Positions 1 through 64,000 of a DNA stretch of 64,000 nucleotides are shown piece after piece. Both the position numbers and the translations under genes were made by a program. The stretch comes from Halobacterium wangiae (lineage in GTDB: Archaea; Halobacteriota; Halobacteria; Halobacteriales; Halobacteriaceae): assembly GCF_021249345.1 (NCBI RefSeq), contig NZ_CP089588.1, positions 186,001 to 250,000 of the forward strand, given 5' to 3'. The notes under the pieces were generated by a model that was not told the DNA's origin, did not search any database, and was given only the letters and a program-made list of their open reading frames with translations. Positions within the stretch are counted from its first letter, which is position 1, and each line of letters begins with the position of its first letter.

Positions 1-2
1 AC

Positions 3-875
3 GTTTTCGTCCCCGGTCACACGTTCTTCGCGACGGTTAGTCCAGTGCTCGCACTCAACGCCAACCCGGTCTTCGTGGACATCGACCCGGAGACGTACAC
101 GATGGACCCGGAGGACCTGATCAGGGCCATCGAGAGTAGCGACCACCCGACTGCGGTGTTCCCCGTCCACATCTACGGACAGATGGCGGACATGTCTCGG
201 ATTTCGGAAATCGCCGAACAGTACGACCTAAAGGTCGTAGAGGACGCCTGTCAGGCCCACTTCGCGGAACGAAACGGTGACGTAGCAGGCACCATCGGTG
301 ATGCTGGCGCGTTCAGTTTCTACCCGTCGAAGAACATGACCGTGGCGGGCGACGGAGGGATGCTCATGACGGACGACGACGACGTGGCCGAACAGGCCCG
401 CATGCTGCGCAACCACGGTCGGAACGAGGTTGGCGAGCACGTGGACCTGGGGCTGAACTACCGCATGGACGAGGTCCGCGCCGCAGTCGGCAACGAGCAA
501 CTCGCACACATCGACGAGTGGAACACGGCCCGGAATCAGGCGGCCCAGACGTACTCTCGACTCCTCGCGGACGTAGACGAAATCACCACGCCGTTCGAGG
601 CTGACGGTGCGTTTCACGTCTACCACCTCTACGTGATTCAGGCGCCAGACCGGGACAAACTCCAGTCGCATCTCGAGGATCAGGGCATCGATACCGGCAT
701 TCACTATCCGACACCAGCCCACGAACACGAAGCAGTCGTCGAACGGCGCGGAGAATCGTCACTCCCGACGACTGAGGACCTCGCCGACCACATTCTCTCC
801 CTGCCAATGCACCCAAGAATCTCCGAGAAAGAGATCGAGTACGTCTGTGACACGATCGAAGAGTACTACCGATGA
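3..875 (+). CDS. DegT/DnrJ/EryC1/StrS sugar aminotransferase (5' end outside window)
   Basis: PLP-dependent aminotransferase acting on nucleotide-linked keto sugars. The frame is open from base 3, so the true start lies upstream and only the C-terminal ~290 residues are seen. The PLP Schiff-base lysine is in SFYPSKN (Lys codon 330-332), followed by the family GDGG motif; EDACQAH upstream is the usual cofactor-binding stretch. The stop overlaps the next start (ATGA), so it is co-transcribed with the Gfo/Idh/MocA gene, a pairing typical of UDP-amino sugar synthesis (for example WbpE/WbpB-type pathways). Substrate is not readable from sequence. Confidence 0.93.
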   Translation, partial: VFVPGHTFFATVSPVLALNANPVFVDIDPETYTMDPEDLIRAIESSDHPTAVFPVHIYGQMADMSRISEIAEQYDLKVVEDACQAHFAERNGDVAGTIGDAGAFSFYPSKNMTVAGDGGMLMTDDDDVAEQARMLRNHGRNEVGEHVDLGLNYRMDEVRAAVGNEQLAHIDEWNTARNQAAQTYSRLLADVDEITTPFEADGAFHVYHLYVIQAPDRDKLQSHLEDQGIDTGIHYPTPAHEHEAVVERRGESSLPTTEDLADHILSLPMHPRISEKEIEYVCDTIEEYYR

Positions 876-1858
876 ACTACGCTGTCATCGGGACCGGCTA
901 CTGGGGATCGAACCACGCGCGCGTCGCAGCAGAGTTGCGTGAGGAAGGAACAATCGAGAACGTCGTCCTCTGTGACATCGAAGAGGAACGTGTCTCCGAA
1001 CTGGCGGACTCTTACGACGTATCGTACACGACCGACTACACCGAACTCGGTGACCTGGGCGTCGACGCGGCGACGGTGGCCACGCCGTCACCGTCACACC
1101 ACGAAATCGCGACAGAACTCCTCGAAGACGGCGTGAACTGTCTCGTCGAGAAACCGCTCGCATTGACCAGCGAGGAGGCGTGGGACATCGTAGATACCGC
1201 TGAACGCGAGGGTCGAACGCTGGGTGTCGGGCACATCTTTCGGTACCACCCCGCGCTTCGAGAACTCAAAAAGCGTATCGACCGGGGGGAACTCGGTCGG
1301 ATAAAGTACGTGAACACGAACCGATTCTCTTTCCGCGTTCCTCGAGAGACGGCTGGCGTTCTCTACTCGCTCGCAGTTCACGACGTCGACATCTCGAACT
1401 ATCTCCTCGACAGTGAACCAACGTCCATCTACTGTAACCTCGACTGTCACATCCGGGACGATATCGACGAGACGGCGACTATCGTCATGGAGTACGAGAA
1501 CGCGACGAGTGTCATTAACGAGTCCTGGCAGATCCCCGTCTTCGGGAAACGGCGGGATTTGACCGTGGTCGGTTCCGAGCAGGTCGCGTATCTAGACTAC
1601 CTCGAAGATACAGTTGTCGAACTGTACGACGCAGCAGTCACGAGCAGAGACGGTGAACTTCGGACTCGAGACGAAGGAAAGCAGGTGTACGAAACAGAAC
1701 GATGTGAACCCCTCAAGGTAGAGGCCGAAGAGTTCCTCGAGGCTTGCCAGTCGGGTGGACAGCCCGCCGCTTCCGGCGAGGTGGGTGCCCGGACTACGGA
1801 ACTGCTAGAGTGCTGTCGGCTGTCATCCGACGAAGGGCACGTGATTCGATTCGGGTAG
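872..1858 (+). CDS. Gfo/Idh/MocA-family sugar oxidoreductase
   Basis: NAD(P)-dependent sugar dehydrogenase of 328 residues. The N-terminal Rossmann fold starts with VIGTGYWG, and the family EKP motif is at residues 93-95 (catalytic-pocket Lys94), followed by GHIFRYHP. The start overlaps the aminotransferase stop by four bases. With that enzyme it fits oxidation at C3 of a nucleotide sugar followed by transamination, as in WlbA/WbpB-type pathways; this is inferred from context, and other 3-oxo sugars are possible. Confidence 0.92.
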   Translation: MNYAVIGTGYWGSNHARVAAELREEGTIENVVLCDIEEERVSELADSYDVSYTTDYTELGDLGVDAATVATPSPSHHEIATELLEDGVNCLVEKPLALTSEEAWDIVDTAEREGRTLGVGHIFRYHPALRELKKRIDRGELGRIKYVNTNRFSFRVPRETAGVLYSLAVHDVDISNYLLDSEPTSIYCNLDCHIRDDIDETATIVMEYENATSVINESWQIPVFGKRRDLTVVGSEQVAYLDYLEDTVVELYDAAVTSRDGELRTRDEGKQVYETERCEPLKVEAEEFLEACQSGGQPAASGEVGARTTELLECCRLSSDEGHVIRFG

Positions 1859-1902
1859 CCTCCAGTGAATCCGCAGAGAATGCGGAGTGACTCTCGAAGC
1901 GG

Positions 1903-2706
1903 TTACAGCGTGACTCCCAGATTCTCGATGTCTTCGTAAGAGTTCTTCGTCAAGTAGATACGGTGGCCATCGAGTTCTACGTACGCTGGTTCGAACGGCG
2001 GGAAGTCGAGTGCGCGAATCCGGTCGTAGAGCACTGCTTCTTCGTTCGGGTCCACGAGTTCCGCTCGGTCGATCTCCTTGAGTCCGTCTAGGCTCTCCTT
2101 CGTGTAGAAGTACCGTTCACCGTCGAACGCCGACTGAGGGGTTCGACGCTCGCCTATCTCCCCGGAAACGATCTTTGGCAGCAGATCTTCGAAGAGTCGA
2201 ATCGATTCCTCACGCGTCTTCTCGTAGACAGACCGCGCGGTGTCCTCCTCCTCGATGTCTACGAACCGGCGCTCGATTACGTCACCCTGGTCCACTTCCT
2301 CCGCCATCACGTGCAGGGTCGTCCCGTGCTTCCAGTGGTCGTCCTGTCTCGCATTCATGATGGAGTGAGAGAACACGTTGGACCCTCGGTACCGTGGTAA
2401 CTCGGCCTGATGGAGGTTCAGTGGGAGTTCCTTCGGGTGGTCGAGGAGTTCCGCGCCGAGAATGTTGGGGTAGTAGACACTCAGTAAGTAGTCGACGTCG
2501 TGGTCCAGGACGTTCCGTTCTTCGTCGAGGGTGTAGACTGTGAGGTCGTTTTCCACGGTCAGGTCGTGAACCGACCCGTCCCACCAGGAGTCGTAGCCCC
2601 GGGGATACGTTACGACTGGGTCGACTTCGACGTCGGGGTGGTCCAGGAGGCGTTCGAGACAGGACTCCCCGAGTGGGTGGCTGCCGAAGAAGGCGATAGT
2701 CTGCAT
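1903..2706 (-). CDS. Formyltransferase-fold protein, probable sugar N-formyltransferase
   Basis: 268-residue protein with the formyltransferase core. Asn97 and His99 lie in LNLHQAELPRYRG and an Asp in EEVDQGDV (about 139), giving the Asn-His-Asp set used by 10-formyl-THF-dependent enzymes such as Fmt, ArnA and sugar N-formyltransferases. The ATG at 2706 (MQTIAFFG) is chosen over an upstream in-frame ATG because the Rossmann strand starts there. Its neighbours make amino sugars, so an amino-sugar N-formyl transfer is more likely than initiator tRNA formylation, which archaea lack. It runs convergent to the aminotransferase/dehydrogenase pair. Confidence 0.85.
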   Translation of the reverse strand: MQTIAFFGSHPLGESCLERLLDHPDVEVDPVVTYPRGYDSWWDGSVHDLTVENDLTVYTLDEERNVLDHDVDYLLSVYYPNILGAELLDHPKELPLNLHQAELPRYRGSNVFSHSIMNARQDDHWKHGTTLHVMAEEVDQGDVIERRFVDIEEEDTARSVYEKTREESIRLFEDLLPKIVSGEIGERRTPQSAFDGERYFYTKESLDGLKEIDRAELVDPNEEAVLYDRIRALDFPPFEPAYVELDGHRIYLTKNSYEDIENLGVTL

Positions 2707-2860
2707 GGGATTCACCGGGACTCGGACTGTGTTCAATGCTACGGTATTGGCATGGGTGAACGCCAAGAGCAATCAAGCTCCTTTCACTGATATTGTGACC
2801 AGGTTGAATCACTTCTGTGATGCGCAAGCTTGTTAAACAGTCTCGCCCGATATCTGGCCG

Positions 2861-3823
2861 ATGTCTGATACCGCTTTAATTACAGGCGTAACAGGCCAAG
2901 ATGGCAGCTATCTTGCCGAATATCTCCTAGAGAAGGGGTACGAGGTGTACGGACTGGAGCGGTGGAAGAGTACACGCGGCAAAAGCCGGATTGACCATTT
3001 GTCGGACTTGAAACTGGTAAATGGCGATCTCGCAGACCAGTCCTCACTGGACCGTGCGGTAAGGGAAGCGGAACCAGACGAAGTTTACAACCTCGCGGCT
3101 CTATCGTTCGTTCCAGAAAGCTTCAACCAGCCGATTCACACGGGCAACATCACCGGGCTGGGGGCGACACGAGTTCTCGATGCTATCCGAAAGCATCAGC
3201 CTAATGCAAAATTCTACCAAGCGTCTACCAGCGAAATATTCGGGAATGCTCCAGACAAAACCCAATCAATAGAGACTCCGTTCCAGCCTCGAAGTCCGTA
3301 CGGAACGTCCAAACTCTACGCGTACTGGTCTACCGTGAACTTCCGAGAAGCGTACGATATGTTTGCTGTGAACGGTATCCTGTTCAATCACGAATCTCCT
3401 CGCCGAGGCAAGAACTTCGTCACGAGAAAGATCACCAGAGGCGCAGCAGCCATTTCGCTTGGGCTTCAAGAGAAACTTGAACTTGGTAATTTGGACGCGA
3501 AGCGGGACTGGGGGCACGCGAAGGACTACGTGCGAGCTATGCACATGATGCTACAACAGGACTCCCCCGAGGAGTTTGTTATCGGGACCGGTGAACACCA
3601 TTCCGTTCGCGACTGTGCCCGAGTTGCGTTTGACGAAGTCGGATTGAACTGGGACGATTACGTAGAAGTCAACGAGAAGTATTTCAGACCAGCCGAAGTT
3701 GATGCGCTGAAAGCAGATATCTCCCGTGCGAAGGAGAACCTCGGTTGGGAACCCCGAATTTCGTTTGACGAACTCATTCGAGAAATGGTCCAAGCGGACC
3801 TAGAGCAATTGCAAGATAAATGA
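2861..3823 (+). CDS. gmd: GDP-mannose 4,6-dehydratase
   Basis: Converts GDP-D-mannose to GDP-4-keto-6-deoxy-D-mannose. The SDR glycine motif is G9-V-T-G12-Q-D-G15. The catalytic set matches GMD: Thr123-Ser124-Glu125 in ASTSEIFG, Tyr147 and Lys151 in YGTSK, and the FNHESPRRG signature. At 320 residues it is slightly shorter than the usual 340-370. The next gene overlaps its stop (ATGA), and the following DegT-fold protein is ColD-like, so this gene likely supplies a deoxyhexose route. Base composition is more AT-rich than the flanking genes, which suggests transfer. Confidence 0.94.
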   Translation: MSDTALITGVTGQDGSYLAEYLLEKGYEVYGLERWKSTRGKSRIDHLSDLKLVNGDLADQSSLDRAVREAEPDEVYNLAALSFVPESFNQPIHTGNITGLGATRVLDAIRKHQPNAKFYQASTSEIFGNAPDKTQSIETPFQPRSPYGTSKLYAYWSTVNFREAYDMFAVNGILFNHESPRRGKNFVTRKITRGAAAISLGLQEKLELGNLDAKRDWGHAKDYVRAMHMMLQQDSPEEFVIGTGEHHSVRDCARVAFDEVGLNWDDYVEVNEKYFRPAEVDALKADISRAKENLGWEPRISFDELIREMVQADLEQLQDK

Positions 3824-4731
3824 GTGAAGAAGTACTCGTCACGGGTGGAACTGGTTTTATCGGGAGTCACTTAGCTGCCGAATTAGCGGCGACTGGTCGG
3901 AATGTGACGGTTCTGTCACGCGATACACCAGACAGAGAGTGCGGGCCTGACTCTACCAAGAAAATCCAGGGGGACGTGAGAACATTAGACGAAATCCCCT
4001 CGTTTCGTCGGTACGACACCGTATTTCACCTAGCCGGGGTTGTCTCCGTTCAAGGCTCTATCGAGGACCCTCAACAGACGTTCCAAGTAAATACTGTGGG
4101 AACGCAGAACGTTCTAGAGAGGGCTCGAAGGGATAACGTGGATGAAGTCGTGTATCTTAGTAGCGCTTCGGTTTATGGGAAGCCCGAGGACCTACCAATC
4201 AGCGAGAACCATCCTATACAGCCCACTCATCCATATGCTGCGACGAAAGCAGCGGGGGAAGACCTAGTGAATGGATACGCAGCAGCATATGATATTGGGA
4301 CGAAGATTGTCAGAGCCTTCACCGTCTACGGCCCGGGCCAATCATCTGACAATTTGGTTCCGATGATCATCAAACAAGCGGAATCAGGGGGGCCAGTCGA
4401 ACTTGGGAATACGGACCCGACCCGGGATTTTGTCCACGTCCAAGATCTCGTTCGGGGAATCGAGACACTGGTAGAATCGGACGGTTCCTCTGATGGAGTG
4501 TACAATATAGGAAGTGGGCAAGAATCCTCTGTGATGGACGTCGTTGATGCGGTGCTTGACGCGTTGGATAAACCTGATATCGATGTGAATTCTGACGCCG
4601 GTGGGCGGAGCTCAGACGTTGAGATAGAGCGAATGGTCTCTGACAACAGTAGAATTGAAGCACTCGGTTGGAGCCCAAAATTCGATTTGCAAAACGGTAT
4701 TACGCACACTATCAAAAGCTCACGAATATAA
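3820..4731 (+). CDS. NAD-dependent epimerase/dehydratase, possible reductase of the deoxyhexose pathway
   Basis: Extended SDR of 303 residues with GGTGFIG at residues 9-15, an SSASVYG strand and the catalytic Tyr139-x3-Lys143 (YAATK). The start overlaps the gmd stop, and its TAA overlaps the ATG of the next gene by one base, so the three form one transcript. Between GMD and a ColD-like enzyme it may be the C5-epimerase/C4-reductase step, equivalent to ColC or fucose synthase, but the sequence is closer in style to generic GalE-like enzymes. Role is inferred from position. Confidence 0.88.
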   Translation: MSEEVLVTGGTGFIGSHLAAELAATGRNVTVLSRDTPDRECGPDSTKKIQGDVRTLDEIPSFRRYDTVFHLAGVVSVQGSIEDPQQTFQVNTVGTQNVLERARRDNVDEVVYLSSASVYGKPEDLPISENHPIQPTHPYAATKAAGEDLVNGYAAAYDIGTKIVRAFTVYGPGQSSDNLVPMIIKQAESGGPVELGNTDPTRDFVHVQDLVRGIETLVESDGSSDGVYNIGSGQESSVMDVVDAVLDALDKPDIDVNSDAGGRSSDVEIERMVSDNSRIEALGWSPKFDLQNGITHTIKSSRI

Positions 4732-5990
4732 TGGACCCAGAAGACCTAATCTCAGATATACGCCCAAAAATCGAGGAGCACTTTGCCACTGACGAGGAAT
4801 TCGTCCCTGGAGAGTCTACGATACGCCTTAGCAGACCAACGTATGGGGCGGAAGAAGTGCTAGAATCGTTAGACTCACTCTTATCGACGTGGGTGACGAT
4901 GGGTGAGAAAGTAGAGGAATTTGAAGACGGTTGGAGTGATTACACGGGGCGGGACCATGGAGTGATGGTTAACTCTGGATCTTCAGCAAATCTCCTGGCG
5001 ATGAAAGCACTTGAGGGGACTATAATTGAGCCAGGCGATGAAGTAATCGTTCCTGCAGTATCTTGGTCTACGAGCGTTTTCCCGATTCTTGATATCAATG
5101 CCAAGCCCGTCCTCGTAGACGTCGACTCCAATACGTATACACTCGATATAGAAGCGACGAAGGAGGCTATCACAGAGGATACGGCAGCTATACTTCCAGT
5201 ACATCTCCTTGGTAACCCCTGCGAGATGGACCCACTCCTCGATCTCTGTGAGGACCACAATTTAGCTCTCATTGAGGACTGCTGTGAAGCACACGGAGCT
5301 AGGTACGACGGTGAACACGTAGGGAGCTTCGGTGATTTCGGAACGTTTAGTTTCTTCTTCTCCCACCACATCGCTACTATCGAGGGTGGTATGGTTGTAA
5401 CAGACTCTGAATCCTACCTGGAGAAACTTCGAATGCTCCGCGCGCACGGGTGGGTTCGTGAGTTAGACGACAAAGAGAGGTTCGTCCAATCGAACCCCGA
5501 CATCGACGAACGATTCCTCTTCGCAAACACGGGGTACAATCTCCGGCCTACTGACATACAGGGAGGGTTTGGAATCCATCAACTAGATCGGATTGATGGG
5601 TTCTTAGAGAAGCGACGTTCGAATGCGGAATACTTGAACGACCGTCTATCTGAGTACTCTGACACCTTCGTATTCTTGGAGGAACGGCCGAAAGCCGAGT
5701 GTTCCTGGTTCGCCTACCCGCTCCTTATTAAGGATGGAGCCTCCATATCCAGGGACGAGTTGAGAGCACATCTCGAGGACCACAACATTGAGACCAGGCC
5801 GATTCTCGCGGGGAACATGGCTCGTCAACCTGTATTCGATTCAATCCCTCACAGAATCCACTCGGACTTAGATAATTCTGAGAAGATACACCTCGACGGA
5901 ATATTTGTCGGTAACCATCACCGCATGACCTCAGAGAAACTCGATTACATCGTTTCGGTAATCGAGAACCTGCTTGCTGGACGGGACTAA
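4731..5990 (+). CDS. DegT-fold PLP/PMP enzyme with His replacing Lys, ColD-like 3-dehydratase
   Basis: 419 residues from the ATG at 4731, which overlaps the upstream stop; an earlier in-frame ATG lies inside the preceding gene. The fold is that of sugar aminotransferases ([19 protein letters not shown]), but where aminotransferases have SFYPxKN this protein has SFFFSHH, so His212 sits at the Schiff-base lysine position. That change is known in ColD (GDP-4-keto-6-deoxymannose 3-dehydratase) and in the E1/RfbH 3-dehydrases. The E1-type four-cysteine iron-sulfur motif is not visible, favouring ColD. With gmd upstream it likely removes the 3-hydroxyl to give a 3,6-dideoxy sugar. Confidence 0.9.
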
Positions 5991-6057
5991 TTGATCAGCA
6001 ACGAGTTTACATCTACTCCATTCACATCCGCTTCCGCTCGGTCTGATAGGACAACGA

Positions 6058-6065
6058 CTATATAA
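6058..6065 (+). promoter_or_regulatory. TATA box for the glycosyltransferase at 6089
   Basis: CTATATAA is centred about 28 bases before the ATG at 6089, the spacing expected for a leaderless haloarchaeal transcript. It follows a 98-base gap after the ColD-like gene, so the glycosyltransferase likely has its own promoter. Confidence 0.55.
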
Positions 6066-6088
6066 CGCCGTGGGCCATCGGTCGCGGT

Positions 6089-7114
6089 ATGAAGGTCTGG
6101 CACGTTGTATCAGAAGAAAATCAAGTCGTCACTGGTCTCAAGGATGTAGACGGGGTGGACGCATTCATGTTATCCCCCGTTCAGAGCCTCGTTATGTCGT
6201 TCTTTGCGATTCGCGGGAAGTACGATATCATCCACTTCCACTACTTGCAGGTTCAAATGGATTCGTCGGTTCACCCACTCGTATCTGTATTGAAATTCTT
6301 TTCCTTCCTCCTGAATCTAGTGGTAATGAAGGCTGCGGGAATTAAAATCGTCTGGACGGGACACCATGTAGAGAGCCACGAAGCATCGATTCCTGCTATA
6401 GATAAACTGGGCCGCCGACTAGTAGTTTCTCTAGCGGACCATATCTTCGTACTTGAACCTCCTGTCCAGAATCAAATCGAACGGGAGTATTCGATGGGGG
6501 GCGATTTGTCTGTCGCGCGTTTGGGAGACCCCAGAATATTCCACCATGAGAAGGATGCCGGTGATTCGTCGAAGATAAATTTTCCGGAGGTCGGGCCAGT
6601 CATCACTATGATTGGGAACCTACGCCCATACAAACGCGTACCACTGGGGATTCGAGCAGTTGCCGAACTGAACGGAACAGAATCAATGCTGATTGCTGGG
6701 AATCCGTTATCAGAGGAACTTGAAGGAGAAATTCAGAGTTCGATCGATAGGTACCCAGTGGACGTCACTACCGAATTCGGGTTCGTTGCTGATGAAGACA
6801 TACTCGAATACGTCGAGAGAAGTGATGTGGTGTTGATTCTGAACGATCAAGAGACTGTACCCGCAACCGCTCTCTTGTCAGCAGCGTTCCAGACGCCGGT
6901 CGTGACCGTTCCCGGTGGTGTGAAGGAATTTCTGGTAGATGAGTACAACCTCGGCGTAGTCGCAGAGACCGATTCCGCAGAGGCAATTGCAGACGCAATT
7001 CAGGATATCCTTTCGAACCCACCAGAGATAGACCACACATCGTTCCTATCTGACCATTCTTGGGGCGCGTATACAGAACATCATCTAGAAGTCTATGAGA
7101 CGCTGACAAGCTGA
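6089..7114 (+). CDS. GT4-family glycosyltransferase
   Basis: 341-residue GT-B fold protein. The N-terminal half has an IIHFHYLQ strand typical of GT4 enzymes and a hydrophobic segment (about residues 65-85) that could sit at the membrane. The C-terminal half has VGPVITMIGNLRPYKRV, matching the donor-domain start, and ATALLSAAFQTPVVTVPGG in place of the usual E-x7-E region. It follows the gmd/ColD-like genes and shares their AT-rich composition, so it may add the deoxy sugar. Donor and acceptor are unknown. Confidence 0.86.
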   Translation: MKVWHVVSEENQVVTGLKDVDGVDAFMLSPVQSLVMSFFAIRGKYDIIHFHYLQVQMDSSVHPLVSVLKFFSFLLNLVVMKAAGIKIVWTGHHVESHEASIPAIDKLGRRLVVSLADHIFVLEPPVQNQIEREYSMGGDLSVARLGDPRIFHHEKDAGDSSKINFPEVGPVITMIGNLRPYKRVPLGIRAVAELNGTESMLIAGNPLSEELEGEIQSSIDRYPVDVTTEFGFVADEDILEYVERSDVVLILNDQETVPATALLSAAFQTPVVTVPGGVKEFLVDEYNLGVVAETDSAEAIADAIQDILSNPPEIDHTSFLSDHSWGAYTEHHLEVYETLTS

Positions 7115-7192
7115 TATCGGGGGTGCAGTCCCAGAACGGGAAGATAAAAATGCGAAACCGTTATTCCCCGATGGCACGACAACCGCACGAAA

Positions 7193-8701
7193 ATGGATTC
7201 CACGGACGGCCCTCCGAACATTCTCTTTCTCGTCTGGGACGCGTGCAGACTCGATTACGCGAGAGAGCACGCGTCGAACCTGGGCGAGCTAGCCGACTCC
7301 GGCGTCTGGTTCGAGAAGGCGGTTGCTCCTGCCACGTGGTCACTCCCTTCTCACGCTTCCCTGTTCACCGGCCAACCCCCGCACGAACACGGCGTGACCC
7401 AGCCCAGCCAATCCCGCGTTCCAACGGACCTCGTCGACGAACTGAAATCGAACGAGTACACGTGTTACGGCGTTTCCGGGAACGGATTCGCGAGTCCGCT
7501 CTGGGGATTCGACGAGCCGTTCGACGACTTCCGTTCGACTCGGGGGCCGGAACCGTACGTCGACGGGTTGGACGTCTACACGCAACTCCGGAGTGACCTC
7601 GAAGCGGGAACGCCCAAACTCTCTCTCCTCCGGCAGTACTTCACCGAATCGCTCGCTCACCCTCACCCCGCGAAGAGTCTCGCGAATCTCGCCGCCGTGG
7701 GTATCAACCACGTCTCGAGAGAGGTCGTTCCGGCCCTCCAGGCGGTCCCCCACGACGTCTTCCGAACCGGAATCAGGGAGACGTACGCCCCGGAGAAAAA
7801 CACGCGAGCGATAACGAACTTCCTCCGGGAGGAAGCAGAGAGCGAATCACCGTTCTTTGTGTTCTCGAACTACATGGACACGCATCGGCCGTACGCGCCG
7901 CCCGAGGATCTCCAACGAAAACACCTCGGGGCGCCCCTCGACGACGCGGAGATTCGGCGGCTGAACGACGAAGTAGCGGGTCCGTGGAAGTTCATCCAGC
8001 GCGTCGAGAACGGTGAGGTCGACGACAGTGACGTCGACACACTCCAGAAGCTGTACGCCGGGGAAGTGGAGTCTGTCGACCGCCACCTCGGCAGACTGCT
8101 GGCGGAACTTCGCCGGAACGACCTGTTCGAGAACACGCTCGTCGTCGTGACGTCGGACCACGGCGAGAACCTCGGTTCTCCGGACAGTCACGGGGACCGT
8201 CGATTCGGCCACGAGGCGTCGCTCAGTGACGACCTCTGTAGAGTCCCTCTCGTGGTCTCCCACCCTGACATCGAGCCCGGGGAGGTCAGCGAACTGTTCT
8301 CGCTAACTAGTCTCTACGATGTGATTCTCGACGCTAGTCGTCGGAACGCCGAGTTCACGGTCGACGACATCAGAGACCAGTGCGCTCCGAGAGTGGCGTG
8401 TGAGTACCCGGCGCTTGGTGACGAGTCTTTCTACGACGAACACCCAGATATCGACCGGGCGATTCTCGAACAACGCGTCGAACGAGACTCGTTGGCGGCG
8501 TACGAGAACGATTGGCGTGCAATGCTCGAATCTGGCGGCACTCGGCTCGCTGAACACCGCGGCGAACCCGCAGACGTCGGGGAAGCCCCCGAATCCCTCG
8601 TCGAGTTCTCCGAAGCTATCCTCGAACGGCTTGGCCACCTCAATCAGGTTGACGTAGACGTGGACACACAGAACCGACTCGAAGACCTCGGATACCTCTG
8701 A
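7193..8701 (+). CDS. Sulfatase/alkaline phosphatase-fold hydrolase with Ser at the nucleophile position
   Basis: 502 residues of the sulfatase superfamily. The N-terminal NILFLVWDACRLD holds the metal-binding Asp16, SLPSHASLFTG at 50-60 is the active-site segment, and TSDHGENLG gives the C-terminal metal ligands. In classical sulfatases the segment is C/S-x-P-S-R; here Ser50 is at the nucleophile position and the Arg is His54, so formylglycine chemistry is doubtful. It sits in a glycosyltransferase cluster and may act on sulfated or phosphorylated glycans. The start at 7193 immediately precedes the first beta strand. It ends four bases before the next gene. Confidence 0.88.
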   Translation: MDSTDGPPNILFLVWDACRLDYAREHASNLGELADSGVWFEKAVAPATWSLPSHASLFTGQPPHEHGVTQPSQSRVPTDLVDELKSNEYTCYGVSGNGFASPLWGFDEPFDDFRSTRGPEPYVDGLDVYTQLRSDLEAGTPKLSLLRQYFTESLAHPHPAKSLANLAAVGINHVSREVVPALQAVPHDVFRTGIRETYAPEKNTRAITNFLREEAESESPFFVFSNYMDTHRPYAPPEDLQRKHLGAPLDDAEIRRLNDEVAGPWKFIQRVENGEVDDSDVDTLQKLYAGEVESVDRHLGRLLAELRRNDLFENTLVVVTSDHGENLGSPDSHGDRRFGHEASLSDDLCRVPLVVSHPDIEPGEVSELFSLTSLYDVILDASRRNAEFTVDDIRDQCAPRVACEYPALGDESFYDEHPDIDRAILEQRVERDSLAAYENDWRAMLESGGTRLAEHRGEPADVGEAPESLVEFSEAILERLGHLNQVDVDVDTQNRLEDLGYL

Positions 8702-8704
8702 ACG

Positions 8705-9889
8705 ATGGACGAACCAACCGTGGACGACGACCGGAAACACGTACTATTCGTGACGAAATCGGACTTGTCGGGCACTGGCGGCCACAACATCGCGACGAAG
8801 GAAGTCGCGATAGCGTTCGCCAAGCACCCGGGAATCAAAACGACAGTTCTCTGTCCAGAACCGAGTGCCGAATACCCGGCCGACGTGACGGAGTCGATCG
8901 ACAACCTCGTCCACTTCCCCGCCACCAACTCGAAGATGGACGTCCTGGAACACGGGCTCTCCTCTATTCGACTGTACCGGACGTTGAGGAGCGTATTCGA
9001 CTCCGTCGACCCAGACCTCGTGGTCGCCAGGATGGCTCCAGTCTTCTTCGCCCCCGCGTTCGTGGCCTCCCGGAAGGACGTTCCGTACGTCCTGCTCTCC
9101 CGGGGACGGCACTACAAGACGCTCCGGTTCAACCGAGTGCTCTCGCGGTTGTATCGGTACAACGTCCGGGTCGCCGACCGTGTCTACACGGCGAGCGAGG
9201 ACATCAAGCAGGATACAGACCGGCTGCGCCGACCAGGGCAGGAAGAAGCGACCGTACTCCCGAACGCAGTCGACCCGGACCGGCTCCGCCCCGCACCGAA
9301 GATGGAAGCCCGGGCCGAGATCGACTGTGACGTCGCGCCTTCGTCGTTCGTCGTCGGATTCGTCGGCACGATGGAACCGTACCACGCAATCGAAGAACTG
9401 TTGCGCGCAGTCGACCAGATCGACGTCGACAACCTCGAGTTACTCGTCGTCGGTGATGGGCCTGAGTTAGCGAACTTCCGTACCCTCGCGGAGAACCGGG
9501 GGATAACCGACGTGGTGCACTTCCCCGGATTCGTTCCCCACAGTGAGGTCTATCGATACGTTTCGGCGTGTGACGTGATGTACGGGGTGAGCCATCAGGG
9601 GTCGGCGACGCCGATAAAGTGCTTCGAGTACCTCTCCTGTGAACGGCCGATTCTCGTTCACGAAGTCGCAGACCTGAACTTCGTGTCGGAGCAGGATGTC
9701 GGTCGCCTGGTACAATCGGTCGTCCCCGAGTACATCGCCTCGGGCGTCGAGGAGTTAGCGGCACTGAGCGAGTCCGATAGAGAGGAGATGGGGGGCCGTG
9801 GCCGGGAGTACGTGATTCAGAACCACACGTGGCGTGGATTCGTGGACGACATCGTCTGTGGTTCCTTCGACGAGTACAGTAGAACGTAA
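8705..9889 (+). CDS. GT4-family glycosyltransferase
   Basis: 394-residue GT-B glycosyltransferase. The N-terminal domain opens with HVLFVTKSDLSGTGGHN, the interdomain strand is SFVVGFVGTMEPYH, and the C-terminal GDGPELANF with SATPIKCFEYLSCERPI contains the donor-binding E-x7-E-like region. It begins three bases after the sulfatase stop, so the two are likely translated from one message. Probably adds a sugar to the N-glycan or a related surface glycan. Confidence 0.9.
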   Translation: MDEPTVDDDRKHVLFVTKSDLSGTGGHNIATKEVAIAFAKHPGIKTTVLCPEPSAEYPADVTESIDNLVHFPATNSKMDVLEHGLSSIRLYRTLRSVFDSVDPDLVVARMAPVFFAPAFVASRKDVPYVLLSRGRHYKTLRFNRVLSRLYRYNVRVADRVYTASEDIKQDTDRLRRPGQEEATVLPNAVDPDRLRPAPKMEARAEIDCDVAPSSFVVGFVGTMEPYHAIEELLRAVDQIDVDNLELLVVGDGPELANFRTLAENRGITDVVHFPGFVPHSEVYRYVSACDVMYGVSHQGSATPIKCFEYLSCERPILVHEVADLNFVSEQDVGRLVQSVVPEYIASGVEELAALSESDREEMGGRGREYVIQNHTWRGFVDDIVCGSFDEYSRT

Positions 9890-9948
9890 GTTCGAGGTCG
9901 GGGGTGGTCGGCGGTAGACAGCCGGAGTCGTTCCCTTGTGGAGTCGAC

Positions 9949-11040
9949 CTACGGGGTCGAACCTCCGGTGACTGTTCGAATGATGGCTTCGTACCGTTCC
10001 ACGGCAGCCTCTTTTGTGAACTGTTCGGCCGCCATCTCCCGGCAGTTCGCACTCATCTTGCGGAGTTCATCAAACTCTGCAGATTCGATTTTGTCGACGA
10101 ACTTCTCTGCAGAAGCCTCGTCAATCAGGTATCCCGTTTCGCCGTCGATCACGATGTCGGGGTTACCCGAGACGGCCGTCGTGATTGTCGGGGTACCACA
10201 AGCGTGAGCCTCCATGATGGTCGTGGGGAGTCCCTCTATCGGACTTGAGGGGTACACGAGTAACCTCATTTCGTTCAAGAACTCTTCGGGATCTTCTACC
10301 CAACCGTGAATGTTTATAGAATCGTCCTTGCTAGTTTGGTTTCGTACCCAGTCCAGCATCGGACCGGTCCCGGCGAAGTGGAACTCGTAATCGACGCTCT
10401 TTGCGATTTCGACTATGGTCTTGATGTTCTTGTCGGCGTTATGTCGACCGAGGAACCCGATTTTCGGGTCCCGGTCTTCGAAGTGTGTATCGTACCCGAA
10501 GTCGTCAGAGATGTACCGCATACCGTTAGTTATCGCGTTGTCGATTCCATACTCCTCCGCCATACTCGGTGAGTAGAAGACTGTAAAGTCGGCCAACGAG
10601 TAGCCGATGTGCTCGACCCTCCGGAGAACCCGGAATAGAGTTCTCCGAACAGATTCGGGAATGTCCCAGTTCAGGTATAGTGCGAGGGGAACGTCTCCTT
10701 TCGGTTGGACCACTACGGGTACGTCGGTACTTTTCGCAATCCAGATGGGGAGCGTGTAAAGCTGCATCCCGTTGAACCAGAGAATATCTGTGTCGACGTT
10801 TCTGACTAGCGTGGAGAGAGCGATCTGGTTTCGGACGAAATCAACCGCATCAGGAATGGCTCCCTTCCCGGTTCGAGACTCAGTGTACTGTTGCGTCTGG
10901 TACTGCTTGAGGTCCGGGTCGTCTATTGGCCCACTGATGAGGGATACTTCCCCTATCTCGGCCATTATATTTAGCAGAGAGCGCGTCTGAGCTTCCCCAA
11001 TTGGACCGACAGGTTGGGTCACTATAGTGATGTGGGTCAT
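9949..11040 (-). CDS. GT4-family glycosyltransferase
   Basis: 363 residues from ATG 11040 (MTHITIVTQPVGPIGEAQ); a longer in-frame start at 11115 would add a non-homologous tail. GT-B features include DPKIGFLGRHNADKNI opening the donor domain, HFAGTGPMLDWV, and SPIEGLPTTIMEAHACGTP, which holds the E-x7-E pair. It is convergent with the preceding glycosyltransferase and AT-richer than the GlmS/GlmU operon downstream. Acceptor unknown. Confidence 0.88.
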   Translation of the reverse strand: MTHITIVTQPVGPIGEAQTRSLLNIMAEIGEVSLISGPIDDPDLKQYQTQQYTESRTGKGAIPDAVDFVRNQIALSTLVRNVDTDILWFNGMQLYTLPIWIAKSTDVPVVVQPKGDVPLALYLNWDIPESVRRTLFRVLRRVEHIGYSLADFTVFYSPSMAEEYGIDNAITNGMRYISDDFGYDTHFEDRDPKIGFLGRHNADKNIKTIVEIAKSVDYEFHFAGTGPMLDWVRNQTSKDDSINIHGWVEDPEEFLNEMRLLVYPSSPIEGLPTTIMEAHACGTPTITTAVSGNPDIVIDGETGYLIDEASAEKFVDKIESAEFDELRKMSANCREMAAEQFTKEAAVERYEAIIRTVTGGSTP

Positions 11041-11262
11041 AGGCGTGGTTTCGTACATTACAGGTGAGGGATTAGAGGATTTCGACTGGCTGTAGAGCAA
11101 TTCTGGGAGTGCCAAGTATTGAATTGAGAACTGGTCATTTTATAATATTAGTTAAGGTATTTTTTCAAATATCGTTAGTGGAGTCAATCCACTCGACTTC
11201 AGTAGCTTTTAGCCACTTGATTCCCCGAAGGTATATCATCACGAGACTAGACGAGGGTTAGT
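11041..11262. promoter_or_regulatory. AT-rich divergent intergenic region
   Basis: A 222-base spacer between the divergent glycosyltransferase (11040, minus) and the nucleotidyltransferase (11263, plus). It contains a strongly AT-rich tract around 11138-11175, including TTTTATAATATTAG, and GGTATATCATC about 30 bases before the plus-strand ATG, both suitable as TATA elements. No gene is seen in it. Confidence 0.45.
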
Positions 11263-11976
11263 ATGCAAGCAGTAGTCCTCGCCGCGGGCAAGGGAACCCG
11301 CCTCGAACCGCTCACCGACGACAAACCCAAGCCTCTCGTTGAGGTGGACGGGAAGCCGATACTCAAAGACGTCTTCGACAACCTGATCGATGTCGGCGTA
11401 GACGAAATCGTCGTCATCGTCGGCTACATGAAGGAGAAGATAATCGAGAAATACGCGGACGAGTATCGCGGTGTTCCGATCACGTACGCCCATCAGCGGG
11501 AACAGAAAGGGCTGGCGCACGCGCTCTTACAGGCTGAGCCCCACATCGACGACGAGTTCGTTCTCATGCTCGGCGACAACATCTTCCGCGCGAATCTCGG
11601 TGACGTCGTCAATCGTCTACGTGAGGACCGCTCCGACGCTGCCTTTCTTGTCGAGGAAGTACCGCTGGAAGAGGCGTCCCGGTACGGTGTTTGCGACACA
11701 AACGGGTACGGCGAAATCGTCCGCGTCGTCGAGAAACCCGACAACCCACCATCCAATCTCGTCATGACGGGGTTCTACACGTTCACCCCTGCGATTTTCC
11801 ACGCATGCCACCTCGTTCAGCCGTCGGACAGAGGAGAGTACGAACTCTCTGACGCTGTCAACCTCCTAATTCAATCAGGACGAACTATTGATGCGATTCC
11901 AATCGACGGCTGGCGGATGGACATCGGGTATCCAGAGGACCGCGAGGAAGCCGAAGGACGCCTGCAGGATGAGTGA
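11263..11976 (+). CDS. aglF: Sugar-1-phosphate nucleotidylyltransferase, AglF-like
   Basis: 237-residue enzyme that joins a sugar-1-phosphate to a nucleoside triphosphate. The signature AAGKGTRLEPLTDDKPKP at the N-terminus is the nucleotide-binding loop; LMLGDNIF holds the metal Asp, and VEKP is the sugar-binding motif. It lacks the C-terminal left-handed helix present in the two GlmU-like proteins nearby. It resembles Haloferax AglF (glucose-1-phosphate uridylyltransferase of N-glycosylation), and AglJ and AglM are also in the window; the gene symbol rests on that context. Confidence 0.82.
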   Translation: MQAVVLAAGKGTRLEPLTDDKPKPLVEVDGKPILKDVFDNLIDVGVDEIVVIVGYMKEKIIEKYADEYRGVPITYAHQREQKGLAHALLQAEPHIDDEFVLMLGDNIFRANLGDVVNRLREDRSDAAFLVEEVPLEEASRYGVCDTNGYGEIVRVVEKPDNPPSNLVMTGFYTFTPAIFHACHLVQPSDRGEYELSDAVNLLIQSGRTIDAIPIDGWRMDIGYPEDREEAEGRLQDE

Positions 11977-12085
11977 CGGGTGACGGGGTATTGATACTAC
12001 GGCCGTAATTGACTCAGGTTAGGACAGTATAAGTTGGAAATACAGGAGTGGCCACTTAGGAGGGGCCGTCCTACGGACGTACGAT

Positions 12086-13894
12086 TTACTCCACAGTGAC
12101 GCTCTTAGCCAGATTCCGCGGTTTGTCGATCGACCGCCCCTTCAGGTTGGCAACGTGGTACGCGAACAACTGGAGATACACGTTCGCGACGAGCGGTTCC
12201 ATGACGCCGAGTTCGGGTACGTCGAAGCGCGCGTCGAGCAAGTCCTCATCCGCCTCCAAGGACGAGCAACCGACGACGGGTGAACCCCGAGACTCGACTT
12301 CCTTGACGTTGTTCAGCGTCTCGCTGGGCCGCGTCCCGTCCGTCAGCACAGCGAGCGTCGGCGTGTCTGGTGTTACGAGCGCGAGCGGGCCGTGTTTGAG
12401 TTCGCCAGCGGCGAACCCTTCGGCGTGGTCGTAGGAGATCTCTTTGAGCTTCAGCGCCCCCTCGAGCGCCACGGGGTAGCCGAGTCCGCGTCCGATGAAG
12501 AAGAACGCGTCTCCGTCCGCGTACTCCTCGGCGACCTCCAGCACTAGGTCCTCGTCGTCGAGAACTTGCTGGACCGCGCCGGGGAGACCGCGGACGTTCG
12601 ATAAGATCTCGCTGGCTGCACTCGAACCGAGTGTATCCCGGCGTCGCCCCAGGTAGACACCGAGCAACGTGAGCGTCGCGACCTGCGAAGCGAACGTCTT
12701 CGACGCGGCGACGCCGATCTCCGGGCCAGCGCGGATGTACAGCGAGTGATCGGCCTCCCGGGTCACCGTGCTACCGACGGTGTTCGTCACCGCGAGCGTC
12801 CGCGCGCCGCTCTGGTCAGCCCTCCGGAGCGCGGACAGGGTGTCCGCCGTCTCCCCGCTCTGCGTGACTGCGACGACCAGCGTGCGCCACGGATCGCGGC
12901 CTCCCGTGAACTTGTACTCGCTGGCGATCTCGACTGACGCCCGAACGGAGGCGTACTCCTCGAAGAGCCGTGCTGCGAACAGCCCCGCGTGGTAGGATGT
13001 CCCGCAGGCGACAATCTGGATCTCCTCTAGAGACTGGAGATACTCGGCGGGGAGGTCGATGTCCAGATCGACGTCGCCGTGGAGTTCGTCGAGGCGCCCC
13101 GAGATCGCCTGCCGGAGTGCGCTGGGTTGCTCGTGGATCTCCTTGATCATGTAGTGGTCGTAGCCACCCTTCTCTGCGGCTTCGGCCTCCCACTCGACTG
13201 TTTCGACGTCGCGGTCGACGGGCTCGCCGTCCTGTTCGACGCTGACACCGGCCGGCGTGACGTGTGCGATGTCGCCGTCTTCGATGTACGACACCTGGCG
13301 CGTGTGCTCGATGAATGCTGGAACGTCGCTCGCGATGAAGTTCCCGCTCTCACCGTGACCGACGACCAGCGGGCTACCACGACGGGTCGCGACGATTCCG
13401 TCGTAGCCCGGCGCGACGACGCCGAGTGCGAAACTCCCCTCCAGACGAGAAACGACGGTTGCGACGGCGTCGGGGAGCGACATCCCATCCGCGAGTTCGT
13501 CCTCGACCATGTGGGGGACGACCTCGGTGTCGGTCTCGCTCGTGAACTCGTGGCCGTCTTCGCGGAGTTCGGCCTTTAGGTCAGCGTAGTTCTCGATGAT
13601 GCCGTTGTGGACGACAGCCACGTCGCCAGTGCAATCGACGTGCGGGTGGGCGTTCGCGTCCGTCGGCTTCCCGTGCGTACTCCAGCGAGTGTGACCGATT
13701 CCGAGGGTCTCCGGCGAGGAGTCTGGCAGAACCAGATCGTCGATCTCACCGGCCTGCTTGTGGACCTCGATCCCGTCGCGGTTCACGAGTGCGACGCCCG
13801 CTGAGTCGTACCCGCGGTACTCCAGGTTCTTCAGACCGTCAGCGAGGATGGGGAGCGCTTCGTCGGTGCCGACGTAGCCGATGATACCACACAT
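12086..13894 (-). CDS. glmS: Glutamine--fructose-6-phosphate aminotransferase (isomerizing)
   Basis: 602 residues, full family length. Cys2 after the initiator Met (MCGIIGYVG) is the N-terminal nucleophile of the class II glutaminase domain; GHTRWSTHG and HNGIIEN are further glutaminase motifs. Two SIS domains follow, with ACGTSYHAG and VTQSGETADT, and the C-terminus ends KPRNLAKSVTVE as in other GlmS proteins. It makes glucosamine-6-phosphate for UDP-GlcNAc and is the last gene of the operon running from 17200, two bases after the GlmU-like gene. Confidence 0.97.
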   Translation of the reverse strand: MCGIIGYVGTDEALPILADGLKNLEYRGYDSAGVALVNRDGIEVHKQAGEIDDLVLPDSSPETLGIGHTRWSTHGKPTDANAHPHVDCTGDVAVVHNGIIENYADLKAELREDGHEFTSETDTEVVPHMVEDELADGMSLPDAVATVVSRLEGSFALGVVAPGYDGIVATRRGSPLVVGHGESGNFIASDVPAFIEHTRQVSYIEDGDIAHVTPAGVSVEQDGEPVDRDVETVEWEAEAAEKGGYDHYMIKEIHEQPSALRQAISGRLDELHGDVDLDIDLPAEYLQSLEEIQIVACGTSYHAGLFAARLFEEYASVRASVEIASEYKFTGGRDPWRTLVVAVTQSGETADTLSALRRADQSGARTLAVTNTVGSTVTREADHSLYIRAGPEIGVAASKTFASQVATLTLLGVYLGRRRDTLGSSAASEILSNVRGLPGAVQQVLDDEDLVLEVAEEYADGDAFFFIGRGLGYPVALEGALKLKEISYDHAEGFAAGELKHGPLALVTPDTPTLAVLTDGTRPSETLNNVKEVESRGSPVVGCSSLEADEDLLDARFDVPELGVMEPLVANVYLQLFAYHVANLKGRSIDKPRNLAKSVTVE

Positions 13895-13896
13895 CG

Positions 13897-15060
13897 TTAC
13901 CCCCTCCTGACGACGGCTCCCGGATCGATGCGGCCCGATACAGACGCTCCGGTCTTCACGTCGGCCCCGTTCCCGACGACCGTTCCGGGAGCGAGATTCG
14001 CGCCTCCACCGAGACTGGCGTTGTCGCCGACGACGCCGCCGAGGCGAACGTCCTCGTAGTACTCACCGTTCACGACGACGTCGGCGTCGCCCCCCGCGAT
14101 GGTCGTGTTCGCGCCGATGGTCGCGTTCTCACTGACGATGCAGTCAGTGACCACGGCGCCAGCCTCGATAGTGGCGTCCGCGAGGACCACCGCGTTCGAG
14201 AGTACCGCGTTCGCACCCACCTCCACGTTCGGCCCGATAGCGACACCGGGGAGGACTGAAGCGTTCGGTCGGACGTAGGTATCCTGGTCGACGACAGTGT
14301 TTCCGGCGACGAGTGCCGTCTCGTGGATCGACGTGCTCTCGGTGACAACTTTTCCAACACGGTCGAGTACACGTGCGTTCACCGAGAGGAGGTCCCAGAG
14401 GTGTGAGACGTCCAGCCACCGGCCCTGGAACCGGACCGCCAGGACGCGCTCCTCCTCGGCGAGCTCGGCGAGGGTGTCGGTGATAGCGCGTTCTCCGTCG
14501 GAGTCCGTTCGTCGGATGACGTCGAAGATAGACCGGTCGAACGCGTACGCACCAGCGTTCACCAGATTCGAGGGGTCGGTGTACTGCGGCGGTTTCTCCA
14601 CGACGTTCGTGACCGTGTTCCCGTCGAGTTGGACGACCCCGTACGCACTCGGCTGGTCCGACCGAATGACGCTCATCACCGTTTCGCCGGTGGCCTCGTA
14701 GCGCTCCACGAGTCGCGAGATTGACTCGCCGTCCATGATGAGGTCGCCGTTCAGCACGACGAACTCGTCGCCGACGGCGTCCTCAGCCTGGAGTACTGCG
14801 TGTCCGGTACCGAGCTGTTTCTCCTGGACGACGTACTCTATGTCCACGTCCCAGTCGTCGCCGTCGCCGAAGTAGTTCTGGATACGTTCGCGCTTGTACC
14901 CCACGACCAGCACGACCTCGTCGATGCCGGCGTCGGCCGCAGCCTCAACGACGTGCTCCAGGAGCGGTTTGTTCGCTACGGGGAGCATCGGTTTCGGGCG
15001 GACGGCAGTGAGGGGTTCGAGTCGCGTCCCCTCGCCGGCCGCGAGAACGACTGCCTTCAT
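13897..15060 (-). CDS. GlmU-like bifunctional sugar-1-phosphate nucleotidylyltransferase/acyltransferase (copy 2)
   Basis: 387 residues. The N-terminal nucleotidyltransferase domain has AAGEGTRLEPLTAVRPKP and VLNGDLIMD; from about residue 240 hexapeptide repeats build a left-handed beta helix, as in archaeal GlmU. It overlaps the preceding gene by four bases and lies just ahead of glmS, so it probably forms UDP-GlcNAc from glucosamine-1-phosphate, or another UDP/dTDP sugar. The two tandem GlmU-like genes are paralogues; which is the true GlmU cannot be told from sequence. Confidence 0.9.
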   Translation of the reverse strand: MKAVVLAAGEGTRLEPLTAVRPKPMLPVANKPLLEHVVEAAADAGIDEVVLVVGYKRERIQNYFGDGDDWDVDIEYVVQEKQLGTGHAVLQAEDAVGDEFVVLNGDLIMDGESISRLVERYEATGETVMSVIRSDQPSAYGVVQLDGNTVTNVVEKPPQYTDPSNLVNAGAYAFDRSIFDVIRRTDSDGERAITDTLAELAEEERVLAVRFQGRWLDVSHLWDLLSVNARVLDRVGKVVTESTSIHETALVAGNTVVDQDTYVRPNASVLPGVAIGPNVEVGANAVLSNAVVLADATIEAGAVVTDCIVSENATIGANTTIAGGDADVVVNGEYYEDVRLGGVVGDNASLGGGANLAPGTVVGNGADVKTGASVSGRIDPGAVVRRG

Positions 15061-16259
15061 AGCTGAGAATCCGTATCGCGCGTGATAGGCTTTCCGGGGG
15101 GCGTCGTCGTGTTCGCCCCGAGTTTCACGCCGGCGTTGATGCTCGCGTTGATGCCGGTCTTCGTCCCGTCTCCGACGACGACACCGAGCTTTCTCCGACC
15201 GGTGTCCACGGGTTCGCCCTTCACCCGCATCTCGACAGCCTCGTCGTCGTGGCGCAGGTTCGCGACTTTGGTTCCGGCACCGAAGTTCACGTCCTCCCCG
15301 AGGATGGAGTCGCCGACGTATGAGAGGTGGCCGACAGCAGTGTCGGCCATCAGTATCGAGTTCTTCACCTCGACGGCGTTGCCGACGCGAACGTCCCGTC
15401 CGACCACTGTCGACCCGCGGACGTAGGCGTTCGGTCCGACGTCCGCACCTGACTGAATCAGCACTGGACCTTCTACGTACGCGCCCGCTCGAATGCGGGC
15501 ACCCTCCTCGACGACGGCAGGACCGTGGATGGTAGCTCCCTCTTCGATAGTTCCGCGACGGTCGTCATCGAGGTCCGCGAGCAGCGTCTCGTTTGCATCG
15601 AGGAGGTCCCACGGACGCCCGACGTCGAGCCACGCACCGTCGTACTCGACGGCGTCCACGCGTTCGCCGTCCGCGACCAGGGACCCGAGCGAGTCGGTGA
15701 TCTCGTACTCGCCGCGCTCGCTCAGGTCCGTGGCTTTGATGTAGTCGAAGATGTCCGATTCGAACGCGTACACGCCGAGGTTAGCGAGATTCGACGGTGG
15801 GTCGTCTGGCTTCTCGACGATACCCGTCACACTGCCGTCTTCGACGTCGACGACTCCGAACGAAGAAGGGTCGTCGACGCGCTTGACCGCCATCGCGTTC
15901 GCGGGCGTCTCCGCGAGCGCCGTCACCAGTTCCTCGGTGAGCAGCACGTCGCCGTTCAGCGCGAGGAAGCGCTCGTCGACGTAGTCGGCCGCCTGCCCGA
16001 TCGCGTGGGCGGTACCGAGTTGTTCCGTCTGTTCGGTGTACGTCACGGGGTGGCCGGCGAACTCCTCGCCGATTCGGTCCCGCATCTGGTCGCCACGGTA
16101 GCCCACGACCAGCACGTAGCCGTCCACGAGGTCCGCGCAGGCGTCCATGACGTGTTCGACGATGGGACGGCCGGCGACCGGCAGGAGAGGTTTCGGGCGT
16201 CTCGCTGTCAGCGGTCGCATCCGCGTACCCTCGCCTGCAGCGACGACGACCGCTTTCAT
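15057..16259 (-). CDS. GlmU-like bifunctional sugar-1-phosphate nucleotidylyltransferase/acyltransferase (copy 1)
   Basis: 400 residues. It starts with AAGEGTRMRPLTARRPKP and has LALNGDVLL and VEKPDDPPSN in the nucleotidyl domain. The C-terminal beta-helix part includes LGEDVNFGAGTKVANLRHDD and VGDGTKTGINASINAG, which match the acetyl-CoA-binding turns of GlmU better than the neighbouring copy does. It overlaps both its upstream and downstream neighbours by four bases. Likely role is UDP-GlcNAc synthesis. Confidence 0.9.
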   Translation of the reverse strand: MKAVVVAAGEGTRMRPLTARRPKPLLPVAGRPIVEHVMDACADLVDGYVLVVGYRGDQMRDRIGEEFAGHPVTYTEQTEQLGTAHAIGQAADYVDERFLALNGDVLLTEELVTALAETPANAMAVKRVDDPSSFGVVDVEDGSVTGIVEKPDDPPSNLANLGVYAFESDIFDYIKATDLSERGEYEITDSLGSLVADGERVDAVEYDGAWLDVGRPWDLLDANETLLADLDDDRRGTIEEGATIHGPAVVEEGARIRAGAYVEGPVLIQSGADVGPNAYVRGSTVVGRDVRVGNAVEVKNSILMADTAVGHLSYVGDSILGEDVNFGAGTKVANLRHDDEAVEMRVKGEPVDTGRRKLGVVVGDGTKTGINASINAGVKLGANTTTPPGKPITRDTDSQL

Positions 16260-17200
16260 GCCCGCATCAACCTCCGAACGGTGTCCTCGACAGAACGGCT
16301 CGATTCGAACCCGAGGTCCTCGGTAATCGGGCCAGTCTCCATCGAGAACTGTTCGGCGATAGCCTCGTCGCGAGGGTTCTCGACGCGCTCGATCTCGGGC
16401 CGATAGCCGAGTTCCGCCTCGGCAGCGTTCTGGACGAGTTCCGCGATTTTCAGGACAGACAACACTTCGCCGGTCCCCAGCGTGTATGTCGTCGCACCGG
16501 GGTCGTCCCCGACGAGCGCCTCGACCGACAGTCGGTAGGCGTCAGCCACGTCGGCGACGTGGACGAAGTTCCGTGCTTGCGTTCCAGGGTCGTACACTGT
16601 CAGGGGCTCGCGGTTCCGTGCCGCGTCGACGAAGATGTCGATGACCGTCCGCTTCCGAACGAGGTCGCCGTCCGTCTCGTGGGCGCCGAAGAGGTTCGCC
16701 ATCAGGAAGACGTGTGCGGGAAACGACCGCGTAGCCAGCGAGTGGATGTCGTCCTCACTCATCTGCTTGGTCACGCCGTAGAGATTCAGGGGGTCGCGCC
16801 GAGTCCCGGGAGCCAGCGGAAACGTCTCCGGCTCCCCGAAGACCGCGACGCTCCCGGCGAACGAGAGCGGGACGCCGCGCTCCCGGCAGAGCCACGCGAC
16901 GTTCTCCGTCCCACCGACGTTCACGTCGAACGCCGCCCCAGGTCGCTGCTCGCACGTCTCCACGTCGCTGACGGCAGCGAGGTGAACGACGGCGTCTACG
17001 CCCTCGAAAACCCGAGAGAGCGCGTCCCTGTCGCGAACGTCGACGTCCGCTACCTCGCGTCCGCCGACAGACTGCACATCCCCGTTACTGAAGTCGTCGA
17101 CGGGAACGACGTCGTGACCGGCGTCGAGCAACGTCCGCGTGACGTGGGAACCGAGGTAGCCACCGGCACCCGTCACGCCGACGGTCACAGTGTCCGACAT
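16256..17200 (-). CDS. NAD-dependent sugar epimerase/dehydratase
   Basis: Extended SDR of 314 residues: GAGGYLGSH glycine motif near the N-terminus, HLAAVSD, and catalytic YGVTK. NFVHVADVADAYRLSVEAL is the substrate-domain motif of GalE-like enzymes. First gene of the minus-strand operon that continues into the two GlmU-like genes and glmS, so it probably converts a UDP-hexose or UDP-HexNAc for glycan assembly. Exact substrate unknown. It is divergent to aglJ across a 95-base spacer. Confidence 0.9.
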   Translation of the reverse strand: MSDTVTVGVTGAGGYLGSHVTRTLLDAGHDVVPVDDFSNGDVQSVGGREVADVDVRDRDALSRVFEGVDAVVHLAAVSDVETCEQRPGAAFDVNVGGTENVAWLCRERGVPLSFAGSVAVFGEPETFPLAPGTRRDPLNLYGVTKQMSEDDIHSLATRSFPAHVFLMANLFGAHETDGDLVRKRTVIDIFVDAARNREPLTVYDPGTQARNFVHVADVADAYRLSVEALVGDDPGATTYTLGTGEVLSVLKIAELVQNAAEAELGYRPEIERVENPRDEAIAEQFSMETGPITEDLGFESSRSVEDTVRRLMRA

Positions 17201-17253
17201 TTGTGTTCACGTGCTACACCGGCGCCAACGCATAAGGTGATTTGGATTGCTCG

Positions 17254-17270
17254 AAAACGCAAAGCGTTTT
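17254..17270. promoter_or_regulatory. Inverted repeat in the divergent epimerase/aglJ promoter region
   Basis: AAAACGC-AAA-GCGTTTT is a perfect 7-base inverted repeat with a 3-base spacer, centred about 34 bases before the aglJ ATG and about 62 bases before the epimerase ATG. Its position overlaps where the aglJ promoter should be, so it may be an operator controlling the two glycan operons. Confidence 0.4.
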
Positions 17271-17295
17271 TCACCTCCCTACAGAACTGAGTCCA

Positions 17296-18210
17296 ATGAC
17301 CGACTACGAGGACGTGTGCGCCCTCGTTCCCACCCGGAACGAAGCCAAAACTATCGGCGACGTCGTCGACGGCCTCCACGACGTCGGCATCGATCACGTT
17401 CTCGTCGTCGACGGCCACTCGACGGACGACACGGCCGAAATCGCCCGTGAGCGCGGCGCCCGCGTCGTCGACCAGACCGGCACCGGCAAGGGCCAGGCCG
17501 TCCGCCAGGGCGTCGAACACATCGAACAGGAGTACGTAATTCTCCTCGATGGCGACGGGACGAACCCGCCGGAGCAGGCGCCGCGCCTCCTCGACCCGCT
17601 CGTCACCGGCGACGCCGACCACGTCATCGGCGACCGCACGGCCGACATGCAACCGGGCGCGATGTCGCGGCTGAACCAGGTGGGCAACCGCATCATCAAC
17701 GCCGCGTTCCGTCGCATCCACGGCGAGGACTACGGCGACATCCTCTCCGGCTACCGCGCGTTCACGCGGGACTCCTTCGAGCAGATGTTCCTCTCCGCGG
17801 AGGGCTTCGGCATCGAGACGGAGATGGCCGTCGAGTGCGCGCGCCACGACATCCCCGTCGAAGTCGTACCCACCACGTACAGGCCGCGTCCAGACGGCTC
17901 GGAGACGAACCTCCACCCCATCTCCGACGGCGGGCGCATCATCGTCACGCTGTACAGCCTCGCGAAGACGTCGAACCCGCTGTTCTACTTCGGCAGCATC
18001 GGCGCCATCTTCGGCGCCGTCGGCGTGGCCATCGCCACGTACGTCGCCTACGACTGGTTCATCAACGGCATCTCCCACGAGGCGCTCACCGTCGTCGGCG
18101 GCGTCAGCGTGCTCTTCGGCCTCCAGTTACTGATGTTCGGACTGCTCTCGGATCTCGTCGTGACGCTCCACCGCGAGCAGAGCCGGCGCCTCGAAGAGCT
18201 CCGCGACTAG
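17296..18210 (+). CDS. aglJ: AglJ-like dolichyl-phosphate hexosyltransferase (GT2)
   Basis: 304 residues from ATG 17296 (MTDYEDVCALVPTRNEAKTI). The GT2 catalytic domain has VVDGHSTDDT and the D-x-D-type LLDGDGTNPP; GYRAFTRDSFEQ is typical of dolichol-phosphate sugar transferases. Two C-terminal membrane segments (about 230-255 and 263-290) anchor it. In Haloferax volcanii AglJ puts the first hexose on dolichol phosphate for S-layer N-glycosylation, and the nearby AglF/AglM-type genes support the same role. It is convergent with the next gene, overlapping by four bases. Confidence 0.88.
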   Translation: MTDYEDVCALVPTRNEAKTIGDVVDGLHDVGIDHVLVVDGHSTDDTAEIARERGARVVDQTGTGKGQAVRQGVEHIEQEYVILLDGDGTNPPEQAPRLLDPLVTGDADHVIGDRTADMQPGAMSRLNQVGNRIINAAFRRIHGEDYGDILSGYRAFTRDSFEQMFLSAEGFGIETEMAVECARHDIPVEVVPTTYRPRPDGSETNLHPISDGGRIIVTLYSLAKTSNPLFYFGSIGAIFGAVGVAIATYVAYDWFINGISHEALTVVGGVSVLFGLQLLMFGLLSDLVVTLHREQSRRLEELRD

Positions 18211-18866
18211 AACAGCGACCGCAGACCGCGCAGCCACACCTTCGGCGCGCGCCGCCGCGCCCCGTCGACGGCCGTCTGCAACGCCGCGGCACCGTTCTCC
18301 ATGACGCCGTCACCGTGACCCGTGAGGACGCGCTCCGGGCTGAACTCCCGGAGCACGCGCGGCGGTATCACGCGGAGCATCGGGTGGACGCCGATCCGCT
18401 CGGGGCCGGCGACGAAGTACTCGACGCTGCCCACGAGGTCCCCGACGACGAGTGTCTCGCCGTCGTACAGCGCCGCCTCCGACCACCCCGGCCAGTCGAC
18501 GGTCTGGACGACCTGGAACTCGCTGTCCGGGAGTCGGCCGACGAGTTGTTCGGTCGGCGCGTCGACGTCGACGTCCACGAACGGCGGCACGTAGACCGGG
18601 ACATCGTAGCGACGCGCGAACGTCACCGCGTCCCGCGAGTGCCGGTCCATCAACACGACGACGCCCCGAACTTCGCCCAGGTCGGCGAGCAGTTCGTCGA
18701 TCCCCTCGGCGTCCACGGGGTCGATCAGCCACACGTCCCCGTCCACGGCGAGTGCGTGACTCGTCCGTCGCATCGTCTCATCGGGGTACGCGACCCACCC
18801 GAGACCGCCGTCGAAGCGGTCGACGACCTCGAAGTTGGTTGCGCGTCCGCTGCCTTTGAGAGCCAT
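18207..18866 (-). CDS. Metallo-beta-lactamase-fold-like protein
   Basis: 219 residues from ATG 18866 (MALKGSG); ATGs at 18887 and 18893 are alternatives. The pattern of short strands (WLIDPVDAEGIDELLADLG, VVVLMDRHSRDAV, LYDGETLVVGDLVGS, VLTGHGDGV) resembles an MBL-fold hydrolase, but the canonical HxHxDH is reduced to HSRDA, so metal binding may be lost or altered. A very long open frame upstream on this strand is antisense to the VOC gene and is not coding. Function unknown. Confidence 0.75.
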   Translation of the reverse strand: MALKGSGRATNFEVVDRFDGGLGWVAYPDETMRRTSHALAVDGDVWLIDPVDAEGIDELLADLGEVRGVVVLMDRHSRDAVTFARRYDVPVYVPPFVDVDVDAPTEQLVGRLPDSEFQVVQTVDWPGWSEAALYDGETLVVGDLVGSVEYFVAGPERIGVHPMLRVIPPRVLREFSPERVLTGHGDGVMENGAAALQTAVDGARRRAPKVWLRGLRSLF

Positions 18867-18935
18867 ACCGGGTGCTTCGGTCGGCATCTCCATAAAACGG
18901 GGTAGGACTATGGTGGACGCGAACGAACGACAGGT

Positions 18936-19619
18936 ATGCTCACGGCGCTCGACGAACTCGCACTCGAGGTGCTCTTCGTCGACCGCGCAGCGACGTTCTA
19001 CGAGACCCACCTCGGTCTCGACGGCACCCAGGGCGACCACGAGGCGCGCTACGAAATCGGGGACACGACGCTTGTGCTGCGCGAACCCTCGACGGTCCCC
19101 CGGGGTGGCGTCCACGTCCACTACGCGTTCTCGACGCCGCCCGACCGCTACGACGAGTGGTACGACCGCCTCGAGGACGACTTCGACCTCGCGGAGTTCG
19201 ACTTCGGCGCCGCGCGCTCGCTGTACTTCGACGACCCGGACGGCCACTGCGTCGAGATCGGAACCGGCGGAGCGGACGGCGACGCGGCGCTCACGGGCGT
19301 CTTCGAAGTCGTCCTCGAAGTCGAGGACCTCGACCGCTCGGAAGCGCTCTACCGCGACCTCGGCTTCGGCGTCGTCGACCGCGGCGACCAGCGCCGCCGC
19401 GTCCGACTCACCGGCCCTGTCGACCTCGAACTCTGGGAGCCCCAGCGCGGCATCGCCGACGCCCGCGGCGCCGTCCACGCGGACCTCGCGTTCACTACGG
19501 GCGACCCGGGAGGTGCAGCAGCGGCGGTCGCCGACCGGGTCTGCGACGTCGCGGACGTCGAACCGGGAGTGCGAGTGCAGGACCCCGACGGCCACTACGT
19601 GACGTTCGTTCCGGAGTGA
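18936..19619 (+). CDS. Two-domain VOC (glyoxalase/bleomycin-resistance/dioxygenase) family protein
   Basis: 227 residues forming two vicinal-oxygen-chelate modules. The first ends in LYFDDPDGHCVEIGT and the second in VRVQDPDGHYVTFVPE; each DPDGH-x3-E holds the His and Glu used as metal ligands in this fold. Strands at residues 5-25 and 115-140 start each module. Could be a glyoxalase or an extradiol dioxygenase-like enzyme; the sequence does not decide. The ATG lies 69 bases from the divergent MBL-like gene. Confidence 0.85.
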   Translation: MLTALDELALEVLFVDRAATFYETHLGLDGTQGDHEARYEIGDTTLVLREPSTVPRGGVHVHYAFSTPPDRYDEWYDRLEDDFDLAEFDFGAARSLYFDDPDGHCVEIGTGGADGDAALTGVFEVVLEVEDLDRSEALYRDLGFGVVDRGDQRRRVRLTGPVDLELWEPQRGIADARGAVHADLAFTTGDPGGAAAAVADRVCDVADVEPGVRVQDPDGHYVTFVPE

Positions 19620-20386
19620 CGTTAACCAACAAACCGGTAGCAGACGCGGAGCACACCCACCACAACCGTACGCCCTAATTCAACTCGCAGAGACGACCTG
19701 TACCTCCCTACGAGAGAAAGCACCAGTTACGAAACGCGGACCATACAGCACAACACGCCGCGTGATCGAACTATACACGCTCTACTGCCTGCTCGACACA
19801 GAACCAGAGCCTCCTAATCGGCACTCCACCCCGCAAGAACATACTGAGGGAGGGATTCAGGTAGAGTATGAACCGTGGGGTTCGGAGGGCTCGTGGTGAA
19901 TTGGCTGTTCTGGGGTGCCGAACGGCCGGAGTAGTACTCGGTAGGGCCAAGCGCAAGTTCGAGAGAACGCATCCGTACCCGAGTCAGACGTTCATAATCC
20001 GCCGCCGTCTAGGGGTTTCGTAGCAACCCGGGCACGAGTCCTCCTCGAGAACTACCCTCAGCACCCCGAATCCAGGATTCCAACCCCTCTACTACTCGGA
20101 ATCAGGAGTATCACGTCCACTCCTCCCCGTCTTCCCCAATCACAATCCCCTTCCATAGATTCGCTCATAGCGTGCTCTTGCGGGCGATTGAGCCGATTAT
20201 GAAGAATCCGACTTCGATGGTGTGCTGTCGAGGGGGACTCTCGTATGGTCTGAGCCCGCGACGCCGAGTATGAGGATCTCCACCAGAAGTCGAGTTAGCG
20301 CAGGGCGCTGGTAGAAATTGTCGGAGTGAGTGGTCCGTTGGCGTCGGGCCGATGGTTTGTTGTAGTCCTGCTACCACCGAGTGCGT
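19620..20386. other. 767-base gene-poor stretch
   Basis: No convincing gene is seen between the VOC gene and the TRAM gene. Short frames here have no recognisable domain and unlike-haloarchaeal codon use. Composition is mixed and the stretch could be an eroded gene or insertion, but no ends or protein fragments were recognised. No structured RNA motif such as RNase P or SRP RNA was identified. Confidence 0.5.
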
Positions 20387-20755
20387 ATGGAACAGGTCGG
20401 TCTGGAGCAGGTCGAGCTAGTCGCAGTGGGTGTCGGGGCCGCAGTCCTGTTGCTCGCGCTGGTCGTGCTGTTGCGACGTCGGTCATCCGGGCGACGGCAG
20501 TCCAAGCGCGCTCACGAGTCGGCCCAGGAACGCGCGCCACCAGTGGAACTCGGGGAGACCTACGAGTTCGGAATCACGGAGTTCGCGGACCACCACTCCG
20601 GCGAGCGCGTCGCCGTCGGGAAAGTCGAGGGGTTCGTCGTATTCGCCGAGGACGTCCCCGGCAGCGTCTCGGAGGGCGACGTGATCCGCGCGCGAGTCCT
20701 GTCGTTCAACCGCGGGAAGACGTCCGCGGACGCGTCGTTCATTGGAGCTTCTTGA
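20387..20755 (+). CDS. Membrane-anchored TRAM domain protein
   Basis: 122 residues from ATG 20387 (an ATG two codons earlier is possible). An N-terminal membrane segment (about residues 10-30, VAVGVGAAVLLLALVVLL) is followed by an Arg-rich stretch and a C-terminal TRAM domain: LGETYEFGITEFADHHSGERVAVGKVEGFVVFAED, then GDVIRARVLSFNRGKTSADASFI. TRAM domains bind RNA and are common in small haloarchaeal proteins; the membrane anchor suggests RNA handling at the membrane, which is an inference. Confidence 0.85.
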   Translation: MEQVGLEQVELVAVGVGAAVLLLALVVLLRRRSSGRRQSKRAHESAQERAPPVELGETYEFGITEFADHHSGERVAVGKVEGFVVFAEDVPGSVSEGDVIRARVLSFNRGKTSADASFIGAS

Positions 20756-20854
20756 CGTTCAGGAGCGGGGTGTCCGTCTCTGTCCGTGACGAACGACATT
20801 TATGACATCCTCCCTAGCGTGAACGCCGGGGTTTCCTCGCACTGGGGATATCGC

Positions 20855-22195
20855 TTACCGACCCACGGAGGCAACTTGCGGGTTCGTGCGCTCCTCGTTG
20901 GAACAAGAGTGTGGTGACTCTGACCATTCGTGGTCGTCCCACTTGAGGCGCACAGGCCGTGCCATCGGCCGTGCTACGTTCGTCTGCCTGTTATGAGGCA
21001 TACTGAGTCTCGTTTGCTGAGCAGGACTCGAAGGGTTCTGCTGCCGCTTCAGGAACGTCGCGGATGCGGTGAGGTCGGCATGTCCCTCGAAGCCGCACGG
21101 ACACGTGAGTGTATCGTGGTGGCGCGTCGTGCGGTCGGTCGAACCGCACTGCGGACACTCTTGGGAAGTCCACGCTTCCGAGCGCACTTCCACGGAAACG
21201 CCGTATTCCTCGGCGGTACAAGCCAGCCGCTTCACGAACGCGCGGAACGCCCAGAAGTTGTGCGTCTTGGCGTTGGCCCGAACTGACCAGTGCGCATCCA
21301 GTACATTCCTCAACGCACCGACGTACACCGTTGAGATGCCCTCGGTGTGCAACTGTTCAATTAGGTCCCGTACAAGCGCGTCTTGGGCGTGGTCCCGGCG
21401 TCGCGTCCGGCGTCGATACAGCCGTCGGATGCGGTGACTGCTGTATTGTCCGTCGCTCAAAAGCGACTGGAGCCGAGCGATTTCTCGCGTCGTCTTGCGG
21501 AAGCGCTCAAACAGGTCGGACTCTTCGTACAGGTACTGTTGGCCAGTCGTGGTCGTACAGGCGACGAGGTTGTTTGCACCAATATCCAGCGCGGCTTCTT
21601 CCGAAGCCAGTGGGTGTGCCAGTCTAGAAGTGTTAATCGTGACTGGCTGAAAAGCCCTGAATGTCTGTGCGTTCTCGTCCCAGAACAACTCTAACCGGCC
21701 TTGCTTGTTGTACTCCTTCCAGTTGGGGTCTCCCCGAACTTCGAGACTAAGTCGTTCGCAGTATCCGAGCCCGTACTCGTCTTTGACGTCTTGACCGACG
21801 AGGATTTCGAGCCGGGAGTGTTCGCCCCACTCGATGGAGTATGATGTATTACGGATGTACGTGCGGAGTTCGCGGCCGTCATCGGCATTTCCCCAGTATC
21901 CAGGTCTGCCGTTGGCTTCGCCCTTCTTTTTGAGTGCGAAGAATGACTTCCACGCTTCGCGGTTCTTCCGTTCGATTTGCTGTACCGTGGACGCACCGAG
22001 CGTGCCGCCGTAGCGGCCCCGATACTCGCTGATTTCCCACACTTCGCCGTCTGGGTCGGCGTAGTTCTCGCGGCGCTCGTAGTTGATCTCATTCCAGAGA
22101 GCGGCAGAAGCGTCCAACAGGTGTCGAAGTAATTCCTTGTCCGCGTCGGACTGCGGAACTACCTCAAAGGTGTTGGTCCGCTTCATCAACTTCAC
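20855..22195 (-). CDS. tnpB: TnpB-family RNA-guided nuclease homologue, RuvC glutamate replaced
   Basis: 446 residues. RuvC-like parts: ALDIGANNL (Asp204) and [14 protein letters not shown] (Asp374). The zinc ribbon is CPQC (347-350) with CPC (365-367). Where most TnpB proteins have V-x-x-E-D-L, this one reads [10 protein letters not shown], with Gly293 at the expected Glu and Ala294 after it, so nuclease activity is questionable. The C-terminus (ending in NPQVASVGR) runs well past the RuvC domain, as is common in haloarchaeal TnpBs. The 3' end adjoins the right-end hairpin expected to be part of the omega RNA. Confidence 0.9.
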
Positions 22196-22238
22196 TTCTC
22201 CCCCAAGGCTAATTTATGTTTAGTTTTTGTATGTATGT

Positions 22239-22370
22239 ATGGTCAAAAACATTCATGTGGTGGTTGACGACGACGTACATAGGCGATTAGAGCAAGCAAA
22301 GAAGAGACACGGCCTTACTTGGGAAGGAATGTTACTCCTCGCCGCCGATAACTTGGATATCCCGGACTGA
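22239..22370 (+). CDS. Small basic/acidic protein divergent from tnpB, ribbon-helix-helix-like
   Basis: 43-residue frame beginning MVKNIHVVVDDDVHRRLEQA. One short beta strand followed by two predicted helices (residues 10-24 and 27-38) is the layout of ribbon-helix-helix DNA-binding proteins. Its start lies 43 bases from the divergent tnpB start and inside the hairpins that bound the element, so it travels with the element. It may be a regulator of tnpB or an antitoxin-like protein. No direct evidence of expression. Confidence 0.6.
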   Translation: MVKNIHVVVDDDVHRRLEQAKKRHGLTWEGMLLLAADNLDIPD

Positions 22371-22480
22371 GTGGTGACGGTGCCTGCTCACTATTTGTCG
22401 AATTCTCCCCGCGGTGAACAGCGGGAGTCTACCCCGTTTAAGTAGAGGTCGCTCGTACGAGGCGCCAAGGTGGACATCTC

Positions 22481-23761
22481 GTGAAGCTTAGCATCGTCGG
22501 CAGTGGGTACGTCGGCACGACTATCGCGGCGTGTTTCGCGGACCTCGGTCACGAGGTCGTGAACGTCGACATTGACGAGGACATCGTCGAGGCAATCAAC
22601 GACGGCCGCGCGCCGATTCACGAACCCGGTCTGGATGAGCGCATCGCCGAACACGCCGGCGGCCGACTGCGCGCGACGACGGACTACAAGGCTGTCCTGG
22701 AGACCGACGCGACGTTCCTCGCGCTCCCGACGCCCTCGCGGGAGGACGGGAGTATCGACACGTCCATCATGGAGGTCGGCGCGGAGTCTCTCGGCGAGGC
22801 GCTCGCGGGCCAGGACGACCACCTCGTCGTCGTGAAGAGCACGGTGGTTCCGGGGACGACCGAGAACGTCGTCGAACCCGCACTCGAACGAGGCGGGTTC
22901 GAGAACGCGACGGTGGCGATGAATCCGGAGTTCCTGCGGATGGGGTCGGCCGTCTCGGACTTCATCGACCCGGACAAGGTCGTGTTCGGCGCTCGCGACG
23001 ACGATACGTACGCCGAACTCCGCGACGTCTACGAGCCACTCCTCTCGGAGGCCCCCGACGCGGCCATCGTGGAGACCGGCGTCCGTGAGGCCGAGATGAT
23101 CAAGTACGCGAACAACGCGTTCCTCGCGTCGAAAGTGAGCCTCGTCAACGACCTCGGGAACATCTGCAAGGAGTTCGACGTCGACGCCTACGAGGTCGCG
23201 GACGCCATCGCCCACGACGACCGCATCAGCGGCCGGTTCCTCCGGTCGGGAGTCGGCTGGGGCGGAAGCTGTTTCCCCAAGGACATCGCCGCAATCATCG
23301 CCGCCGCGAAACAGGAGGGGTACGACCCAGCGGTCCTCGAAGCCGCCGTAGAGGTGAACGACGGCCAGCCCGAACGGCTACTCGACCTCCTGGACGACCA
23401 CGTCGACGTGACCGGCGAACGCGTCGCCGTCCTCGGCCTGTCGTTCAAGCCGGGAACCGACGACATTCGCGGCACGCGCGCGATTCCCGTCATCGACGGC
23501 CTGCAAGAACGCGGCGCGAACGTGGTCGCCTACGATCCAGTCGCGACCGAGAAGATGGCCGAGGAGCGCCCAGACGTGGCGTACGCGGAGAGCGCCCGAG
23601 AAGCCCTGGACGGCGCGGTCGGCGCAGTCGTCGTCACTGACTGGGACGAATTCGCAGCGCTCAACGACGCCTTCGACGCGATGGCCGAACCAGTCGTCGT
23701 GGACGGTCGTCGAATCGTGGAGCGCCGCGACGGCATCACCTACGAAGGACTCACCTGGTAG
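22481..23761 (+). CDS. aglM: UDP-glucose 6-dehydrogenase, AglM-like
   Basis: 426 residues, GTG start at 22481 ([17 protein letters not shown]). NAD-binding GSGYVG is at the N-terminus, the substrate-lysine region is [11 protein letters not shown] with [12 protein letters not shown], and the catalytic cysteine is in [12 protein letters not shown]. The C-terminal UDP-binding domain has [17 protein letters not shown]. It oxidises UDP-glucose to UDP-glucuronate, as AglM does for Haloferax N-glycans. The tnpB element lies directly upstream and may have displaced its promoter; TTTAAG near 22437 is a candidate TATA box. Confidence 0.94.
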
Positions 23762-23783
23762 CCGGAGGCAGAATCGAGACGCG

Positions 23784-24077
23784 CTACAGTCGGTCGGTGT
23801 CCACGCCGACGCCCGGCGGCGCGACGACGAGGAACTCCCGGAAGTGCATCAGCGTGCCGCCGCCGTCTTTGACGTCGCCGGCGAACCCGGCGGCGAGTTC
23901 GTTCAGGTCGCCGTCGACGGCGAGCAGGAGGACGTTGCCGCTGTCGATTTCGTCGAGCCACTCGCTGTCCGGCGTCGTGCCGTCGAGGACGCCGAGCGTG
24001 ACGTGGCCCTCGAACTCCTCCGGGAGGTCGATCTCCTCCTCGGCGTTCCGCAGGTCGAGATTGAAGCCGTCACCCAT
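23784..24077 (-). CDS. Uncharacterised haloarchaeal protein (possibly DUF5779)
   Basis: 97 residues, acidic, no membrane segment or signal. Alternating strands and helices (HVTLGVLDG, NVLLLAVDGDLNELAAGF, GTLMHFREFLVVAPPGV) suggest a small alpha/beta protein. It resembles a conserved haloarchaeal family I associate with DUF5779, but that name is from memory. It is convergent with aglM. No function can be assigned. Confidence 0.7.
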   Translation of the reverse strand: MGDGFNLDLRNAEEEIDLPEEFEGHVTLGVLDGTTPDSEWLDEIDSGNVLLLAVDGDLNELAAGFAGDVKDGGGTLMHFREFLVVAPPGVGVDTDRL

Positions 24078-24154
24078 AGAGCACCAGTCCGTACCGCGGT
24101 GGCAAAAACCTTCCCGCCCGTGTGTTTATGCTGCCGGCTGACGTTTCCACACGT

Positions 24155-24301
24155 ATGCCCGAAGTCACACTCAGCGAGGAGACCGTCGAGCGCCTCGACT
24201 CGCTCAGAGTCGAAGACGAGTCCTACGACGAACTCGTCACGGAGCTGCTGAACATCTACGAGGCCGAGGAACTGACGATGTTCCGCTCCGGCGACGGCTA
24301 G
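24155..24301 (+). CDS. Small antitoxin-like (VapB/RHH-type) protein
   Basis: 48 residues: MPEVTLSEETVERLDSLR, then a helix ending DELVTELLNIYEAEE. The strand-helix-helix outline is that of ribbon-helix-helix/VapB-like antitoxins. A TATA-like GTTTATG lies about 29 bases before the ATG, giving a leaderless message. No toxin gene is adjacent, so it may be a stand-alone regulator. Its stop overlaps that of the convergent downstream gene by four bases. Confidence 0.7.
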   Translation: MPEVTLSEETVERLDSLRVEDESYDELVTELLNIYEAEELTMFRSGDG

Positions 24302-24747
24302 TCGTTCGCGGCAGTCCGCCGGACGTCGTCCCAGCGCCCCTCGCTCTCGAGGTACGCCTGCAGTTCGTCGGCGTACGCCTGCGCGAGCTGCGTGGACTCC
24401 TCGGCCAGCGCCTCGTTGTCCTCGTCACCGCCGCCGCCCAGTCCCAGCGCGTTCTTGATGCTCCCGACGACACCGCTCCCCTTGCTACCGCCCGCCGAGC
24501 CGCCAGCCATCGCGTTCATCTGCTGGTCGACGTTCGCCATCTCCGGGAGCACGTGCTCGAGTTTCGACGTGTTCGCGACCATCGTCGCGGCCTCCGGGTC
24601 GTCGGCGTTCTCGATCTCGAACTCCACCGCGGTCATCACCAGCCCCCACTGTGGCCGGGAGAGCGACGACCCCTGGACGCGGTCGGCGAACTGCTGGTCT
24701 ACGGTCATGCGCGCGCCGACGATCTGGTCCTGCCAGCCGGTAGTCAT
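24298..24747 (-). CDS. Uncharacterised haloarchaeal protein (possibly DUF5799)
   Basis: 149 residues. The N-terminal helix-rich half (WQDQIVGARMTVDQQFADRV, SRPQWGLVMTAVEFEI) is followed by a Gly/Ser-rich linker around residues 80-105 and a C-terminal helix (ALAEESTQLAQAYADELQAYLESEGRW). The pattern matches a haloarchaeal family I recall as DUF5799; function unknown. It is soluble and acidic with no signal peptide. Confidence 0.7.
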   Translation of the reverse strand: MTTGWQDQIVGARMTVDQQFADRVQGSSLSRPQWGLVMTAVEFEIENADDPEAATMVANTSKLEHVLPEMANVDQQMNAMAGGSAGGSKGSGVVGSIKNALGLGGGGDEDNEALAEESTQLAQAYADELQAYLESEGRWDDVRRTAAND

Positions 24748-24813
24748 ACGCGGGGCTACGCAGGCAGCCCGCTTGTATGCTACGACAAAAAGCAGGTCAG
24801 TCGCCGTCGCCGT

Positions 24814-25209
24814 TCAGAACGCGCCCGTCTCGCCGGTGATCTCGGCGTGGAGACCCTCGCGGAGCGCGGTGTGGACGTGGCAGATGTTCTCGGCGCGCTC
24901 GGCGACGTCGTCGAACGTCTCGTCGTCGAGTTCGGCCTCCACGAGGATGTGGAAGCGGATCGCCTCGAGGTCGTCGTCCTCGTTGACGTCGCCCTCGACG
25001 TCGATGTCGACGCGGCCGAGGTCCTCGTGGCCCTCCTTGTTGGCGCCGACGCGGAACGCGGGGATGAAACAGGACGCGTAGTTCGCGATGAACACCGCGT
25101 TCGGTTCGGGTCCGTCTTCGCCGGTCGCGTCGACGGTCAGTTCGAAGTCCCCGACGCGGGACCGCGTGACGTAGCCTTCCTCGGACGTGCTGGTAACTTC
25201 GAGTGTCAT
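24814..25209 (-). CDS. OsmC/Ohr-family protein
   Basis: 131 residues from ATG 25209. OsmC family members reduce organic hydroperoxides using two cysteines. Here ANYASCFIPAFR supplies the first Cys (around residue 47), and AENICHVHTALREG the second. The start was set at MTLEVTSTSEEG because the much longer upstream frame is antisense to the MBL gene. Probable role in peroxide defence. Confidence 0.88.
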   Translation of the reverse strand: MTLEVTSTSEEGYVTRSRVGDFELTVDATGEDGPEPNAVFIANYASCFIPAFRVGANKEGHEDLGRVDIDVEGDVNEDDDLEAIRFHILVEAELDDETFDDVAERAENICHVHTALREGLHAEITGETGAF

Positions 25210-25307
25210 TACGATAGAACAGTCCACCGCCCGCCGTGTAAGCGTTGTTCTTTCGGAGGGGTTCGCCTCCGGCGGCGTTCGGACCTGATTACTGCCGACG
25301 GCGGGCC

Positions 25308-26030
25308 TCAGTAGCCCTCGGTCAGGTCGAACGACTCGTCGCCCTCGAGGACGTGTACGTCGGCGGTGCTCCCGACGGCGTCGACCTCCCGTTCGAAGTC
25401 CTCGACGTCGACCTCGATGGGCGGGAACGTGTCGTAGTGCATCGGGAACGCGACGTCGGCGTCCAGCCAGTCGACGGCGACGGCGGCCTGCCACGGTCCC
25501 ATCGTGAAGTGGTCGCCGACGGGGACGGCGACGGCGTCGGGTTCGAGGTACGGCGCGACGACGTCCCGCATCTCGGTGTGGAGGCTGGTGTCGCCCGCGT
25601 GGTAAAACGTGACGCTCTCCTCGTCCGCTACTTGCGTCGGTTTGGTGTCCGAGATGACGTAGCCTGCGGGCATGCCCGCGGACGTGCCGTAGTCGGTGTC
25701 GATGCCGTTGGAGTGGTCCGCGCGCACCATCGTGACGAAAGCGTCGTCGAGTTCGACGGTGCCGCCGAGGTTCATCCCGGTGGCGCCCTCGATGCCGTGC
25801 TGGTCGCCCAGCCAGCCTGCGAGTTCGGGTGTGCCGACGAAGTGCGCGCCGCGGAAGCGGTCGACGTCCGCGACGTGGTCGGCGTGGCCGTGGGTCAACA
25901 GGACGTGGTCCGGGTCGAGTTCCTCCGGGTCCGTCTCCGTGAACGGATTGTCGAAGAACGGGTCGATGAGCAGACTCGTCTCGCCGACCTCCACGTGCCA
26001 CGTCGAGTGACCGTACCAAGTGAGTTCCAT
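25308..26030 (-). CDS. Metallo-beta-lactamase-fold hydrolase (UPF0173-like)
   Basis: 240 residues from ATG 26030 ([14 protein letters not shown]). The metal-binding HGHADHVAD is canonical HxHxDH, further ligands are in VRADHSNG and [10 protein letters not shown], and MHYDTFPPI is the C-terminal His. This matches the UPF0173 metal-dependent hydrolases, whose substrate is unknown. It is divergent from the small membrane protein at 26111. Confidence 0.92.
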
Positions 26031-26110
26031 AGCGTACTCACCTACTCCCGATTCCCACATAAAACGTGACGGCCCGGTGGATTCTTCTCCCTCCGTGGAG
26101 ACGCCCGAAC

Positions 26111-26335
26111 ATGGACGCAGACGCCGTCCGGAACAAACAGCCCTCGCGAACGCACCCCGACCGCGTCCGGAACGCCCTCCTCGCAGCAGTCGTCTTCGAA
26201 CTCGCCGTACTCGCGGGGACCACCGCGAACACCTCCGGCGACCTCGAACTCGTGGTCGTCGCCGGGCTGGCAGTCAGCTTCGTGCTGGGCCTGTTCGGGT
26301 TCGCGGCGTTCCTCTACTACCTCGTGACGCTCTGA
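26111..26335 (+). CDS. Small two-helix membrane protein
   Basis: 74 residues. After a hydrophilic N-terminus (to about residue 20) there are two membrane segments, [17 protein letters not shown] and [21 protein letters not shown], ending just before the stop. No homologous family recognised. The ATG at 26111 is chosen because the longer frame upstream overlaps the promoter region of the divergent hydrolase. Confidence 0.72.
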
Positions 26336-26425
26336 AGCCGGTCGCCCGGCCCGGAGGAACGACCCGGGCGGCGAGCGATTGCCCCGTCCCAAATCCTTAC
26401 GCACGGGCGGCGGGAAGCCGGTAGC

Positions 26426-27154
26426 ATGCACCGAATGCGATTCCGCGACCCGGCGGGCGCCGTCCGCACCGGCGAGTACGAGGACGGAACCGTCTCCTTC
26501 GGCGGGCGCTCCTACGACCCGAGCGAGGTGGACGTACTGCCGCCGTGCGAGCCCTCGAAGGTCGTCTGCATCGGCCGGAACTACGCGAAACATGCCGAAG
26601 AGCGTGGCTCTGAGGTCCCCGACCGCCCGATGCTGTTCCTGAAGCCGCCGAACGCGCTCGCCGGCCACGGCGACACGGTGACGCTGCCCGACGGCAAGGA
26701 CATCGAGCACGAGGCCGAACTCGCCGTCGTGGTCGGCGAGCAGTGCCGGAACCTCGAGGAGGACGAAGCGATGGACGTCGTCGCGGGGTTCACCTGCGCG
26801 GACGACGTCTCGAACCGCACCGACCAGAGCCAGGAGCAGAACTGGGTACGCGGGAAGGCCTTCGACGGCGCGTGCCCGCTCGGGCCGGTGCTGGCGACGC
26901 CCGAGGAACTCCCCGCGGACGCGAGCGTCGAACTCCGCGTGAACGGCGAGGTGAGGCAGTCCTCCTCGATTGAGCGATTCATCTTCGACGTGCCCGAACT
27001 CCTCGCGGAGATCACGGCGTACCTGACTCTCGAACCCGGCGACGTGATCCTCACGGGGACGCCGGCGGGCGTCGCTGAGCTGACGGACGGTGACAGCGTC
27101 GAGGTCGAGATCGAAGGGGTCGGGACGCTCGAGCACGACGTGGAGCGACCGTAG
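26426..27154 (+). CDS. Fumarylacetoacetate hydrolase (FAH) family protein
   Basis: 242 residues. The FAH fold is shown by CIGRNYAKHAEE, PMLFLKPPNALAGHGDTV, and the acidic metal ligands HEAELAVVVG and ADDVSNRTDQ. GDVILTGTPAGVAEL is the C-terminal signature. Members cleave or decarboxylate beta-keto acids in catabolism (for example 2-hydroxyhepta-2,4-diene-1,7-dioate isomerases or acylpyruvases). Which applies is not decidable. Confidence 0.9.
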   Translation: MHRMRFRDPAGAVRTGEYEDGTVSFGGRSYDPSEVDVLPPCEPSKVVCIGRNYAKHAEERGSEVPDRPMLFLKPPNALAGHGDTVTLPDGKDIEHEAELAVVVGEQCRNLEEDEAMDVVAGFTCADDVSNRTDQSQEQNWVRGKAFDGACPLGPVLATPEELPADASVELRVNGEVRQSSSIERFIFDVPELLAEITAYLTLEPGDVILTGTPAGVAELTDGDSVEVEIEGVGTLEHDVERP

Positions 27155-27176
27155 CGGGCGAAGACTGGACTGTTTC

Positions 27177-28409
27177 TCAGACGGTGACGGTGACGGCCGA
27201 ACTGTTGCCGGCGGCGCTCGCGTTCTCCACGAACGACTCGTCGCCGGCGTAGACGACGACCGTCTCATCGGTCACCGACTCCGTGCGGAAGTCGACGTCG
27301 TTGGCTGCGTCGTAGTCAGCGAACGCCTCGCGGAACTCCGTGGCCTCGCCGGCGTCGTCCCAGCGCAGCACCCACGCGTACGTGTTCGCGCCGTGGTCGC
27401 CGGAGACGTGGACGAGGCGGTCCATCCCCCAGCCGGACGACGCGGCGACGGCGCGCTCCCAGTCGAGTTCCGTGGACAGCGCCAGTCGGACGAACAGTTC
27501 GCCCTTCGTCGTCCCGCGTAGTCGCGTGAACTCGGTGTCTTCGGCGTCCAGGTCGACAGTGAGGGTCTTCGCTCGCTCCTCGTCGGGTGCGTAGCCGTGG
27601 AGGACCTGTTCGGCGGTCCGGGGTGGCCGGTCGTAGACGTCGGTGACGTCGCCGGCGTCGTCGACGCGGAGCGCGAAGTACCGCGACCCGTACTCGTAGG
27701 GAGCGATGCGCATGCGGACGTAGGCGGAGGCGTTCTTCCACCTGACGGGGACGGCCGTCTGGTCGAGACTCTCGTTCTGGTAGCGGACGCCGTACCGCTC
27801 CTGGACGTACTCGGCGGAGCCCTCGACGAGGACGGCGTTCAGGAACTGGTTGTCCCGCCGGTTGTCCAGGTGGGCGGTGGCCTCCCGGGTGAGGATGCGG
27901 GTCTGGTAGACGTGGACGAACTCGTGGGCGAGGACGTTCTCCTGCCACGCCGCGGTGACGTTCGGGTGGTCGAACAGGGTGACCCGCGTCCCGCGAGCGA
28001 ATGCGCCGACGCTGACGCCACCGCTCTCGCCCGCCGACGGGTCCGGCTCGATGCCGACCAGTTTCGTGAACCCACTCGTCGACGCCCTGCCGAGAACGTC
28101 GCCGTCGGGCGGGTCCTCGACGCGCACGACGGTGCTGGGTCGGTCCGCCTGGGGGACGCCGAGCATCCGCCCGACGCGCTCGTAGACGGGCGTCGCGCGG
28201 AACGGGAGTTCGTCGGTGACCCTGACGAGTTCGGTCGCTTCCGCCGCGTCGTCGGTGGTCGTCGTCCCGTTCGTGGACTCGTTCGTCCCCGCGGGCGTCG
28301 CCGGAGCGTCCCCGGGCGCCGTGCTCGCGCCCTGCTGGGTCGGCGCCTGACAGCCCGCGGTGACGAACAGCACCGCGAGCGCGACGGCGAGCACCGGTCG
28401 CGTGGTCAT
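27177..28409 (-). CDS. Hvo_1808-family surface lipoprotein
   Basis: 410 residues from ATG 28409. N-terminal lipobox LFVTAGC (Cys about residue 20) and a Thr/Ser/Pro-rich linker mark an anchored surface protein. LAHEFVHVYQTR resembles a zinc metallopeptidase HExxH (here HEFVH), and VEGSAEYVQERYG gives a downstream Glu. The overall pattern matches haloarchaeal Hvo_1808-type proteins. Protease activity is unproven. It is divergent to the gluconate-dehydrogenase-like operon. Confidence 0.85.
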   Translation of the reverse strand: MTTRPVLAVALAVLFVTAGCQAPTQQGASTAPGDAPATPAGTNESTNGTTTTDDAAEATELVRVTDELPFRATPVYERVGRMLGVPQADRPSTVVRVEDPPDGDVLGRASTSGFTKLVGIEPDPSAGESGGVSVGAFARGTRVTLFDHPNVTAAWQENVLAHEFVHVYQTRILTREATAHLDNRRDNQFLNAVLVEGSAEYVQERYGVRYQNESLDQTAVPVRWKNASAYVRMRIAPYEYGSRYFALRVDDAGDVTDVYDRPPRTAEQVLHGYAPDEERAKTLTVDLDAEDTEFTRLRGTTKGELFVRLALSTELDWERAVAASSGWGMDRLVHVSGDHGANTYAWVLRWDDAGEATEFREAFADYDAANDVDFRTESVTDETVVVYAGDESFVENASAAGNSSAVTVTV

Positions 28410-28481
28410 GCTCGCACCTTCGGTCGGCGGTACGTAAACCCCGGGGCGCGCAAGCGGACCGTGGAAGCGCAACCCTGAAGA

Positions 28482-28495
28482 TTAGGCTGGCCTAA
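28482..28495. promoter_or_regulatory. DtxR/SirR-type palindrome before the gluconate dehydrogenase-like operon
   Basis: TTAGGCTGGCCTAA is a perfect 6-base inverted repeat with a 2-base spacer that matches the DtxR-family half-site TTAGG. It ends 11 bases before the ATG at 28507, at or near the expected transcription start. DtxR-family regulators (Idr/SirR in haloarchaea) control metal-dependent genes through this type of site, so iron or manganese repression of the downstream pair is plausible. Confidence 0.6.
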
Positions 28496-28506
28496 TACCG
28501 TCGCGA

Positions 28507-29025
28507 ATGGAGCTGACGCGACGCGACGTCCTCGCCGCGCTCGCCGCCACCGGCGCAGCCGTCGGTGCGGGCGCGACACTCCTCGTCGAGCCCGACGGCG
28601 ACCCCGTCGGCGACCACGAGGTCGAGACGCTCGTCGCCGTCGCGGGCGTCGTCTACCCCTCCGCCGTCGAGGGCGTCGAGTCGTTCGTCGAGCAGTACAG
28701 CGTCAACCGCGTCCGCGAGCGACCCGAGTACGCCGCGGGCGTCGCGGACGCCGTCGCCGCGCTCGACGATTACAGCCGGGAGTGGAACGAGGCAGACTTC
28801 GTAGCCCTCGACCCCGGGGTCCGGGAGGAGACCCTCGACGAGATGAGCGTCGACGTCGCAGATCCGGTCCCGGACGGCACCGACCGCGAGCGCGTGCGCT
28901 ACTACCTCGTCAACGAGTTGCTGTACGCGCTGTTCACCACGCCGACGGGCGGCGAACTCGCGGGCATCGAGAACCCGCAGGGCCACCCCGGCGGTACGTC
29001 GTCCTACCAGCGAGGGCCGCGATGA
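28507..29025 (+). CDS. Gluconate 2-dehydrogenase subunit 3 family protein
   Basis: 172 residues. N-terminal twin-arginine-type signal MELTRRDVLAALAATGAAVGAG, then EVETLVAVAGVVYPSAVEGVESF and LLYALFTTPTGGELAGIENPQGHPGG, which is the hallmark of the small Tat-exported subunit 3 of gluconate/2-keto sugar dehydrogenases. It carries the signal for the complex, while its partner GMC oxidoreductase, overlapping by four bases, does the flavin chemistry. Confidence 0.9.
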   Translation: MELTRRDVLAALAATGAAVGAGATLLVEPDGDPVGDHEVETLVAVAGVVYPSAVEGVESFVEQYSVNRVRERPEYAAGVADAVAALDDYSREWNEADFVALDPGVREETLDEMSVDVADPVPDGTDRERVRYYLVNELLYALFTTPTGGELAGIENPQGHPGGTSSYQRGPR

Positions 29026-30611
29026 ACCGCGAGCCCTCGGAGGACGTCGACGCCTGCGTCGTCGGCGCGGGCCCCGCTGGAAGCCTGCTGGCCAACCGAC
29101 TCGCGAGCGAGGGCCACAACGTCGTCGTGCTCGAGGCCGGCCCCCGCTTTGACAGCGAGAATCGGGAGCGCCGCATGGAGCGGGACATCCGGCCCGCCCA
29201 CGCCCCCGACTCGGTCTGGGAGATGGGTGGCGACCGGGACGCCTACTCGGCCTCCGGGGAGCGCCACTACCCGCTGAACGCGGCGCGGGTGAAGGGTGTC
29301 GGCGGCTCCACCCTCCACTGGCAGGGGATGGTGATGCGCCTCCACGAGCAGGACTTCCGCCTCGCGAGCGAGACGGGCGTCGGCGTCGACTGGCCGCTCG
29401 CCTACGACGACCTGCGACCGTACTACGCGGCCGCCGAGGACGCGCTCGGCGTCGCCGGCGCCAGCGACAACCCGTTCGCTCCACCCCGTGAACGACCCCA
29501 CCCGCTGCCCGCGTTCCCGCCGAGCCACTCGGACTCGCTGTTCGCCGAGGCCTGCGAGGAACTCGGCATCGCGACGCACTCCGTGCCGAACGCCCGACTC
29601 TCGGAGGCCCGCGACGGCCGGAGCGCCTGCGTCGGCTACGGCACCTGCCAGCCCGTCTGTCCCTCCGGCGCGAAGTACGACGCCACCGTCCACGTCGAGC
29701 AGGCCGAGAGCCAGGGCGTGCGCGTCGTCGACCGCGCGCCGGTCCAGCGTCTCGAACACGACGACGCGGGCGAACGCGTGACCGCTGCGGTGTACGCGAC
29801 GCCCGACGGCACCGAACACCGCCAGGTGGCCAGCGAGTTCGTGCTCGCGGCGGGCGGCGTCGAGATCCCGCGCCTCCTCCTGCTCTCGGAGTCGGCGCAG
29901 TACCCCGAGGGCCTGGCGAACTCCTCGGGGGTCGTCGGCCGCTACTTCACGGACCACCTGTTCGCCGGCGTCGGCGGCACGCTCGACGAACCGACCCGCC
30001 AGAACCACGTCGGCTTCAACACCACCGAGAGCCACCAGTTCTACGACCGCTCCGACGACTCCCGCGGCGCCATCAAACTCGAGTTCCTCAACTACGCCGG
30101 TCCCTCGCCCGTCGAGATGGCCCTGGGCGGCGACGACTGGGGCGACGCGATGCTCGACCGCATCCGCGAGGACTACGGGACGCACGTCGCGGTGGGCGCG
30201 CTCGTCGAGCAGCGCCCGCGGGCGGCGAACCGGGTCCACCTCGACCCCGAGCGCACCGACGACCACGGCAACCCGGTGCCCGACGTCGTCTGGTCGCTCG
30301 ACGACTACGAGCGCCGGACCATCGAGCGCGCGAACGAGATCCAGCGCGACATCCTCGACGAACTCGGCGCCGACGTCGAGTGGACGGTCGGCCCGGAGAC
30401 CACGGGGCCGGCGTTCCACCACATGGGCACCACGCGCATGGGCGACGACCCCGAGGAGAGCGTCGTGAACGCGCGACTCCGCACGCACGACCTTGCGAAC
30501 CTCACAATTGCCTCGTCGAGCGTGTTCCCCACCGGTGGCGCGATGAACCCGACGCTCACCATCGCCGCGCTCGCGCTGAAGGCCGCCGACCACGTCGCCG
30601 ACCGTCTGTAG
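29022..30611 (+). CDS. GMC-family flavoprotein oxidoreductase (gluconate 2-dehydrogenase-like large subunit)
   Basis: 529 residues from ATG 29022, overlapping subunit 3. The FAD-binding GAGPAGSLLANRLASEG and EAGP motif lie at the N-terminus, GGSTLHWQGMVMR is the GMC signature 1 region, and AFHHMGTTRMGDDPEESVV plus FPTGGAMNPTLTIAALAL form the C-terminal catalytic region with the active-site His. Cysteines in CVGYGTCQPVCPSGAKY are typical of gluconate dehydrogenases of this type. It likely works outside the membrane with subunit 3 (co-export). A longer upstream frame is spurious. Confidence 0.92.
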   Translation: MNREPSEDVDACVVGAGPAGSLLANRLASEGHNVVVLEAGPRFDSENRERRMERDIRPAHAPDSVWEMGGDRDAYSASGERHYPLNAARVKGVGGSTLHWQGMVMRLHEQDFRLASETGVGVDWPLAYDDLRPYYAAAEDALGVAGASDNPFAPPRERPHPLPAFPPSHSDSLFAEACEELGIATHSVPNARLSEARDGRSACVGYGTCQPVCPSGAKYDATVHVEQAESQGVRVVDRAPVQRLEHDDAGERVTAAVYATPDGTEHRQVASEFVLAAGGVEIPRLLLLSESAQYPEGLANSSGVVGRYFTDHLFAGVGGTLDEPTRQNHVGFNTTESHQFYDRSDDSRGAIKLEFLNYAGPSPVEMALGGDDWGDAMLDRIREDYGTHVAVGALVEQRPRAANRVHLDPERTDDHGNPVPDVVWSLDDYERRTIERANEIQRDILDELGADVEWTVGPETTGPAFHHMGTTRMGDDPEESVVNARLRTHDLANLTIASSSVFPTGGAMNPTLTIAALALKAADHVADRL

Positions 30612-30612
30612 C

Positions 30613-31047
30613 TCAAAACTGGAGGTGCGACGTAGAGTCCGGGCCGTCGTCGTCGCCGTCGTCGTTCATCGTCCCTTCGTAGAGGAAACGGACGTCCTCG
30701 TCGGTGAGGTACACCTGACCGTCCTCGACGTCGATTTCTACGGAGGGGAGCGTGGTGTCCGCGGCGTCGCCGTTCTCGCAGTAGCCCGAACAGCTGTCGA
30801 ACATCGAGCCGTGCTTCGGACAGACGATGTCGCCGTTCCGGACGACTGCGCCGACGCCCTCACGGTAGAGCCGCTGGGCCTCGTGCGTACAGCTGTTCAC
30901 CCACGCTTCGACCGCCGGCCGGTCGTCGTCCTCGCAGGGCACGAGGAAGAACTCCTCGTCGTCGCCGTGTTCGTCCCGGGCGGTGAACACCCACGACCCC
31001 TCCTCACGGACGGTGTCGACGCTCGTTAACCGGTGCCGACTCGTCAT
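30613..31047 (-). CDS. Rieske [2Fe-2S] protein
   Basis: 144 residues. The Rieske pair is Cys53-Thr-His55 and Cys76-Pro-Lys-His79 (CTH... CPKH), followed by GSMFDSCSGYCENGDAA, which fits the usual proline-loop region. No signal peptide or membrane segment is seen, so it is a soluble cytoplasmic ferredoxin-like Rieske protein. It is convergent with the GMC gene; partner unknown. Confidence 0.88.
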   Translation of the reverse strand: MTSRHRLTSVDTVREEGSWVFTARDEHGDDEEFFLVPCEDDDRPAVEAWVNSCTHEAQRLYREGVGAVVRNGDIVCPKHGSMFDSCSGYCENGDAADTTLPSVEIDVEDGQVYLTDEDVRFLYEGTMNDDGDDDGPDSTSHLQF

Positions 31048-31119
31048 ACCAGGGTGGCGGAGTGCCTCGCAGTTAGTTCCCCCGGTAGGGCAGGTCAGAA
31101 GTAGCGAACGAACGTCGAC

Positions 31120-31542
31120 TCAGATACCGCCGGCGAGCGCGCCCGCGTCCAGCAGCAGGAGCACGGAGAGCACGCCCCCGACGTACAGCAGGCCCGTCGC
31201 GTCCTCGCCGTCCTCGAGTCTGCTGCCCGCGACCTCGACGACGCCGGCGAGCAGGAACCAGAGTGCGACCATCGCGAGCACGAGGTGGCCGCGACCCGTG
31301 CCGGTGAGCACGCCGCCGTCCGTGTAGCCCGCCAGCGTGAGCATGTAGCCGCCGGTGAGTAGCAGGAACAGCGCGCTCGCCCGGGAGACGTTCCGCAGTC
31401 GGCCGGCGACCGTCCGCCGGACACCCGATGGGAGGTCCGACGAGACGGAGGGCAGGGTGACCGCGGCGAACAGGACGCTCCCGGTCCAGAGGCCCGCGAA
31501 CAGGAGGTGTGTGGCGTACACGACTATCTCGGTGAGTGCCAT
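31120..31542 (-). CDS. Four-helix membrane protein (CopD-like)
   Basis: 140 residues from ATG 31542. Four hydrophobic segments: ALTEIVVYATHLLFAGLWTGSVLFAAV, ASALFLLLTGGYMLTLAG, LVLAMVALWFLLAGVVEVAG and LLYVGGVLSVLLLLDAGALAG. The first, with a His and GLWTG, is reminiscent of the CopD copper-resistance domain, where His binds copper or heme. Function not proven. Confidence 0.78.
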   Translation of the reverse strand: MALTEIVVYATHLLFAGLWTGSVLFAAVTLPSVSSDLPSGVRRTVAGRLRNVSRASALFLLLTGGYMLTLAGYTDGGVLTGTGRGHLVLAMVALWFLLAGVVEVAGSRLEDGEDATGLLYVGGVLSVLLLLDAGALAGGI

Positions 31543-31599
31543 GCCCACTCCTCGGGAAGGAGTGGCCGTAAAACGCGGGGATTGCGGCGAGCGACGTGC

Positions 31600-31959
31600 T
31601 CAGACCCCGGGGACGCCCACAGCCTCGAAACTGGAGATGTCGAGGACGGCGAGGACGTACAACACGGCGAGCGCGGCGAGCCACGCGATCAACGCGATGG
31701 CGAACGCCCGCCCCCAGCCGCCAGGGTAGCGCCGGTTGATGACCCAGACGTACGCCAGCAGCGTCAGCAGCGGCCCGATGAACGGAATCCACCCGACGAA
31801 GAAGCCGACGACTGCCCAGACGATGGCGCCGATGAGCGCGGTGACGACGGCGTAGCCGAAGTCCTCGGTGTCCGCAATGAAGCGCGCGCCGACGTAGATG
31901 CCGAAGGCGCCGACGAGCAGGCTGACGGCGAAGACGACGAGCGACTCGATGAGTGCCAT
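31600..31959 (-). CDS. Haloarchaeal multi-pass membrane protein
   Basis: 119 residues from ATG 31959. Four hydrophobic segments (ALIESLVVFAVSLLVGAFGIYVG, YAVVTALIGAIVWAVVGFFVG, IPFIGPLLTLLAYVWVI and AFAIALIAWLAALAVLYVLAVL). The long frame that extends upstream is antisense to the hisC promoter region. No family recognised. Runs on the same strand as the preceding membrane gene, 57 bases apart, so they may be co-transcribed. Confidence 0.75.
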   Translation of the reverse strand: MALIESLVVFAVSLLVGAFGIYVGARFIADTEDFGYAVVTALIGAIVWAVVGFFVGWIPFIGPLLTLLAYVWVINRRYPGGWGRAFAIALIAWLAALAVLYVLAVLDISSFEAVGVPGV

Positions 31960-32082
31960 GCCCGCCGGTTCGCCGGCGACGCCCTTTACAATGGTGTTCC
32001 TACGAGAGCGACGCGCGGATAACCACCGGCTACTCGGCCGCGTGAAGGCACGCTTAAGGCCCGCCCCAATCATCTCCCGGGC

Positions 32083-33156
32083 ATGCAACTACGGGACCTC
32101 TCCGACCACGTGGAGTACCGTGCCGGTCGGGGTATCGAGGAGGTCGCTCGCGAACTCGGCCGCGAGCCGAGCGAGTTCGTGAAGCTCTCCTCGAACGAGA
32201 ACCCCCACGGACCGAGTCCGAAGGCCGCGAGCGCAATCCGCGAGGCCGCCGCGGAGGTCCACCGCTACCCGAAGGCCGTCCACGCCGACCTGACGGCCGC
32301 CGTCGCGGACCGCTGGGACCTCTCCGACGAGCAGGTGTGGCTGGCCAACGGTGGCGACGGCGCGCTCGACTACCTCGCGCGAGCGACCCTCGACCCCGGC
32401 GACACCGTCCTCGTGCCGTCGCCCGGGTTCACCTACTACGGGATGAGCGCGCGCTTCCACCACGGCGACGTCGCGGAGTACGACGTGACCGAGAACGACG
32501 GCTTCGCGCTCACCGCCGACAGCGTCCTCGACGCCTACGACGGCGAGCGCGTCGTCTACCTCACGAGCCCCCACAACCCCTCCGGCGGGCGGTTCTCGCT
32601 CGACGACGTTGAGCGGGTCGCCGACGAGACTGGGCCGGACGCGCTGGTCGTCGTCGACGAGGCGTACGGCGAGTTCGCCGACGCACCATCCGCGGTCTCG
32701 CTGCTCGACGAGCGCGACGACGTGGCGGTCCTGCGCACGTTCTCGAAGGCGTACGGGCTCGCCGGCGTCCGTCTCGGCTACGCCGTCGTGCCCCCGGCGT
32801 GGGCCGACGCGTACGCTCGCGTGCAGACGCCGTTCGCGGCGAGCGCCGTCGCCTGCACGGCGGGCCTCGCGGCGATGAAAGACGACGACCACGTCGAGAA
32901 GTCGGTCGGGAGCGTCGAGTGGAGCCGCGAGTACATCCACGACGAACTCGACGCGGAGACCTACGAGAGCCACGGGAACTTCGTGCTCGCCGACGTCGGC
33001 GATGCGACCGAGGTGACCGACGAGGCGAAGTGCGAGGGCGTGCTCGTCCGGGACTGTTCGAGTTTCGGGCTCCCGGAGCACGTCCGCATCACCTGTGGCA
33101 CCCGCGAGGAGACCGAGCGGGCGGTCGCGGTGCTGAACGAGGTGCTCGCGCGGTGA
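32083..33156 (+). CDS. hisC: Histidinol-phosphate aminotransferase
   Basis: 357 residues. PLP-dependent class I/II aminotransferase: KLSSNENPHGPS at the N-terminus, NGGDGALDYL, TSPHNPSGG, VVDEAYGEF and RTFSKAYGLAGVRLGY with the PLP lysine. Converts imidazole acetol phosphate to histidinol phosphate. It overlaps the kinase gene (GTGA) and begins the run hisC-adk-phosphatidyltransferase, then aMBF1 and tpiA. Confidence 0.95.
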   Translation: MQLRDLSDHVEYRAGRGIEEVARELGREPSEFVKLSSNENPHGPSPKAASAIREAAAEVHRYPKAVHADLTAAVADRWDLSDEQVWLANGGDGALDYLARATLDPGDTVLVPSPGFTYYGMSARFHHGDVAEYDVTENDGFALTADSVLDAYDGERVVYLTSPHNPSGGRFSLDDVERVADETGPDALVVVDEAYGEFADAPSAVSLLDERDDVAVLRTFSKAYGLAGVRLGYAVVPPAWADAYARVQTPFAASAVACTAGLAAMKDDDHVEKSVGSVEWSREYIHDELDAETYESHGNFVLADVGDATEVTDEAKCEGVLVRDCSSFGLPEHVRITCGTREETERAVAVLNEVLAR

Positions 33157-33659
33157 GAGTCGCGGTCACGGGGACGCCCGGGACGGGCAAGACGAGCGCG
33201 ACCGGGCTACTGGAGACGGACCTCGACGTCGTCCACCTCAACGACCTCATCGAGCGCGAGGGGCTGTTCACGGAGGTCGACGAGGCACGCGACAGCAAGG
33301 TCGCCGACCTCGAGGCCGTCCGCGACTGGCTGGAGGGCGACGAGGACGTGCTCGTCGAGTCACACCTCGCGCACCTCCTGGACGTCGACCGCGTCGTCGT
33401 CCTTCGGTGTGCCCCCGAGGAACTGGCCCGCCGGCTGACCGAGCGCGGGGAACCCGAGGCGAAGGCGGAGGAAAATGCAGAGAGCGAGGCGCTCGACGTC
33501 ATCCTCTCCGAGACCGTGAGCATTCACGGCGAGGACAGCGTCTACGAGATAGACACCACGGACCGCGACCCCGACGAGGTGGCGACGGAGGTCGAGGTCG
33601 CCATCGCCGGCGACCGGGACCCCTCCGCCGGGGACGTCGACTTCACGGAGTACCTATGA
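33153..33659 (+). CDS. Adenylate kinase family protein (Fap7/AK6-like)
   Basis: 168 residues, GTG start at 33153 overlapping the hisC stop. Walker A GTPGTGKTS is at the N-terminus, HLNDLIEREG is the NMP-binding part, and VVLRCAPEELARRLTERG the lid. The short length matches AK6/Fap7-type kinases, implicated in ribosome assembly as well as AMP phosphorylation. The GTG start is preferred because the P-loop is otherwise too far from the N-terminus. Confidence 0.9.
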   Translation: MRVAVTGTPGTGKTSATGLLETDLDVVHLNDLIEREGLFTEVDEARDSKVADLEAVRDWLEGDEDVLVESHLAHLLDVDRVVVLRCAPEELARRLTERGEPEAKAEENAESEALDVILSETVSIHGEDSVYEIDTTDRDPDEVATEVEVAIAGDRDPSAGDVDFTEYL

Positions 33660-34255
33660 CACTCGATAGATTCCGCCCGGTGGCGGACCGCGCGCTGCGA
33701 CCGTGGGTCAGGGGCGCGAAGGCGGTCGGCGCGACGCCGAACGCGATAAGCGTCGTCGCGTTCGCGCTCGCCGTCGGGGCGGGCGCGGCGTTCTACGTCG
33801 CCACGCCGCTGGCGTACGCCGTCGGTGCCCTCCTCGTCTTCCTGAACGGCTGGCTCGACCTGCTCGACGGCGCGCTCGCGCGGGACCTCGGCACAGACTC
33901 GCTGGCCGGGGACCTCCTCGACCACGTGCTCGACCGGTACGCCGACGTGATCGTCGTCGCCGGGCTCGCCGCCGGCATCGGGCGCTACGACCTCGGACTC
34001 GCCGCCGTCACGGGCGTCCTGCTCACCTCCTACCTCGGCACGCAGGCGCAGGCGGTCGGCCTCGACCGGGTGTACGGTGGCCTGCTCGGGCGCGCGGACC
34101 GCCTCGCGCTCGTCGGGTTCGTCGGCGGTCTCACTGTGTTCGTTCCGACTGTCGCCGGGTTCACGCTGGTCGCGTGGCTGCTCGGGCTGTTCGCGGTCGT
34201 CGGCCACCTCACGGCGGTCCAGCGCTTCGTCTCCGCGTGGCGGCAACTCGTGTAA
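33656..34255 (+). CDS. CDP-alcohol phosphatidyltransferase family protein
   Basis: 199 residues, ATG at 33656 overlapping the kinase stop. The catalytic motif D-G-x2-A-R-x8-G-x3-D-x3-D is visible as DGALARDLGTDSLAG followed by DLLDHVLD. At least five hydrophobic segments place it in the membrane. It transfers a phospho-alcohol to CDP-archaeol or similar, for phosphatidylglycerol/inositol-type lipids. A tnpB element begins two bases after the stop. Confidence 0.9.
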   Translation: MTLDRFRPVADRALRPWVRGAKAVGATPNAISVVAFALAVGAGAAFYVATPLAYAVGALLVFLNGWLDLLDGALARDLGTDSLAGDLLDHVLDRYADVIVVAGLAAGIGRYDLGLAAVTGVLLTSYLGTQAQAVGLDRVYGGLLGRADRLALVGFVGGLTVFVPTVAGFTLVAWLLGLFAVVGHLTAVQRFVSAWRQLV

Positions 34256-34256
34256 A

Positions 34257-35640
34257 CTACCCTACCCTATTTCGCTCACCCCATACGAGGTTCGCTCGTT
34301 GAGGGTGGGGCTTTGATGTGGACTCGCGGTGATCAGTCGCCAGCAATCGGCCGATGACTCTCACCGTTCACCATCCCACCAGTTATACGCACGTCTACTA
34401 GTGCGTCTCCGTCCCCCGACGTGGGCGAGGACCGGAGTTTGTGTTGTCGCTTCCGGGCATACCGAAGCCCGATGTTCTTCGCCGCGTTGTAGTCTGCGTT
34501 CACCTCGTACCCACACTTCTGGCAGTGGAAGTGTTCACCGTCGCGGTTGTTTCGGTGCGTGAACCCGCAGTCCGTCCGGGAACAGCGTTGGGACGTATGG
34601 TTCGGCCTGACTTGTTCCACTGAGACGCCCTGTTCCGGGGCTTTGTACTCGACGTAGTCAAACAGACGTTGGAATGCCCAGAGATGGTGCCACTTCGCTT
34701 GCGGAAGTCGCTCACGAATGTCGGTCAAGTCCTCAAACACGATCACGTTGCAGTCGTGTTCGACAGCTTCTGACACTATTTCGTTCGCGACGGTGTGGAT
34801 GTACTGTTTACGCCAGGCTTCCTCGCGATTCCCGAGGCGAAGAAGTGCGTTGTGCGCTGCTTGCGTTCCGCGCTGTTGGATTTCTCCCCGTCGCTTTTCG
34901 AACTCCCGAGTCCAGTGGTCGTAGTCGCCTCCCTGCCAGAACGTTCCGGTCGAGGAGATTGCGAGGCTGTTGACGCCGAGGTCGATACCGAGGACTGTTT
35001 GGTGCTCAGCATCTTCCGAAACCTCGGACGAGTCGCCATCGTCCCCGTCTTTGTCAGCGTCGTACTTCCGCATGGTGATGTGGAAATAGAACTCGTCGTC
35101 CGCTGCGTCATACTGGAGCGTGCTCGCACGGAACTCAAACTCTTCGGACAACACGTACCGTTCGAATGGCGTCGGACTATCTGAAGGGAGTTCGAAGTCG
35201 CATTCAACTCGTCCGTTGACCGTGGAGAGTGAGACGTTGTTCCGGTAGAACGTGGCGCTCCGTTTGTCGTAGAGCATACTCCACGACGTGAACTCAGGTT
35301 GGCTCACTCGCTTGCCGTTCTTCCACCGTTCGACGCAGCCTTTCGTAGCTTGGACAGCGCGTCGAATGGCTTCTTGGACGAGGTTGGCGGTGAGGTCAGT
35401 TTCGCCGCGGAGTTCGTCATAGAGTTCGTCACGGGCTTTGGAGTTCGATGTGATACAGTCCTTGTAGGATTTGTCCGCCCAGCAGTAATCTGCGGCACGA
35501 TTGGCGCAGTAAAGGAATTGTCGTGCGGTTTTGTGGAGGTCCTTGCGTCGCCCGTCAGGAACGACGAGTTTGACGGGCGCGGTACGTCGTACCTCCATAC
35601 TTCAGATGTAAGATTAGGGGTTCTTAAACGTTCGAGGGTC
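34257..35640 (-). mobile_element. IS200/IS605-type element, tnpB only
   Basis: The right end, adjacent to the phosphatidyltransferase stop, has an imperfect stem (34260-34269 against 34301-34310, CCCTACCCTA with GAGGGTGGGG) with a nested CGCTC/GAGGTTCG hairpin. tnpB fills the rest, and the left end is near 35600-35640. No tnpA is present. The likely guide RNA runs through the right-end stem into the phosphatidyltransferase 3' end on the minus strand. It separates that gene from aMBF1. Precise ends and any target-adjacent motif were not resolved. Confidence 0.7.
34333..35598 (-). CDS. tnpB: TnpB RNA-guided nuclease, RuvC triad intact
   Basis: 421 residues. RuvC residues are present: Asp206 (VLGIDLGVN), Glu289 (IVFEDL) and Asp369 (NADYNAAKN). 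The zinc finger is CSRTDC (339-344) with CQKC (359-362). An acidic insert after residue 178 (DKDGDDGDSSEVSEDAE) is typical of haloarchaeal adaptation. Unlike the TnpB at 20855, it keeps the catalytic Glu, so cleavage is plausible. It belongs to a different TnpB subgroup by its C-terminus. Confidence 0.94.
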   Translation of the reverse strand: MEVRRTAPVKLVVPDGRRKDLHKTARQFLYCANRAADYCWADKSYKDCITSNSKARDELYDELRGETDLTANLVQEAIRRAVQATKGCVERWKNGKRVSQPEFTSWSMLYDKRSATFYRNNVSLSTVNGRVECDFELPSDSPTPFERYVLSEEFEFRASTLQYDAADDEFYFHITMRKYDADKDGDDGDSSEVSEDAEHQTVLGIDLGVNSLAISSTGTFWQGGDYDHWTREFEKRRGEIQQRGTQAAHNALLRLGNREEAWRKQYIHTVANEIVSEAVEHDCNVIVFEDLTDIRERLPQAKWHHLWAFQRLFDYVEYKAPEQGVSVEQVRPNHTSQRCSRTDCGFTHRNNRDGEHFHCQKCGYEVNADYNAAKNIGLRYARKRQHKLRSSPTSGDGDALVDVRITGGMVNGESHRPIAGD

Positions 35641-35801
35641 GAGATCCTATGTAATCGGTTGTTCCACACGCTGTCAGTTTCCTCTCCGGCCAACTCACTC
35701 CTTTCAGACGCACCTTGAGCCCAGATGCTCCCCCTTTAAACAGGCTGAACGGCTGCGCGACCGGGCGTGCCATTTAAACGTGCCCCCGGGCAAGTAGCGG
35801 T

Positions 35802-36332
35802 ATGGTTCAGTGCGAGATGTGTGGTGCTGACGTTCCGAACCCGAAGACCGTGAAGGTCGAGGGAGCGGAGTTGGACGTCTGCGGCGACTGCGCAGACTTC
35901 GGCACGGAGGTCGAACAGCAGTCCTCCAGCACTACCAGCACGAAGTACTCGACGTCCTCGTCGTCGGGCGGCTCCTCCGGTTCGTCTGGCGGATCCTCCG
36001 GGTCCTCGGGCGGCCGGCGCCGCCGGGACATGTTCGACGAGATGGAGGAACTGGCCGGCGACTACGACGAGCGCATCCGGAACGCTCGCGAGGCGGAGGG
36101 GCTCAGCCAGGAGGAACTGGCCGACGACCTCAACGAGAAGGCCAGCGTCATCCGGAAACTCGAGCGCGGCGCCAGCCTCCCGAGCGACGACGTCCGCGAG
36201 AAGGTCGAGAAGCGTCTCGGCATCGTCCTCACGGAGTCCGGCGACACGAGCGACGAGGAGTGGTCCTCCGAGAGCGACAGCGCGGGGCTCACCCTCGGCG
36301 ATAAGGTCCGCCGGAAGGGCGACGACAGCTAG
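35802..36332 (+). CDS. mbf1: Archaeal multiprotein bridging factor 1
   Basis: 176 residues. N-terminal zinc ribbon ([11 protein letters not shown]... CGDC, Cys at 4, 7, 27 and 30), a Ser/Gly-rich linker (residues about 40-72 with repeated GSSG units), then a Cro-type HTH ([31 protein letters not shown]). Matches aMBF1, a co-regulator bridging TBP and activators, also linked to translation. The linker is unusually long and low-complexity. A TATA-like ATTTAAA lies about 30 bases upstream. Confidence 0.93.
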
Positions 36333-36346
36333 GAACTTTTTTCGAC
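36333..36346 (+). terminator. T-rich terminator after mbf1
   Basis: A run of six T residues follows the mbf1 stop directly (AACTTTTTTCG). Poly-T tracts are the usual intrinsic termination signal in archaea. There is no hairpin. Confidence 0.5.
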
Positions 36347-36366
36347 CCTGCGGCCGGTTCTCCGGT

Positions 36367-37014
36367 GTGTTCGTACTCGTCAACCTGAAGGCCTACCCCT
36401 GCGACCCGGTCGCGGTCGCGGCGGCCGCACGGGACGTCGCCGCAGAGACAGAGACGACTATCGCCGTCGCGCCCCAGACCGCGGACCTCGCGCGGGTCGC
36501 GGAGACGGGCGCGACGACCTACGCCCAGCACGTCGACGCCGTCGAGCACGGCAGCCACACGGGCAGCGTGCTCGCGGAGTCCGTCGCGGACAACGGCGCG
36601 ACCGGGACGCTGCTCAATCACTCCGAGCACCGCCGCAAACTCGCGGACATCGACGGCAGCCTCGACGCCGCCGGGCGCGTCGACCTCGACACCGTCGTCT
36701 GCGCGAACAACCCCGAGCAGGTCGCGGCCGCCGCGGCGCTCGGCCCGGACGCCGTCGCTGTGGAACCCCCCGAACTCATCGGCACCGGGACGCCGGTCTC
36801 GCAGGCCGACCCGGACATTGTCGAGGACGCGGTCGCCGCCGCCGAGGCGGTCGACCCGGGCGTCGACGTCTACTGCGGTGCGGGCATCAGCACGGGCGAC
36901 GATCTGGCCGCGGCGCGCGACCTCGGTGCGACCGGCGTGTTGCTCGCGAGCGGCGTGGCGAAGGCCGACGACCCGCGGGCGGCACTCGAAGACCTCGTCG
37001 AGCCGCTCGCCTGA
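36367..37014 (+). CDS. tpiA: Triosephosphate isomerase
   Basis: 215 residues, GTG start at 36367 ([12 protein letters not shown]). The catalytic set of TIM is visible: Lys8 in NLKAY, His in LLNHSEHR and Glu in [10 protein letters not shown], with GAGISTGDD as the phosphate loop. Archaeal TIMs are this short. Interconverts DHAP and glyceraldehyde-3-phosphate. It is the last gene of the hisC-adk-CDP-lipid-mbf1-tpiA neighbourhood. Confidence 0.96.
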
Positions 37015-37050
37015 GGACGGGTAGCACACCTTTTTCGCGGGGGGCGACCA

Positions 37051-37764
37051 ATGGCGCCCATGGACTCCGAACGAGTAGCCATCGTGACGGCGGCCGGCAG
37101 CGGTATCGGCGAAGCGTGTGCGCGGCGACTGGCCGACGACGGCTACACGCCGGTGTTGCTGTCGAAGTCGGGTGCCGCCGTTGACGTCGCCGAGGAGCTC
37201 GGGGGCGTCGGCTTCGAGGGGTCGGTGACTGACCCGGACGACATCGCCGCGCTGGTCGACGCCGCGGTCGAACGGTACGGCCGCGTCGACGCCGTGGTGA
37301 ACAGCACCGGTCACCCGCCGACCGGCGACCTGCTGGACATCACCGACGAGGAGTGGCACGGCGGCCTCGACCTCGTGTTGCTGAACGTCGTGCGGATGGC
37401 CAGGCTGGTGACCCCGGTCATGCGCGAGCAGGGCGGCGGCGCTATCGTGAACATCTCGACGTTCTCCGCCTTCGAGCCGAGTGCAGAGTTCCCCGTCTCC
37501 TCTGTGCTCCGGGCGGGCCTCGGGAGTTTCACGAAGCTCTACGCGGACCGGTACGCGGCCGACGGCGTCCGCATGAACAACGTGCTGCCGGGCTTCACGG
37601 ACAGCTGGCCGATCGACGACGAGACGGCTGCCGAGATTCCGATGGGGCGGGCCGCAGAGACCAGCGAGATAGCCGACGCCGTGGCCTACCTCGCCTCGTC
37701 GGACGCGAGCTACGTCACGGGGCAGAATCTCCGCGTCGACGGCGGGTTGACGGACTCGGTGTAG
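37051..37764 (+). CDS. SDR-family oxidoreductase without the YxxxK pair
   Basis: 237 residues (or 234 from ATG 37060). The Rossmann motif TAAGSGIGEACARRL and the NxxG-like VNSTGHPP region fit a short-chain dehydrogenase. IVNISTFSAFEPSAEF supplies the usual Ser, but where Y-x3-K should lie the sequence reads PVSSVLRAGLGSFTK, giving Ser and Arg at those positions. VDGG at the C-terminus is conserved. The usual proton relay is therefore absent, and the enzyme may use other chemistry or act as a non-catalytic homologue. Confidence 0.88.
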   Translation: MAPMDSERVAIVTAAGSGIGEACARRLADDGYTPVLLSKSGAAVDVAEELGGVGFEGSVTDPDDIAALVDAAVERYGRVDAVVNSTGHPPTGDLLDITDEEWHGGLDLVLLNVVRMARLVTPVMREQGGGAIVNISTFSAFEPSAEFPVSSVLRAGLGSFTKLYADRYAADGVRMNNVLPGFTDSWPIDDETAAEIPMGRAAETSEIADAVAYLASSDASYVTGQNLRVDGGLTDSV

Positions 37765-37770
37765 AAACGG

Positions 37771-38043
37771 TCACTCCGACTCGATGACGTAGCCGTCTCC
37801 CTGCTTCCGCAGCACGCTCTCCTCGCGCAGTTTCACGATGGAGCCCGTTGGCTGGGGCTGGCGTTCGTGGTCCGCGTCCGTGCGCGCGAGGTGGCCGACG
37901 ACCTGCGCCGACGGCGGTTTCTGGGCGGCGCCGCAGTCGTAGATGGTGAGGAGTTGGCCGCCGTCCTCGGCGTCGTAGACGACGACGTGGGCGTGTCGGG
38001 CGAGTCGCCACGTCTCCTCGTCGACCTGCGGGAGTTTGTTCAC
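37771..38043 (-). CDS. Uncharacterised small haloarchaeal protein
   Basis: 90 residues, soluble. Starts MNKLPQVDEETWRLARHAHVVVYD and includes GGQLLTIYDCG and TGSIVKLREESVLRKQG, a small mixed alpha/beta outline. One Cys only, no known motif. It lies between the convergent SDR gene and the DNA polymerase IV gene on its own strand. Confidence 0.6.
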   Translation of the reverse strand: MNKLPQVDEETWRLARHAHVVVYDAEDGGQLLTIYDCGAAQKPPSAQVVGHLARTDADHERQPQPTGSIVKLREESVLRKQGDGYVIESE

Positions 38044-38073
38044 ACGCGCTGTAGGCGGAGGCGGGCCAAAAAC

Positions 38074-39324
38074 CTACTCGAAGTCGCCGAGTGACACCTG
38101 TCCGTCGCGGTCCGACTGGTCGTCCTCTCGGTCCCGGTCGTAGCGCCCGCGGTCGAGCGTGCCGTCGCCGTCACCGCTGGCGTCGGCGTCCGCGAAGCCG
38201 TCGAGGTTCGCCTGCTCGCGCTCCGAGAAGTCCAGGTTCGAGACGCGGACGCCGACCTTCCGGACGCGTTCGTCGGCGAACTCGTCGAGGAGGTCCTGGG
38301 TGACGTCCTCCACGAGGTCGGGGTCGTCGACGGGACCGGGCAGCGACTCGGCGCGCGTGTGGACGTCGTACGGCGGCGTGACGACCTTGACGCCGATGGT
38401 GCGGTAGAAGGCGTCCTTGCGGGTGGCGCGGTCGGCGACGGCCTCGCCGAGCGTCCGAGCCTGCTCGCGGACGCGCTCGAAGTCGTCGGTCGCGCCGTCG
38501 AAGGAGGACTCCCGGGAGAGGCTCTTGGGCTTCCCGCGGGGTTCGACAGGGCGGTTGTCGACGCCGCGGGCGCGCCGGTGGAGTTCCCGGCCGCGCTCAC
38601 CGAAGCGCTCAACGAGTTCGTACGGGTCGGCGGCAGCCAGGTCGCCCGCGGTGTCGATACCCATCTCACGGAGTTCGCGGGCACGGACCGGGCCGACGCC
38701 GTGGACGTCCTCGATCTCGATGGGCGCGAGGAACTCCCGGACCTCGTCGGGTTCGACGACGACGAGGCCGTCGGGCTTGTCGTGGTCGCTGGCGAGTTTC
38801 GCGGTGCTCATGTCCGGGGCGACGCCGACGCTCGCGGGGACGCCGACCTCCCGCTGGATGCGCTGTTTGACGTGGCGGCCGAACCCCTCGGCGACGTCCC
38901 AGGCGGTGCGCTCGGTGACGTCGAGATACGCCTCGTCGATGCTCACCTCGCGGACGGTGTCCCCGAGTTCGTACAGAATCTCCTTGACCTCGCCGCCGAC
39001 TTCCTGGTAGAAGTCCATGTCGACGGGACGGTAGTAGCCGGCGTCCGGGTCGTCGGGTTCCTCGGCCTTCCGCGGGAGGTTGTCGAGGGCCGCGCCGATG
39101 GCCTGCGCGCTCTCGACGCCGTACTCCCGGGCCTCGTAGCTCGCGGTCGCGACGGCGCCGATGGTCTCGCCGGCCTCGTACCCCATCCCGACGACGAGTG
39201 GCTCCCCCTCGAGTTCGGGTTCCCGCAGGCGCTCGCAGGAGGCGTAGAAGCAGTCCATGTCGACGTGGAGGACGATGCGCTCCGCGCGGTCTGGCGCCCC
39301 TGGGAGTCGCTCGCCGGCGGGCAT
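38074..39324 (-). CDS. dinB: DNA polymerase IV (DinB/Dbh, Y-family)
   Basis: 416 residues. Catalytic acidic motifs are HVDMDCFYASCE near the N-terminus and SIDEAYLDVT. Lys and helix-hairpin-helix residues of the thumb follow (VHGVGPVRARELREMGI), then the little-finger domain. The C-terminus ends QVSLGDFE, a PCNA-interacting (PIP) box. Translesion synthesis polymerase, presumably recruited to PCNA by that tail. The C-terminal linker (about residues 375-405) is highly acidic, typical of haloarchaeal tails. Confidence 0.95.
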   Translation of the reverse strand: MPAGERLPGAPDRAERIVLHVDMDCFYASCERLREPELEGEPLVVGMGYEAGETIGAVATASYEAREYGVESAQAIGAALDNLPRKAEEPDDPDAGYYRPVDMDFYQEVGGEVKEILYELGDTVREVSIDEAYLDVTERTAWDVAEGFGRHVKQRIQREVGVPASVGVAPDMSTAKLASDHDKPDGLVVVEPDEVREFLAPIEIEDVHGVGPVRARELREMGIDTAGDLAAADPYELVERFGERGRELHRRARGVDNRPVEPRGKPKSLSRESSFDGATDDFERVREQARTLGEAVADRATRKDAFYRTIGVKVVTPPYDVHTRAESLPGPVDDPDLVEDVTQDLLDEFADERVRKVGVRVSNLDFSEREQANLDGFADADASGDGDGTLDRGRYDRDREDDQSDRDGQVSLGDFE

Positions 39325-39429
39325 CACTCGCGGGTGAGAGCCCCGTCCAGATAAACGACCGGGTGACGGGTGGCTGTCGGGGAACGGGTGCTCGGGGCGA
39401 CCGTGGAACCGCCGGAACGGAGGAGTGGT

Positions 39430-40197
39430 CTACTGGCCGGGGAGGATCTCGACGACCGAGTCCTCTTCGCGGGCGTCCTCGAGGGCGTGTTTTGCGCCCA
39501 TGCCGGCGTCGTGGGGGGAGACGCCGTGGCCCACGCCGACCCGGAGGTCGACGCCCGCCGCCTCGCGGACGTGTGCGATGGCGTCGGCGTAGTCGGCCTC
39601 GGTGAGCGCCGGACAGACCGCGATGATGTTGTCCCCGCCGACGAAGAAGGACAGAGAGTCGTGGGCGTCGTGCATGTACTTCATCAGTTCCGCGTACCCC
39701 TGTTCGATGTGGATGAACGAGGAGAACGCGTCGAGTTCGTCGGTGTACTTGCCGGTGGCGTCGACGACGTCGAAGTGCGCGATCTGGACGTCGTCGTCGC
39801 TGCGCTCGGACTCCTCGATGGGCTGGCCGAGCAGCGCCTCGGTGCGGTCGGCGTCCTGGGCGCTCCCCTGGTCCTGGAGCGCGGCGGTGGCGTCCACGAG
39901 GCCGTCCGCCGGGGAGGCCCCCGTGCCGATGGAGAGGCTGACGGTGACTGGGTAGCGGTTCCGGATGGACTCCTGGATGCGCGCGTGGTCCTCGAGGTCG
40001 AGTCCGTTGGTCACCGCGAGCATGTTGTCGAAGCGCGTGAAGAAGACGTAGCCGTCGCGCATGCCGAACGCCTGCGAGAGGTCGGCGTACAGCCGCGACT
40101 GGAGCGTCTGGAGGTCGACTTCGCGGCGCGGTGACGGCGTCACGGTCCACGGGCCGTAGTTGTCGAGTTGGACGAGCGTAACCTGCGTGTTCGTCAC
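39430..40197 (-). CDS. GTP cyclohydrolase III
   Basis: 255 residues, GTG start at 40197 (MTNTQVTLVQLDNYGPW). The two GGDEF-like domains contain FTRFDNMLAVTNG in the first and FVGGDNIIAVCP in the second, with VGVGHGVSPHDAGMGAKHALE at the end. This matches archaeal GTP cyclohydrolase III (ArfA), which makes the formylaminopyrimidine precursor of FAD/F420. A GTG start is preferred because upstream residues are not family-like. Confidence 0.93.
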   Translation of the reverse strand: MTNTQVTLVQLDNYGPWTVTPSPRREVDLQTLQSRLYADLSQAFGMRDGYVFFTRFDNMLAVTNGLDLEDHARIQESIRNRYPVTVSLSIGTGASPADGLVDATAALQDQGSAQDADRTEALLGQPIEESERSDDDVQIAHFDVVDATGKYTDELDAFSSFIHIEQGYAELMKYMHDAHDSLSFFVGGDNIIAVCPALTEADYADAIAHVREAAGVDLRVGVGHGVSPHDAGMGAKHALEDAREEDSVVEILPGQ

Positions 40198-40233
40198 GGT
40201 TACCGGGAGTCCGCGCGGCGCAGGTATATCGGT

Positions 40234-40251
40234 TTTGGATTGCGTTCCAAA
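40234..40251. promoter_or_regulatory. Inverted repeat upstream of GTP cyclohydrolase III
   Basis: TTTGGA-TTGCGT-TCCAAA has perfect 6-base arms with a 6-base spacer. It lies 37 bases upstream of the GTG at 40197, beside a GTATAT element, so it may be an operator. Also 164 bases from the divergent sugar dehydrogenase start. Confidence 0.35.
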
Positions 40252-40414
40252 TGTGTTCTGTAGGCCCGGCCTCCGACGGTCGTTCAGTCGGCCGCCGGGC
40301 GGCCGTAACTCCTCGCAACCGTGTGAACTACTAACAGCGTGGAGGTCCTGCGTTCCGTATGCGCTACACGACCGGAGACAGCGGACCGCCGACCGTCCAC
40401 GGTCGAGACGGCAG

Positions 40415-41791
40415 ATGACTGGCCGCCAACTCTCCCGTCGGGCGCTCCTCCAGACGGGTACGGCGCTCGGGGTCGCTGGCGTCCTCGCGGGCTGTCTCGA
40501 CGACACCGGCGGGAACGCGGCCCAGCCGACGACAGCCGAGGACGGGACGACGTCCGGAACCACGTCGCTCCCCGACAGCGTCGGCACCGAGTTCGTGGCG
40601 GGCGGGTTCGCCGCCCCGCTCGGCGTCGAGTTCGCACCCGGCGACACCGAGCGTACGTTCGTCGCCGACCAGGTCGGCGTCGTCCACGTCGTGGAGTCGG
40701 GCGGCGTCCGCGACCAGCCGTTGCTCGACGTCCGCGACCGCATGGTCGCGTTGAGCGGCTACGAGGAACGCGGCCTCCTCGGGTTCGCCTTCCACCCGGA
40801 GTTCGACTCGAACGGTCGCCTGTTCGTCCGGTACAGTGCGCCCCCGGCCGACGACACCCCGGACGACTACAGTCACACGTTCGTCCTCTCGGAGTTCCGG
40901 GTGGGCGAGGACCTGGAGGCGGACCCGTCCAGCGAGCGGCGCCTGCTCGAACTCCCCGAACCCCAGTCGAACCACAACGCCGGTAGCGTCGTGTTCGGCC
41001 CCGACGGCTACCTCTACGTCGGCGTGGGCGACGGCGGCGCGGGCAGCGACGTGGGCACGGGCCACGTCTCGGACTGGTACGACGGGAACGAGGGCGGCAA
41101 CGGCCAGGACGTGACGTCGAATCTGCTCGGGAGCGTGCTCCGCCTCGACGTCGACGAGACTGGCGACGGCGCGCCCTACGCGGTCCCCGAGGACAACCCG
41201 CTGGTCGGCGAGCCGGGCCTCGACGAGCAGTACGCCTGGGGGTTCCGCAACCCGTGGCGGCTGTCGTTCGCCGGGGAGACGCTGTTCGTCGCGGACGTCG
41301 GCGAGAACCGGTACGAGGAGGTGAACGTCGTCGAGCGCGGCGGCAACTACGGCTGGAACGTCCGGGAGGGAACCCGCTGTTTCGGCGCGGACTCCCCGGG
41401 GTCGCCTCCCGAGGACTGCCCCTCGGAGACGCCCGAGGGCGACCCTCTCCGCGACCCCGTGATCGAGTACTCTCACTCCGGCGGTGACGTCGAGGGCGTC
41501 TCCGTCATCGGCGGCTACCGCTACGCTGGGGACGCCGTGCCCGCACTCGACGGACGGTACGTCTTCGGTGACTGGCAGTCCGGGGGCGACGTGTTCGTCG
41601 CGACGCCCGTCGACGACGGGCTGTGGCCGGTCAAGTCGGTGTCGCTGGAACACGCCGGCGAGAACCCGCCGGGCCAGTACCTGCTGGCGTTCGGTCGCGA
41701 CCACGAGGACGAACTGTACGTCGCGACGACAGCCGCCGCCGCACCATCGGGCGAGAGTGGTGCGGTCCACAGACTCGGCTCCAGCGACTGA
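40415..41791 (+). CDS. PQQ-dependent sugar dehydrogenase (soluble GDH-type)
   Basis: 458 residues from ATG 40415. Twin-arginine signal with lipobox: MTGRQLSRRALLQTGTALGV then GVLAGC, so it is a Tat-exported lipoprotein. The Asp/Thr-rich linker (to about residue 48) precedes a six-bladed beta-propeller, with GLLGFAFHPEFDSNGRLFV, SNHNAGSVVFGPDGYLYVGVGDGG, AWGFRNPWRLSF and NYGWNVREG as family motifs. Oxidises aldose sugars with PQQ or another cofactor at the cell surface. Cofactor supply is not shown here. Confidence 0.9.
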   Translation: MTGRQLSRRALLQTGTALGVAGVLAGCLDDTGGNAAQPTTAEDGTTSGTTSLPDSVGTEFVAGGFAAPLGVEFAPGDTERTFVADQVGVVHVVESGGVRDQPLLDVRDRMVALSGYEERGLLGFAFHPEFDSNGRLFVRYSAPPADDTPDDYSHTFVLSEFRVGEDLEADPSSERRLLELPEPQSNHNAGSVVFGPDGYLYVGVGDGGAGSDVGTGHVSDWYDGNEGGNGQDVTSNLLGSVLRLDVDETGDGAPYAVPEDNPLVGEPGLDEQYAWGFRNPWRLSFAGETLFVADVGENRYEEVNVVERGGNYGWNVREGTRCFGADSPGSPPEDCPSETPEGDPLRDPVIEYSHSGGDVEGVSVIGGYRYAGDAVPALDGRYVFGDWQSGGDVFVATPVDDGLWPVKSVSLEHAGENPPGQYLLAFGRDHEDELYVATTAAAAPSGESGAVHRLGSSD

Positions 41792-41910
41792 ACGCACGCC
41801 TCGACTGGCCGCGCGGACAGGTCCGCCGAGGTCGGCTCGGCGGGAGGCGGGAGAACGGGGCTGCTACTGCAAGCACGGGCGTTATCGGAGTCCACGACCT
41901 CGTACAACGT

Positions 41911-42090
41911 ATGGGGTTGCTCGACTCGATTCGGAGCCGAATCGGGAGTGACGACGAGATGGACCTGGAGACGTACACCTACGAGTGCGAGGCCTGCAAC
42001 AGCCACTTCGAGTTGCCCGTGCCGGACCACGAGGACATGCAGTGTCCGGTCTGCGACGACCACAACGTCGCGCGGATCGAGACGCCGTAG
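41911..42090 (+). CDS. Small zinc-ribbon protein
   Basis: 59 residues. Two CxxC knuckles, CEAC and CPVC, separated by a short strand, form a rubredoxin-like zinc ribbon; the N-terminal ~17 residues are an amphipathic helix (MGLLDSIRSRIGSDDEM). Such haloarchaeal small zinc proteins are numerous and mostly uncharacterised. Confidence 0.75.
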   Translation: MGLLDSIRSRIGSDDEMDLETYTYECEACNSHFELPVPDHEDMQCPVCDDHNVARIETP

Positions 42091-42362
42091 CCCGTAGCCT
42101 GTTCTCTCTCGCGCGCGATCGAACACCGGACCACGCCGTTCTTGGGTGACCTGCCGTACAGTTCTGCCGCCAGCAATCCGAGCCCGCAGCCCGTGGTAGA
42201 ATCGCTCGGGTAGCGCCGCCGTCGTCACCACCAGTTGCCGCCACACTGCATCCATTCTACTTACCAGATACTGTCGATTTCACGGGCGTAAGCCCTCCTT
42301 ACCGCCGATAACGTCAATCTACTGTGAGGGGAAGTTAAGGGGGACAGGTCCAATGGCTCGGC

Positions 42363-43622
42363 ATGCACCGCCGCAAGTTCCTGGGTCGTGGCGCCGCAGT
42401 AGGTGGTGCTTTACTGGGCCGTAAGTCCGTCCTATTCGCCCAGCTGAACCTGGGTCTGGGCGGCGTGTCGACTCGCGGCGACGGCAGCCTCCCGCCCCGG
42501 GACGCGGGCATCTCGGGCGAGGTCGAACGCGTCGCGGGATCGGACGTGACGGTGGACGTGACGTGCCACGACCCGAGGCCGGAGTTCGAAGTCGTCGTGG
42601 TCCGCCGCGAGTATCCCACGGGGGAGGTCCTGGGCCGCGGCGCGAGCGAGCGGTTGCGAGCACCCGACGGCGGTCAGTCGAGCAGCGTCACCGTCGCGGT
42701 TCCACGCGAGAACCGCGACCCGGGCGCCTGGTTCTACGAGGTGTACGTCCGAGGTGCGGGCGAAGCCGAAGTCGAGGCCTACCTCTGTGAGTCCGCGCCG
42801 TTCCGGTGGGCGAACGGGACCGGGAGCGAACTGTCGGCGGCGGACCGGGTGACCGACGCGCACCCACCTGTCCAGGGCACCTGGTTCGACCGTCGCCTCG
42901 CCGGCAACGACTACGTGCTGACCTACCGCTGGCAGGACGCCGACGACGACGTCTGGTCGGTGGACTACCGACTCCGCCGGTCCACGCACGAGGCGGCGGT
43001 GGCCGCCGAGCGTGGCTACACGACCACCTACGAGGAGTCGCTGTCGAGCCCGGTCGCGAGTGACGTCGCCGCGACGCTCGAACGCGACGCCAGGTGTGTC
43101 TCCAGAGCGGACGAGGCAAGCGGGGACGCGCCCACACTGGGAGCGCTCGACGCGGGCCGGCGCTTCGACGTCCTGGTTCGCTTCGTGCAGACGCTACACT
43201 ACGCTCGTGACGCCGAGTCCCTGGGCACGTACGACTACCACCGGACCGTCGAGGAGACGCTCGTGGCCGGCGTCGGCGACTGCAAGGACCGAACCTACCT
43301 GCTCGCCGGGTTGCTGTCGGCGGCCTTCGACTGCGAGACGGCGCTGTTGTTCCAGGCGGGCCACCTCATCATGGGTGTCGACCTCGCGGACGTCCCGGCG
43401 CTCCCCTACGACGTCGAGTCGCTGACGCTGGGCGGACGGGAGTACCTCCCCATCGACCCGTCGCTGCGCGGCCCAATCGACTACTACCCGGACGACCCGT
43501 TCGTCGCGGCGTACGGCGACGGCGAGTGGTTCTACACCGACCCCGCCGCGATGGGAGCGGGCGTGGACGACGTGGTCCGCGACTGGCTGGAGAAGACGGA
43601 CGTGGCGCCGCAGGTGTTCTGA
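42363..43622 (+). CDS. Transglutaminase-like cysteine peptidase family protein
   Basis: 419 residues. MHRRKFLGRGAAVGGALLG is a possible twin-arginine signal. The C-terminal domain carries the transglutaminase triad: Cys in GVGDCKDRTY, His in QAGHLIMGVDL, and Asp in YLPIDPSLRG. The N-terminal ~250 residues are strand-rich (beta-sandwich) and not recognised. It is likely extracellular. A protein-crosslinking or peptidase role is inferred from the triad only. Confidence 0.85.
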   Translation: MHRRKFLGRGAAVGGALLGRKSVLFAQLNLGLGGVSTRGDGSLPPRDAGISGEVERVAGSDVTVDVTCHDPRPEFEVVVVRREYPTGEVLGRGASERLRAPDGGQSSSVTVAVPRENRDPGAWFYEVYVRGAGEAEVEAYLCESAPFRWANGTGSELSAADRVTDAHPPVQGTWFDRRLAGNDYVLTYRWQDADDDVWSVDYRLRRSTHEAAVAAERGYTTTYEESLSSPVASDVAATLERDARCVSRADEASGDAPTLGALDAGRRFDVLVRFVQTLHYARDAESLGTYDYHRTVEETLVAGVGDCKDRTYLLAGLLSAAFDCETALLFQAGHLIMGVDLADVPALPYDVESLTLGGREYLPIDPSLRGPIDYYPDDPFVAAYGDGEWFYTDPAAMGAGVDDVVRDWLEKTDVAPQVF

Positions 43623-43689
43623 GCCGCCCGTCGCGCCGACACCGGAGGACGGGTCTCGAGTCAGGTCTCGGGCTCCACGCGCTCGCTCG

Positions 43690-44829
43690 TCACTCGACGT
43701 GTGAGTCGTACACCGCCTCGCTGAGCGTGTCGCGGTGGCCCTCGTTGGGGCCGCCCGCGATAGTCAACAGTCGAGCGTCCCGGAGGTAGCGCTCCACGTG
43801 TCGCTCCGTCGTGTACCCGATGCCGCCGTGCAGCTGCATCGCGGTGTTCGCGTTCTCGACGGCCGCCTCGGTCGCGTGCACCTTCGCCATGCTGTACGCT
43901 CTCGTCGACGCCTCCCTCCGGTCGGCCGTCGCGGCGGCGCGGAGCGTGAGCAGTCTGGCAGCGTCGACGTTCGTCGCCATCTCGCCGACCTCCCAGGTGA
44001 CCCCCTGGAAGTCGGCGATCGGGTGGTCGAACTGCTCGCGCTGGGCCGTGTACTCGACGGTGTCCTCGAGGGCCGCCCGGGCGATACCGACGGCGCGCGC
44101 GGGGACGTTCACGCCGGTCGCGAGTTCGCCCCGCTGGACGTACCCCTCGCCGACGGCCCCCACGCGCTGGTCGTCGGGGACGCGGACGTCGGAGAGCGTT
44201 GCCTTCGGCGACTTCACGGGGTTCGCGCCGAGCGTGTCCCAGACGGTCTCCACGTCGAACTCGTCGGCGGGCACGAGGAACGCCGTGACGTTCCGCGGTG
44301 CGTCCGCGTCCGGTCCCGTCTTCGCGTACGTGAGCACGTAGTCCGCGTGGCTGAGGTTCGTTATCCAGCGCTTGTGGCCGTCCAGCAGCCACTCGTCGCC
44401 GTCCCGTTCGGCGGTCGTCTCCATCGCTAGCTTGTCGCTCCCGGCGCGTTCCTCGCTCAGTCCGAGCGCACCCACGGTGTCGTAGGACGCCATCTCGGGG
44501 AGGAACCGCTCGCGCTGGGCGTCGGAGCCGAACCGCTCGAGGACCTCCGCGACGCCGAGGTGCAGCGACAGCGCGCTCGCGACGGGCATCAGCGCCGCCG
44601 ACAGTTCCTCGACGACGACCGCCAGTTCGGTCATCCCCTCGCCCATCCCACCGTACGCCGCCGATATCGTCAACCCGCCGTACCCCATCTCCGCCAGGTC
44701 CTCGAGGATCCCCTCGGGGTACGTCTCGGTCTGATCGAGTTCGATGGCGCGCGGTCTGATGGTCTCCCGGGCGTATCGCCTGGCCTCCGCGCGCAGCGCC
44801 CGCTGGGAGTCGGTGAGCTGGAGCGTCAC
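43690..44829 (-). CDS. Acyl-CoA dehydrogenase family protein
   Basis: 379 residues from GTG 44829 (VTLQLTDSQRALRAEARRYA). FAD-binding helical N-terminal domain, beta-barrel with GALGLSEERAGSD and WITNLSHADYVLTYAKT, and C-terminal helices with TAMQLHGGIGYTTERHVERYLRDAR, which holds the catalytic Glu of the family. The upstream ATG would overlap the noncoding spacer. Oxidises an acyl-CoA to the 2-enoyl form in fatty acid or amino acid breakdown. Confidence 0.93.
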   Translation of the reverse strand: MTLQLTDSQRALRAEARRYARETIRPRAIELDQTETYPEGILEDLAEMGYGGLTISAAYGGMGEGMTELAVVVEELSAALMPVASALSLHLGVAEVLERFGSDAQRERFLPEMASYDTVGALGLSEERAGSDKLAMETTAERDGDEWLLDGHKRWITNLSHADYVLTYAKTGPDADAPRNVTAFLVPADEFDVETVWDTLGANPVKSPKATLSDVRVPDDQRVGAVGEGYVQRGELATGVNVPARAVGIARAALEDTVEYTAQREQFDHPIADFQGVTWEVGEMATNVDAARLLTLRAAATADRREASTRAYSMAKVHATEAAVENANTAMQLHGGIGYTTERHVERYLRDARLLTIAGGPNEGHRDTLSEAVYDSHVE

Positions 44830-45312
44830 GACGCGACACCCCCGGACTGGCACTGGCGGTCTCTGGACCGTTGGCCGGTGTCGTCGAGAAGGGCGAACGG
44901 GACGGTGGGCCGTTTCGCGGCCCGCGTAGCACACTCGGAGCGGCGGTTCATACTCGTACTGACAGTTGTTCGACGAGGGTGGTAAATTCTTGTGTCGGAC
45001 GACCCGGTCGGGTCTCCGGCGAGAAGCGGAACGCCGCTCCCTCTTCTTCGTTCAGCCCGACTTTGCGACCGTCCTGGTCGTCGTGATCTTCCACCTGCGT
45101 CGTCGCTGTCGCCTGTGCCGAGGAACGAGACGAGAGTCCTAGAATCTATCCCGCACCACAGCCATCCGCGGGGGTCGAGAGACAGATTCCGGTCTTCTCC
45201 GAGAAGTTAGTAGGCGTTTCGCGAGATTGCCGATTATCATAGGGCGGCCGGTAGAGACGGGGCTATCATCGTCGCCGGTCCCCCTTTCGCTACTTAGCCG
45301 ATAAAATGTGTG
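44830..45312. other. 483-base spacer containing a degenerate repeat (copy A)
   Basis: Gene-free between the acyl-CoA dehydrogenase and the response regulator. It contains copy A of a degenerate repeat at 45043-45153 (see that entry), and TCCGGTCTTCTCCGA near 45190, shared with two later spots. The rest is GC-rich with no other feature. Confidence 0.5.
45043..45153 (-). repeat. Degenerate dispersed repeat copy A (possible recombinase relic)
   Basis: Shares long stretches with 47573-47683, for example CGACCGTCCTGGTCGTCGTG and CCTAGAATCT. Read on the minus strand both copies translate to DHDDQDGR followed by LNEE, resembling the N-terminal part of haloarchaeal tyrosine recombinases (DGRxVWLxEEE). 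No full open frame remains. Confidence 0.5.
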
Positions 45313-45747
45313 ATGGCTGCCCCCCTAACGATCCTCCTCGTCGAGGACCATCCGGGAGACGTGCGCCTCGTCGAAGAGGCGTTCGCCGAATCTGACCTCC
45401 ACATCGACCTCCACGCCGTCACTGACGGGGAAGCTGCCCTGGAGTTCATCGACCGTGACGGTGAGTACGTGAACGCACCCCGTCCAGATGTCGCGTTCCT
45501 GGATCTCGTGATGCCGGCGCCCGATGGAGAGGACCTCCTCCACGCGATCAAACACCATCCCGAACTCGGCCACGTCCCAGTGATCATCCTCACCGGTATG
45601 GACGAGGAGTACGTCGAATCCCAGGACCTCGACCACGACGCAGACGAGGATGGAGTCCTCCAGAAGCCGTTCGATATAGAGGAGTTTCGCGACCTGCTCG
45701 CGGAGTTCGAGGGCGTAGCACTCCCGATCGCCCGAGCCGGGGACTGA
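45313..45747 (+). CDS. Stand-alone response regulator receiver protein
   Basis: 144 residues from ATG 45313; the GTG one codon earlier is possible. CheY-like receiver: acidic pair Glu11-Asp12, phospho-acceptor Asp64 in VAFLDLVMP, Thr94 in ILTGMD, and Lys118 in VLQKPFD. There is no output domain, so it acts by protein contact, for example with a histidine kinase or phosphorelay partner. No kinase gene is adjacent. Confidence 0.9.
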   Translation: MAAPLTILLVEDHPGDVRLVEEAFAESDLHIDLHAVTDGEAALEFIDRDGEYVNAPRPDVAFLDLVMPAPDGEDLLHAIKHHPELGHVPVIILTGMDEEYVESQDLDHDADEDGVLQKPFDIEEFRDLLAEFEGVALPIARAGD

Positions 45748-45977
45748 GCACGAGGGAGCGCTGTCGCTCACTCCAGCATTCCACGACACTCGTTGTCGCT
45801 CAGTATAGCGGATCGAAGCAGCGAATCAACCAACTATCTATCCAACTCGTTTCACGAATGGCGTACAGAATAGGAGACCGGGAGACCTGAGTTCGGCAAT
45901 CTTGTGTGCTGACTTCGAACTGCGAACCGCACGGACGAATCCGGGTTCGATCGGACGGCAGCGTCGGGAACGCCCGT

Positions 45978-46259
45978 CTACGGCCGCTGGTCCACTCGTT
46001 CGAGGAAGGTCAAGTCGGGTTCCCCTTTCAAGCCTGCGGCGACCAGCCGCTCTCGCATCTCATCTGATTGAAAGAGGTCCCGGGCGTTCTCCGCGTCGTC
46101 CCACTCGAAGAGGACTACCGTCTCGTTCGGATCGTCCACCGACTGAAAGACCTGGAAGCCCTGCTGTCCGTGCTCGGATCGGAAGGAATCGTTGTCCTCG
46201 AAGTTCGATTTCCACTCGTCGAAATCTTCCACCTCGGATTTTCCCAAGAGGTATTGCAT
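45978..46259 (-). CDS. Small dimeric alpha/beta-barrel-like protein
   Basis: 93 residues from ATG 46259. Compact pattern MQYLLGKSEVEDFDEWKSNF, QGFQVFQSVDDPNETVVLFEW, ENARDLFQSDEMRERLVAAG suggests the ferredoxin-like dimeric barrel of ABM/EthD-type proteins. No catalytic residue is clear. The longer upstream frame is not supported by composition. Confidence 0.6.
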   Translation of the reverse strand: MQYLLGKSEVEDFDEWKSNFEDNDSFRSEHGQQGFQVFQSVDDPNETVVLFEWDDAENARDLFQSDEMRERLVAAGLKGEPDLTFLERVDQRP

Positions 46260-46572
46260 GTTCTCCACCGACCGAACAGACGCGTGACGAGGACAAAACC
46301 GTAGTTCCCAGTTACCTCCATTGTCAGATGCCCCCAGAATAGCGACTGTCAGATACGCGCCCTGTATCCAGCATGGCGCCACCAGAATTATCTGAGCCTG
46401 ACAGAGTTCACGCCGGTAGGTCCGCAAGCTTGCTTCGCAGCTAGTTCGCAAAACGACCCCGTCGAATAATCCGGTCTTCTCCGAACCCCGCTGTCGCTAA
46501 GCAGAGAGGAGAGGGGGCCCCAGATTCAGGCACGCCCGACTACCGAGACGAGCGATGATCGGGCTGCATTTA
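46260..46572. other. 313-base spacer with no recognised gene
   Basis: Between two minus-strand genes. Contains ATCCGGTCTTCTCCGA near 46468-46483, similar to the segments near the two degenerate repeats at 45 and 47.6 kb, so this may be a third fragment. Nothing else seen. Confidence 0.4.
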
Positions 46573-46914
46573 CTATCGATTGACCAGTCCCAGTATCCGG
46601 CTTCGAGCGTCATCGGCGGACTCGTACGTCTGGTCGTCAGTCGACGCTAGCACTTCCTCGAGGGACTGCGTCCCGTGCTGAGTCTCGACCTCGTAGTCGC
46701 CATAGGCCTCGACCAGTTCGTCGGTCGTGGTCGGATAGTCCTGGCTCTCGAGTGCTTCATCGAGCTCGTTGAGTCGCCCACCAGGGTCGCCCGACATCGC
46801 CTGGTCCTCTCGGGCACGGTCACGTACTTCCTCTCGCTCCCGTTCTGGCTGGCGTCGCTCTTCGTCCGCCTCGTTCTCGCCTCGGCGTTGGTTGTCATCT
46901 GGCACGGGTTCCAC
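46573..46914 (-). CDS. Haloarchaeal DUF5789-like protein
   Basis: 113 residues. The first ~50 residues are a highly charged Glu/Arg coil-like tail; the rest (LNELDEALESQDYPTTTDELVEAYGDYEVETQHGTQSLEEVLAS, then SADDARSRILGLVNR) matches a small haloarchaeal family I recall as DUF5789, whose members are mostly all-helical. A shorter start at the MSGDPGG methionine is possible. Function unknown. Confidence 0.7.
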   Translation of the reverse strand: MEPVPDDNQRRGENEADEERRQPEREREEVRDRAREDQAMSGDPGGRLNELDEALESQDYPTTTDELVEAYGDYEVETQHGTQSLEEVLASTDDQTYESADDARSRILGLVNR

Positions 46915-47014
46915 TAGACGATTGATTCAGAAAACGGTGTGGTCGGTCACTCTTCGTGCCGCCTTCCGGGGGTCGCTGTAATCTGGCGACGGCAGGCAAC
47001 TACCGGGGCTTATA

Positions 47015-47326
47015 GTGGTAACAGGGGGTTTCCCGTTGACGGTCCAAACAGCGTGCGTGAGAGATACTCAGGAGTTCTTCTACGAACCCGGCGAGGATGA
47101 ACCGCTAAGCACAGCAGTCGTCACGGCGGTTGCAGAGGCACACCACGAAGATGTACTCGAGCAAGAGTGGGTCATCAGTAACGATATCAACGCAGACGCA
47201 CTCGACGGGCTCTTCCAAGAGAACAATCTCAAGATGACCCTCCAGTTCGAGGCGGATTCGACGACCGCGACTATCGTTGCCGACAAGAACGGAGATCCAG
47301 TCGTCAAAATCGAGTCGCACCGGTAA
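47015..47326 (+). CDS. HalOD1 (halobacterial output domain 1) protein
   Basis: 103 residues, GTG start at 47015, with the alternate start uncertain. PLSTAVVTAVAEAHHEDVLEQEWVISNDINADALDGLFQ followed by KMTLQFEADSTTATIVADKNG matches the HalOD1 domain, an output module usually attached to sensors. Here it stands alone. It may act with the lone response regulator, but that is only context. Confidence 0.75.
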   Translation: MVTGGFPLTVQTACVRDTQEFFYEPGEDEPLSTAVVTAVAEAHHEDVLEQEWVISNDINADALDGLFQENNLKMTLQFEADSTTATIVADKNGDPVVKIESHR

Positions 47327-47855
47327 GCATAATTCTGCTACTGGCCGTCTCGGGAACTGTCCGAGAGAATCCGTTCGACGACACTCGCCCGTTCACTGTG
47401 TGATCCCGCTCTCGTATTCTGTTCGACGTGCTAACACGGTCGTGAGCGTATTCGCGGAGATGGATCTCTCCCCCGACGCCTTCGCGTTGGCGAAGACCCT
47501 CGAGGAACTCCCCGAGGCCGAACGCGCTGCGCTTCTCGGTGTCCGTGGCGGTGTTCGGGAACCCCGCTGCTGCTTCTTCGTTGAGCCAGACATTTCGACC
47601 GTCCTGGTCGTCGTGATCTCCCCTCTGCATCGTCGCTGTCGCCTATTCCGAGAGATGCGACGAATATCCTAGAATCTTTCCCTCAACCGGGTCGCTTCGA
47701 GGGTGAAGTAAGCGGTTTCTGTCGGAGATTCCAGTCTTCTCCGACACCAGTTTAGGTGTCGCGGTTGCCGGGGTACCGCGACAGGAAAATGACGCACTTT
47801 CAGTGGATATGCGACGCTACGAAACGCTTTCCGCTGCTGACCATGTAGCACAGGT
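47327..47855. other. 529-base spacer with a degenerate repeat (copy C)
   Basis: Holds repeat copy C at 47573-47683. A forward frame at 47460 (MDLSPDAFALAKTLEELPEAE) and a reverse frame both look locally codon-like, but neither is an intact gene. The repeat-linked motif ATTCCAGTCTTCTCCGA is at 47725-47745. Confidence 0.45.
47573..47683 (-). repeat. Degenerate dispersed repeat copy C (possible recombinase relic)
   Basis: Partner of 45043-45153. Minus-strand reading gives MQRGDHDDQDGR then VWLNEE, and further on TDTEKRSAFGLG, the last similar to the conserved part of haloarchaeal integrases that follows the N-terminal arm. The frame then diverges. Identity to copy A is high in the core and lost outside. 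Confidence 0.5.
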
Positions 47856-48077
47856 ATGTCCACGAGCATTACGACACCCGATGCAGATGAGACGTGTGCG
47901 TACTGTGATTCGCGTATCTTTGACCACGACCCGATCTGCGTTCGTGATTGCGACGACGGCTGTGGGTCGCCTGCGTACTTCTGCAATTACGCGTGTCTCT
48001 CAGCGTACATCGAGGAGAATGGCCTGACGACAGGTGACGCGTGCAAGTGGAATCCCGACGAAACCGGCTGTTGCTAA
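47856..48077 (+). CDS. Small multi-cysteine zinc-finger protein
   Basis: 73 residues. Cysteine pattern: TCAYCDSRIFDHDPICVRDCDDGCGSPAYFCNYACLSAYIEENG, ending KWNPDETGCC, with about ten Cys that should bind one or two zinc ions. Such CPxCG-type small proteins are frequent in haloarchaea and are thought to bind nucleic acid or regulators; no specific role is known. Confidence 0.8.
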   Translation: MSTSITTPDADETCAYCDSRIFDHDPICVRDCDDGCGSPAYFCNYACLSAYIEENGLTTGDACKWNPDETGCC

Positions 48078-48257
48078 CCGACGATGTTGGCAGATTCGCA
48101 ACCCTGGTTAACAGCCATTTTAGGAGCTGGCCCTGTCGAATATTCAGTGATTCTGCGACACGGAACCGAACGGCCTCCGCCTGAGTTTCAACCCTAGTTC
48201 ATGGAATCATGCTGCCCGGGAAGAATATTAGTAGATGAATTTCAATAGCGCTGACGC

Positions 48258-48452
48258 ATGGCAGAACTCGAACCCAAGCTGAAGTGGGCGATTCTCGGCG
48301 TTCCGACCGTGGTTTTCCTCCTCATGGGCGTGATGTGGAAGACCAGTGGAGATGTACCGGTGAGCTGGAACGGGGTTCTCCTATTGGCGCCCCTCGGGTT
48401 CGGCATCGGGTGGATGATACTGAACGTCTACACCGTCGCCGACAACGTATAG
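48258..48452 (+). CDS. Small two-helix membrane protein
   Basis: 64 residues. Two hydrophobic segments: LKWAILGVPTVVFLLMGVMW and WNGVLLLAPLGFGIGWMIL. No recognised family, no signal. It may be a small membrane regulator. Confidence 0.65.
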   Translation: MAELEPKLKWAILGVPTVVFLLMGVMWKTSGDVPVSWNGVLLLAPLGFGIGWMILNVYTVADNV

Positions 48453-48557
48453 CAGCGATATTCTCGGCCACAGCTAGCTGCCAGTACAACCGTACAGATA
48501 CCGTTATCCAGGGAACGACAGCCCCGGTTTCGGGGATTCAACGAAAAGTTGGGTGGA

Positions 48558-48573
48558 TTATATAAATTTATAA
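48558..48573 (+). promoter_or_regulatory. TATA element for the lipoprotein at 48596
   Basis: TTATATAAATTTATAA contains two TATA-like cores. The second is centred about 26 bases before the ATG at 48596, fitting a leaderless or nearly leaderless start. The surrounding AT-rich patch contrasts with the gene. Confidence 0.6.
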
Positions 48574-48595
48574 CTGCGGCACAGTGTTCGCCAGT

Positions 48596-49366
48596 ATGAA
48601 ACGTCGACACGTGCTCCGTGTTAGCGGAGTACTCACTACAGGAGCAGTCGCAGGTTGTCTCGGCAACAACGGGGGAGGCGGGGCCAGCGAGATGGGGTCG
48701 CAGGACGGAGCAGAGTTCGAGGTCCGGATCGAGTCGTTCGACCAGGAGGTAGAGCAGGGCGAGGAGACGTCGGTTTACTTCTCCGTGGAGAATTCAGGGG
48801 AGCTATCTGGGACCCAGACGGTCACATTCGAAGTCGACGGTTCGGACCACGACGTCCTCGAGGCTGTCCAGCTCGAGGGAGGGGAGTCGATCAACGACAA
48901 ATTCACCTACAGTACCGGGTCTGGCGATCCTCCCGAGGTCGAGTTGACCATCGCCACGAACGATGAATCGACTACCCGTACGGTGACCGTAATCCCTCGT
49001 CCTCCGGTCGAGGATATCGACATCGAGATCGCGGACGTCCGTGACATCAGCACTGGTCTCACGAGTGCGACCATTCCGGTTTACCTGGAAATCGAGAACT
49101 CCAATCCGGACCGGGAGATCCCGTCACCCACGGTTGAGTACACTGGGTTCATCAATGGCGAACAGGTCGGTTCAGACCAGAAGGTCATCCCCACCATCGA
49201 GCCCGGGGCTGCTCTGACGAAGGAGTTTGGATTCACGGTGAACTACTCGAAGTTGGGCAGTGCCGTCGTTTCGGCGATCAAAGATGGGACGTTCACGTTC
49301 AGGATTACCGGAGCGATCGAATCAGACGGTACAAGAGTCGAATTCGGGGAATCGTACGAGTACTGA
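48596..49366 (+). CDS. Tat/lipoprotein with CARDB-like and LEA14-like domains
   Basis: 256 residues. Signal KRRHVLRVSGVLTTGAVAGC gives a lipobox (AGC). Residues about 40-130 form a CARDB-type beta sandwich (VYFSVENSGELSGTQTVTFEVDG), and 140-256 an LEA14-like domain (VRDISTGLTSATIPVYLEIENSNPD). Exported and anchored; likely a surface structural or binding protein. The start at 48596 is chosen at the basic run MKRR. Confidence 0.8.
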   Translation: MKRRHVLRVSGVLTTGAVAGCLGNNGGGGASEMGSQDGAEFEVRIESFDQEVEQGEETSVYFSVENSGELSGTQTVTFEVDGSDHDVLEAVQLEGGESINDKFTYSTGSGDPPEVELTIATNDESTTRTVTVIPRPPVEDIDIEIADVRDISTGLTSATIPVYLEIENSNPDREIPSPTVEYTGFINGEQVGSDQKVIPTIEPGAALTKEFGFTVNYSKLGSAVVSAIKDGTFTFRITGAIESDGTRVEFGESYEY

Positions 49367-49527
49367 AGAACGGGAGCGCTAGTGAGCGCGACATGATCAT
49401 TTCCTAGGAAGTCCGCGATAACGTACGCGGCTCTCCTGTCTCGCGGTTTTTGGTTTCTGAAGTAAGGGTATGGGGCCGGAGGGCGCACAGTCGATGGTCG
49501 GGCGTTGCGACTCGGGACGGAACGGCG

Positions 49528-50577
49528 TTATTCTGAATCATTGTCTGAGGCGCTGAGAATGTCGAGGTCGTTCGTTTCGGGGCGTCGGCGGGCCAGTTCG
49601 TCGTCCAAATCGGCCTTATCGTAGTAGCGCCGGATCGTCTCCGGACTCGACGCCACCCGCTCCGCGACTTTGACGTAGGAGAGTCCCCGGTTCAGCTGCC
49701 AGGTGATACTCCCCGTCCGAATCGCGTGCGGGGCGCGGCTACTCGGACACTTCGACGCGTGGCTCTTCTCCGTGTAATGGCAGGTCGCGCGCTCCCGATT
49801 ATGCGGGCACGCGGTCGCAACACAGGGTTGTGTCGCCTGATATGCCCACGTCTGAAGCGTCGACTCCGCCGGTCGGCCAAAACGCGTCGTCAACAGTGGC
49901 GTCCGTCCGTTTTCGTCCCGTTTCTCAGCGCGCTCTCGTTCGATGTAGAAGTCCAGGGCGTCCGCCGTCGCGTCCGTCAGCGCGACGTTTCGCTCGTGCT
50001 CGCTCCCGTCCTTCAGGCGCGTGGGTGGACGGTGACGGAACCGGATGACGCGGTCCCCGTCGTCGTAGTCGCCCAGGTCCAGCGCCCGGAAACAGGAGAT
50101 TCGGCCGCCGATGTGCCACATGAGTTCGAGAACGACGTGGTGAATCGTCCCGTAGTCCCGCGTGCTCTCCCGGAAGTGCTCCAGGAGCCGGCGCGCGTCG
50201 ACGGCCTCCAGGCGCTTGTCGCTCGTCTGCTCGTCCTTCGAGAGTTTCGGGAGTTCAATCCGCTCCGGGAGATCGTCGTCGACGACGTCCAGGCGGACAC
50301 AGTATTTCGCGAGTTCCTGGAGGGAGACAAGCTTGCCCTTCACCGTCGCGGGGGCGTCTCCGCGCTCGTCCAGGAACCGCTCGTATTCGTCGATAATCCA
50401 GCCGTCCAGGTCGCGCATGACGTCAACGTCGTCCCGGTCGTGAGCCCACCGAACGAACTGCCGGAGGCGATTCGCGTAACTCCGAACTGTCTTGTCCGTA
50501 TTCTTGTTCTGGCGCTTCGCCAGGAATCGCTCGGCGGCCTCACGGGGAGTTAGGTCGCGCTGGCGGTCGTCACTCAT
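49528..50577 (-). CDS. Tyrosine-type recombinase/integrase
   Basis: 349 residues from ATG 50577. N-terminal SAM-like domain (residues about 10-95), then the catalytic domain: Arg159 in HIGGRISCF, Lys189 region RLKDG, His284-x-x-Arg287 (HAIR) and nucleophile Tyr318/319 in RRYYDK. A Cys-rich insert (CVATACPHNRERATC) just before HxxR is typical of haloarchaeal integrases. Overlaps the zinc-ribbon gene (ATGA). It likely integrated the element that follows. Confidence 0.94.
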   Translation of the reverse strand: MSDDRQRDLTPREAAERFLAKRQNKNTDKTVRSYANRLRQFVRWAHDRDDVDVMRDLDGWIIDEYERFLDERGDAPATVKGKLVSLQELAKYCVRLDVVDDDLPERIELPKLSKDEQTSDKRLEAVDARRLLEHFRESTRDYGTIHHVVLELMWHIGGRISCFRALDLGDYDDGDRVIRFRHRPPTRLKDGSEHERNVALTDATADALDFYIERERAEKRDENGRTPLLTTRFGRPAESTLQTWAYQATQPCVATACPHNRERATCHYTEKSHASKCPSSRAPHAIRTGSITWQLNRGLSYVKVAERVASSPETIRRYYDKADLDDELARRRPETNDLDILSASDNDSE

Positions 50578-50747
50578 CGCGTATCGCCTCCCGCGGTCGC
50601 GCTCACCTCCCGGACGACCTCCGCGTTTAGGCGGTCCTCGCAATCGTCGCACGCGTTGACCTTCCCGTCGGGGTCCCGCACGACGAGTTCCCGAACGGTC
50701 GCGTCAGTACGTCCACAGCCGTCGCACTCGCGGGGGTCGGGGCTCAT
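50574..50747 (-). CDS. Small zinc-ribbon protein in the integrase operon
   Basis: 57 residues beginning MSPDPRECDGCGRTDATVREL. Two Cys pairs (CDGC and CDDC) separated by ~24 residues suggest a zinc ribbon. Its stop overlaps the integrase ATG, and its start overlaps the winged-helix stop, making a tight three-gene operon. Possibly an excision or directionality partner; inference only. Confidence 0.78.
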   Translation of the reverse strand: MSPDPRECDGCGRTDATVRELVVRDPDGKVNACDDCEDRLNAEVVREVSATAGGDTR

Positions 50748-51103
50748 CCGGACACCTCCGCGGTCTCGTCGGCCAGCTGCTGGCCGCCGTCGGTCAGCCC
50801 GTAGAAGCGGCCCTTCGAGCGCTCCTCGGGGACGAGCAGTTCGACCACGTCGCGCTCGCGGAGTTCTCCGAGCGTCCGGGAGACGTGCGTGACCGCGAGG
50901 TCGGCCCGGTCACTGATCGTCGTCGGCGTCGCCGGCCCGCCGACGTCGAGGGCGGCGACCACGGCACACCGGTATTCGGAGGCCGCGACGAACCCGAGGG
51001 CGTCCCAGTCGACGCCGCCCTCGAACGCCCCTACCCGGGCCACGTTCAGAACGAGGCCGACTCGAAGTGGCCCATCGTCTTCTCGATGCTCGTCGAACAG
51101 CAA
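50744..51103 (-). CDS. Winged-helix (MarR/ArsR-like) regulator in the integrase operon
   Basis: 119 residues from ATG 51103, or 99 residues from GTG 51043. The HTH is CAVVAALDVGGPATPTTISDRADLAVTHVSRTLGELRERDVVELL, followed by the wing GRFYGLTDGGQQLADE. The upstream 20 codons overlap a plus-strand coil-like frame, and the shorter start is favoured by that. It probably controls integrase or element genes. Confidence 0.8.
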   Translation of the reverse strand: MLFDEHREDDGPLRVGLVLNVARVGAFEGGVDWDALGFVAASEYRCAVVAALDVGGPATPTTISDRADLAVTHVSRTLGELRERDVVELLVPEERSKGRFYGLTDGGQQLADETAEVSG

Positions 51104-51190
51104 CAGGAGATCGCGAAACTCCGCGGCGAACTCGTCGAAGCCCGCCAGAACGGGGAGCCATCGGCTTCGGAGTCGGAGGCGCGGGCATAA
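51086..51190 (+). other. Possible C-terminal coiled-coil protein fragment
   Basis: The frame MLVEQQQEIAKLRGELVEARQNGE has the heptad look of a protein tail and ends SEARA before a stop. It overlaps the start of the winged-helix gene on the other strand. It may be the remnant of a lost gene; no intact upstream part is seen. Confidence 0.35.
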
Positions 51191-51334
51191 GTTGAATTCC
51201 AGGACTTTGGTGATGCCTGGTTGCTGATCTAAGGCGGGGCCAGTTCTATCGCCAGACGAAGAATCGCTAAAACGAGGTAAACCTGAGAGAGGAGTCGAGG
51301 TTGGCTTACTTAGGTCGGAGACAGAGGATAGAGA

Positions 51335-51985
51335 CTACTGTGAGTTCTCCTCGATGACCATCTGATTCAATTCGTCCGCGAACCGGTCGATTTTCCGGAG
51401 GTGACGAACGAGATAGTGCTGACGATCGCCAACGTCAAGAGTGATATTCCCTAGACCGAAAAGGCGGAGATAGAACGGGCGGTGGGTCCGCAGGGATTTC
51501 ACCTTCTGAAGCGGGAGGCGGTTCGTGTTCGAACCGAGGAACCGGGTCTCAATTACGAGCTGTTCGTCGGTGAGATGGTAGCTCGTAAGCGTGTTCTTCC
51601 AATACGTCCACAGGCCGGTAGTGAACAGTGACCCGCCAGCGAAGAGGGAGACGGTCGGATAGACGTAGGGGACACGGGTGTAGAATAACCAGTATGCTGC
51701 AAGCGCGAGGAAAAACAGTCCAACAACCGACTTGGCGCGGGCAAAGGGGGTTACGGGATGGTCGCTTTCGATGTGGTTCTCAAAGGTCCCAGTTCTGAAC
51801 TCGTCTGCGCCCACGACGTGGACGTAACAACCAATAAGGAAAATCCCGACACCAACTGTCAGTGCGGTAGCTGCTATCTGGTTGGGGACTGCGGTGGATA
51901 GTGTCCCGGTGTGTCCAGCCAGCCCAAACGCGACAAAGGGACTGGCGACGATACTGCTCCAAACTGCGGGCATTCCTCGTGTCAT
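51335..51985 (-). CDS. PH-domain (YdbS/bPH2-like) membrane protein
   Basis: 216 residues. Four membrane segments (SSIVASPFVAFGLAG, IAATALTVGVGIFLIGCYVHVV, VVGLFFLALAAYWLF, and YPTVSLFAGGSLFTTGLW), then a bacterial PH-like domain: YHLTDEQLVIETRFLGSNTNRLPLQKVKSLRTHRPFYLRLFGLGNITLDVGD. PH-like domains of this type sit in membrane proteins of uncertain role. Same strand as the beta-propeller gene, 24 bases after its stop. Confidence 0.82.
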   Translation of the reverse strand: MTRGMPAVWSSIVASPFVAFGLAGHTGTLSTAVPNQIAATALTVGVGIFLIGCYVHVVGADEFRTGTFENHIESDHPVTPFARAKSVVGLFFLALAAYWLFYTRVPYVYPTVSLFAGGSLFTTGLWTYWKNTLTSYHLTDEQLVIETRFLGSNTNRLPLQKVKSLRTHRPFYLRLFGLGNITLDVGDRQHYLVRHLRKIDRFADELNQMVIEENSQ

Positions 51986-52009
51986 ATGTATTGATGTGGT
52001 TTGCTCGAT

Positions 52010-53395
52010 TTACTCGTACTTGAAGCGCTGATAGAGGAGGCTTCCAACACTGACTGCGAACCCGATTACTGTCAGGCCCCAAGGTGTCAATGATTCCTTA
52101 AGAACACTGTCGCCGCGAGTGAAGAAACCCCGGTTTGACGTATCGGAATCGGGAGTTGTCTTACTCTCCGTGGGATCTGGTGTCGGTGTTGATTCCCCCT
52201 TGCTCATCGTTGTGGGGGTCTCGGTGGTGGTTGCTGAGGATTCAGTACTGGTAGCCGTTTCAGTAGTGGTGCTGGTAGTGGTTTGCGGAGATTCAGCGAC
52301 CCTACGAATCGCAGAGAGGGACTCTGTCTGGGTGTCTGCGACGAATGCGTGGGTATCACTCAACGCAGGGGTAGAAATGGTCTCGTCATCCCCTTCACCA
52401 ACCTTGTAGCGCCAATTGGTAACACCGGTAGCCAGCTTGATACCTGACACAACCAGGGTTTCACTGTCGTCCAGACCAGCGACTACGAGTTCGTTGTTCT
52501 GGATAGCGATATCTCGGTCTGGATTGATGCCTAAAGAGTACTGGCGCCGACCTGTATCCGCAGAGAATACGTGAACCCTCGAAGCGGCGGCAACGACGTA
52601 GTTTCCCGATGCTGCAGTGGCAGTAATACCATGGTCATCAAGCTTATTTTTCCAGGTCACAGTACCGTCAGCCACCTCCACACGAGCCAGGCGTCCCCAT
52701 TGACTGCCAACGTACACTGCCCCATCTTCGCTGCTTATCCCAGTGGTGGAGGCCTCATGGTCCCAGTCACCCAAATCAACGCTCCACTCTTTAGCTCCCG
52801 AATCAAGCCCAACCGCTCGCAGTCCACTACTGCCTTCAGCGAAAACAACAGTATCCTCAGTGACGGCCGCTCGAAGCGGCACATACGTATCATTGCCCTC
52901 CTTGGTAGGCCACTGGGAACCGCCAGAGTCGAGGTCGAGGGCCCCGATTTTTCCGTCAAGTCCAAAGAGAAGCTTGTCCCCAACTATTTGGAGGCTGGTT
53001 ACGTTCCCCGATACAGAACGAGTCCAGAGCTCCTTACCATCAGAGGGGTCAAATGCGAAGACGCTCCCACTTTCTGTTCCGACAACTACTGCGGAATCAG
53101 AGGCATCAATCGCGTATGCCGGAACGACCCCATTAGTTCCGGCCATCCATTCGTCTTCACCACTCTGCGCGTCACAACAGAGCAAGGAGCCAGAATTGTC
53201 GGCAAAGTATACCTTCCCGTTCTGAGCTACCGGATCAGAACCGAAGGTTGTGTTCTTTCTGGACCAGTCAGCTGTGCCTGGCTCGGCCGGGTTATTCCGG
53301 TTGCTGGCTGATGAAAGACGCGTACTCACCGTAGTGGCAACTATTCCCGAAGCGGTTGCAAGGACGGTGCGTCGTGAAAGGGTATGCTTAGTCAT
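52010..53395 (-). CDS. Tat-exported PQQ-like beta-propeller surface protein with C-terminal anchor
   Basis: 461 residues from ATG 53395. Twin-arginine signal LSRRTVLATASGIVATTVS. Repeated blade motifs (GKVYFADNSGSLLCCDAQSGEDEW, VVVGTESGSVFAFDPSDGKELW, GAVYVGSQWGRLARVEVADGTVTW) give a six- to eight-bladed PQQ-type propeller. Residues about 365-425 are Thr/Ser-rich, likely O-glycosylated, and LTPWGLTVIGFAVSVGSLLY is a C-terminal membrane anchor. A surface stalk protein; ligand unknown. Confidence 0.88.
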   Translation of the reverse strand: MTKHTLSRRTVLATASGIVATTVSTRLSSASNRNNPAEPGTADWSRKNTTFGSDPVAQNGKVYFADNSGSLLCCDAQSGEDEWMAGTNGVVPAYAIDASDSAVVVGTESGSVFAFDPSDGKELWTRSVSGNVTSLQIVGDKLLFGLDGKIGALDLDSGGSQWPTKEGNDTYVPLRAAVTEDTVVFAEGSSGLRAVGLDSGAKEWSVDLGDWDHEASTTGISSEDGAVYVGSQWGRLARVEVADGTVTWKNKLDDHGITATAASGNYVVAAASRVHVFSADTGRRQYSLGINPDRDIAIQNNELVVAGLDDSETLVVSGIKLATGVTNWRYKVGEGDDETISTPALSDTHAFVADTQTESLSAIRRVAESPQTTTSTTTETATSTESSATTTETPTTMSKGESTPTPDPTESKTTPDSDTSNRGFFTRGDSVLKESLTPWGLTVIGFAVSVGSLLYQRFKYE

Positions 53396-53405
53396 GGTGT
53401 TACAG

Positions 53406-53684
53406 TTAAGTCCCAAATTCAGACAGTTTGGTCTGGACTGACAGCTGGCTCAAACCCGAGTGAGTATTCCAAATCGGATACTCAGAGGAATTGAACTCAG
53501 CCAAGTCCCGCTCTAACCTCTGAATGTGACTATTGAGTTCCGACTTGGACAAGGTCTGGAGCCACGGGAACCGGTCCGAAGGCGGAGCCACAGGACCACC
53601 CTCTTCAGGATGGCTCCGTGAAGCCCTGATCAGTTCCTCCTTTGCGGCTCGGAGCTCGGCTTTAAGCTTTGTTTCGGTGGACAT
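53406..53684 (-). CDS. Small coiled-coil protein
   Basis: 92 residues from ATG 53684. Helix TKLKAELRAAKEELIRASRS, then LSKSELNSHIQRLERDLAEFNSSE. No known family. It ends ten bases before the propeller gene on the same strand, so likely in one operon with it. Confidence 0.6.
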   Translation of the reverse strand: MSTETKLKAELRAAKEELIRASRSHPEEGGPVAPPSDRFPWLQTLSKSELNSHIQRLERDLAEFNSSEYPIWNTHSGLSQLSVQTKLSEFGT

Positions 53685-54002
53685 TGTATTTCCCAACGCT
53701 GTTCTCAACTCCGCCCGCTTCGCAATGGGATTGCCGCCATCAGTCGCGCGGACAGATCAGAACAGCGATGGAGCCACCGGAGTGACAACCATATGACCTA
53801 CAACTGGTAATCGAATGATAATAAAAATACCGAAGTGGGCATGCTGTGGATCTATCACTTTAGAAGATTTCCGAGAGAAGAGGTCTTCCTCAAGACCATT
53901 GAACTCCACCAATAGCAAGGCGCGGCAATAACAGATTTATAGGGCCATACGTAGACCGACACCTATTCGGGCTTCTTCTCAGAACTCACGGCCGACGAAG
54001 AA
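53685..54002. other. 318-base AT-rich divergent spacer
   Basis: Separates the minus-strand operon from the plus-strand repeat protein. Very AT-rich patch at 53806-53840 with ATAATAAAAATACC, and GATTTATAGG near 53934-53943 as a likely TATA box for the plus-strand gene. No gene seen. Confidence 0.5.
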
Positions 54003-54368
54003 ATGACCTCGAACAGAGAGGAGTGCCTCGACGCCCTTCAGGAGGCGGTCGACGAACTCGGCCACGCCCCCACCGTCGAGGAGTACAAGACCCTCGACAT
54101 TTCGCCCTCCTACAACACCATCGCGCTCCACTGTGGCGGCTGGACGGCCGCCATCGAGGAACTTGGCGAAGAACCCAGTACCGGCAGTCAGTACACGGAG
54201 CAGGACTGTCTCGACGCTCTCCAGGAGGCCGCCGACCAGCTCGGTGAGGAACCGTCGATGTGGCAGTACGACCGCCTCGATCTCCGCCCGTCGTCAAGCA
54301 CGATTACGCACACCTTCGGGACGTGGAACGAAGCGAAGGTGGAAGCAGGTGTCCGTCCCGAAGACTGA
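54003..54368 (+). CDS. Homing-endonuclease-associated repeat protein
   Basis: 121 residues consisting of two ~55-residue repeats: ECLDALQEAVDELGHAPTVEEYKTLDISPSYNTIALHCGGWTAAIEELGEEP and DCLDALQEAADQLGEEPSMWQYDRLDLRPSSSTITHTFGTWNEAKVEAGV. This three-helix repeat accompanies homing endonucleases as a DNA-binding module; here there is no nuclease domain. Probably binds DNA. It is convergent with the Orc1/Cdc6 gene. Confidence 0.85.
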   Translation: MTSNREECLDALQEAVDELGHAPTVEEYKTLDISPSYNTIALHCGGWTAAIEELGEEPSTGSQYTEQDCLDALQEAADQLGEEPSMWQYDRLDLRPSSSTITHTFGTWNEAKVEAGVRPED

Positions 54369-54392
54369 GCAAGAGTGGCGACACTACTCTCC

Positions 54393-55391
54393 TTACCCGT
54401 GGCGGTAGTGCTTCCCTCGCCCAACCCCGTCTGAATAGACGAGTTCGTACTCGCTGAGCCGCCCCAGATACTTCCGCCGCGTCGACCGCGCGACGGGGTC
54501 CTGGGCGCGATCTTCGTACCGCGCGTGGAGTGTCCCGGCGTCCAGCTCGCCCGCCTCCCGGACGATCTCGTAGAGCAGGCGCTTGTCCGTATCCAACTCC
54601 CGAACACGATGCGCTCGCATATCTGCCCGGGCGTCCACCTCGACGTCGGCCACGAGCGCCTGCGTGATCTCCTCTCGCCCATCCGCAACCGCCTGCTCGA
54701 CCGCGCTTCGCAACAACGCGATGCCCGCTCGGGCGTCCCCGGCGGCCAGGTCCGCAATGTGCTCGAGAGCCTCCTCGCGAATCACGCCCGGCCGCAACCC
54801 CGCATTCACGCGGCCCTGAAGGATAGCCGTCATCTCCGCCACCGTGTAGCGGTCTAGGTGGACCTTCCGCGCGCCGCCGAAGCGACTCTGGAGCTGCTGA
54901 TCGAACTCCGCGAACAGCGCCTCCTCGTCGAGACACACCAGCAACAGCGTCACGTTCGGTTCCTCCCAGAGTGCCTGGAGGGTACTGTAATCCTCGAGGA
55001 CATGGACCTCGTCGACGATCGCGATGAACTGCCCGTCGATGTCCCCGATGCGGTCGAGGAATCGCGACGCGTGCGAGCCCTCCTTGCGAATGTCGTAGGC
55101 CACCTCCGCGTCTCGAGCGAGCGCGTATAATGCGTCCGCCCGCGTGCTGTTCGACATCGCGTTCACGTAGGCGGTGGTGGTGTCGAGGTTCTCCTGCTGG
55201 AGCAGGTCGACCACGTAGTGGGCGATCGTCGTCTTCCCCGTGCCACTCGGCCCGAAGATGAACGCGTCCTCGCCAGCGAAGCCGTCCGCAACGGGGCGCA
55301 GCGTCGTCGTGAGCGCGTCGATCTCGCCTTCGCGGTGGTGGAGTTCCTGGGGGACGAAGTCCGGTTGAAGTGCGCGAGCGTCAGTGATCAT
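54393..55391 (-). CDS. Orc1/Cdc6-type replication initiator
   Basis: 332 residues, a little short of the usual ~400. AAA+ ATPase: Walker A GPSGTGKTT (47-55), Walker B IAIVDEVHV (Asp127, Glu128), sensor-like LLLVCLDEEALF, and arginine-rich LQSRFGGARKV. The C-terminal winged helix ends GVGRGKHYRHG. Haloarchaea carry many such genes, often on plasmids or integrated elements, so it may mark an element-borne origin. It is divergent to the zinc-finger gene across 158 bases. Confidence 0.92.
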   Translation of the reverse strand: MITDARALQPDFVPQELHHREGEIDALTTTLRPVADGFAGEDAFIFGPSGTGKTTIAHYVVDLLQQENLDTTTAYVNAMSNSTRADALYALARDAEVAYDIRKEGSHASRFLDRIGDIDGQFIAIVDEVHVLEDYSTLQALWEEPNVTLLLVCLDEEALFAEFDQQLQSRFGGARKVHLDRYTVAEMTAILQGRVNAGLRPGVIREEALEHIADLAAGDARAGIALLRSAVEQAVADGREEITQALVADVEVDARADMRAHRVRELDTDKRLLYEIVREAGELDAGTLHARYEDRAQDPVARSTRRKYLGRLSEYELVYSDGVGRGKHYRHG

Positions 55392-55418
55392 GCTGACTGG
55401 GTGAATCGACCCGTCAAA

Positions 55419-55466
55419 TGAAGGTGTCCCTCTATGAAGGAGTGGAGAAGAGGGTTGTTGAAGGGG
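55419..55466 (+). repeat. Short iteron-like repeats beside orc1
   Basis: Three close copies of TGAAGGNG (55419-55426, 55435-55442, 55459-55466), 16 and 24 bases apart, in a purine-rich spacer between orc1 and the divergent gene. No canonical origin recognition box was found, so the iterons are a weak candidate for an element origin. Confidence 0.3.
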
Positions 55467-55549
55467 ATGTCCTTGAGACTATTCTCATCGTTGAGTATGT
55501 GAGGGGTAGAGTTAAAGACCCACAAGAGGAGGGGTAGTTGTCTTCGAGT

Positions 55550-56857
55550 ATGAAATCCAACATCAACGAACGAGTATTACTGAAACAAACCCTGGATGAG
55601 GTCTTTGAGGACCACTCAAGTCCTTCGAATCTCTTGGACCGTCTCTATCAGAACGAGAAGGACAGCCTGCCAGAGGGCTTTCTGGATAAAGCAAACCCGC
55701 GAGAACCAGATGACATTCTAGTTATCCGCGGCACAAAGAGTCGGTTTGACCGCCGGACGTGGAAAGAGGACTTGCAGTTGACTGATGAAGCCTTCCATCA
55801 GGAGGATTTCGCAGACCCTCCTGATGGAGAGGTATCCCTCCCTGAGTTCAAAGATCTCCTATCAGATGACCACCAGAGTATTGTCTCCCATGAGTACGGT
55901 GACTGTCCCGCCTGTGAAGGAGCTCCTGAGAAACACTGCAATTCCTGCGATGGAGACGGCGTAGTTACTTGTGAAGCGTGTACTGGCAATGGAACCATTG
56001 ACTGCAGCGAATGTGGGGGGGCTGGCAGCCAAGATTGTCCGGGTTGCCAGGGTACAGGGAAAAACACCTGTGCGTCATGTGATGGTGACGGCGAACGACT
56101 CGTTGAGTCAAGCTGTCCAAACTGCTCAGATGGGACTATCCGGACGAAGGAGACATGTGCCCAGTGCCAAGGAGACGGAACAGTACTCAAGCAGGGGGAA
56201 GAGATTTCATGTCCGCGGTGTTCTAACGGGTGGTTTTCGACGAGTGGAGTTGTTGCCGTAGAAAACGTTTGTCCGGAGTGTAGTGGTCGGGGGGCAATAC
56301 GTAGACGTACTACCTGTTCTGACTGCGCGGGGAGTGGAAGCTTAGGATGCAACCGGTGCGAATCCTTGGGAACGATCGGCTGTGAGGAGTGCGGAGAGAC
56401 GGGAGCAGTTTCCTGCGGGCAATGTAATGGGCAGGGGAGGTGTGCTTGTGAGGACTGCCAAGACGGCACGATTGAGTGTTCCCTGTGCGAGGGGACTAGC
56501 GAAATACACAGTCTCGTTGTCCGACACACGAAGATTGCAGCCAAACCGTCGGACGTCAAGGTCGGAAACTTACCCCACGGAATCTCCAACCCTGATTGGG
56601 AGAGCATCGAACCACTTTATCTCGAATACGAAACGAAAAACGGGGCGACAGTACCTGTAGAACCCGAAAGTATCGACTTAGACTCAATCGAGGATGGTTC
56701 ATACGTTCGTATTGATATCCGGTATGCAGCAATACGGCAGGTAAAATATGATCACAGCGAGCGGAATTTCAGGGTGATGGAAATGGGCGGCACCCTCTAT
56801 TATGATCGTATCCCGGAACGAAAGGGGCTGATTGGTCGCATCAAAGGTTGGCTCTAA
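55550..56857 (+). CDS. DnaJ-type zinc-finger protein with 16 CXXC motifs
   Basis: 435 residues from ATG 55550. Residues 119-313 form 16 consecutive CXXC knuckles (starting CPAC, CNSC, CEAC, CSEC), many followed by GxG as in the DnaJ Cys-rich domain, which normally has only four. There is no J domain in this protein; residues 1-118 are unrecognised. The C-terminal 120 residues are strand-rich. It faces a J-like protein in convergent orientation (49-base gap), suggesting a split DnaJ-like pair. Function unknown; chaperone-like substrate binding is inferred. Confidence 0.85.
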   Translation: MKSNINERVLLKQTLDEVFEDHSSPSNLLDRLYQNEKDSLPEGFLDKANPREPDDILVIRGTKSRFDRRTWKEDLQLTDEAFHQEDFADPPDGEVSLPEFKDLLSDDHQSIVSHEYGDCPACEGAPEKHCNSCDGDGVVTCEACTGNGTIDCSECGGAGSQDCPGCQGTGKNTCASCDGDGERLVESSCPNCSDGTIRTKETCAQCQGDGTVLKQGEEISCPRCSNGWFSTSGVVAVENVCPECSGRGAIRRRTTCSDCAGSGSLGCNRCESLGTIGCEECGETGAVSCGQCNGQGRCACEDCQDGTIECSLCEGTSEIHSLVVRHTKIAAKPSDVKVGNLPHGISNPDWESIEPLYLEYETKNGATVPVEPESIDLDSIEDGSYVRIDIRYAAIRQVKYDHSERNFRVMEMGGTLYYDRIPERKGLIGRIKGWL

Positions 56858-56906
56858 CTAGCGTACGTAGAGTCTGGAATCAGTGGGTATTCGACCACTT
56901 TGCGGG

Positions 56907-57359
56907 TTAGCTATCAGGCGAATACCCCTCGTCTCTGAAAGTCTGATTTTCTGGTTTGTGCTCCCGCATCCAAGCAGTCGTATCGGATGGCATGCCTGCA
57001 ATCCGCCACTGGATGAATGTCTGGTGTCCTAACCTTGGGCCAAGGTGCTCAAGCATCTCCTCATATGTTGATTTGTGCAACTTCAGCGTGTCCCTCGCCT
57101 CAAGCAACGCACGTGCCTTTGACCGAGCACGGGACTCCTCACCATGGCCTTCGGTCGCTAATAACCTATCTTTGAAGGCCTGCGATATTTGCTCTGTTGA
57201 ACACTCTGCTTTGCGCTCAAGACCCAGAACGTCGTAGTACGTGATCGCATTGGGGAACTCCGGGATATTTGCTAATTCAGTAGATGGAGATTCCTCTGGA
57301 CTAGGGGCGTCTGGATCCCACGCATCGTCATCCGAATACGGATTAGGGACATCGTCCAT
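56907..57359 (-). CDS. J-like domain protein lacking HPD
   Basis: 150 residues. After an acidic N-terminal ~35 residues comes NAITYYDVLGLERKAECSTEQISQAFKDRLLATEGHGEESRARSKARALLEARDTLKLHKSTYEEML, matching helices I-IV of a J domain (YYDVLGL, QAFKDRL, ALLEARDTL, YEEML), but the HPD loop between helices II and III is replaced by a sequence around TEGHGEE. Without HPD it should not stimulate Hsp70 normally. Its convergent neighbour supplies a DnaJ-type zinc finger. Confidence 0.72.
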   Translation of the reverse strand: MDDVPNPYSDDDAWDPDAPSPEESPSTELANIPEFPNAITYYDVLGLERKAECSTEQISQAFKDRLLATEGHGEESRARSKARALLEARDTLKLHKSTYEEMLEHLGPRLGHQTFIQWRIAGMPSDTTAWMREHKPENQTFRDEGYSPDS

Positions 57360-57751
57360 TTCTGGCTAAGTGCTACAAACCTGAGGATAGAGATTAAGGT
57401 TTCCCAGGATTGGAGGGGGAGCCACTATAACGACGCGTCTACGGTAGAACTCCTTTATCGTTGATTGTACCCCGTACCCCAGAGAACTACCATCTCAATC
57501 ACCTGTTTTGATACACAGACGAGGTCACACGCGAACGCGGGCTAATTCGCGATAGTGGCCACGGCCACCCTGCGAGCGGTGGCCACAATTTCACGCTTCT
57601 ACTCCACGTGCGACCGCGCGACCACCCGGAACGATCGCTCACGCTGACGCTTGCTTGACGCTGAGGACGACTACGCCCCCTCTCGGAATCCTTCGGTTAT
57701 ACAAACCGCCCCAATGGAGAGCCCTTGAAGCGATTGACTGGTTAGATCGCC
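57360..57751. other. 392-base spacer with palindromes and repeat copy 1
   Basis: Contains GTGGCCAC twice (near 57555 and 57586) in an inverted layout around CGGCCACCCTGCGAGC, forming a possible hairpin, and GAACGCGGGCTAATTCGCG nearby. Copy 1 of the promoter-like repeat is at its right end (57684-57700). The rest has no gene. Could hold an origin or recombination site. Confidence 0.45.
57684..57700 (+). repeat. Cargo-zone direct repeat, copy 1 (partial)
   Basis: CGGAATCCTTCGGTTAT matches the left half of the longer copies at 59945, 61502 and 63373; the TATA/hairpin half is lost. Lies just 3' of the minus-strand membrane/coiled-coil gene. Confidence 0.6.
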
Positions 57752-58915
57752 TTACTTCAATCCCGGGACTGTGAATGAGAAGGGGCCCAGGTGAATTTTC
57801 GTCTGGTGGTCCATATTCTCTAATTGGGAAATTAGTTCCTTAGCGGTATCCTCAATTTCTTCAAGGCCATTTTCCAAGGTCTCCAATGCGCTATCACGCA
57901 TATCTTCAGCATCTGCTCGTTGCGACTCATAATGCTCAATGTCGTATTCTAACCCGTCTCTTTGCTCCATCATTTCCGTCATAGCGGGTTCGTCTTCAGC
58001 ATCTCCGGATAACGTAGAGAGGGAAGTTTCAACTGCATTAAGGTTAGACCGGAGGTCACTGATTCTATCGTCCACTGCAGTAAGATAATCTTCTGTTGTC
58101 TGCTGATCCGCCAAATAACTCTCAAGTTTATGCGAGTGCATTGACAAGCCTTCTAATTCTTTAGTCACTTCATCGTCAATATCTGCAGGAGCCTGTTCTG
58201 CTAAGCCACTTAACGCTTCGAGCGAGCTTATAATATTTGAAATGTTACTTGGTGGGGAGCCGTCTACCTCTGTGGACTCAGTGTGAGAAACTATGCTTTC
58301 CAAAACGCCTATTGCCGTGTCAGTCCACTTCTTCTCATACTGGATTGACTGCCTGTATCTGATAATCTGGAAGGTATATCGTGAGAAGGCCCCGGCCGCA
58401 ATGCCAACATATGCAATAATAACATAAATCGGGTCTATGGGACTGGAGACTCCAGAGATCCAAGCGAAAAGCTCGCGATTAACGCCTTCAAGAGTCCAAC
58501 TGATTCTATCCCAGAATAGGTAAAGCCCCATAACGGGGAGCGATGACAGAGCCACGATTATGCTTTTCTCGGCGGTAGCTGTCAGCTTCTGTTCTGGGTT
58601 TTCAACTGATTTCACACCCCGTCGAATGCCTAGGTATGCAACCGGGAGAATGCTGAACAGGCCTAAGAATACGCTAATCAATCCAACCTTTAGGAAAACA
58701 GAAGCAGTACTCAAGAAAATCTCGGCGGTGAAAAAGAGCGCGCCTCCTGTCAGGAATAGCAGAGACACTTCCACAAATCGATATTCCATATGGAAATCAG
58801 AAATCCTCTCATCGCCAGTATTCTGGAACTGCTGAATTGCTTGAAGAAGAATTGCTACCGCCGGAAGAGCAAGCGCAACTATTTGAAGTAATGTAACTGG
58901 CGAGGGAGCTGGCAT
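57752..58915 (-). CDS. Membrane protein with long coiled coil, function unknown
   Basis: 387 residues. Five hydrophobic segments in the first 190 residues (for example LLQIVALALPAVAILLQAIQ, VSLLFLTGGALFFTAEIFL and YVIIAYVGIAAGAFSRY), then a cytoplasmic region of ~180 residues with a coiled coil (DRISDLRSNLNAVETSLSTL through LENGLEEIEDTAKELISQLEN). AT-rich compared with the host genes. Same strand as the AlbA_2 gene 74 bases upstream, so the two may be one operon. Reminiscent of membrane effectors in defence loci, but this is unproven. Confidence 0.75.
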   Translation of the reverse strand: MPAPSPVTLLQIVALALPAVAILLQAIQQFQNTGDERISDFHMEYRFVEVSLLFLTGGALFFTAEIFLSTASVFLKVGLISVFLGLFSILPVAYLGIRRGVKSVENPEQKLTATAEKSIIVALSSLPVMGLYLFWDRISWTLEGVNRELFAWISGVSSPIDPIYVIIAYVGIAAGAFSRYTFQIIRYRQSIQYEKKWTDTAIGVLESIVSHTESTEVDGSPPSNISNIISSLEALSGLAEQAPADIDDEVTKELEGLSMHSHKLESYLADQQTTEDYLTAVDDRISDLRSNLNAVETSLSTLSGDAEDEPAMTEMMEQRDGLEYDIEHYESQRADAEDMRDSALETLENGLEEIEDTAKELISQLENMDHQTKIHLGPFSFTVPGLK

Positions 58916-58989
58916 ACACTCAGAAACAGTAGTAGCATGCCTTCAATCGTTCGTATTCCAATTAAAAAAATAGGAGTTATATCTTGAAT

Positions 58990-59892
58990 TCAGTCGACAT
59001 CTGGAACCTCTACATCCAAGTCGGTGAGTTCAGCAAGCTGCTCAAGGCCATATCCCAATCGTGAAACCTTTTTCTTGAATTCCCGCCTCTCATTTAGATA
59101 GAAATCCTTCTTGGAATCGTGATAGTCCTCTATGACTCCGTTCATCGCCCTTCCAAACATAACCTCACGATGTTCGATCTCCCGAATTCGAGTTAGAACA
59201 CGGGATATTGTGTCCCTGACCTCCTCGTCTCCGTAGAGGTGGTCTGCATTCCGAAGCACCTCCCGGATCCCGTCAGTGTTTACGACATGGAAGTCAGGGG
59301 GTGAGTGTCCATGAACGTGGGTGATATCTGGCCTGCCTTGGGTGACCGCATCACCGAATCGGTTAATCTCTAGCTCCAGTTGTCGAATGGTCTGTTGCTT
59401 TCGGTCACTTTCGATGAATAAGGACTCCATTTGTTCGCGGCTCATCGGCTCTTTCCGGTCATTCACTCGGACATAAATCGAGCCGTCGCTACACCGGACG
59501 GGTTTCCGGGTCGCTTCCTCAATCTTTACTGCAAATAGAATCCGGTCCACCGAATCCGAGGGAGTCTCAATCCGAGAGGACGTCTCTACAGGGATAATCG
59601 GGGTTGTATTCTGAAGTAGTCGAGTGACAGATTGTTCTACCTCGTGCTCTGGTGGCTCAAACGGGTACAGATCTCCGTCGTCGTTAATCCCGAAGATGAG
59701 GACTCCTCCGCTCGCGTTAGCGAACGCACAGAGTTCCCGTTCCAGTTTGATTTGCCATTGCTCTGAATCCTCGTTCTCATCGGCATGCAATTTCTCCTTA
59801 TATTCGAGATACTGGCCCTCAGAACGGTCTGAAATCCTCTCTACTGTCTCCCAGTCCCAGTCTGTGACTGGCGTCTGAAATGGTAAGTCCAT
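58990..59892 (-). CDS. AlbA_2 (Schlafen-type) domain protein
   Basis: 300 residues from ATG 59892. The AlbA_2 domain is near the N-terminus: SEGQYLEYKEKL, then LERELCAFANASGGVLIFGINDDGDLYPF, and GSIYVRVNDRKEPMSREQMESLF. Such domains are found in transcription factors and in Schlafen-like RNA nucleases or defence proteins. The C-terminal part (helical, ~130 residues) is unrecognised. It starts upstream of the coiled-coil gene. AT-rich composition. Confidence 0.82.
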   Translation of the reverse strand: MDLPFQTPVTDWDWETVERISDRSEGQYLEYKEKLHADENEDSEQWQIKLERELCAFANASGGVLIFGINDDGDLYPFEPPEHEVEQSVTRLLQNTTPIIPVETSSRIETPSDSVDRILFAVKIEEATRKPVRCSDGSIYVRVNDRKEPMSREQMESLFIESDRKQQTIRQLELEINRFGDAVTQGRPDITHVHGHSPPDFHVVNTDGIREVLRNADHLYGDEEVRDTISRVLTRIREIEHREVMFGRAMNGVIEDYHDSKKDFYLNERREFKKKVSRLGYGLEQLAELTDLDVEVPDVD

Positions 59893-59944
59893 AGAATATC
59901 CGAGACACCGGCCTGTAAAATTGCTTTGTACTGGCTGAACCTCG

Positions 59945-59985
59945 CGGAATCCTTCGGTTTTATAGCCGGCTCCTGTCGGCTCGCG
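59945..59985 (+). repeat. Cargo-zone direct repeat, copy 2
   Basis: Full-length repeat unit: left arm CGGAATCCTTCGGTT, TTTTATA box, then the hairpin GCCGGCTCCTGTCGGC and CTCGCG. In this copy the plus-strand promoter would read into the 3' end of the minus-strand pentapeptide gene, so any transcript is antisense to it. Confidence 0.75.
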
Positions 59986-60052
59986 ACAGGGGTTGGTCAT
60001 ATCCGGTCCGTCACTGCAAATTCGCTAATCCCAATCCTCAGAGGAGGAGGTA

Positions 60053-61414
60053 TCAGAACTGTTCCCTGTTGCCAAGGACGTAGCCGAGTAAGACGATCAG
60101 GAGCGTCCCAAAGAAGGTCTCGACCATCGTAAGAAGTTGGGTGAATGTCCCGGATGGAGGGCTAGTCGGAGGGGCCGCTGTAGTAAACGTCATTATGCTG
60201 TAGTAGACGCTGTTTGGAATTCCCGAGTACTCGTACCAGAGAGTACAGACTGAGAACAACAGAACCATGACGAGGCCAATCCTTTTCACGCGGACACCGT
60301 ATCCCGTCAAGTATCGGGATAGAAGAGAGCCAAGGTAACTAACCGAGACCATCCCCTCGGCTGCTTTTGCTTCATTTTCCCTGGCCCGTCGTTCACGGAC
60401 ATGAAAGAGCCTCGCACGGTCGACAAGCCCGTTATTGCCAAATTCTGATTTGAGTTGGTGGTACACTCTAGCGATTGTATCCCAATCATGTGCGGACTCT
60501 GCCCTTGATTCTAAACCGGATTGTATTCCGCACTCTGTGGCCCTGTCAACCTGGATATCAGAGAGTTGGGTTGTATTGAAGGTCGTACTCTGGAGGTCCG
60601 TCCCGCGGAAATCAGTAGCGGACAGGTTTGTTTCTTGGAATAGCGTGCTCTCTAAGATTGCCCGTTGAAAGTCTGACTGGACAAATTCAGATCGTATTAT
60701 CCGGCAGCCGTCAGCTACCGCATCATATAATCTTACGTCTTCTGCCCTAGAATCTGTAATAAAGGTGCCAAACATTGATGCGGAGTCAACTTCGGCCTCT
60801 GAGAGGTCACTGTACCTAATTTCAGCTTGATCTAGAATTACATCGCCCATTATCGCTTCCTTCAAATCACAGTTGTGCAGATTAGAATGGGATAAATCGG
60901 CATGGATGAAAGTCCCCTCACTGAGGTCGCAAAAGGCCAGATTGCAGCCGGAAAAGTCGGCAGCCCATGCGTTCGAAGTCGATAAATCAACACTAAGGAG
61001 GCGAGAGTTTTGGAACATCACATCCTCAAGCTCGCTTTTTACGAAATCCATATCCGAGATGGTGCTTTCCGAAAAATCAGCTCCATTGAGAACACATTCG
61101 CTGAAATCAAACTCCAAACCTAAGTCCAAATTCCTGAAGATTGCTCCATCAAATCTTATATCAGGAGGCCTAACGTGATTCGATATTTCACTGGGAGATT
61201 TCTCATCAGTGTTCGCATGAACAATACACTGGTCGAACCCCTTCCAAGTAGGCCTAAAACAAGTGAAATCCCCAAGAACAGAACTCCCCGTTCCATACTC
61301 TACAGAAAAACCGCATTTATCAGCAGGTGCACTATCTTCAAGATACGCTGCTTCCCATTTTGATGGTAGTGAGTCCGAATCAGGAGGCCAGACATTGTAA
61401 GAAACACTTTTCAT
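60053..61414 (-). CDS. Pentapeptide-repeat protein with C-terminal ion-channel domain
   Basis: 453 residues. Residues about 85-285 carry pentapeptide repeats A(D/N)L/F-x-x (for example ADFSESTISDMDFVKSELED, CNLAFCDLSEGTFIHADLSHSNL). Residues 370-440 form a two-helix pore unit: VKRIGLVMVLLFSVCTLWY, the filter-like YYSIMTFTTAAPPTSPP (where channels have TVGYGD), and MVETFFGTLLIVLLGYVL. Pentapeptide plus channel proteins occur in bacteria and archaea and are suspected effectors. AT-rich and minus-strand, flanked by repeats 2 and 3. Confidence 0.85.
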   Translation of the reverse strand: MKSVSYNVWPPDSDSLPSKWEAAYLEDSAPADKCGFSVEYGTGSSVLGDFTCFRPTWKGFDQCIVHANTDEKSPSEISNHVRPPDIRFDGAIFRNLDLGLEFDFSECVLNGADFSESTISDMDFVKSELEDVMFQNSRLLSVDLSTSNAWAADFSGCNLAFCDLSEGTFIHADLSHSNLHNCDLKEAIMGDVILDQAEIRYSDLSEAEVDSASMFGTFITDSRAEDVRLYDAVADGCRIIRSEFVQSDFQRAILESTLFQETNLSATDFRGTDLQSTTFNTTQLSDIQVDRATECGIQSGLESRAESAHDWDTIARVYHQLKSEFGNNGLVDRARLFHVRERRARENEAKAAEGMVSVSYLGSLLSRYLTGYGVRVKRIGLVMVLLFSVCTLWYEYSGIPNSVYYSIMTFTTAAPPTSPPSGTFTQLLTMVETFFGTLLIVLLGYVLGNREQF

Positions 61415-61501
61415 AGATGTACACCACCGCCACTCAAAGAAAAAACCTGTTTACCCTTCATGTCTTTCTTTCCGCTATTTTCATGTTCCTATACATGCGT
61501 T

Positions 61502-61541
61502 GGAATCCTTCGGTTTTATAACCGGCTCCTGTCGGCTCGCG
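61502..61541 (+). repeat. Cargo-zone direct repeat, copy 3
   Basis: Nearly identical to copies 2 and 4: GGAATCCTTCGGTT, TTTATA box, hairpin with ACCGGCTCCTGTCGGC and CTCGCG. It is directly followed by a truncated Tat-signal open frame. Confidence 0.75.
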
Positions 61542-61554
61542 TGGAAGAACTCCC

Positions 61555-61659
61555 ATGCGTAGCAAATCTACGACTGACAGCGACGAACTGACAGAATCAG
61601 CGATGCCCCGGCGCCAGTTTCTCGCGGGCGAACTCGACGCTGACGACCTCGAAGACTGA
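61555..61659 (+). pseudogene. Truncated Tat-signal paralogue of the gene at 63427
   Basis: 34 residues, MRSKSTTDSDELTESAMPRRQFLAGELDADDLED, then a stop. The first 25 residues match the 63427 protein (MRSESNSGGDELTETTMPRRQFLAG) but the hydrophobic part and mature protein are gone. It follows repeat copy 3 exactly as 63427 follows copy 4, so a duplication that lost the body of the gene is likely. Confidence 0.7.
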
Positions 61660-61711
61660 CCAAGTCCTGTTATCCCGGAAGAATAAAACACCCCGAAATC
61701 AAGGCGTAGCT

Positions 61712-63352
61712 ATGCAAAGGTGGCGCCGCATTCTCGGGGGTAACAACCCCGTCGACGAGCGGCTATTGCGGTTGGTGGGCATCGCTTTCGTGACGCTCGT
61801 TGCGACCGTCGCGTTGGCGGGCTGCATGGGGCTGGGCACGGGCGGCGGGGGACCGTCGCTCTCGGACGCACAAGTCGGTGTCGCGGAGAGTGGCGGGCCG
61901 GCAGTGGCGGTCAACTACTCGGTCGACGACTACGCGACCATCCTCTTGGAGGGGCCAGAAAACAACATCCTCAACGAGGTTGAGGTCTCGCCGGAGGGCA
62001 ACCAGACGGCCATGTACATGGGAGACGTAGGTGCGGGCGAGTACGAGCTTGTACTCCGCCAGGGTGACGAGACAGTTGATTCACAGACAATGACCTTTGA
62101 GGGCGCCGAGCCACAGGTCGAGATTGTCTCACCAAATTGGTCCGGGAACACGATTGAGTCAGTCGACGTGACTATTACGAATACGGGCGACCTTCCAGTC
62201 TACGTGGATAATGTGGCGTACTCGGCCCGTGGGGACTCGGTAGAGAACAGTGTCTACAGCTGGATTGACGCCAACGACTCGCGGACGTTCAATGTGGCGG
62301 GGTCTTTTGGTTCGTCCGTGACCATTGAGGAGCGCGGTGACGTGATTGGGTCTGTCGAAGTGGCGACGGACGCTGGCGTTCTCACCGATTCGTTCCAGCG
62401 AACGTTCGACGGTCCGAATCTCACGGTCACGAATATTGATACGGAGTGGGAGAACAACGAGCTACACACTGCGGAGGTGACTGTCCGGAACGATGGCGAT
62501 CTCCCGACGACCGGTAACGTGACGATTGTAAGTGGTGGCGAGTCTCTGGCGTCCTCGTACAGCAATGAGGTTGCAGTCGGTTCGACAACGACCTTCGAAC
62601 TGGTCGGGTACTCGTACATCTATCGAGCAGAGTCCGGTGGGACGGCCAATCTGGACGTGATCGTCAATTCGCCGACCGGATATGTGACCGACCAGATTAC
62701 GCGGGAAATTGCGGGTTCGAACGTCTCTATTGAATCGATGAATACAGAGTGGCAGAACGGGGAACTGGTATCTGTCACGTTTATAGCGGCGAACGATGGC
62801 GAAGTGGCGAGCGATGGGGCCGCTGAAGTCACAGTGAACGGTGAAGTCGTCTCGAAGGATTCAATCTCGATTGAACCATCCACGACGTCCGAGTTCACCG
62901 TATCGGATGGTGCGTATACTGTTGAACCGCTCTACACGGCAGACAGTGGGGGATCACAAGAAGTGACTCTCTCCATCAGTGGCGACGGCTGGTCTGACTC
63001 GGAGACGTCGACGACCTCACTTGGCGGCGTCGACGGAGAACTCTCGTCGATATCGACAATGTTCTTCGGGAACTACGACGAGGACACGTCAGACCTCAGT
63101 TCCGTGGACTTCAACGTCCGGAACACGGGAGACTTAACGATCAGCTACGACGCCGTGGAAGTCTCGATTGATGGAGTGAGCACCACGGATAATCTCTACT
63201 CGGCCACGGAGTTGACGCCAGGACAGTCGACGAGTGAGTACGTCTCGACGGACCTCACCGTGGACGATGGAAGTCACGAACTCACGATTCGGTTACTGGA
63301 CGACGGCGAAGAGGTCCTTTCGGAGACAGTCACCGTCTCGACGAACGAGTGA
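61712..63352 (+). CDS. Large lipoprotein with CARDB-like repeats
   Basis: 546 residues. Signal peptide LLRLVGIAFVTLVATVALAGC gives a lipobox (Cys at about 38). The mature protein consists of about five beta-sandwich units with the N-D-G-x-x-P motif (for example ITNTGDLPVYVDNVAYSARG, VRNDGDLPTTGNVTIVSG, and AANDGEVASDGAAEVTVNGE), matching CARDB/PKD-like adhesion repeats. Surface protein of the integrated element; may act in adhesion, receptor binding or vesicle/virus-like functions. Confidence 0.82.
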   Translation: MQRWRRILGGNNPVDERLLRLVGIAFVTLVATVALAGCMGLGTGGGGPSLSDAQVGVAESGGPAVAVNYSVDDYATILLEGPENNILNEVEVSPEGNQTAMYMGDVGAGEYELVLRQGDETVDSQTMTFEGAEPQVEIVSPNWSGNTIESVDVTITNTGDLPVYVDNVAYSARGDSVENSVYSWIDANDSRTFNVAGSFGSSVTIEERGDVIGSVEVATDAGVLTDSFQRTFDGPNLTVTNIDTEWENNELHTAEVTVRNDGDLPTTGNVTIVSGGESLASSYSNEVAVGSTTTFELVGYSYIYRAESGGTANLDVIVNSPTGYVTDQITREIAGSNVSIESMNTEWQNGELVSVTFIAANDGEVASDGAAEVTVNGEVVSKDSISIEPSTTSEFTVSDGAYTVEPLYTADSGGSQEVTLSISGDGWSDSETSTTSLGGVDGELSSISTMFFGNYDEDTSDLSSVDFNVRNTGDLTISYDAVEVSIDGVSTTDNLYSATELTPGQSTSEYVSTDLTVDDGSHELTIRLLDDGEEVLSETVTVSTNE

Positions 63353-63372
63353 GATAGAGCAAGAGCACTCTG

Positions 63373-63413
63373 CGGAATCCTTCGGTTTTATAGCCGGCTC
63401 CTGTCGGCTCGCG
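63373..63413 (+). repeat. Cargo-zone direct repeat, copy 4 (promoter of the Tat protein)
   Basis: CGGAATCCTTCGGTT, TTTTATA (63386-63392), hairpin GCCGGCTCCTGTCGGC and CTCGCG. The TATA is about 38 bases from the ATG at 63427, so transcription would start just before the second hairpin GGGAG-AA-CTCCC (63415-63426), placing that stem on the start codon. Confidence 0.8.
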
Positions 63414-63426
63414 TGGGAGAACTCCC

Positions 63427-64000
63427 ATGCGTAGCGAATCCAACTCTGGCGGCGACGAATTGACTGAAACCACTATGCCGCGGCGGCAGTTCCTGGCGGG
63501 CGCGGGCGCAGCTGGCGCGGCAATCGCGGTGGGCGCGGGCGGTGCGGCGGCTCATTCGGACGGGGAGTGGACCACCGGAAAGGACGGCCTCAACTTCGGC
63601 AGTGGGTACGTCCCGGGACCATACTTCAAGGAGGACCCGGTGACGAAGGCAAAGCACAAACTCGCGTGGGGGACGGACGACGCGGCGCTCGTCGCCTACG
63701 AGGACGACGCCGGGGAGAAAGCAATGCTCCCGGCCGTCGTCGACCGGGAGGACACGGACAACGTCGTGACGCTCCGCGCGGACAAACTCGAAGCGCCCGA
63801 TCTCTACGAGTTCCCGCGCGGCGAGATGTACGACAAGAGCGGGGACGGCGACGCGGAGACGGCCATTTACGCGCTCGACCCGACGCACTGGACGACGACG
63901 GACGCAACGGACGGGAGTATTTCCGTCCAGGAGGGCGACGCGCCGGTAAGCCATTCGCTCCAGGTGACGGCGACCGGCGTCACCGCCGGGGAGACGGTGT
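63427..64000 (+). CDS. Tat-exported protein (3' end outside window)
   Basis: Open to the window end; first 191 residues seen. Twin-arginine-like signal MPRRQFLAGAGAAGAAIAVGAGGAAA follows an N-terminal acidic tail, so translation may start at 63427 or at the ATG 63475 (MPRRQF). The mature part (DGEWTTGKDGLNFGSGYVPGPYFKEDPVTKAKHKLAWGTDD) is not recognised. Its message starts inside a repeat-derived promoter with a stem immediately upstream of the start codon, which could affect initiation. Confidence 0.75.
   Translation, partial: MRSESNSGGDELTETTMPRRQFLAGAGAAGAAIAVGAGGAAAHSDGEWTTGKDGLNFGSGYVPGPYFKEDPVTKAKHKLAWGTDDAALVAYEDDAGEKAMLPAVVDREDTDNVVTLRADKLEAPDLYEFPRGEMYDKSGDGDAETAIYALDPTHWTTTDATDGSISVQEGDAPVSHSLQVTATGVTAGETV

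Follow-up and report, generated by a model that had tools for sequence, protein, structure and literature searches.

Two adjoining genes of a haloarchaeal chromosome raise the question of whether the zinc finger and the J domain of a DnaJ-type chaperone can be parted, specialised and yet kept together as a pair, and whether such a pair still serves an Hsp70. The genes are located in the window, i.e., the whole stretch of 64,000 nucleotides analysed here, from the 3.11-Mb chromosome of Halobacterium wangiae (C1:186001–250000; genome G000; other G-numbers denote the haloarchaeal genomes compared with it). Features of the pair are as follows.

55550–56857, plus strand: CXXC-rich zinc protein (open reading frame; 435 aa from ATG 55550, 439 aa from TTG 55538).
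55904–56488, plus strand: array of 16 CxxC knuckles with mirror-like spacings of 11, 11, 11, 11, 11, 15, 14, 18, 20, 15, 11, 11, 11, 11 and 10.
56156–56326, plus strand: four central knuckles with spacings of 18, 20 and 15, matching the DnaJ zinc-finger region (NCBIfam DnaJ, residues 200–268; Pfam PF00684).
56489–56854, plus strand: C-terminal domain (LPHGI ... YDYGEQ region), common to a wider haloarchaeal CXXC family (alignments A1 and A4; 24 of 394 genomes).
56907–57359, minus strand: J-like protein of 150 aa with an acidic N-terminal extension (open reading frame; HMM test).
57048–57242, minus strand: J-like domain, residues ~40–104 (Pfam PF00226, residues 40–93; HMM test).
57144–57152, minus strand: position of HPD, here E70-G71-H72 (alignment A2).
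57006–57041, minus strand: motif GPxxGHxxFxxW immediately following the J domain, common to the J relatives in G323, G100, G021 and G055, weaker in G312, G233 and G065.

The zinc protein is better read from ATG 55550, where its relatives begin, than from TTG 55538, the start taken by the ORF lister four codons upstream. Exactly 16 CxxC motifs are counted. Start and knuckle number are those of the initial annotation. Pfam DnaJ_CXXCXGXG is matched with E 4.9e-5, below the gathering score. Comparison of the zinc array profile with canonical haloarchaeal DnaJ by hhalign gives 95.8%; the alignment covers the zinc array only, without a detectable match to CTD1/CTD2. Weak sequence matches are to BSD2 (PDB sequences) and anti-TRAP; PDB 1exk is also matched. 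The C-terminus is a short tail without a transmembrane segment. Both characters that define the wider haloarchaeal family are present, namely the C-terminal domain of alignment A4 (E 3.8e-29 against the A4 profile, of which the protein itself is one row) and an even, mirror-spaced CxxC array. The C-terminal domain of the family may resemble eukaryotic SSUH2. AlphaFold2 modelling with a poor viral alignment (A7) yields a low-confidence model (pLDDT 36).

The J-like protein matches Pfam DnaJ with E 0.01, below the gathering score. Because this match is weak, an HMM was built from other haloarchaeal J domains, with the window protein and its G323 ortholog left out. The HMM gives 34.2 bits (E 6.9e-9) for the window protein and 27.4 bits for the G323 protein; the top score among 2,000 composition-matched shuffles of the window protein is 12.6 bits. 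The five-member J alignment, compared profile against profile with canonical haloarchaeal DnaJ, reaches 97.9%. The J homology, proposed when the locus was first annotated, is real. The motif GPxxGHxxFxxW follows the (first) J domain in all five J proteins of the pair. An AlphaFold2 model of the J-like protein alone, from the single sequence, has pLDDT 48, too weak to judge the fold, and a Foldseek search with this low-confidence model returns zero matches. In alignment A2 the position of HPD, described at first as missing, is indeed occupied by EGH in the window protein; it reads DGD in G323 and is kept as HPD in G100, G021 and G055. HPD is absent also from the J domain of G230. In a maximum-likelihood tree the J proteins of the window and G323 form a clade (support 99/93), which groups with the HPD-bearing first J domain of G100, G021 and G055 (support 89/91). 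Given this grouping, HPD was probably lost on the branch leading to the window and G323.

The two genes converge, with stop codons 49 bases apart, as initially annotated. Full-length relatives of the zinc protein occur among 394 haloarchaeal genomes in G323 (51% identity) and in G100, G021 and G055 (~34%); a separate search of the same genomes finds J relatives at the same places. A J gene adjoins the zinc gene at all five full-length loci (window and four relatives), in two orientations. Gene order is convergent in G000, G100, G021 and G055, with an 11-nt overlap in the last three, and tandem in G323, with the zinc gene first and a gap of 14 nt. The link of the two genes has thus outlived rearrangement, and co-occurrence elsewhere, the check proposed with the initial annotation, is found even where gene order differs. 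The two proteins probably work together. Being convergent, the genes are not co-transcribed in the window. With 5 of 394 haloarchaeal genomes the pair is rare, and the 12 further genomes from the window's genus are without it. Between G000 and G323, identity is 45–46% and the reading frame is kept; differences at codon positions 1, 2 and 3 are 0.39, 0.30 and 0.67 for the J-like protein and 0.39, 0.27 and 0.64 for the zinc protein. Both proteins are constrained at codon positions 1 and 2.

The J proteins of G100, G021 and G055 (363–380 aa; L062 9637–10779, L063 9745–10881, L064 8929–10020) contain two J domains, the first with HPD and the second without it, and have a hydrophobic, likely transmembrane, stretch at the C-terminus. 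Read from sequence, the pairs of G323, G100, G021 and G055 lie among ordinary chromosomal genes; the G323 pair adjoins trp-operon-like genes and the g13 pair adjoins sugar-metabolism genes.

Spacing of the knuckles bears on the fold of the array. The spacings of the window protein are repeated without change in G323 (11, 11, 11, 11, 11, 15, 14, 18, 20, 15, 11, 11, 11, 11, 10). The second group (~34% identity) has 11, 11, 10, 11, 11, 15, 15, 19, 15, 15, 10, 10, 11, 11, 11; G008 has 11, 11, 15, 17, 18, 17, 15, 11, 11; G085 has 11, 11, 15, 12, 15, 11, 11; and G047 has 11, 11, 11, 11, 17, 11, 10, 11, 17, 11, 11, 11, 11. Each of these arrays reads almost the same in reverse, and the best centre of symmetry falls at mid-array. 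The combined permutation p for mirror symmetry is ~1e-8 (11 clade representatives), part of the symmetry being due to longer loops in mid-array. In the zinc finger of DnaJ, motif 1 pairs with motif 4 and motif 2 with motif 3 (structure 1exk). Nested pairing of this kind predicts mirror spacing, whereas repeats in translational register would be expected from tandem duplication alone. The simplest reading is nested pairing, by which the two-zinc hairpin of DnaJ would be lengthened to N/2 sites, eight in the window protein.

CXXC arrays are also carried by viruses and plasmids. Viral CXXC-array proteins with 6–14 knuckles, several of them mirror-spaced, are encoded on IMG/VR contigs L073–L113 and on L157 (636-kb phage LR756504.1); L073, L076 and L089 have the same mirror symmetry. 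Most are without a PHROG match, and one matches amidoligase families. A J gene is detectable at 0 of 41 viral CXXC-array loci of the alignment scan, within the flanks covered. In the model haloarchaeon Halobacterium salinarum, plasmid PHS2 contains a 340-aa open reading frame with 13 CxxC (L156 6172–7194; NC_010369.1 6747–7769), at which no gene is listed, the PLSDB gene table being incomplete; it is matched also on the 365-kb NRC plasmid record. Neither protein of the pair, nor the J alignment, detects a relative of the pair in viral scans. Phage and plasmid records give partial CXXC matches only, and no plasmid copies of the J-like protein are found. Scans of genome contigs with alignments A1 and A3 give no pair, only two distant J proteins of Natrinema. 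A virus-encoded pair is rejected on the viral scans and on the 41 viral loci without a J gene.

Matches to the A4 profile (C-terminal domain) occur in 24 of 394 haloarchaeal genomes, and in a separate draw of 394 genomes from the phylum they are confined to haloarchaeal genomes. Knuckle number in the family is 6 to 20, usually even. A J gene lies beside the zinc gene or is fused to it at 8 of the 24 loci; no J gene is present in the examined flanks of the remaining 16. With ~5 J domains per genome, a J gene is expected by chance within 3 kb at ~1% of loci, which gives p ~6e-11 for 8 of 24 loci and ~7e-6 for 4 of ~13 clades (the authors' own grouping). In G196 and G312, of different genera, the zinc gene is at most 1.4 kb from an HPD-bearing J gene, followed by an Hsp70 of 519–524 aa that reaches only to position 513 of the 599-position profile (E no higher than 1e-147); this truncated Hsp70 is a second copy, a full-length Hsp70 being present in both genomes. 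These conserved clusters (L065 12518–17579 in G196, L066 4608–9830 in G312) encode the CXXC zinc protein, an unknown protein of 222 aa, the J protein and the truncated Hsp70. In G230 a J domain without HPD stands at the N-terminus of a single 695-aa protein that also has hydrophobic segments, the C-terminal domain of the family and eight CxxC; genes for a protein kinase, FHA, zinc-ribbon and vWA proteins neighbour this fusion (L154 6848–8935). In G321, G296 and G281 the gene upstream of the zinc gene shares 4 nt with it and encodes a protein of 378–381 aa, whose sequence weakly resembles that of a diverged ATPase of the Hsp70/actin fold (Pfam Hsp70 E 2e-4 in one of the three, narrowly missing the cut-off; probability by hhalign 19%). 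These two-gene units of ATPase-like protein and 10-knuckle CXXC protein are at L147 5975–8154, L149 6365–8562 and L151 6160–8339. The CXXC proteins of G196, G312, G230, G321, G296 and G281 share with the window protein the C-terminal domain, mirror-spaced knuckles and links to J or Hsp70-type genes; they differ from the window pair in having 6–10 knuckles and usually a C-terminal transmembrane helix, with HPD kept in G196 and G312 and J fused in G230. HPD in the distant pair relatives and the dedicated Hsp70 beside relatives of the zinc protein point to an Hsp70-linked ancestry. The weight of linkage places the zinc protein with the J/Hsp70 machinery.

In the window the pair is surrounded by genes of an integrative element, two of which are listed here.

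49528–50652, minus strand: tyrosine integrase of the element (same core in G247 and G379).
54393–55391, minus strand: Cdc6/Orc1-like protein, core gene of the element (same core in G247 and G379).

The element core occupies 49528–55391 and 61712–63352 and comprises tyrosine integrase, HTH protein, HNH-repeat protein, Cdc6/Orc1-like protein and surface-like protein. The pair is placed between the Cdc6/Orc1-like gene and the surface-protein gene. In G247 and G379 the integrase, HTH and Cdc6-like genes occur together with different cargo; G247 has its surface-protein gene immediately beside the Cdc6 gene. Since the same core carries other cargo in these genomes, the window pair is variable cargo of the element. 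Three tandem genes at 57752–61414 (minus strand) encode a coiled-coil membrane protein, a Schlafen AlbA_2 protein and a protein of pentapeptide repeats whose C-terminal region is ion-channel-like; they are candidate defence genes and fellow cargo of the pair. The Schlafen, pentapeptide and Cdc6 neighbours were sought at the other pair loci and are shared by none. Models of PADLOC-DB 2.0.0 match neither protein of the pair at E 0.1, and a known defence system is rejected as the identity of the pair.

Among described systems, class A DnaJ (Hsp40 type I) is resembled in the CxxCxGxG knuckles, the four central ones spaced as in DnaJ, and in the HMM-recognisable J-type domain, so that the pair corresponds to the J and zinc-finger parts of a class A protein. 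The pair is not a class A DnaJ: the parts are encoded by two genes and not in a single chain, the knuckles number 16 instead of 4, the G/F region is absent and HPD is lost. BSD2/ZnJ2, PSA2 and ORANGE of plastids are likewise stand-alone DnaJ zinc fingers with the J domain absent from the chain, and ZnJ2 is reported to shield unfolded protein from aggregation (PMC5818400). Proteins of the BSD2/ZnJ2 kind have four motifs (two zincs) and no dedicated J-like partner gene, in contrast to the 16 motifs and the N- and C-terminal domains of the window zinc protein, which can be placed as an extension of this group. Pam16/Tim16, kinetoplastid Pam18 and Arabidopsis J-like proteins also have a J-type domain without HPD, and some HPD-less J-like proteins are argued to act without Hsp70 (PMC11349236). 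They are eukaryotic and not orthologous, and their partner is another J protein, not a zinc-ladder protein as here. By homology and HPD loss the J-like protein can be assigned to this loose group of HPD-less J-like proteins. Conflict systems of the GAP1-N2 type, centred on a GTPase and including fusions of HSP70, GrpE and J, similarly possess a dedicated chaperone set outside housekeeping (PMC7159879), but their GTPase, FNIII and tubulin components are not seen here. A literature search of partial coverage found no description of such a gene pair or of long archaeal DnaJ-type zinc ladders, in keeping with the opinion first given that no system of this arrangement is described.

The pair is interpreted, at about even chances, as a split, specialised DnaJ-like co-chaperone with a client-holding zinc arm and an HPD-less J protein as its assembly partner. 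The zinc protein would be a detached and greatly lengthened zinc-finger arm of DnaJ. Nested pairing of its knuckles, from the outermost (1/16, then 2/15) to the innermost (8/9), may produce eight zinc sites arranged as an antiparallel ladder and flanked by the N-terminal and C-terminal domains, and the rod so formed would bind protein that is unfolded or incompletely folded. Its obligate partner would be the J-like protein, descended from Hsp70-recruiting J proteins. Without HPD the J-like protein would no longer trigger the ATPase of Hsp70, and may instead bind, position or oligomerise the zinc protein in a physical complex. The fuller proposal is doubtful as a whole: an eight-zinc nested ladder would handle clients together with the HPD-less J protein and independently of Hsp70, and the pair would be accessory cargo of the element, possibly with a defensive role. 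The initial interpretation was of a pair that binds unfolded or foreign protein without an Hsp70, perhaps as a sensor. Its co-occurrence, J homology and HPD loss stand; Hsp70-free working and sensing of foreign protein are conjecture, and a canonical DnaK and DnaJ are encoded in the genome.

The strongest of the rival explanations, itself unlikely, draws on Pam16, which pairs with Pam18. The pair would still serve the housekeeping Hsp70: the J-like protein would dimerise with an HPD-bearing J protein of the cell and regulate or target it, with clients supplied by the zinc protein. The genome of the window encodes one canonical DnaK and several HPD-type J proteins; the two-J protein of G100, G021 and G055, which makes such a role plausible, joins an HPD-bearing and an HPD-less J domain, i.e., the Pam18/Pam16 logic in one chain; and HPD is kept in these more distant pair relatives. 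However, the window J-like protein is without a transmembrane segment or other obvious dimerisation module, and HPD is gone in the closest relative, G323, as well. Distinctly less probable is a sensor or effector of antiviral defence that detects unfolded or viral protein without Hsp70, as the initial annotation suggested. Location in variable cargo of an integrase-bearing element is compatible with defence without showing it, the Schlafen AlbA_2, coiled-coil membrane and pentapeptide/ion-channel genes adjoin the pair, and conflict systems built on chaperones, with fusions of Hsp70, GrpE and J domains, have been described elsewhere (PMC7159879). Against defence are the lack of a PADLOC match for either protein, the variation of neighbours between pair loci, and the ordinary chromosomal settings in G323 (trp-operon-like) and g13 (sugar metabolism).

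Very unlikely is a non-chaperone function, by which the zinc protein would serve in redox reactions, zinc storage or as a scaffold for nucleic acid or protein, and the J-like domain would be a plain interaction domain. Anti-TRAP, weakly matched here, binds a protein regulator through a DnaJ-type zinc fold, and J genes are lacking near many viral CXXC ladders; DnaJ zinc fingers are reported to have thiol activity (PMC4428491). Such a function is hard to square with a family repeatedly linked to genes for J, Hsp70 and Hsp70-like proteins. Chance adjacency with a decaying J gene, HPD loss being mere degeneration, is extremely improbable and largely refuted. The J-like gene is short and falls under the Pfam cut-off, as decay would have it, but adjacency at five of five loci and the constraint between G000 and G323 (identity, intact frame, codon positions 1 and 2) led to rejection of this explanation.

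Read as a split DnaJ-like co-chaperone, the pair would add to the biology of a domain that, to our knowledge, has so far always been studied within DnaJ. The zinc finger would here be a rod on its own, tunable over 6 to 20 knuckles, that accompanies J domains and Hsp70-type ATPases and in one case is fused to J. The role of the zinc arm alone and the use of a J domain once HPD is lost become testable, and the HPD-bearing and HPD-less pairs constitute a natural comparison of before and after. The mirror spacing would provide a specific structural prediction for many unannotated cysteine-rich proteins of archaea and phages.

Follow-up and report, generated by a model that had tools for sequence, protein, structure and literature searches.

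What are the four short direct repeats that border low-GC genes in Halobacterium wangiae, and how did they come to stand there? In the window, i.e., the whole stretch of 64,000 nucleotides of contig NZ_CP089588.1 that was analyzed (coordinates with the prefix C1 refer to the contig), these repeats had been read from the sequence alone as promoter-like boundaries at which cargo genes could be swapped. Our analysis argues for a different origin: the repeat is probably the core promoter unit of a surface-protein operon, and extra copies of it would have been left beside foreign cargo when related elements recombined and DNA was then deleted.

Repeat copies and promoter-like anatomy

The unit is 42 bp long and occurs four times, always on the plus strand, at 57683, 59944, 61500 and 63372, which confirms the four same-strand, promoter-like direct repeats described before. 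R2 (59944-59985), taken as reference, and R4 (63372-63413), which is located directly before the Tat/ATPase operon, are identical at 42/42 positions (100%), and their flanks are unrelated, as 30/40 and 28/40 positions mismatch outside of the unit and the similarity stops on both sides. R3 (61500-61541) is 93% identical to R2 and agrees with R4 at 39/40 positions over 61502-61541. The similarity of R3 and R4 runs on for 144 nt (82%) into the start of the Tat-signal gene, in agreement with the earlier description, but R3 is followed by a truncated ORF of 34 codons. R1 (57683-57724) is degenerate: it shows 62% identity to R2 over 42 nt, is well kept in the first ~19 nt only and retains GGAATCCTTCGGTT.

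These four are the only sites with up to two mismatches in the whole 3.1-Mb genome, and a reversed-pattern control at the same threshold returned zero sites. In the ~114 kb around the locus, the next best half-unit matches carry 7 mismatches (21-nt left part) and 10 mismatches (28-nt right part). The repeat was found neither in 25 other genomes of the family (40 bases, up to 3 mismatches) nor in 393 other genomes of the order (20 bases, up to 2 mismatches) nor in viral contigs (exact match). Self-comparison of the relatives' loci, all of them distant with protein identities of at most 50%, yielded no counterpart repeat. One 26-bp repeat, found in L029, was rejected as counterpart as it sits inside two coding regions. 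A scan of the 57-64 kb region against Rfam was empty, and the reading as an RNA family was rejected.

The intergenic repeats of HF2, grouped in class I of 58 bp and class II of 29 bp, were shown to be promoters with a TATA box beginning at -26 (PMC8707807). In R4 the motif TTTTATA is located at 63386-63392, ~26 bases ahead of the predicted start. With the HF2 spacing, +1 is predicted near 63412, where the repeat ends on its right side, and the Tat ATG follows ~15 nt later. The unit thus has the extent of a core promoter from about -40 to +1; this anatomy supports the promoter-like character claimed before. Between TATA box and predicted start lies the dyad AGCCGGC-TCCT-GTCGGCT, which is intact in R2 and R4 only. 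The reported combination of TATA box and GCCGGC hairpin thus applies to R2 and R4, whereas R3 has ACCGGC and R1 has a degenerate TATA box and no dyad. A strong consensus was not demonstrated for the candidate BRE region, and the RNA fold of the 42-bp unit is ordinary (z -1.8 and -0.6). At R3 and R4, and not at R2, a 22-bp near-palindrome covers the predicted start site and the start codon on the plus strand (CGCGTGGAAGAACTCCCATGCG at 61538-61559 and CGCGTGGGAGAACTCCCATGCG at 63410-63431). It is operator- or hairpin-like, and the stretch holding the R4 copy has a fold z of -4.45.

The spacing from TATA box to predicted start fits at R3 and R4. R1 and R2 have no plus-strand gene and face the 3' ends of cargo genes on the minus strand, which counts against the promoter explanation. 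R3 and R4 are taken to be working promoters and R1 to be decayed, and R2 would be a relic or a source of counter-transcripts. As the HF2 repeats, the copies are near-identical, promoter-sized, intergenic and confined to one archaeal mobile genome, with a TATA box about 26 bp before the start, which here is predicted. Unlike the HF2 repeats, they border low-GC cargo, two of the copies drive no plus-strand gene, and neither sequence nor relative position is conserved in relatives, which are distant (at most 50% protein identity); no motif common to both repeat types was noticed. As the resemblance does not extend to positional conservation, the unit may be regarded as a variant of HF2-type repeats.

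An integrated element with a variable cargo zone

The repeat zone is enclosed by an element of ~27 kb that is integrated in a tRNA-Trp gene at its 3' end. This gene, which contains an intron, was identified by reading the sequence, ARAGORN having reported no tRNA. The 16-bp attL site GTATGGGGCCGGAGGG (49468-49483) matches exactly attR at C1:262460-262475 (76460-76475 in extended numbering), which is located outside the window in the 3' end of the tRNA-Trp gene. Just inside attL, the minus strand encodes a tyrosine integrase of 349 aa (49528-50577), for which Phage_integrase scores just under the Pfam cut-off (E=4.9e-6) and Phage_int_SAM_5 above it. The tRNA-Trp region has matches in 13/13 genomes of the genus, and in the closest one, the sister species G014, the homolog of the left flank (44576-45007) lies ~1.05 kb from the tRNA compared to ~31 kb here. 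Att direct repeats, an adjacent tyrosine integrase and an insert-free locus in a relative were thus found, as expected of a tRNA-integrated element. In several other genomes of the genus the sequence beside the tRNA resembles the right border, which suggests that the site is an integration hot spot. That the element's integrase uses the 42-bp repeat as its att site was rejected, since the att sites lie elsewhere. Outside of attL, a 72-bp direct repeat (89%; 45043-45114 and 47573-47644) may border another insertion of ~2.5 kb.

The operon behind R4 starts with the gene of a Tat-exported, C-terminally anchored surface protein of 526 aa (plus strand, 63427-64000 and on to C1:251007), followed by genes for small membrane proteins, a P-loop ATPase and a large secreted-type protein, and it extends to about C1:259287. 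A search with an alignment of the ATPase identified 16 loci in other assemblies, of which 15 also contain a matching Tat gene; viral contigs yielded none, and searches with a second alignment or with the Tat protein found no relatives. Related operons are present across haloarchaea, also within the same family. One of the 16 loci, L048 (NZ_JAUDRZ010000015.1), is labelled Rhizobium sp. S152; it is of haloarchaeal type and probably represents contamination or mislabelling. Left of the cargo zone lies the gene of an Orc1/Cdc6-like AAA protein (54393-55391, minus strand). Relatives also have a Cdc6-like gene left of the Tat operon, with other genes between the two. With these data the oddity is placed in a widespread family of haloarchaeal integrative elements.

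Between R1 and R2, the minus strand encodes a membrane protein with a C-terminal coiled coil (387 aa, 57752-58915), which has SMC/Rad50-type coiled-coil matches only and for which no plasmid homolog was found, and an SLFN_AlbA_2 protein (58990-59892; 300 aa from the ATG at 59892; Pfam E=1.5e-19) with homologs of 40-44% in unrelated surroundings on three haloarchaeal plasmids. Between R2 and R3 lies the minus-strand gene (60053-61414) of a pentapeptide-repeat protein of 453 aa, which has membrane segments in its C-terminal part. It shows a weak match (E=4e-6, with a score that falls far short of the curated cut-off) to HalA, which acts as effector in the Hailong anti-phage system. Both intervals have a GC content of 47-48% versus 67% in chromosome and operon. 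The picture of minus-strand, AT-rich cargo between the copies is correct for these two intervals, but the third (61.7-63.35 kb) contains a plus-strand gene for a lipoprotein-type surface protein (546 aa, 61712-63352), which is recurrent in the element family, with relatives of 40-48% identity in G010, G018, G022 and G004.

None of the loci of relatives that were compared, some of which cover no more than ~3 kb ahead of the Tat gene, contains the coiled-coil, AlbA_2 or pentapeptide gene. In L048 and L049 the operons are 92% alike and the zone upstream is largely unalignable, a GIY-YIG-like gene being present there in only one of the two as judged by eye. The zone before the operon varies in the element family, without 42-bp repeats at that position. 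Of the two observations under which a role in cargo exchange was to be abandoned, i.e., a repeat present only here and cargo invariant in all relatives, the first was made, whereas the cargo varies. These data point to the stretch before the surface-protein operon as a place of turnover for accessory, possibly defensive, genes. In L028 (8536-9117), L029 (9045-9668), L031 (9384-9971) and also L030, a short tyrosine recombinase of ~195-213 aa is encoded upstream of the Tat operon, and one of the same type is found beside the ATPase in L047 (13579-14175). It is possibly an inversion or cargo recombinase and is absent from the H. wangiae element.

Probable recombination scars and competing explanations

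The history of the copies is best readable behind R3. There, an ORF of 34 codons (61555-61659, plus strand) consists of 25 codons of a diverged Tat gene fused in frame to the apparent C-terminus of a winged-helix gene. It ends with LAGELDADDLED before its stop codon, and the winged-helix gene preceding the lipoprotein gene in L028 (G010) ends with LEGDLPTDALEDD, the match comprising ~12 residues of which 7 are identical. The Tat codons following R3 and R4 differ at 17/75 sites, seven codons being changed only synonymously, versus 1/40 in the promoter block (Fisher p=0.006). A recent tandem duplication as origin of R3 and R4 is ruled out by these seven synonymously diverged codons beside a near-identical promoter block; the diverged codons rather indicate that R3 originates from a related, diverged element. 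Judged from the sequence, the fusion is probably the scar of a recombination between two related elements.

In the proposed course of events, the zone that separates the operon from the Cdc6-like gene is where the elements would gain and lose cargo. Most simply, two related elements would recombine, and a deletion would then join the Tat start to the regulator tail and bring the lipoprotein gene next to the Tat/ATPase operon; a truncated second Tat gene would thus stand behind R3, and none behind R2 and R1. The unit would comprise a BRE region, a TATA box, an initiator and the small dyad between TATA box and start, with R4 driving the Tat/ATPase operon and R3 the short chimeric leader ORF and the lipoprotein gene. 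R1 and R2 have no Tat-gene tail like that of R3 and may be other recombination scars. The perfect identity of R2 and R4 is unexpected for an old relic and suggests recency, selection or gene conversion. Most likely, the four copies record sites of recombination between related elements at which a promoter was reused; they do not resemble a new gene-cassette machine.

A dedicated exchange of cargo at the repeats, by which genes are inserted, deleted or swapped through RadA, microhomology joining or a tyrosine recombinase with the repeat as cassette boundary, is possible but unlikely. It would account for low-GC cargo lying exactly between copies and for a zone that is variable in the family, in which several relatives encode the short tyrosine recombinase. 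Haloferax repairs breaks by homologous recombination and microhomology joining (PMC7776575), so that exchange at short homologies is conceivable in haloarchaea, but no junction supports it: the sole readable one, after R3, joins two gene fragments outside the repeat. Moreover, the cargo of relatives has no such flanking repeats, the repeat is absent elsewhere, the small recombinase is missing from the H. wangiae element, and repeat arms and spacing are unlike a tyrosine-recombinase core. As in integron arrays, cargo lies between short repeats of one orientation; unlike these, the repeats are few and one interval has the opposite gene orientation. No attC cores (GTTRRRY / RYYYAAC) were seen by eye in the repeat sequences and no integron-type integrase at the array, the only recombinase recognized being the tRNA-site integrase beside attL, and an integron attC reading was rejected. 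The cassette-array-like mechanism suggested by the sequence-only reading is therefore not upheld.

A variant of this exchange would need no dedicated enzyme: the promoter could serve as homology anchor, incoming related elements or cargo recombining at the copy before the surface-protein operon and each exchange leaving a new gene block and a promoter copy. We consider this improbable, and to the same degree its consequence, a promoter-bounded cargo array without dedicated integrase. Should the repeats prove to be such anchors, cargo exchange among archaeal elements would be explained without any cassette integrase; otherwise, the locus shows in readable form how a promoter is reused once related elements have recombined.

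It is likewise doubtful that cargo and Tat operon are under the joint control of one regulator or expression program, with R2 and R3 acting divergently on the AlbA_2 and pentapeptide genes or giving rise to counter-transcripts. This would agree with the strong conservation of the unit against its diverged neighbors and with the positions of R2 and R3, which lie upstream of the AlbA_2 and pentapeptide genes by 52 nt and 86 nt, respectively; the HF2 class II repeats keep about half of their activity when reversed, and HF2 makes long counter-transcripts (PMC8707807). However, both cargo genes have a better placed AT-rich box of their own ~25-30 nt before the start codon as judged by eye, so that the repeats need not drive either of them, the operator-like palindrome is restricted to R3 and R4, and R1 appears decayed. 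That the unit is a mobile promoter or miniature element copying itself in a REP- or MITE-like manner is highly improbable, since the sharp boundaries and near-identical copies beside unrelated genes are confronted with just four copies within 5.8 kb of one element, the rest of the genome having none. Moreover, neither a target duplication nor clear terminal inverted repeats were seen, and the RNA fold is not unusual.

Relation to pleolipoviruses and plasmid vesicles

Pleolipoviruses and related proviruses, including a Halobaculum provirus in tRNA-Trp, have been described (PMC10599561). The H. wangiae element shares with them a membrane-anchored surface protein with small membrane proteins and an ATPase behind it, a tyrosine integrase and the tRNA-Trp site. 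A search of a phage collection with the Tat protein, the ATPase and p322 gave no match, and comparison with VP4 and VP8 of HRPV-1 revealed nothing beyond the P-loop. The predicted structure of the Tat protein (pLDDT 84) has partial fold matches, mainly to carbohydrate-binding-module-like sandwiches and to the HFTV1 turret, with no pleolipovirus spike among the fold matches listed, no full-length match in BFVD and no sequence match in the PDB. With only partial fold matches, the Tat protein was rejected as a pleolipovirus spike. Unlike Pleolipoviridae, the element has no recognizable VP4 spike or VP8 ATPase and a size of ~27 kb. Gene order is the only respect in which it resembles pleolipoviruses; no connection emerged when sequences, profiles and folds were compared, and the element family could not be matched to them.

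Plasmids of the pR1SE type move in plasmid vesicles, the apHPVs (PMC10818511). As these, the element is haloarchaeal and has a cluster of surface and membrane proteins, a P-loop ATPase, a Cdc6-like gene and a variable region; among the genes scanned there was no match to the S8-family serine peptidase (ORF7), a core gene of apHPVs.

Two minor observations concern the element copies. L049 and L050, both on the Halobaculum litoreum chromosome, are 99.8% identical and lie ~44 kb apart across the record ends; the Tat frame has no start in L049 and a Cdc6-like gene is split next to L050, and the pair could be an assembly artefact. A hairpin-like block of 26 bp, CCCCCTTAGGGGCACTACCGTAGGGG, at C1:259265-259290 (L005:18265-18290) is 100% identical at L048:15424-15449 and kept over 25 bp in L049 and L050, with operon DNA only ~66% identical; it is possibly an origin, nick or packaging site.
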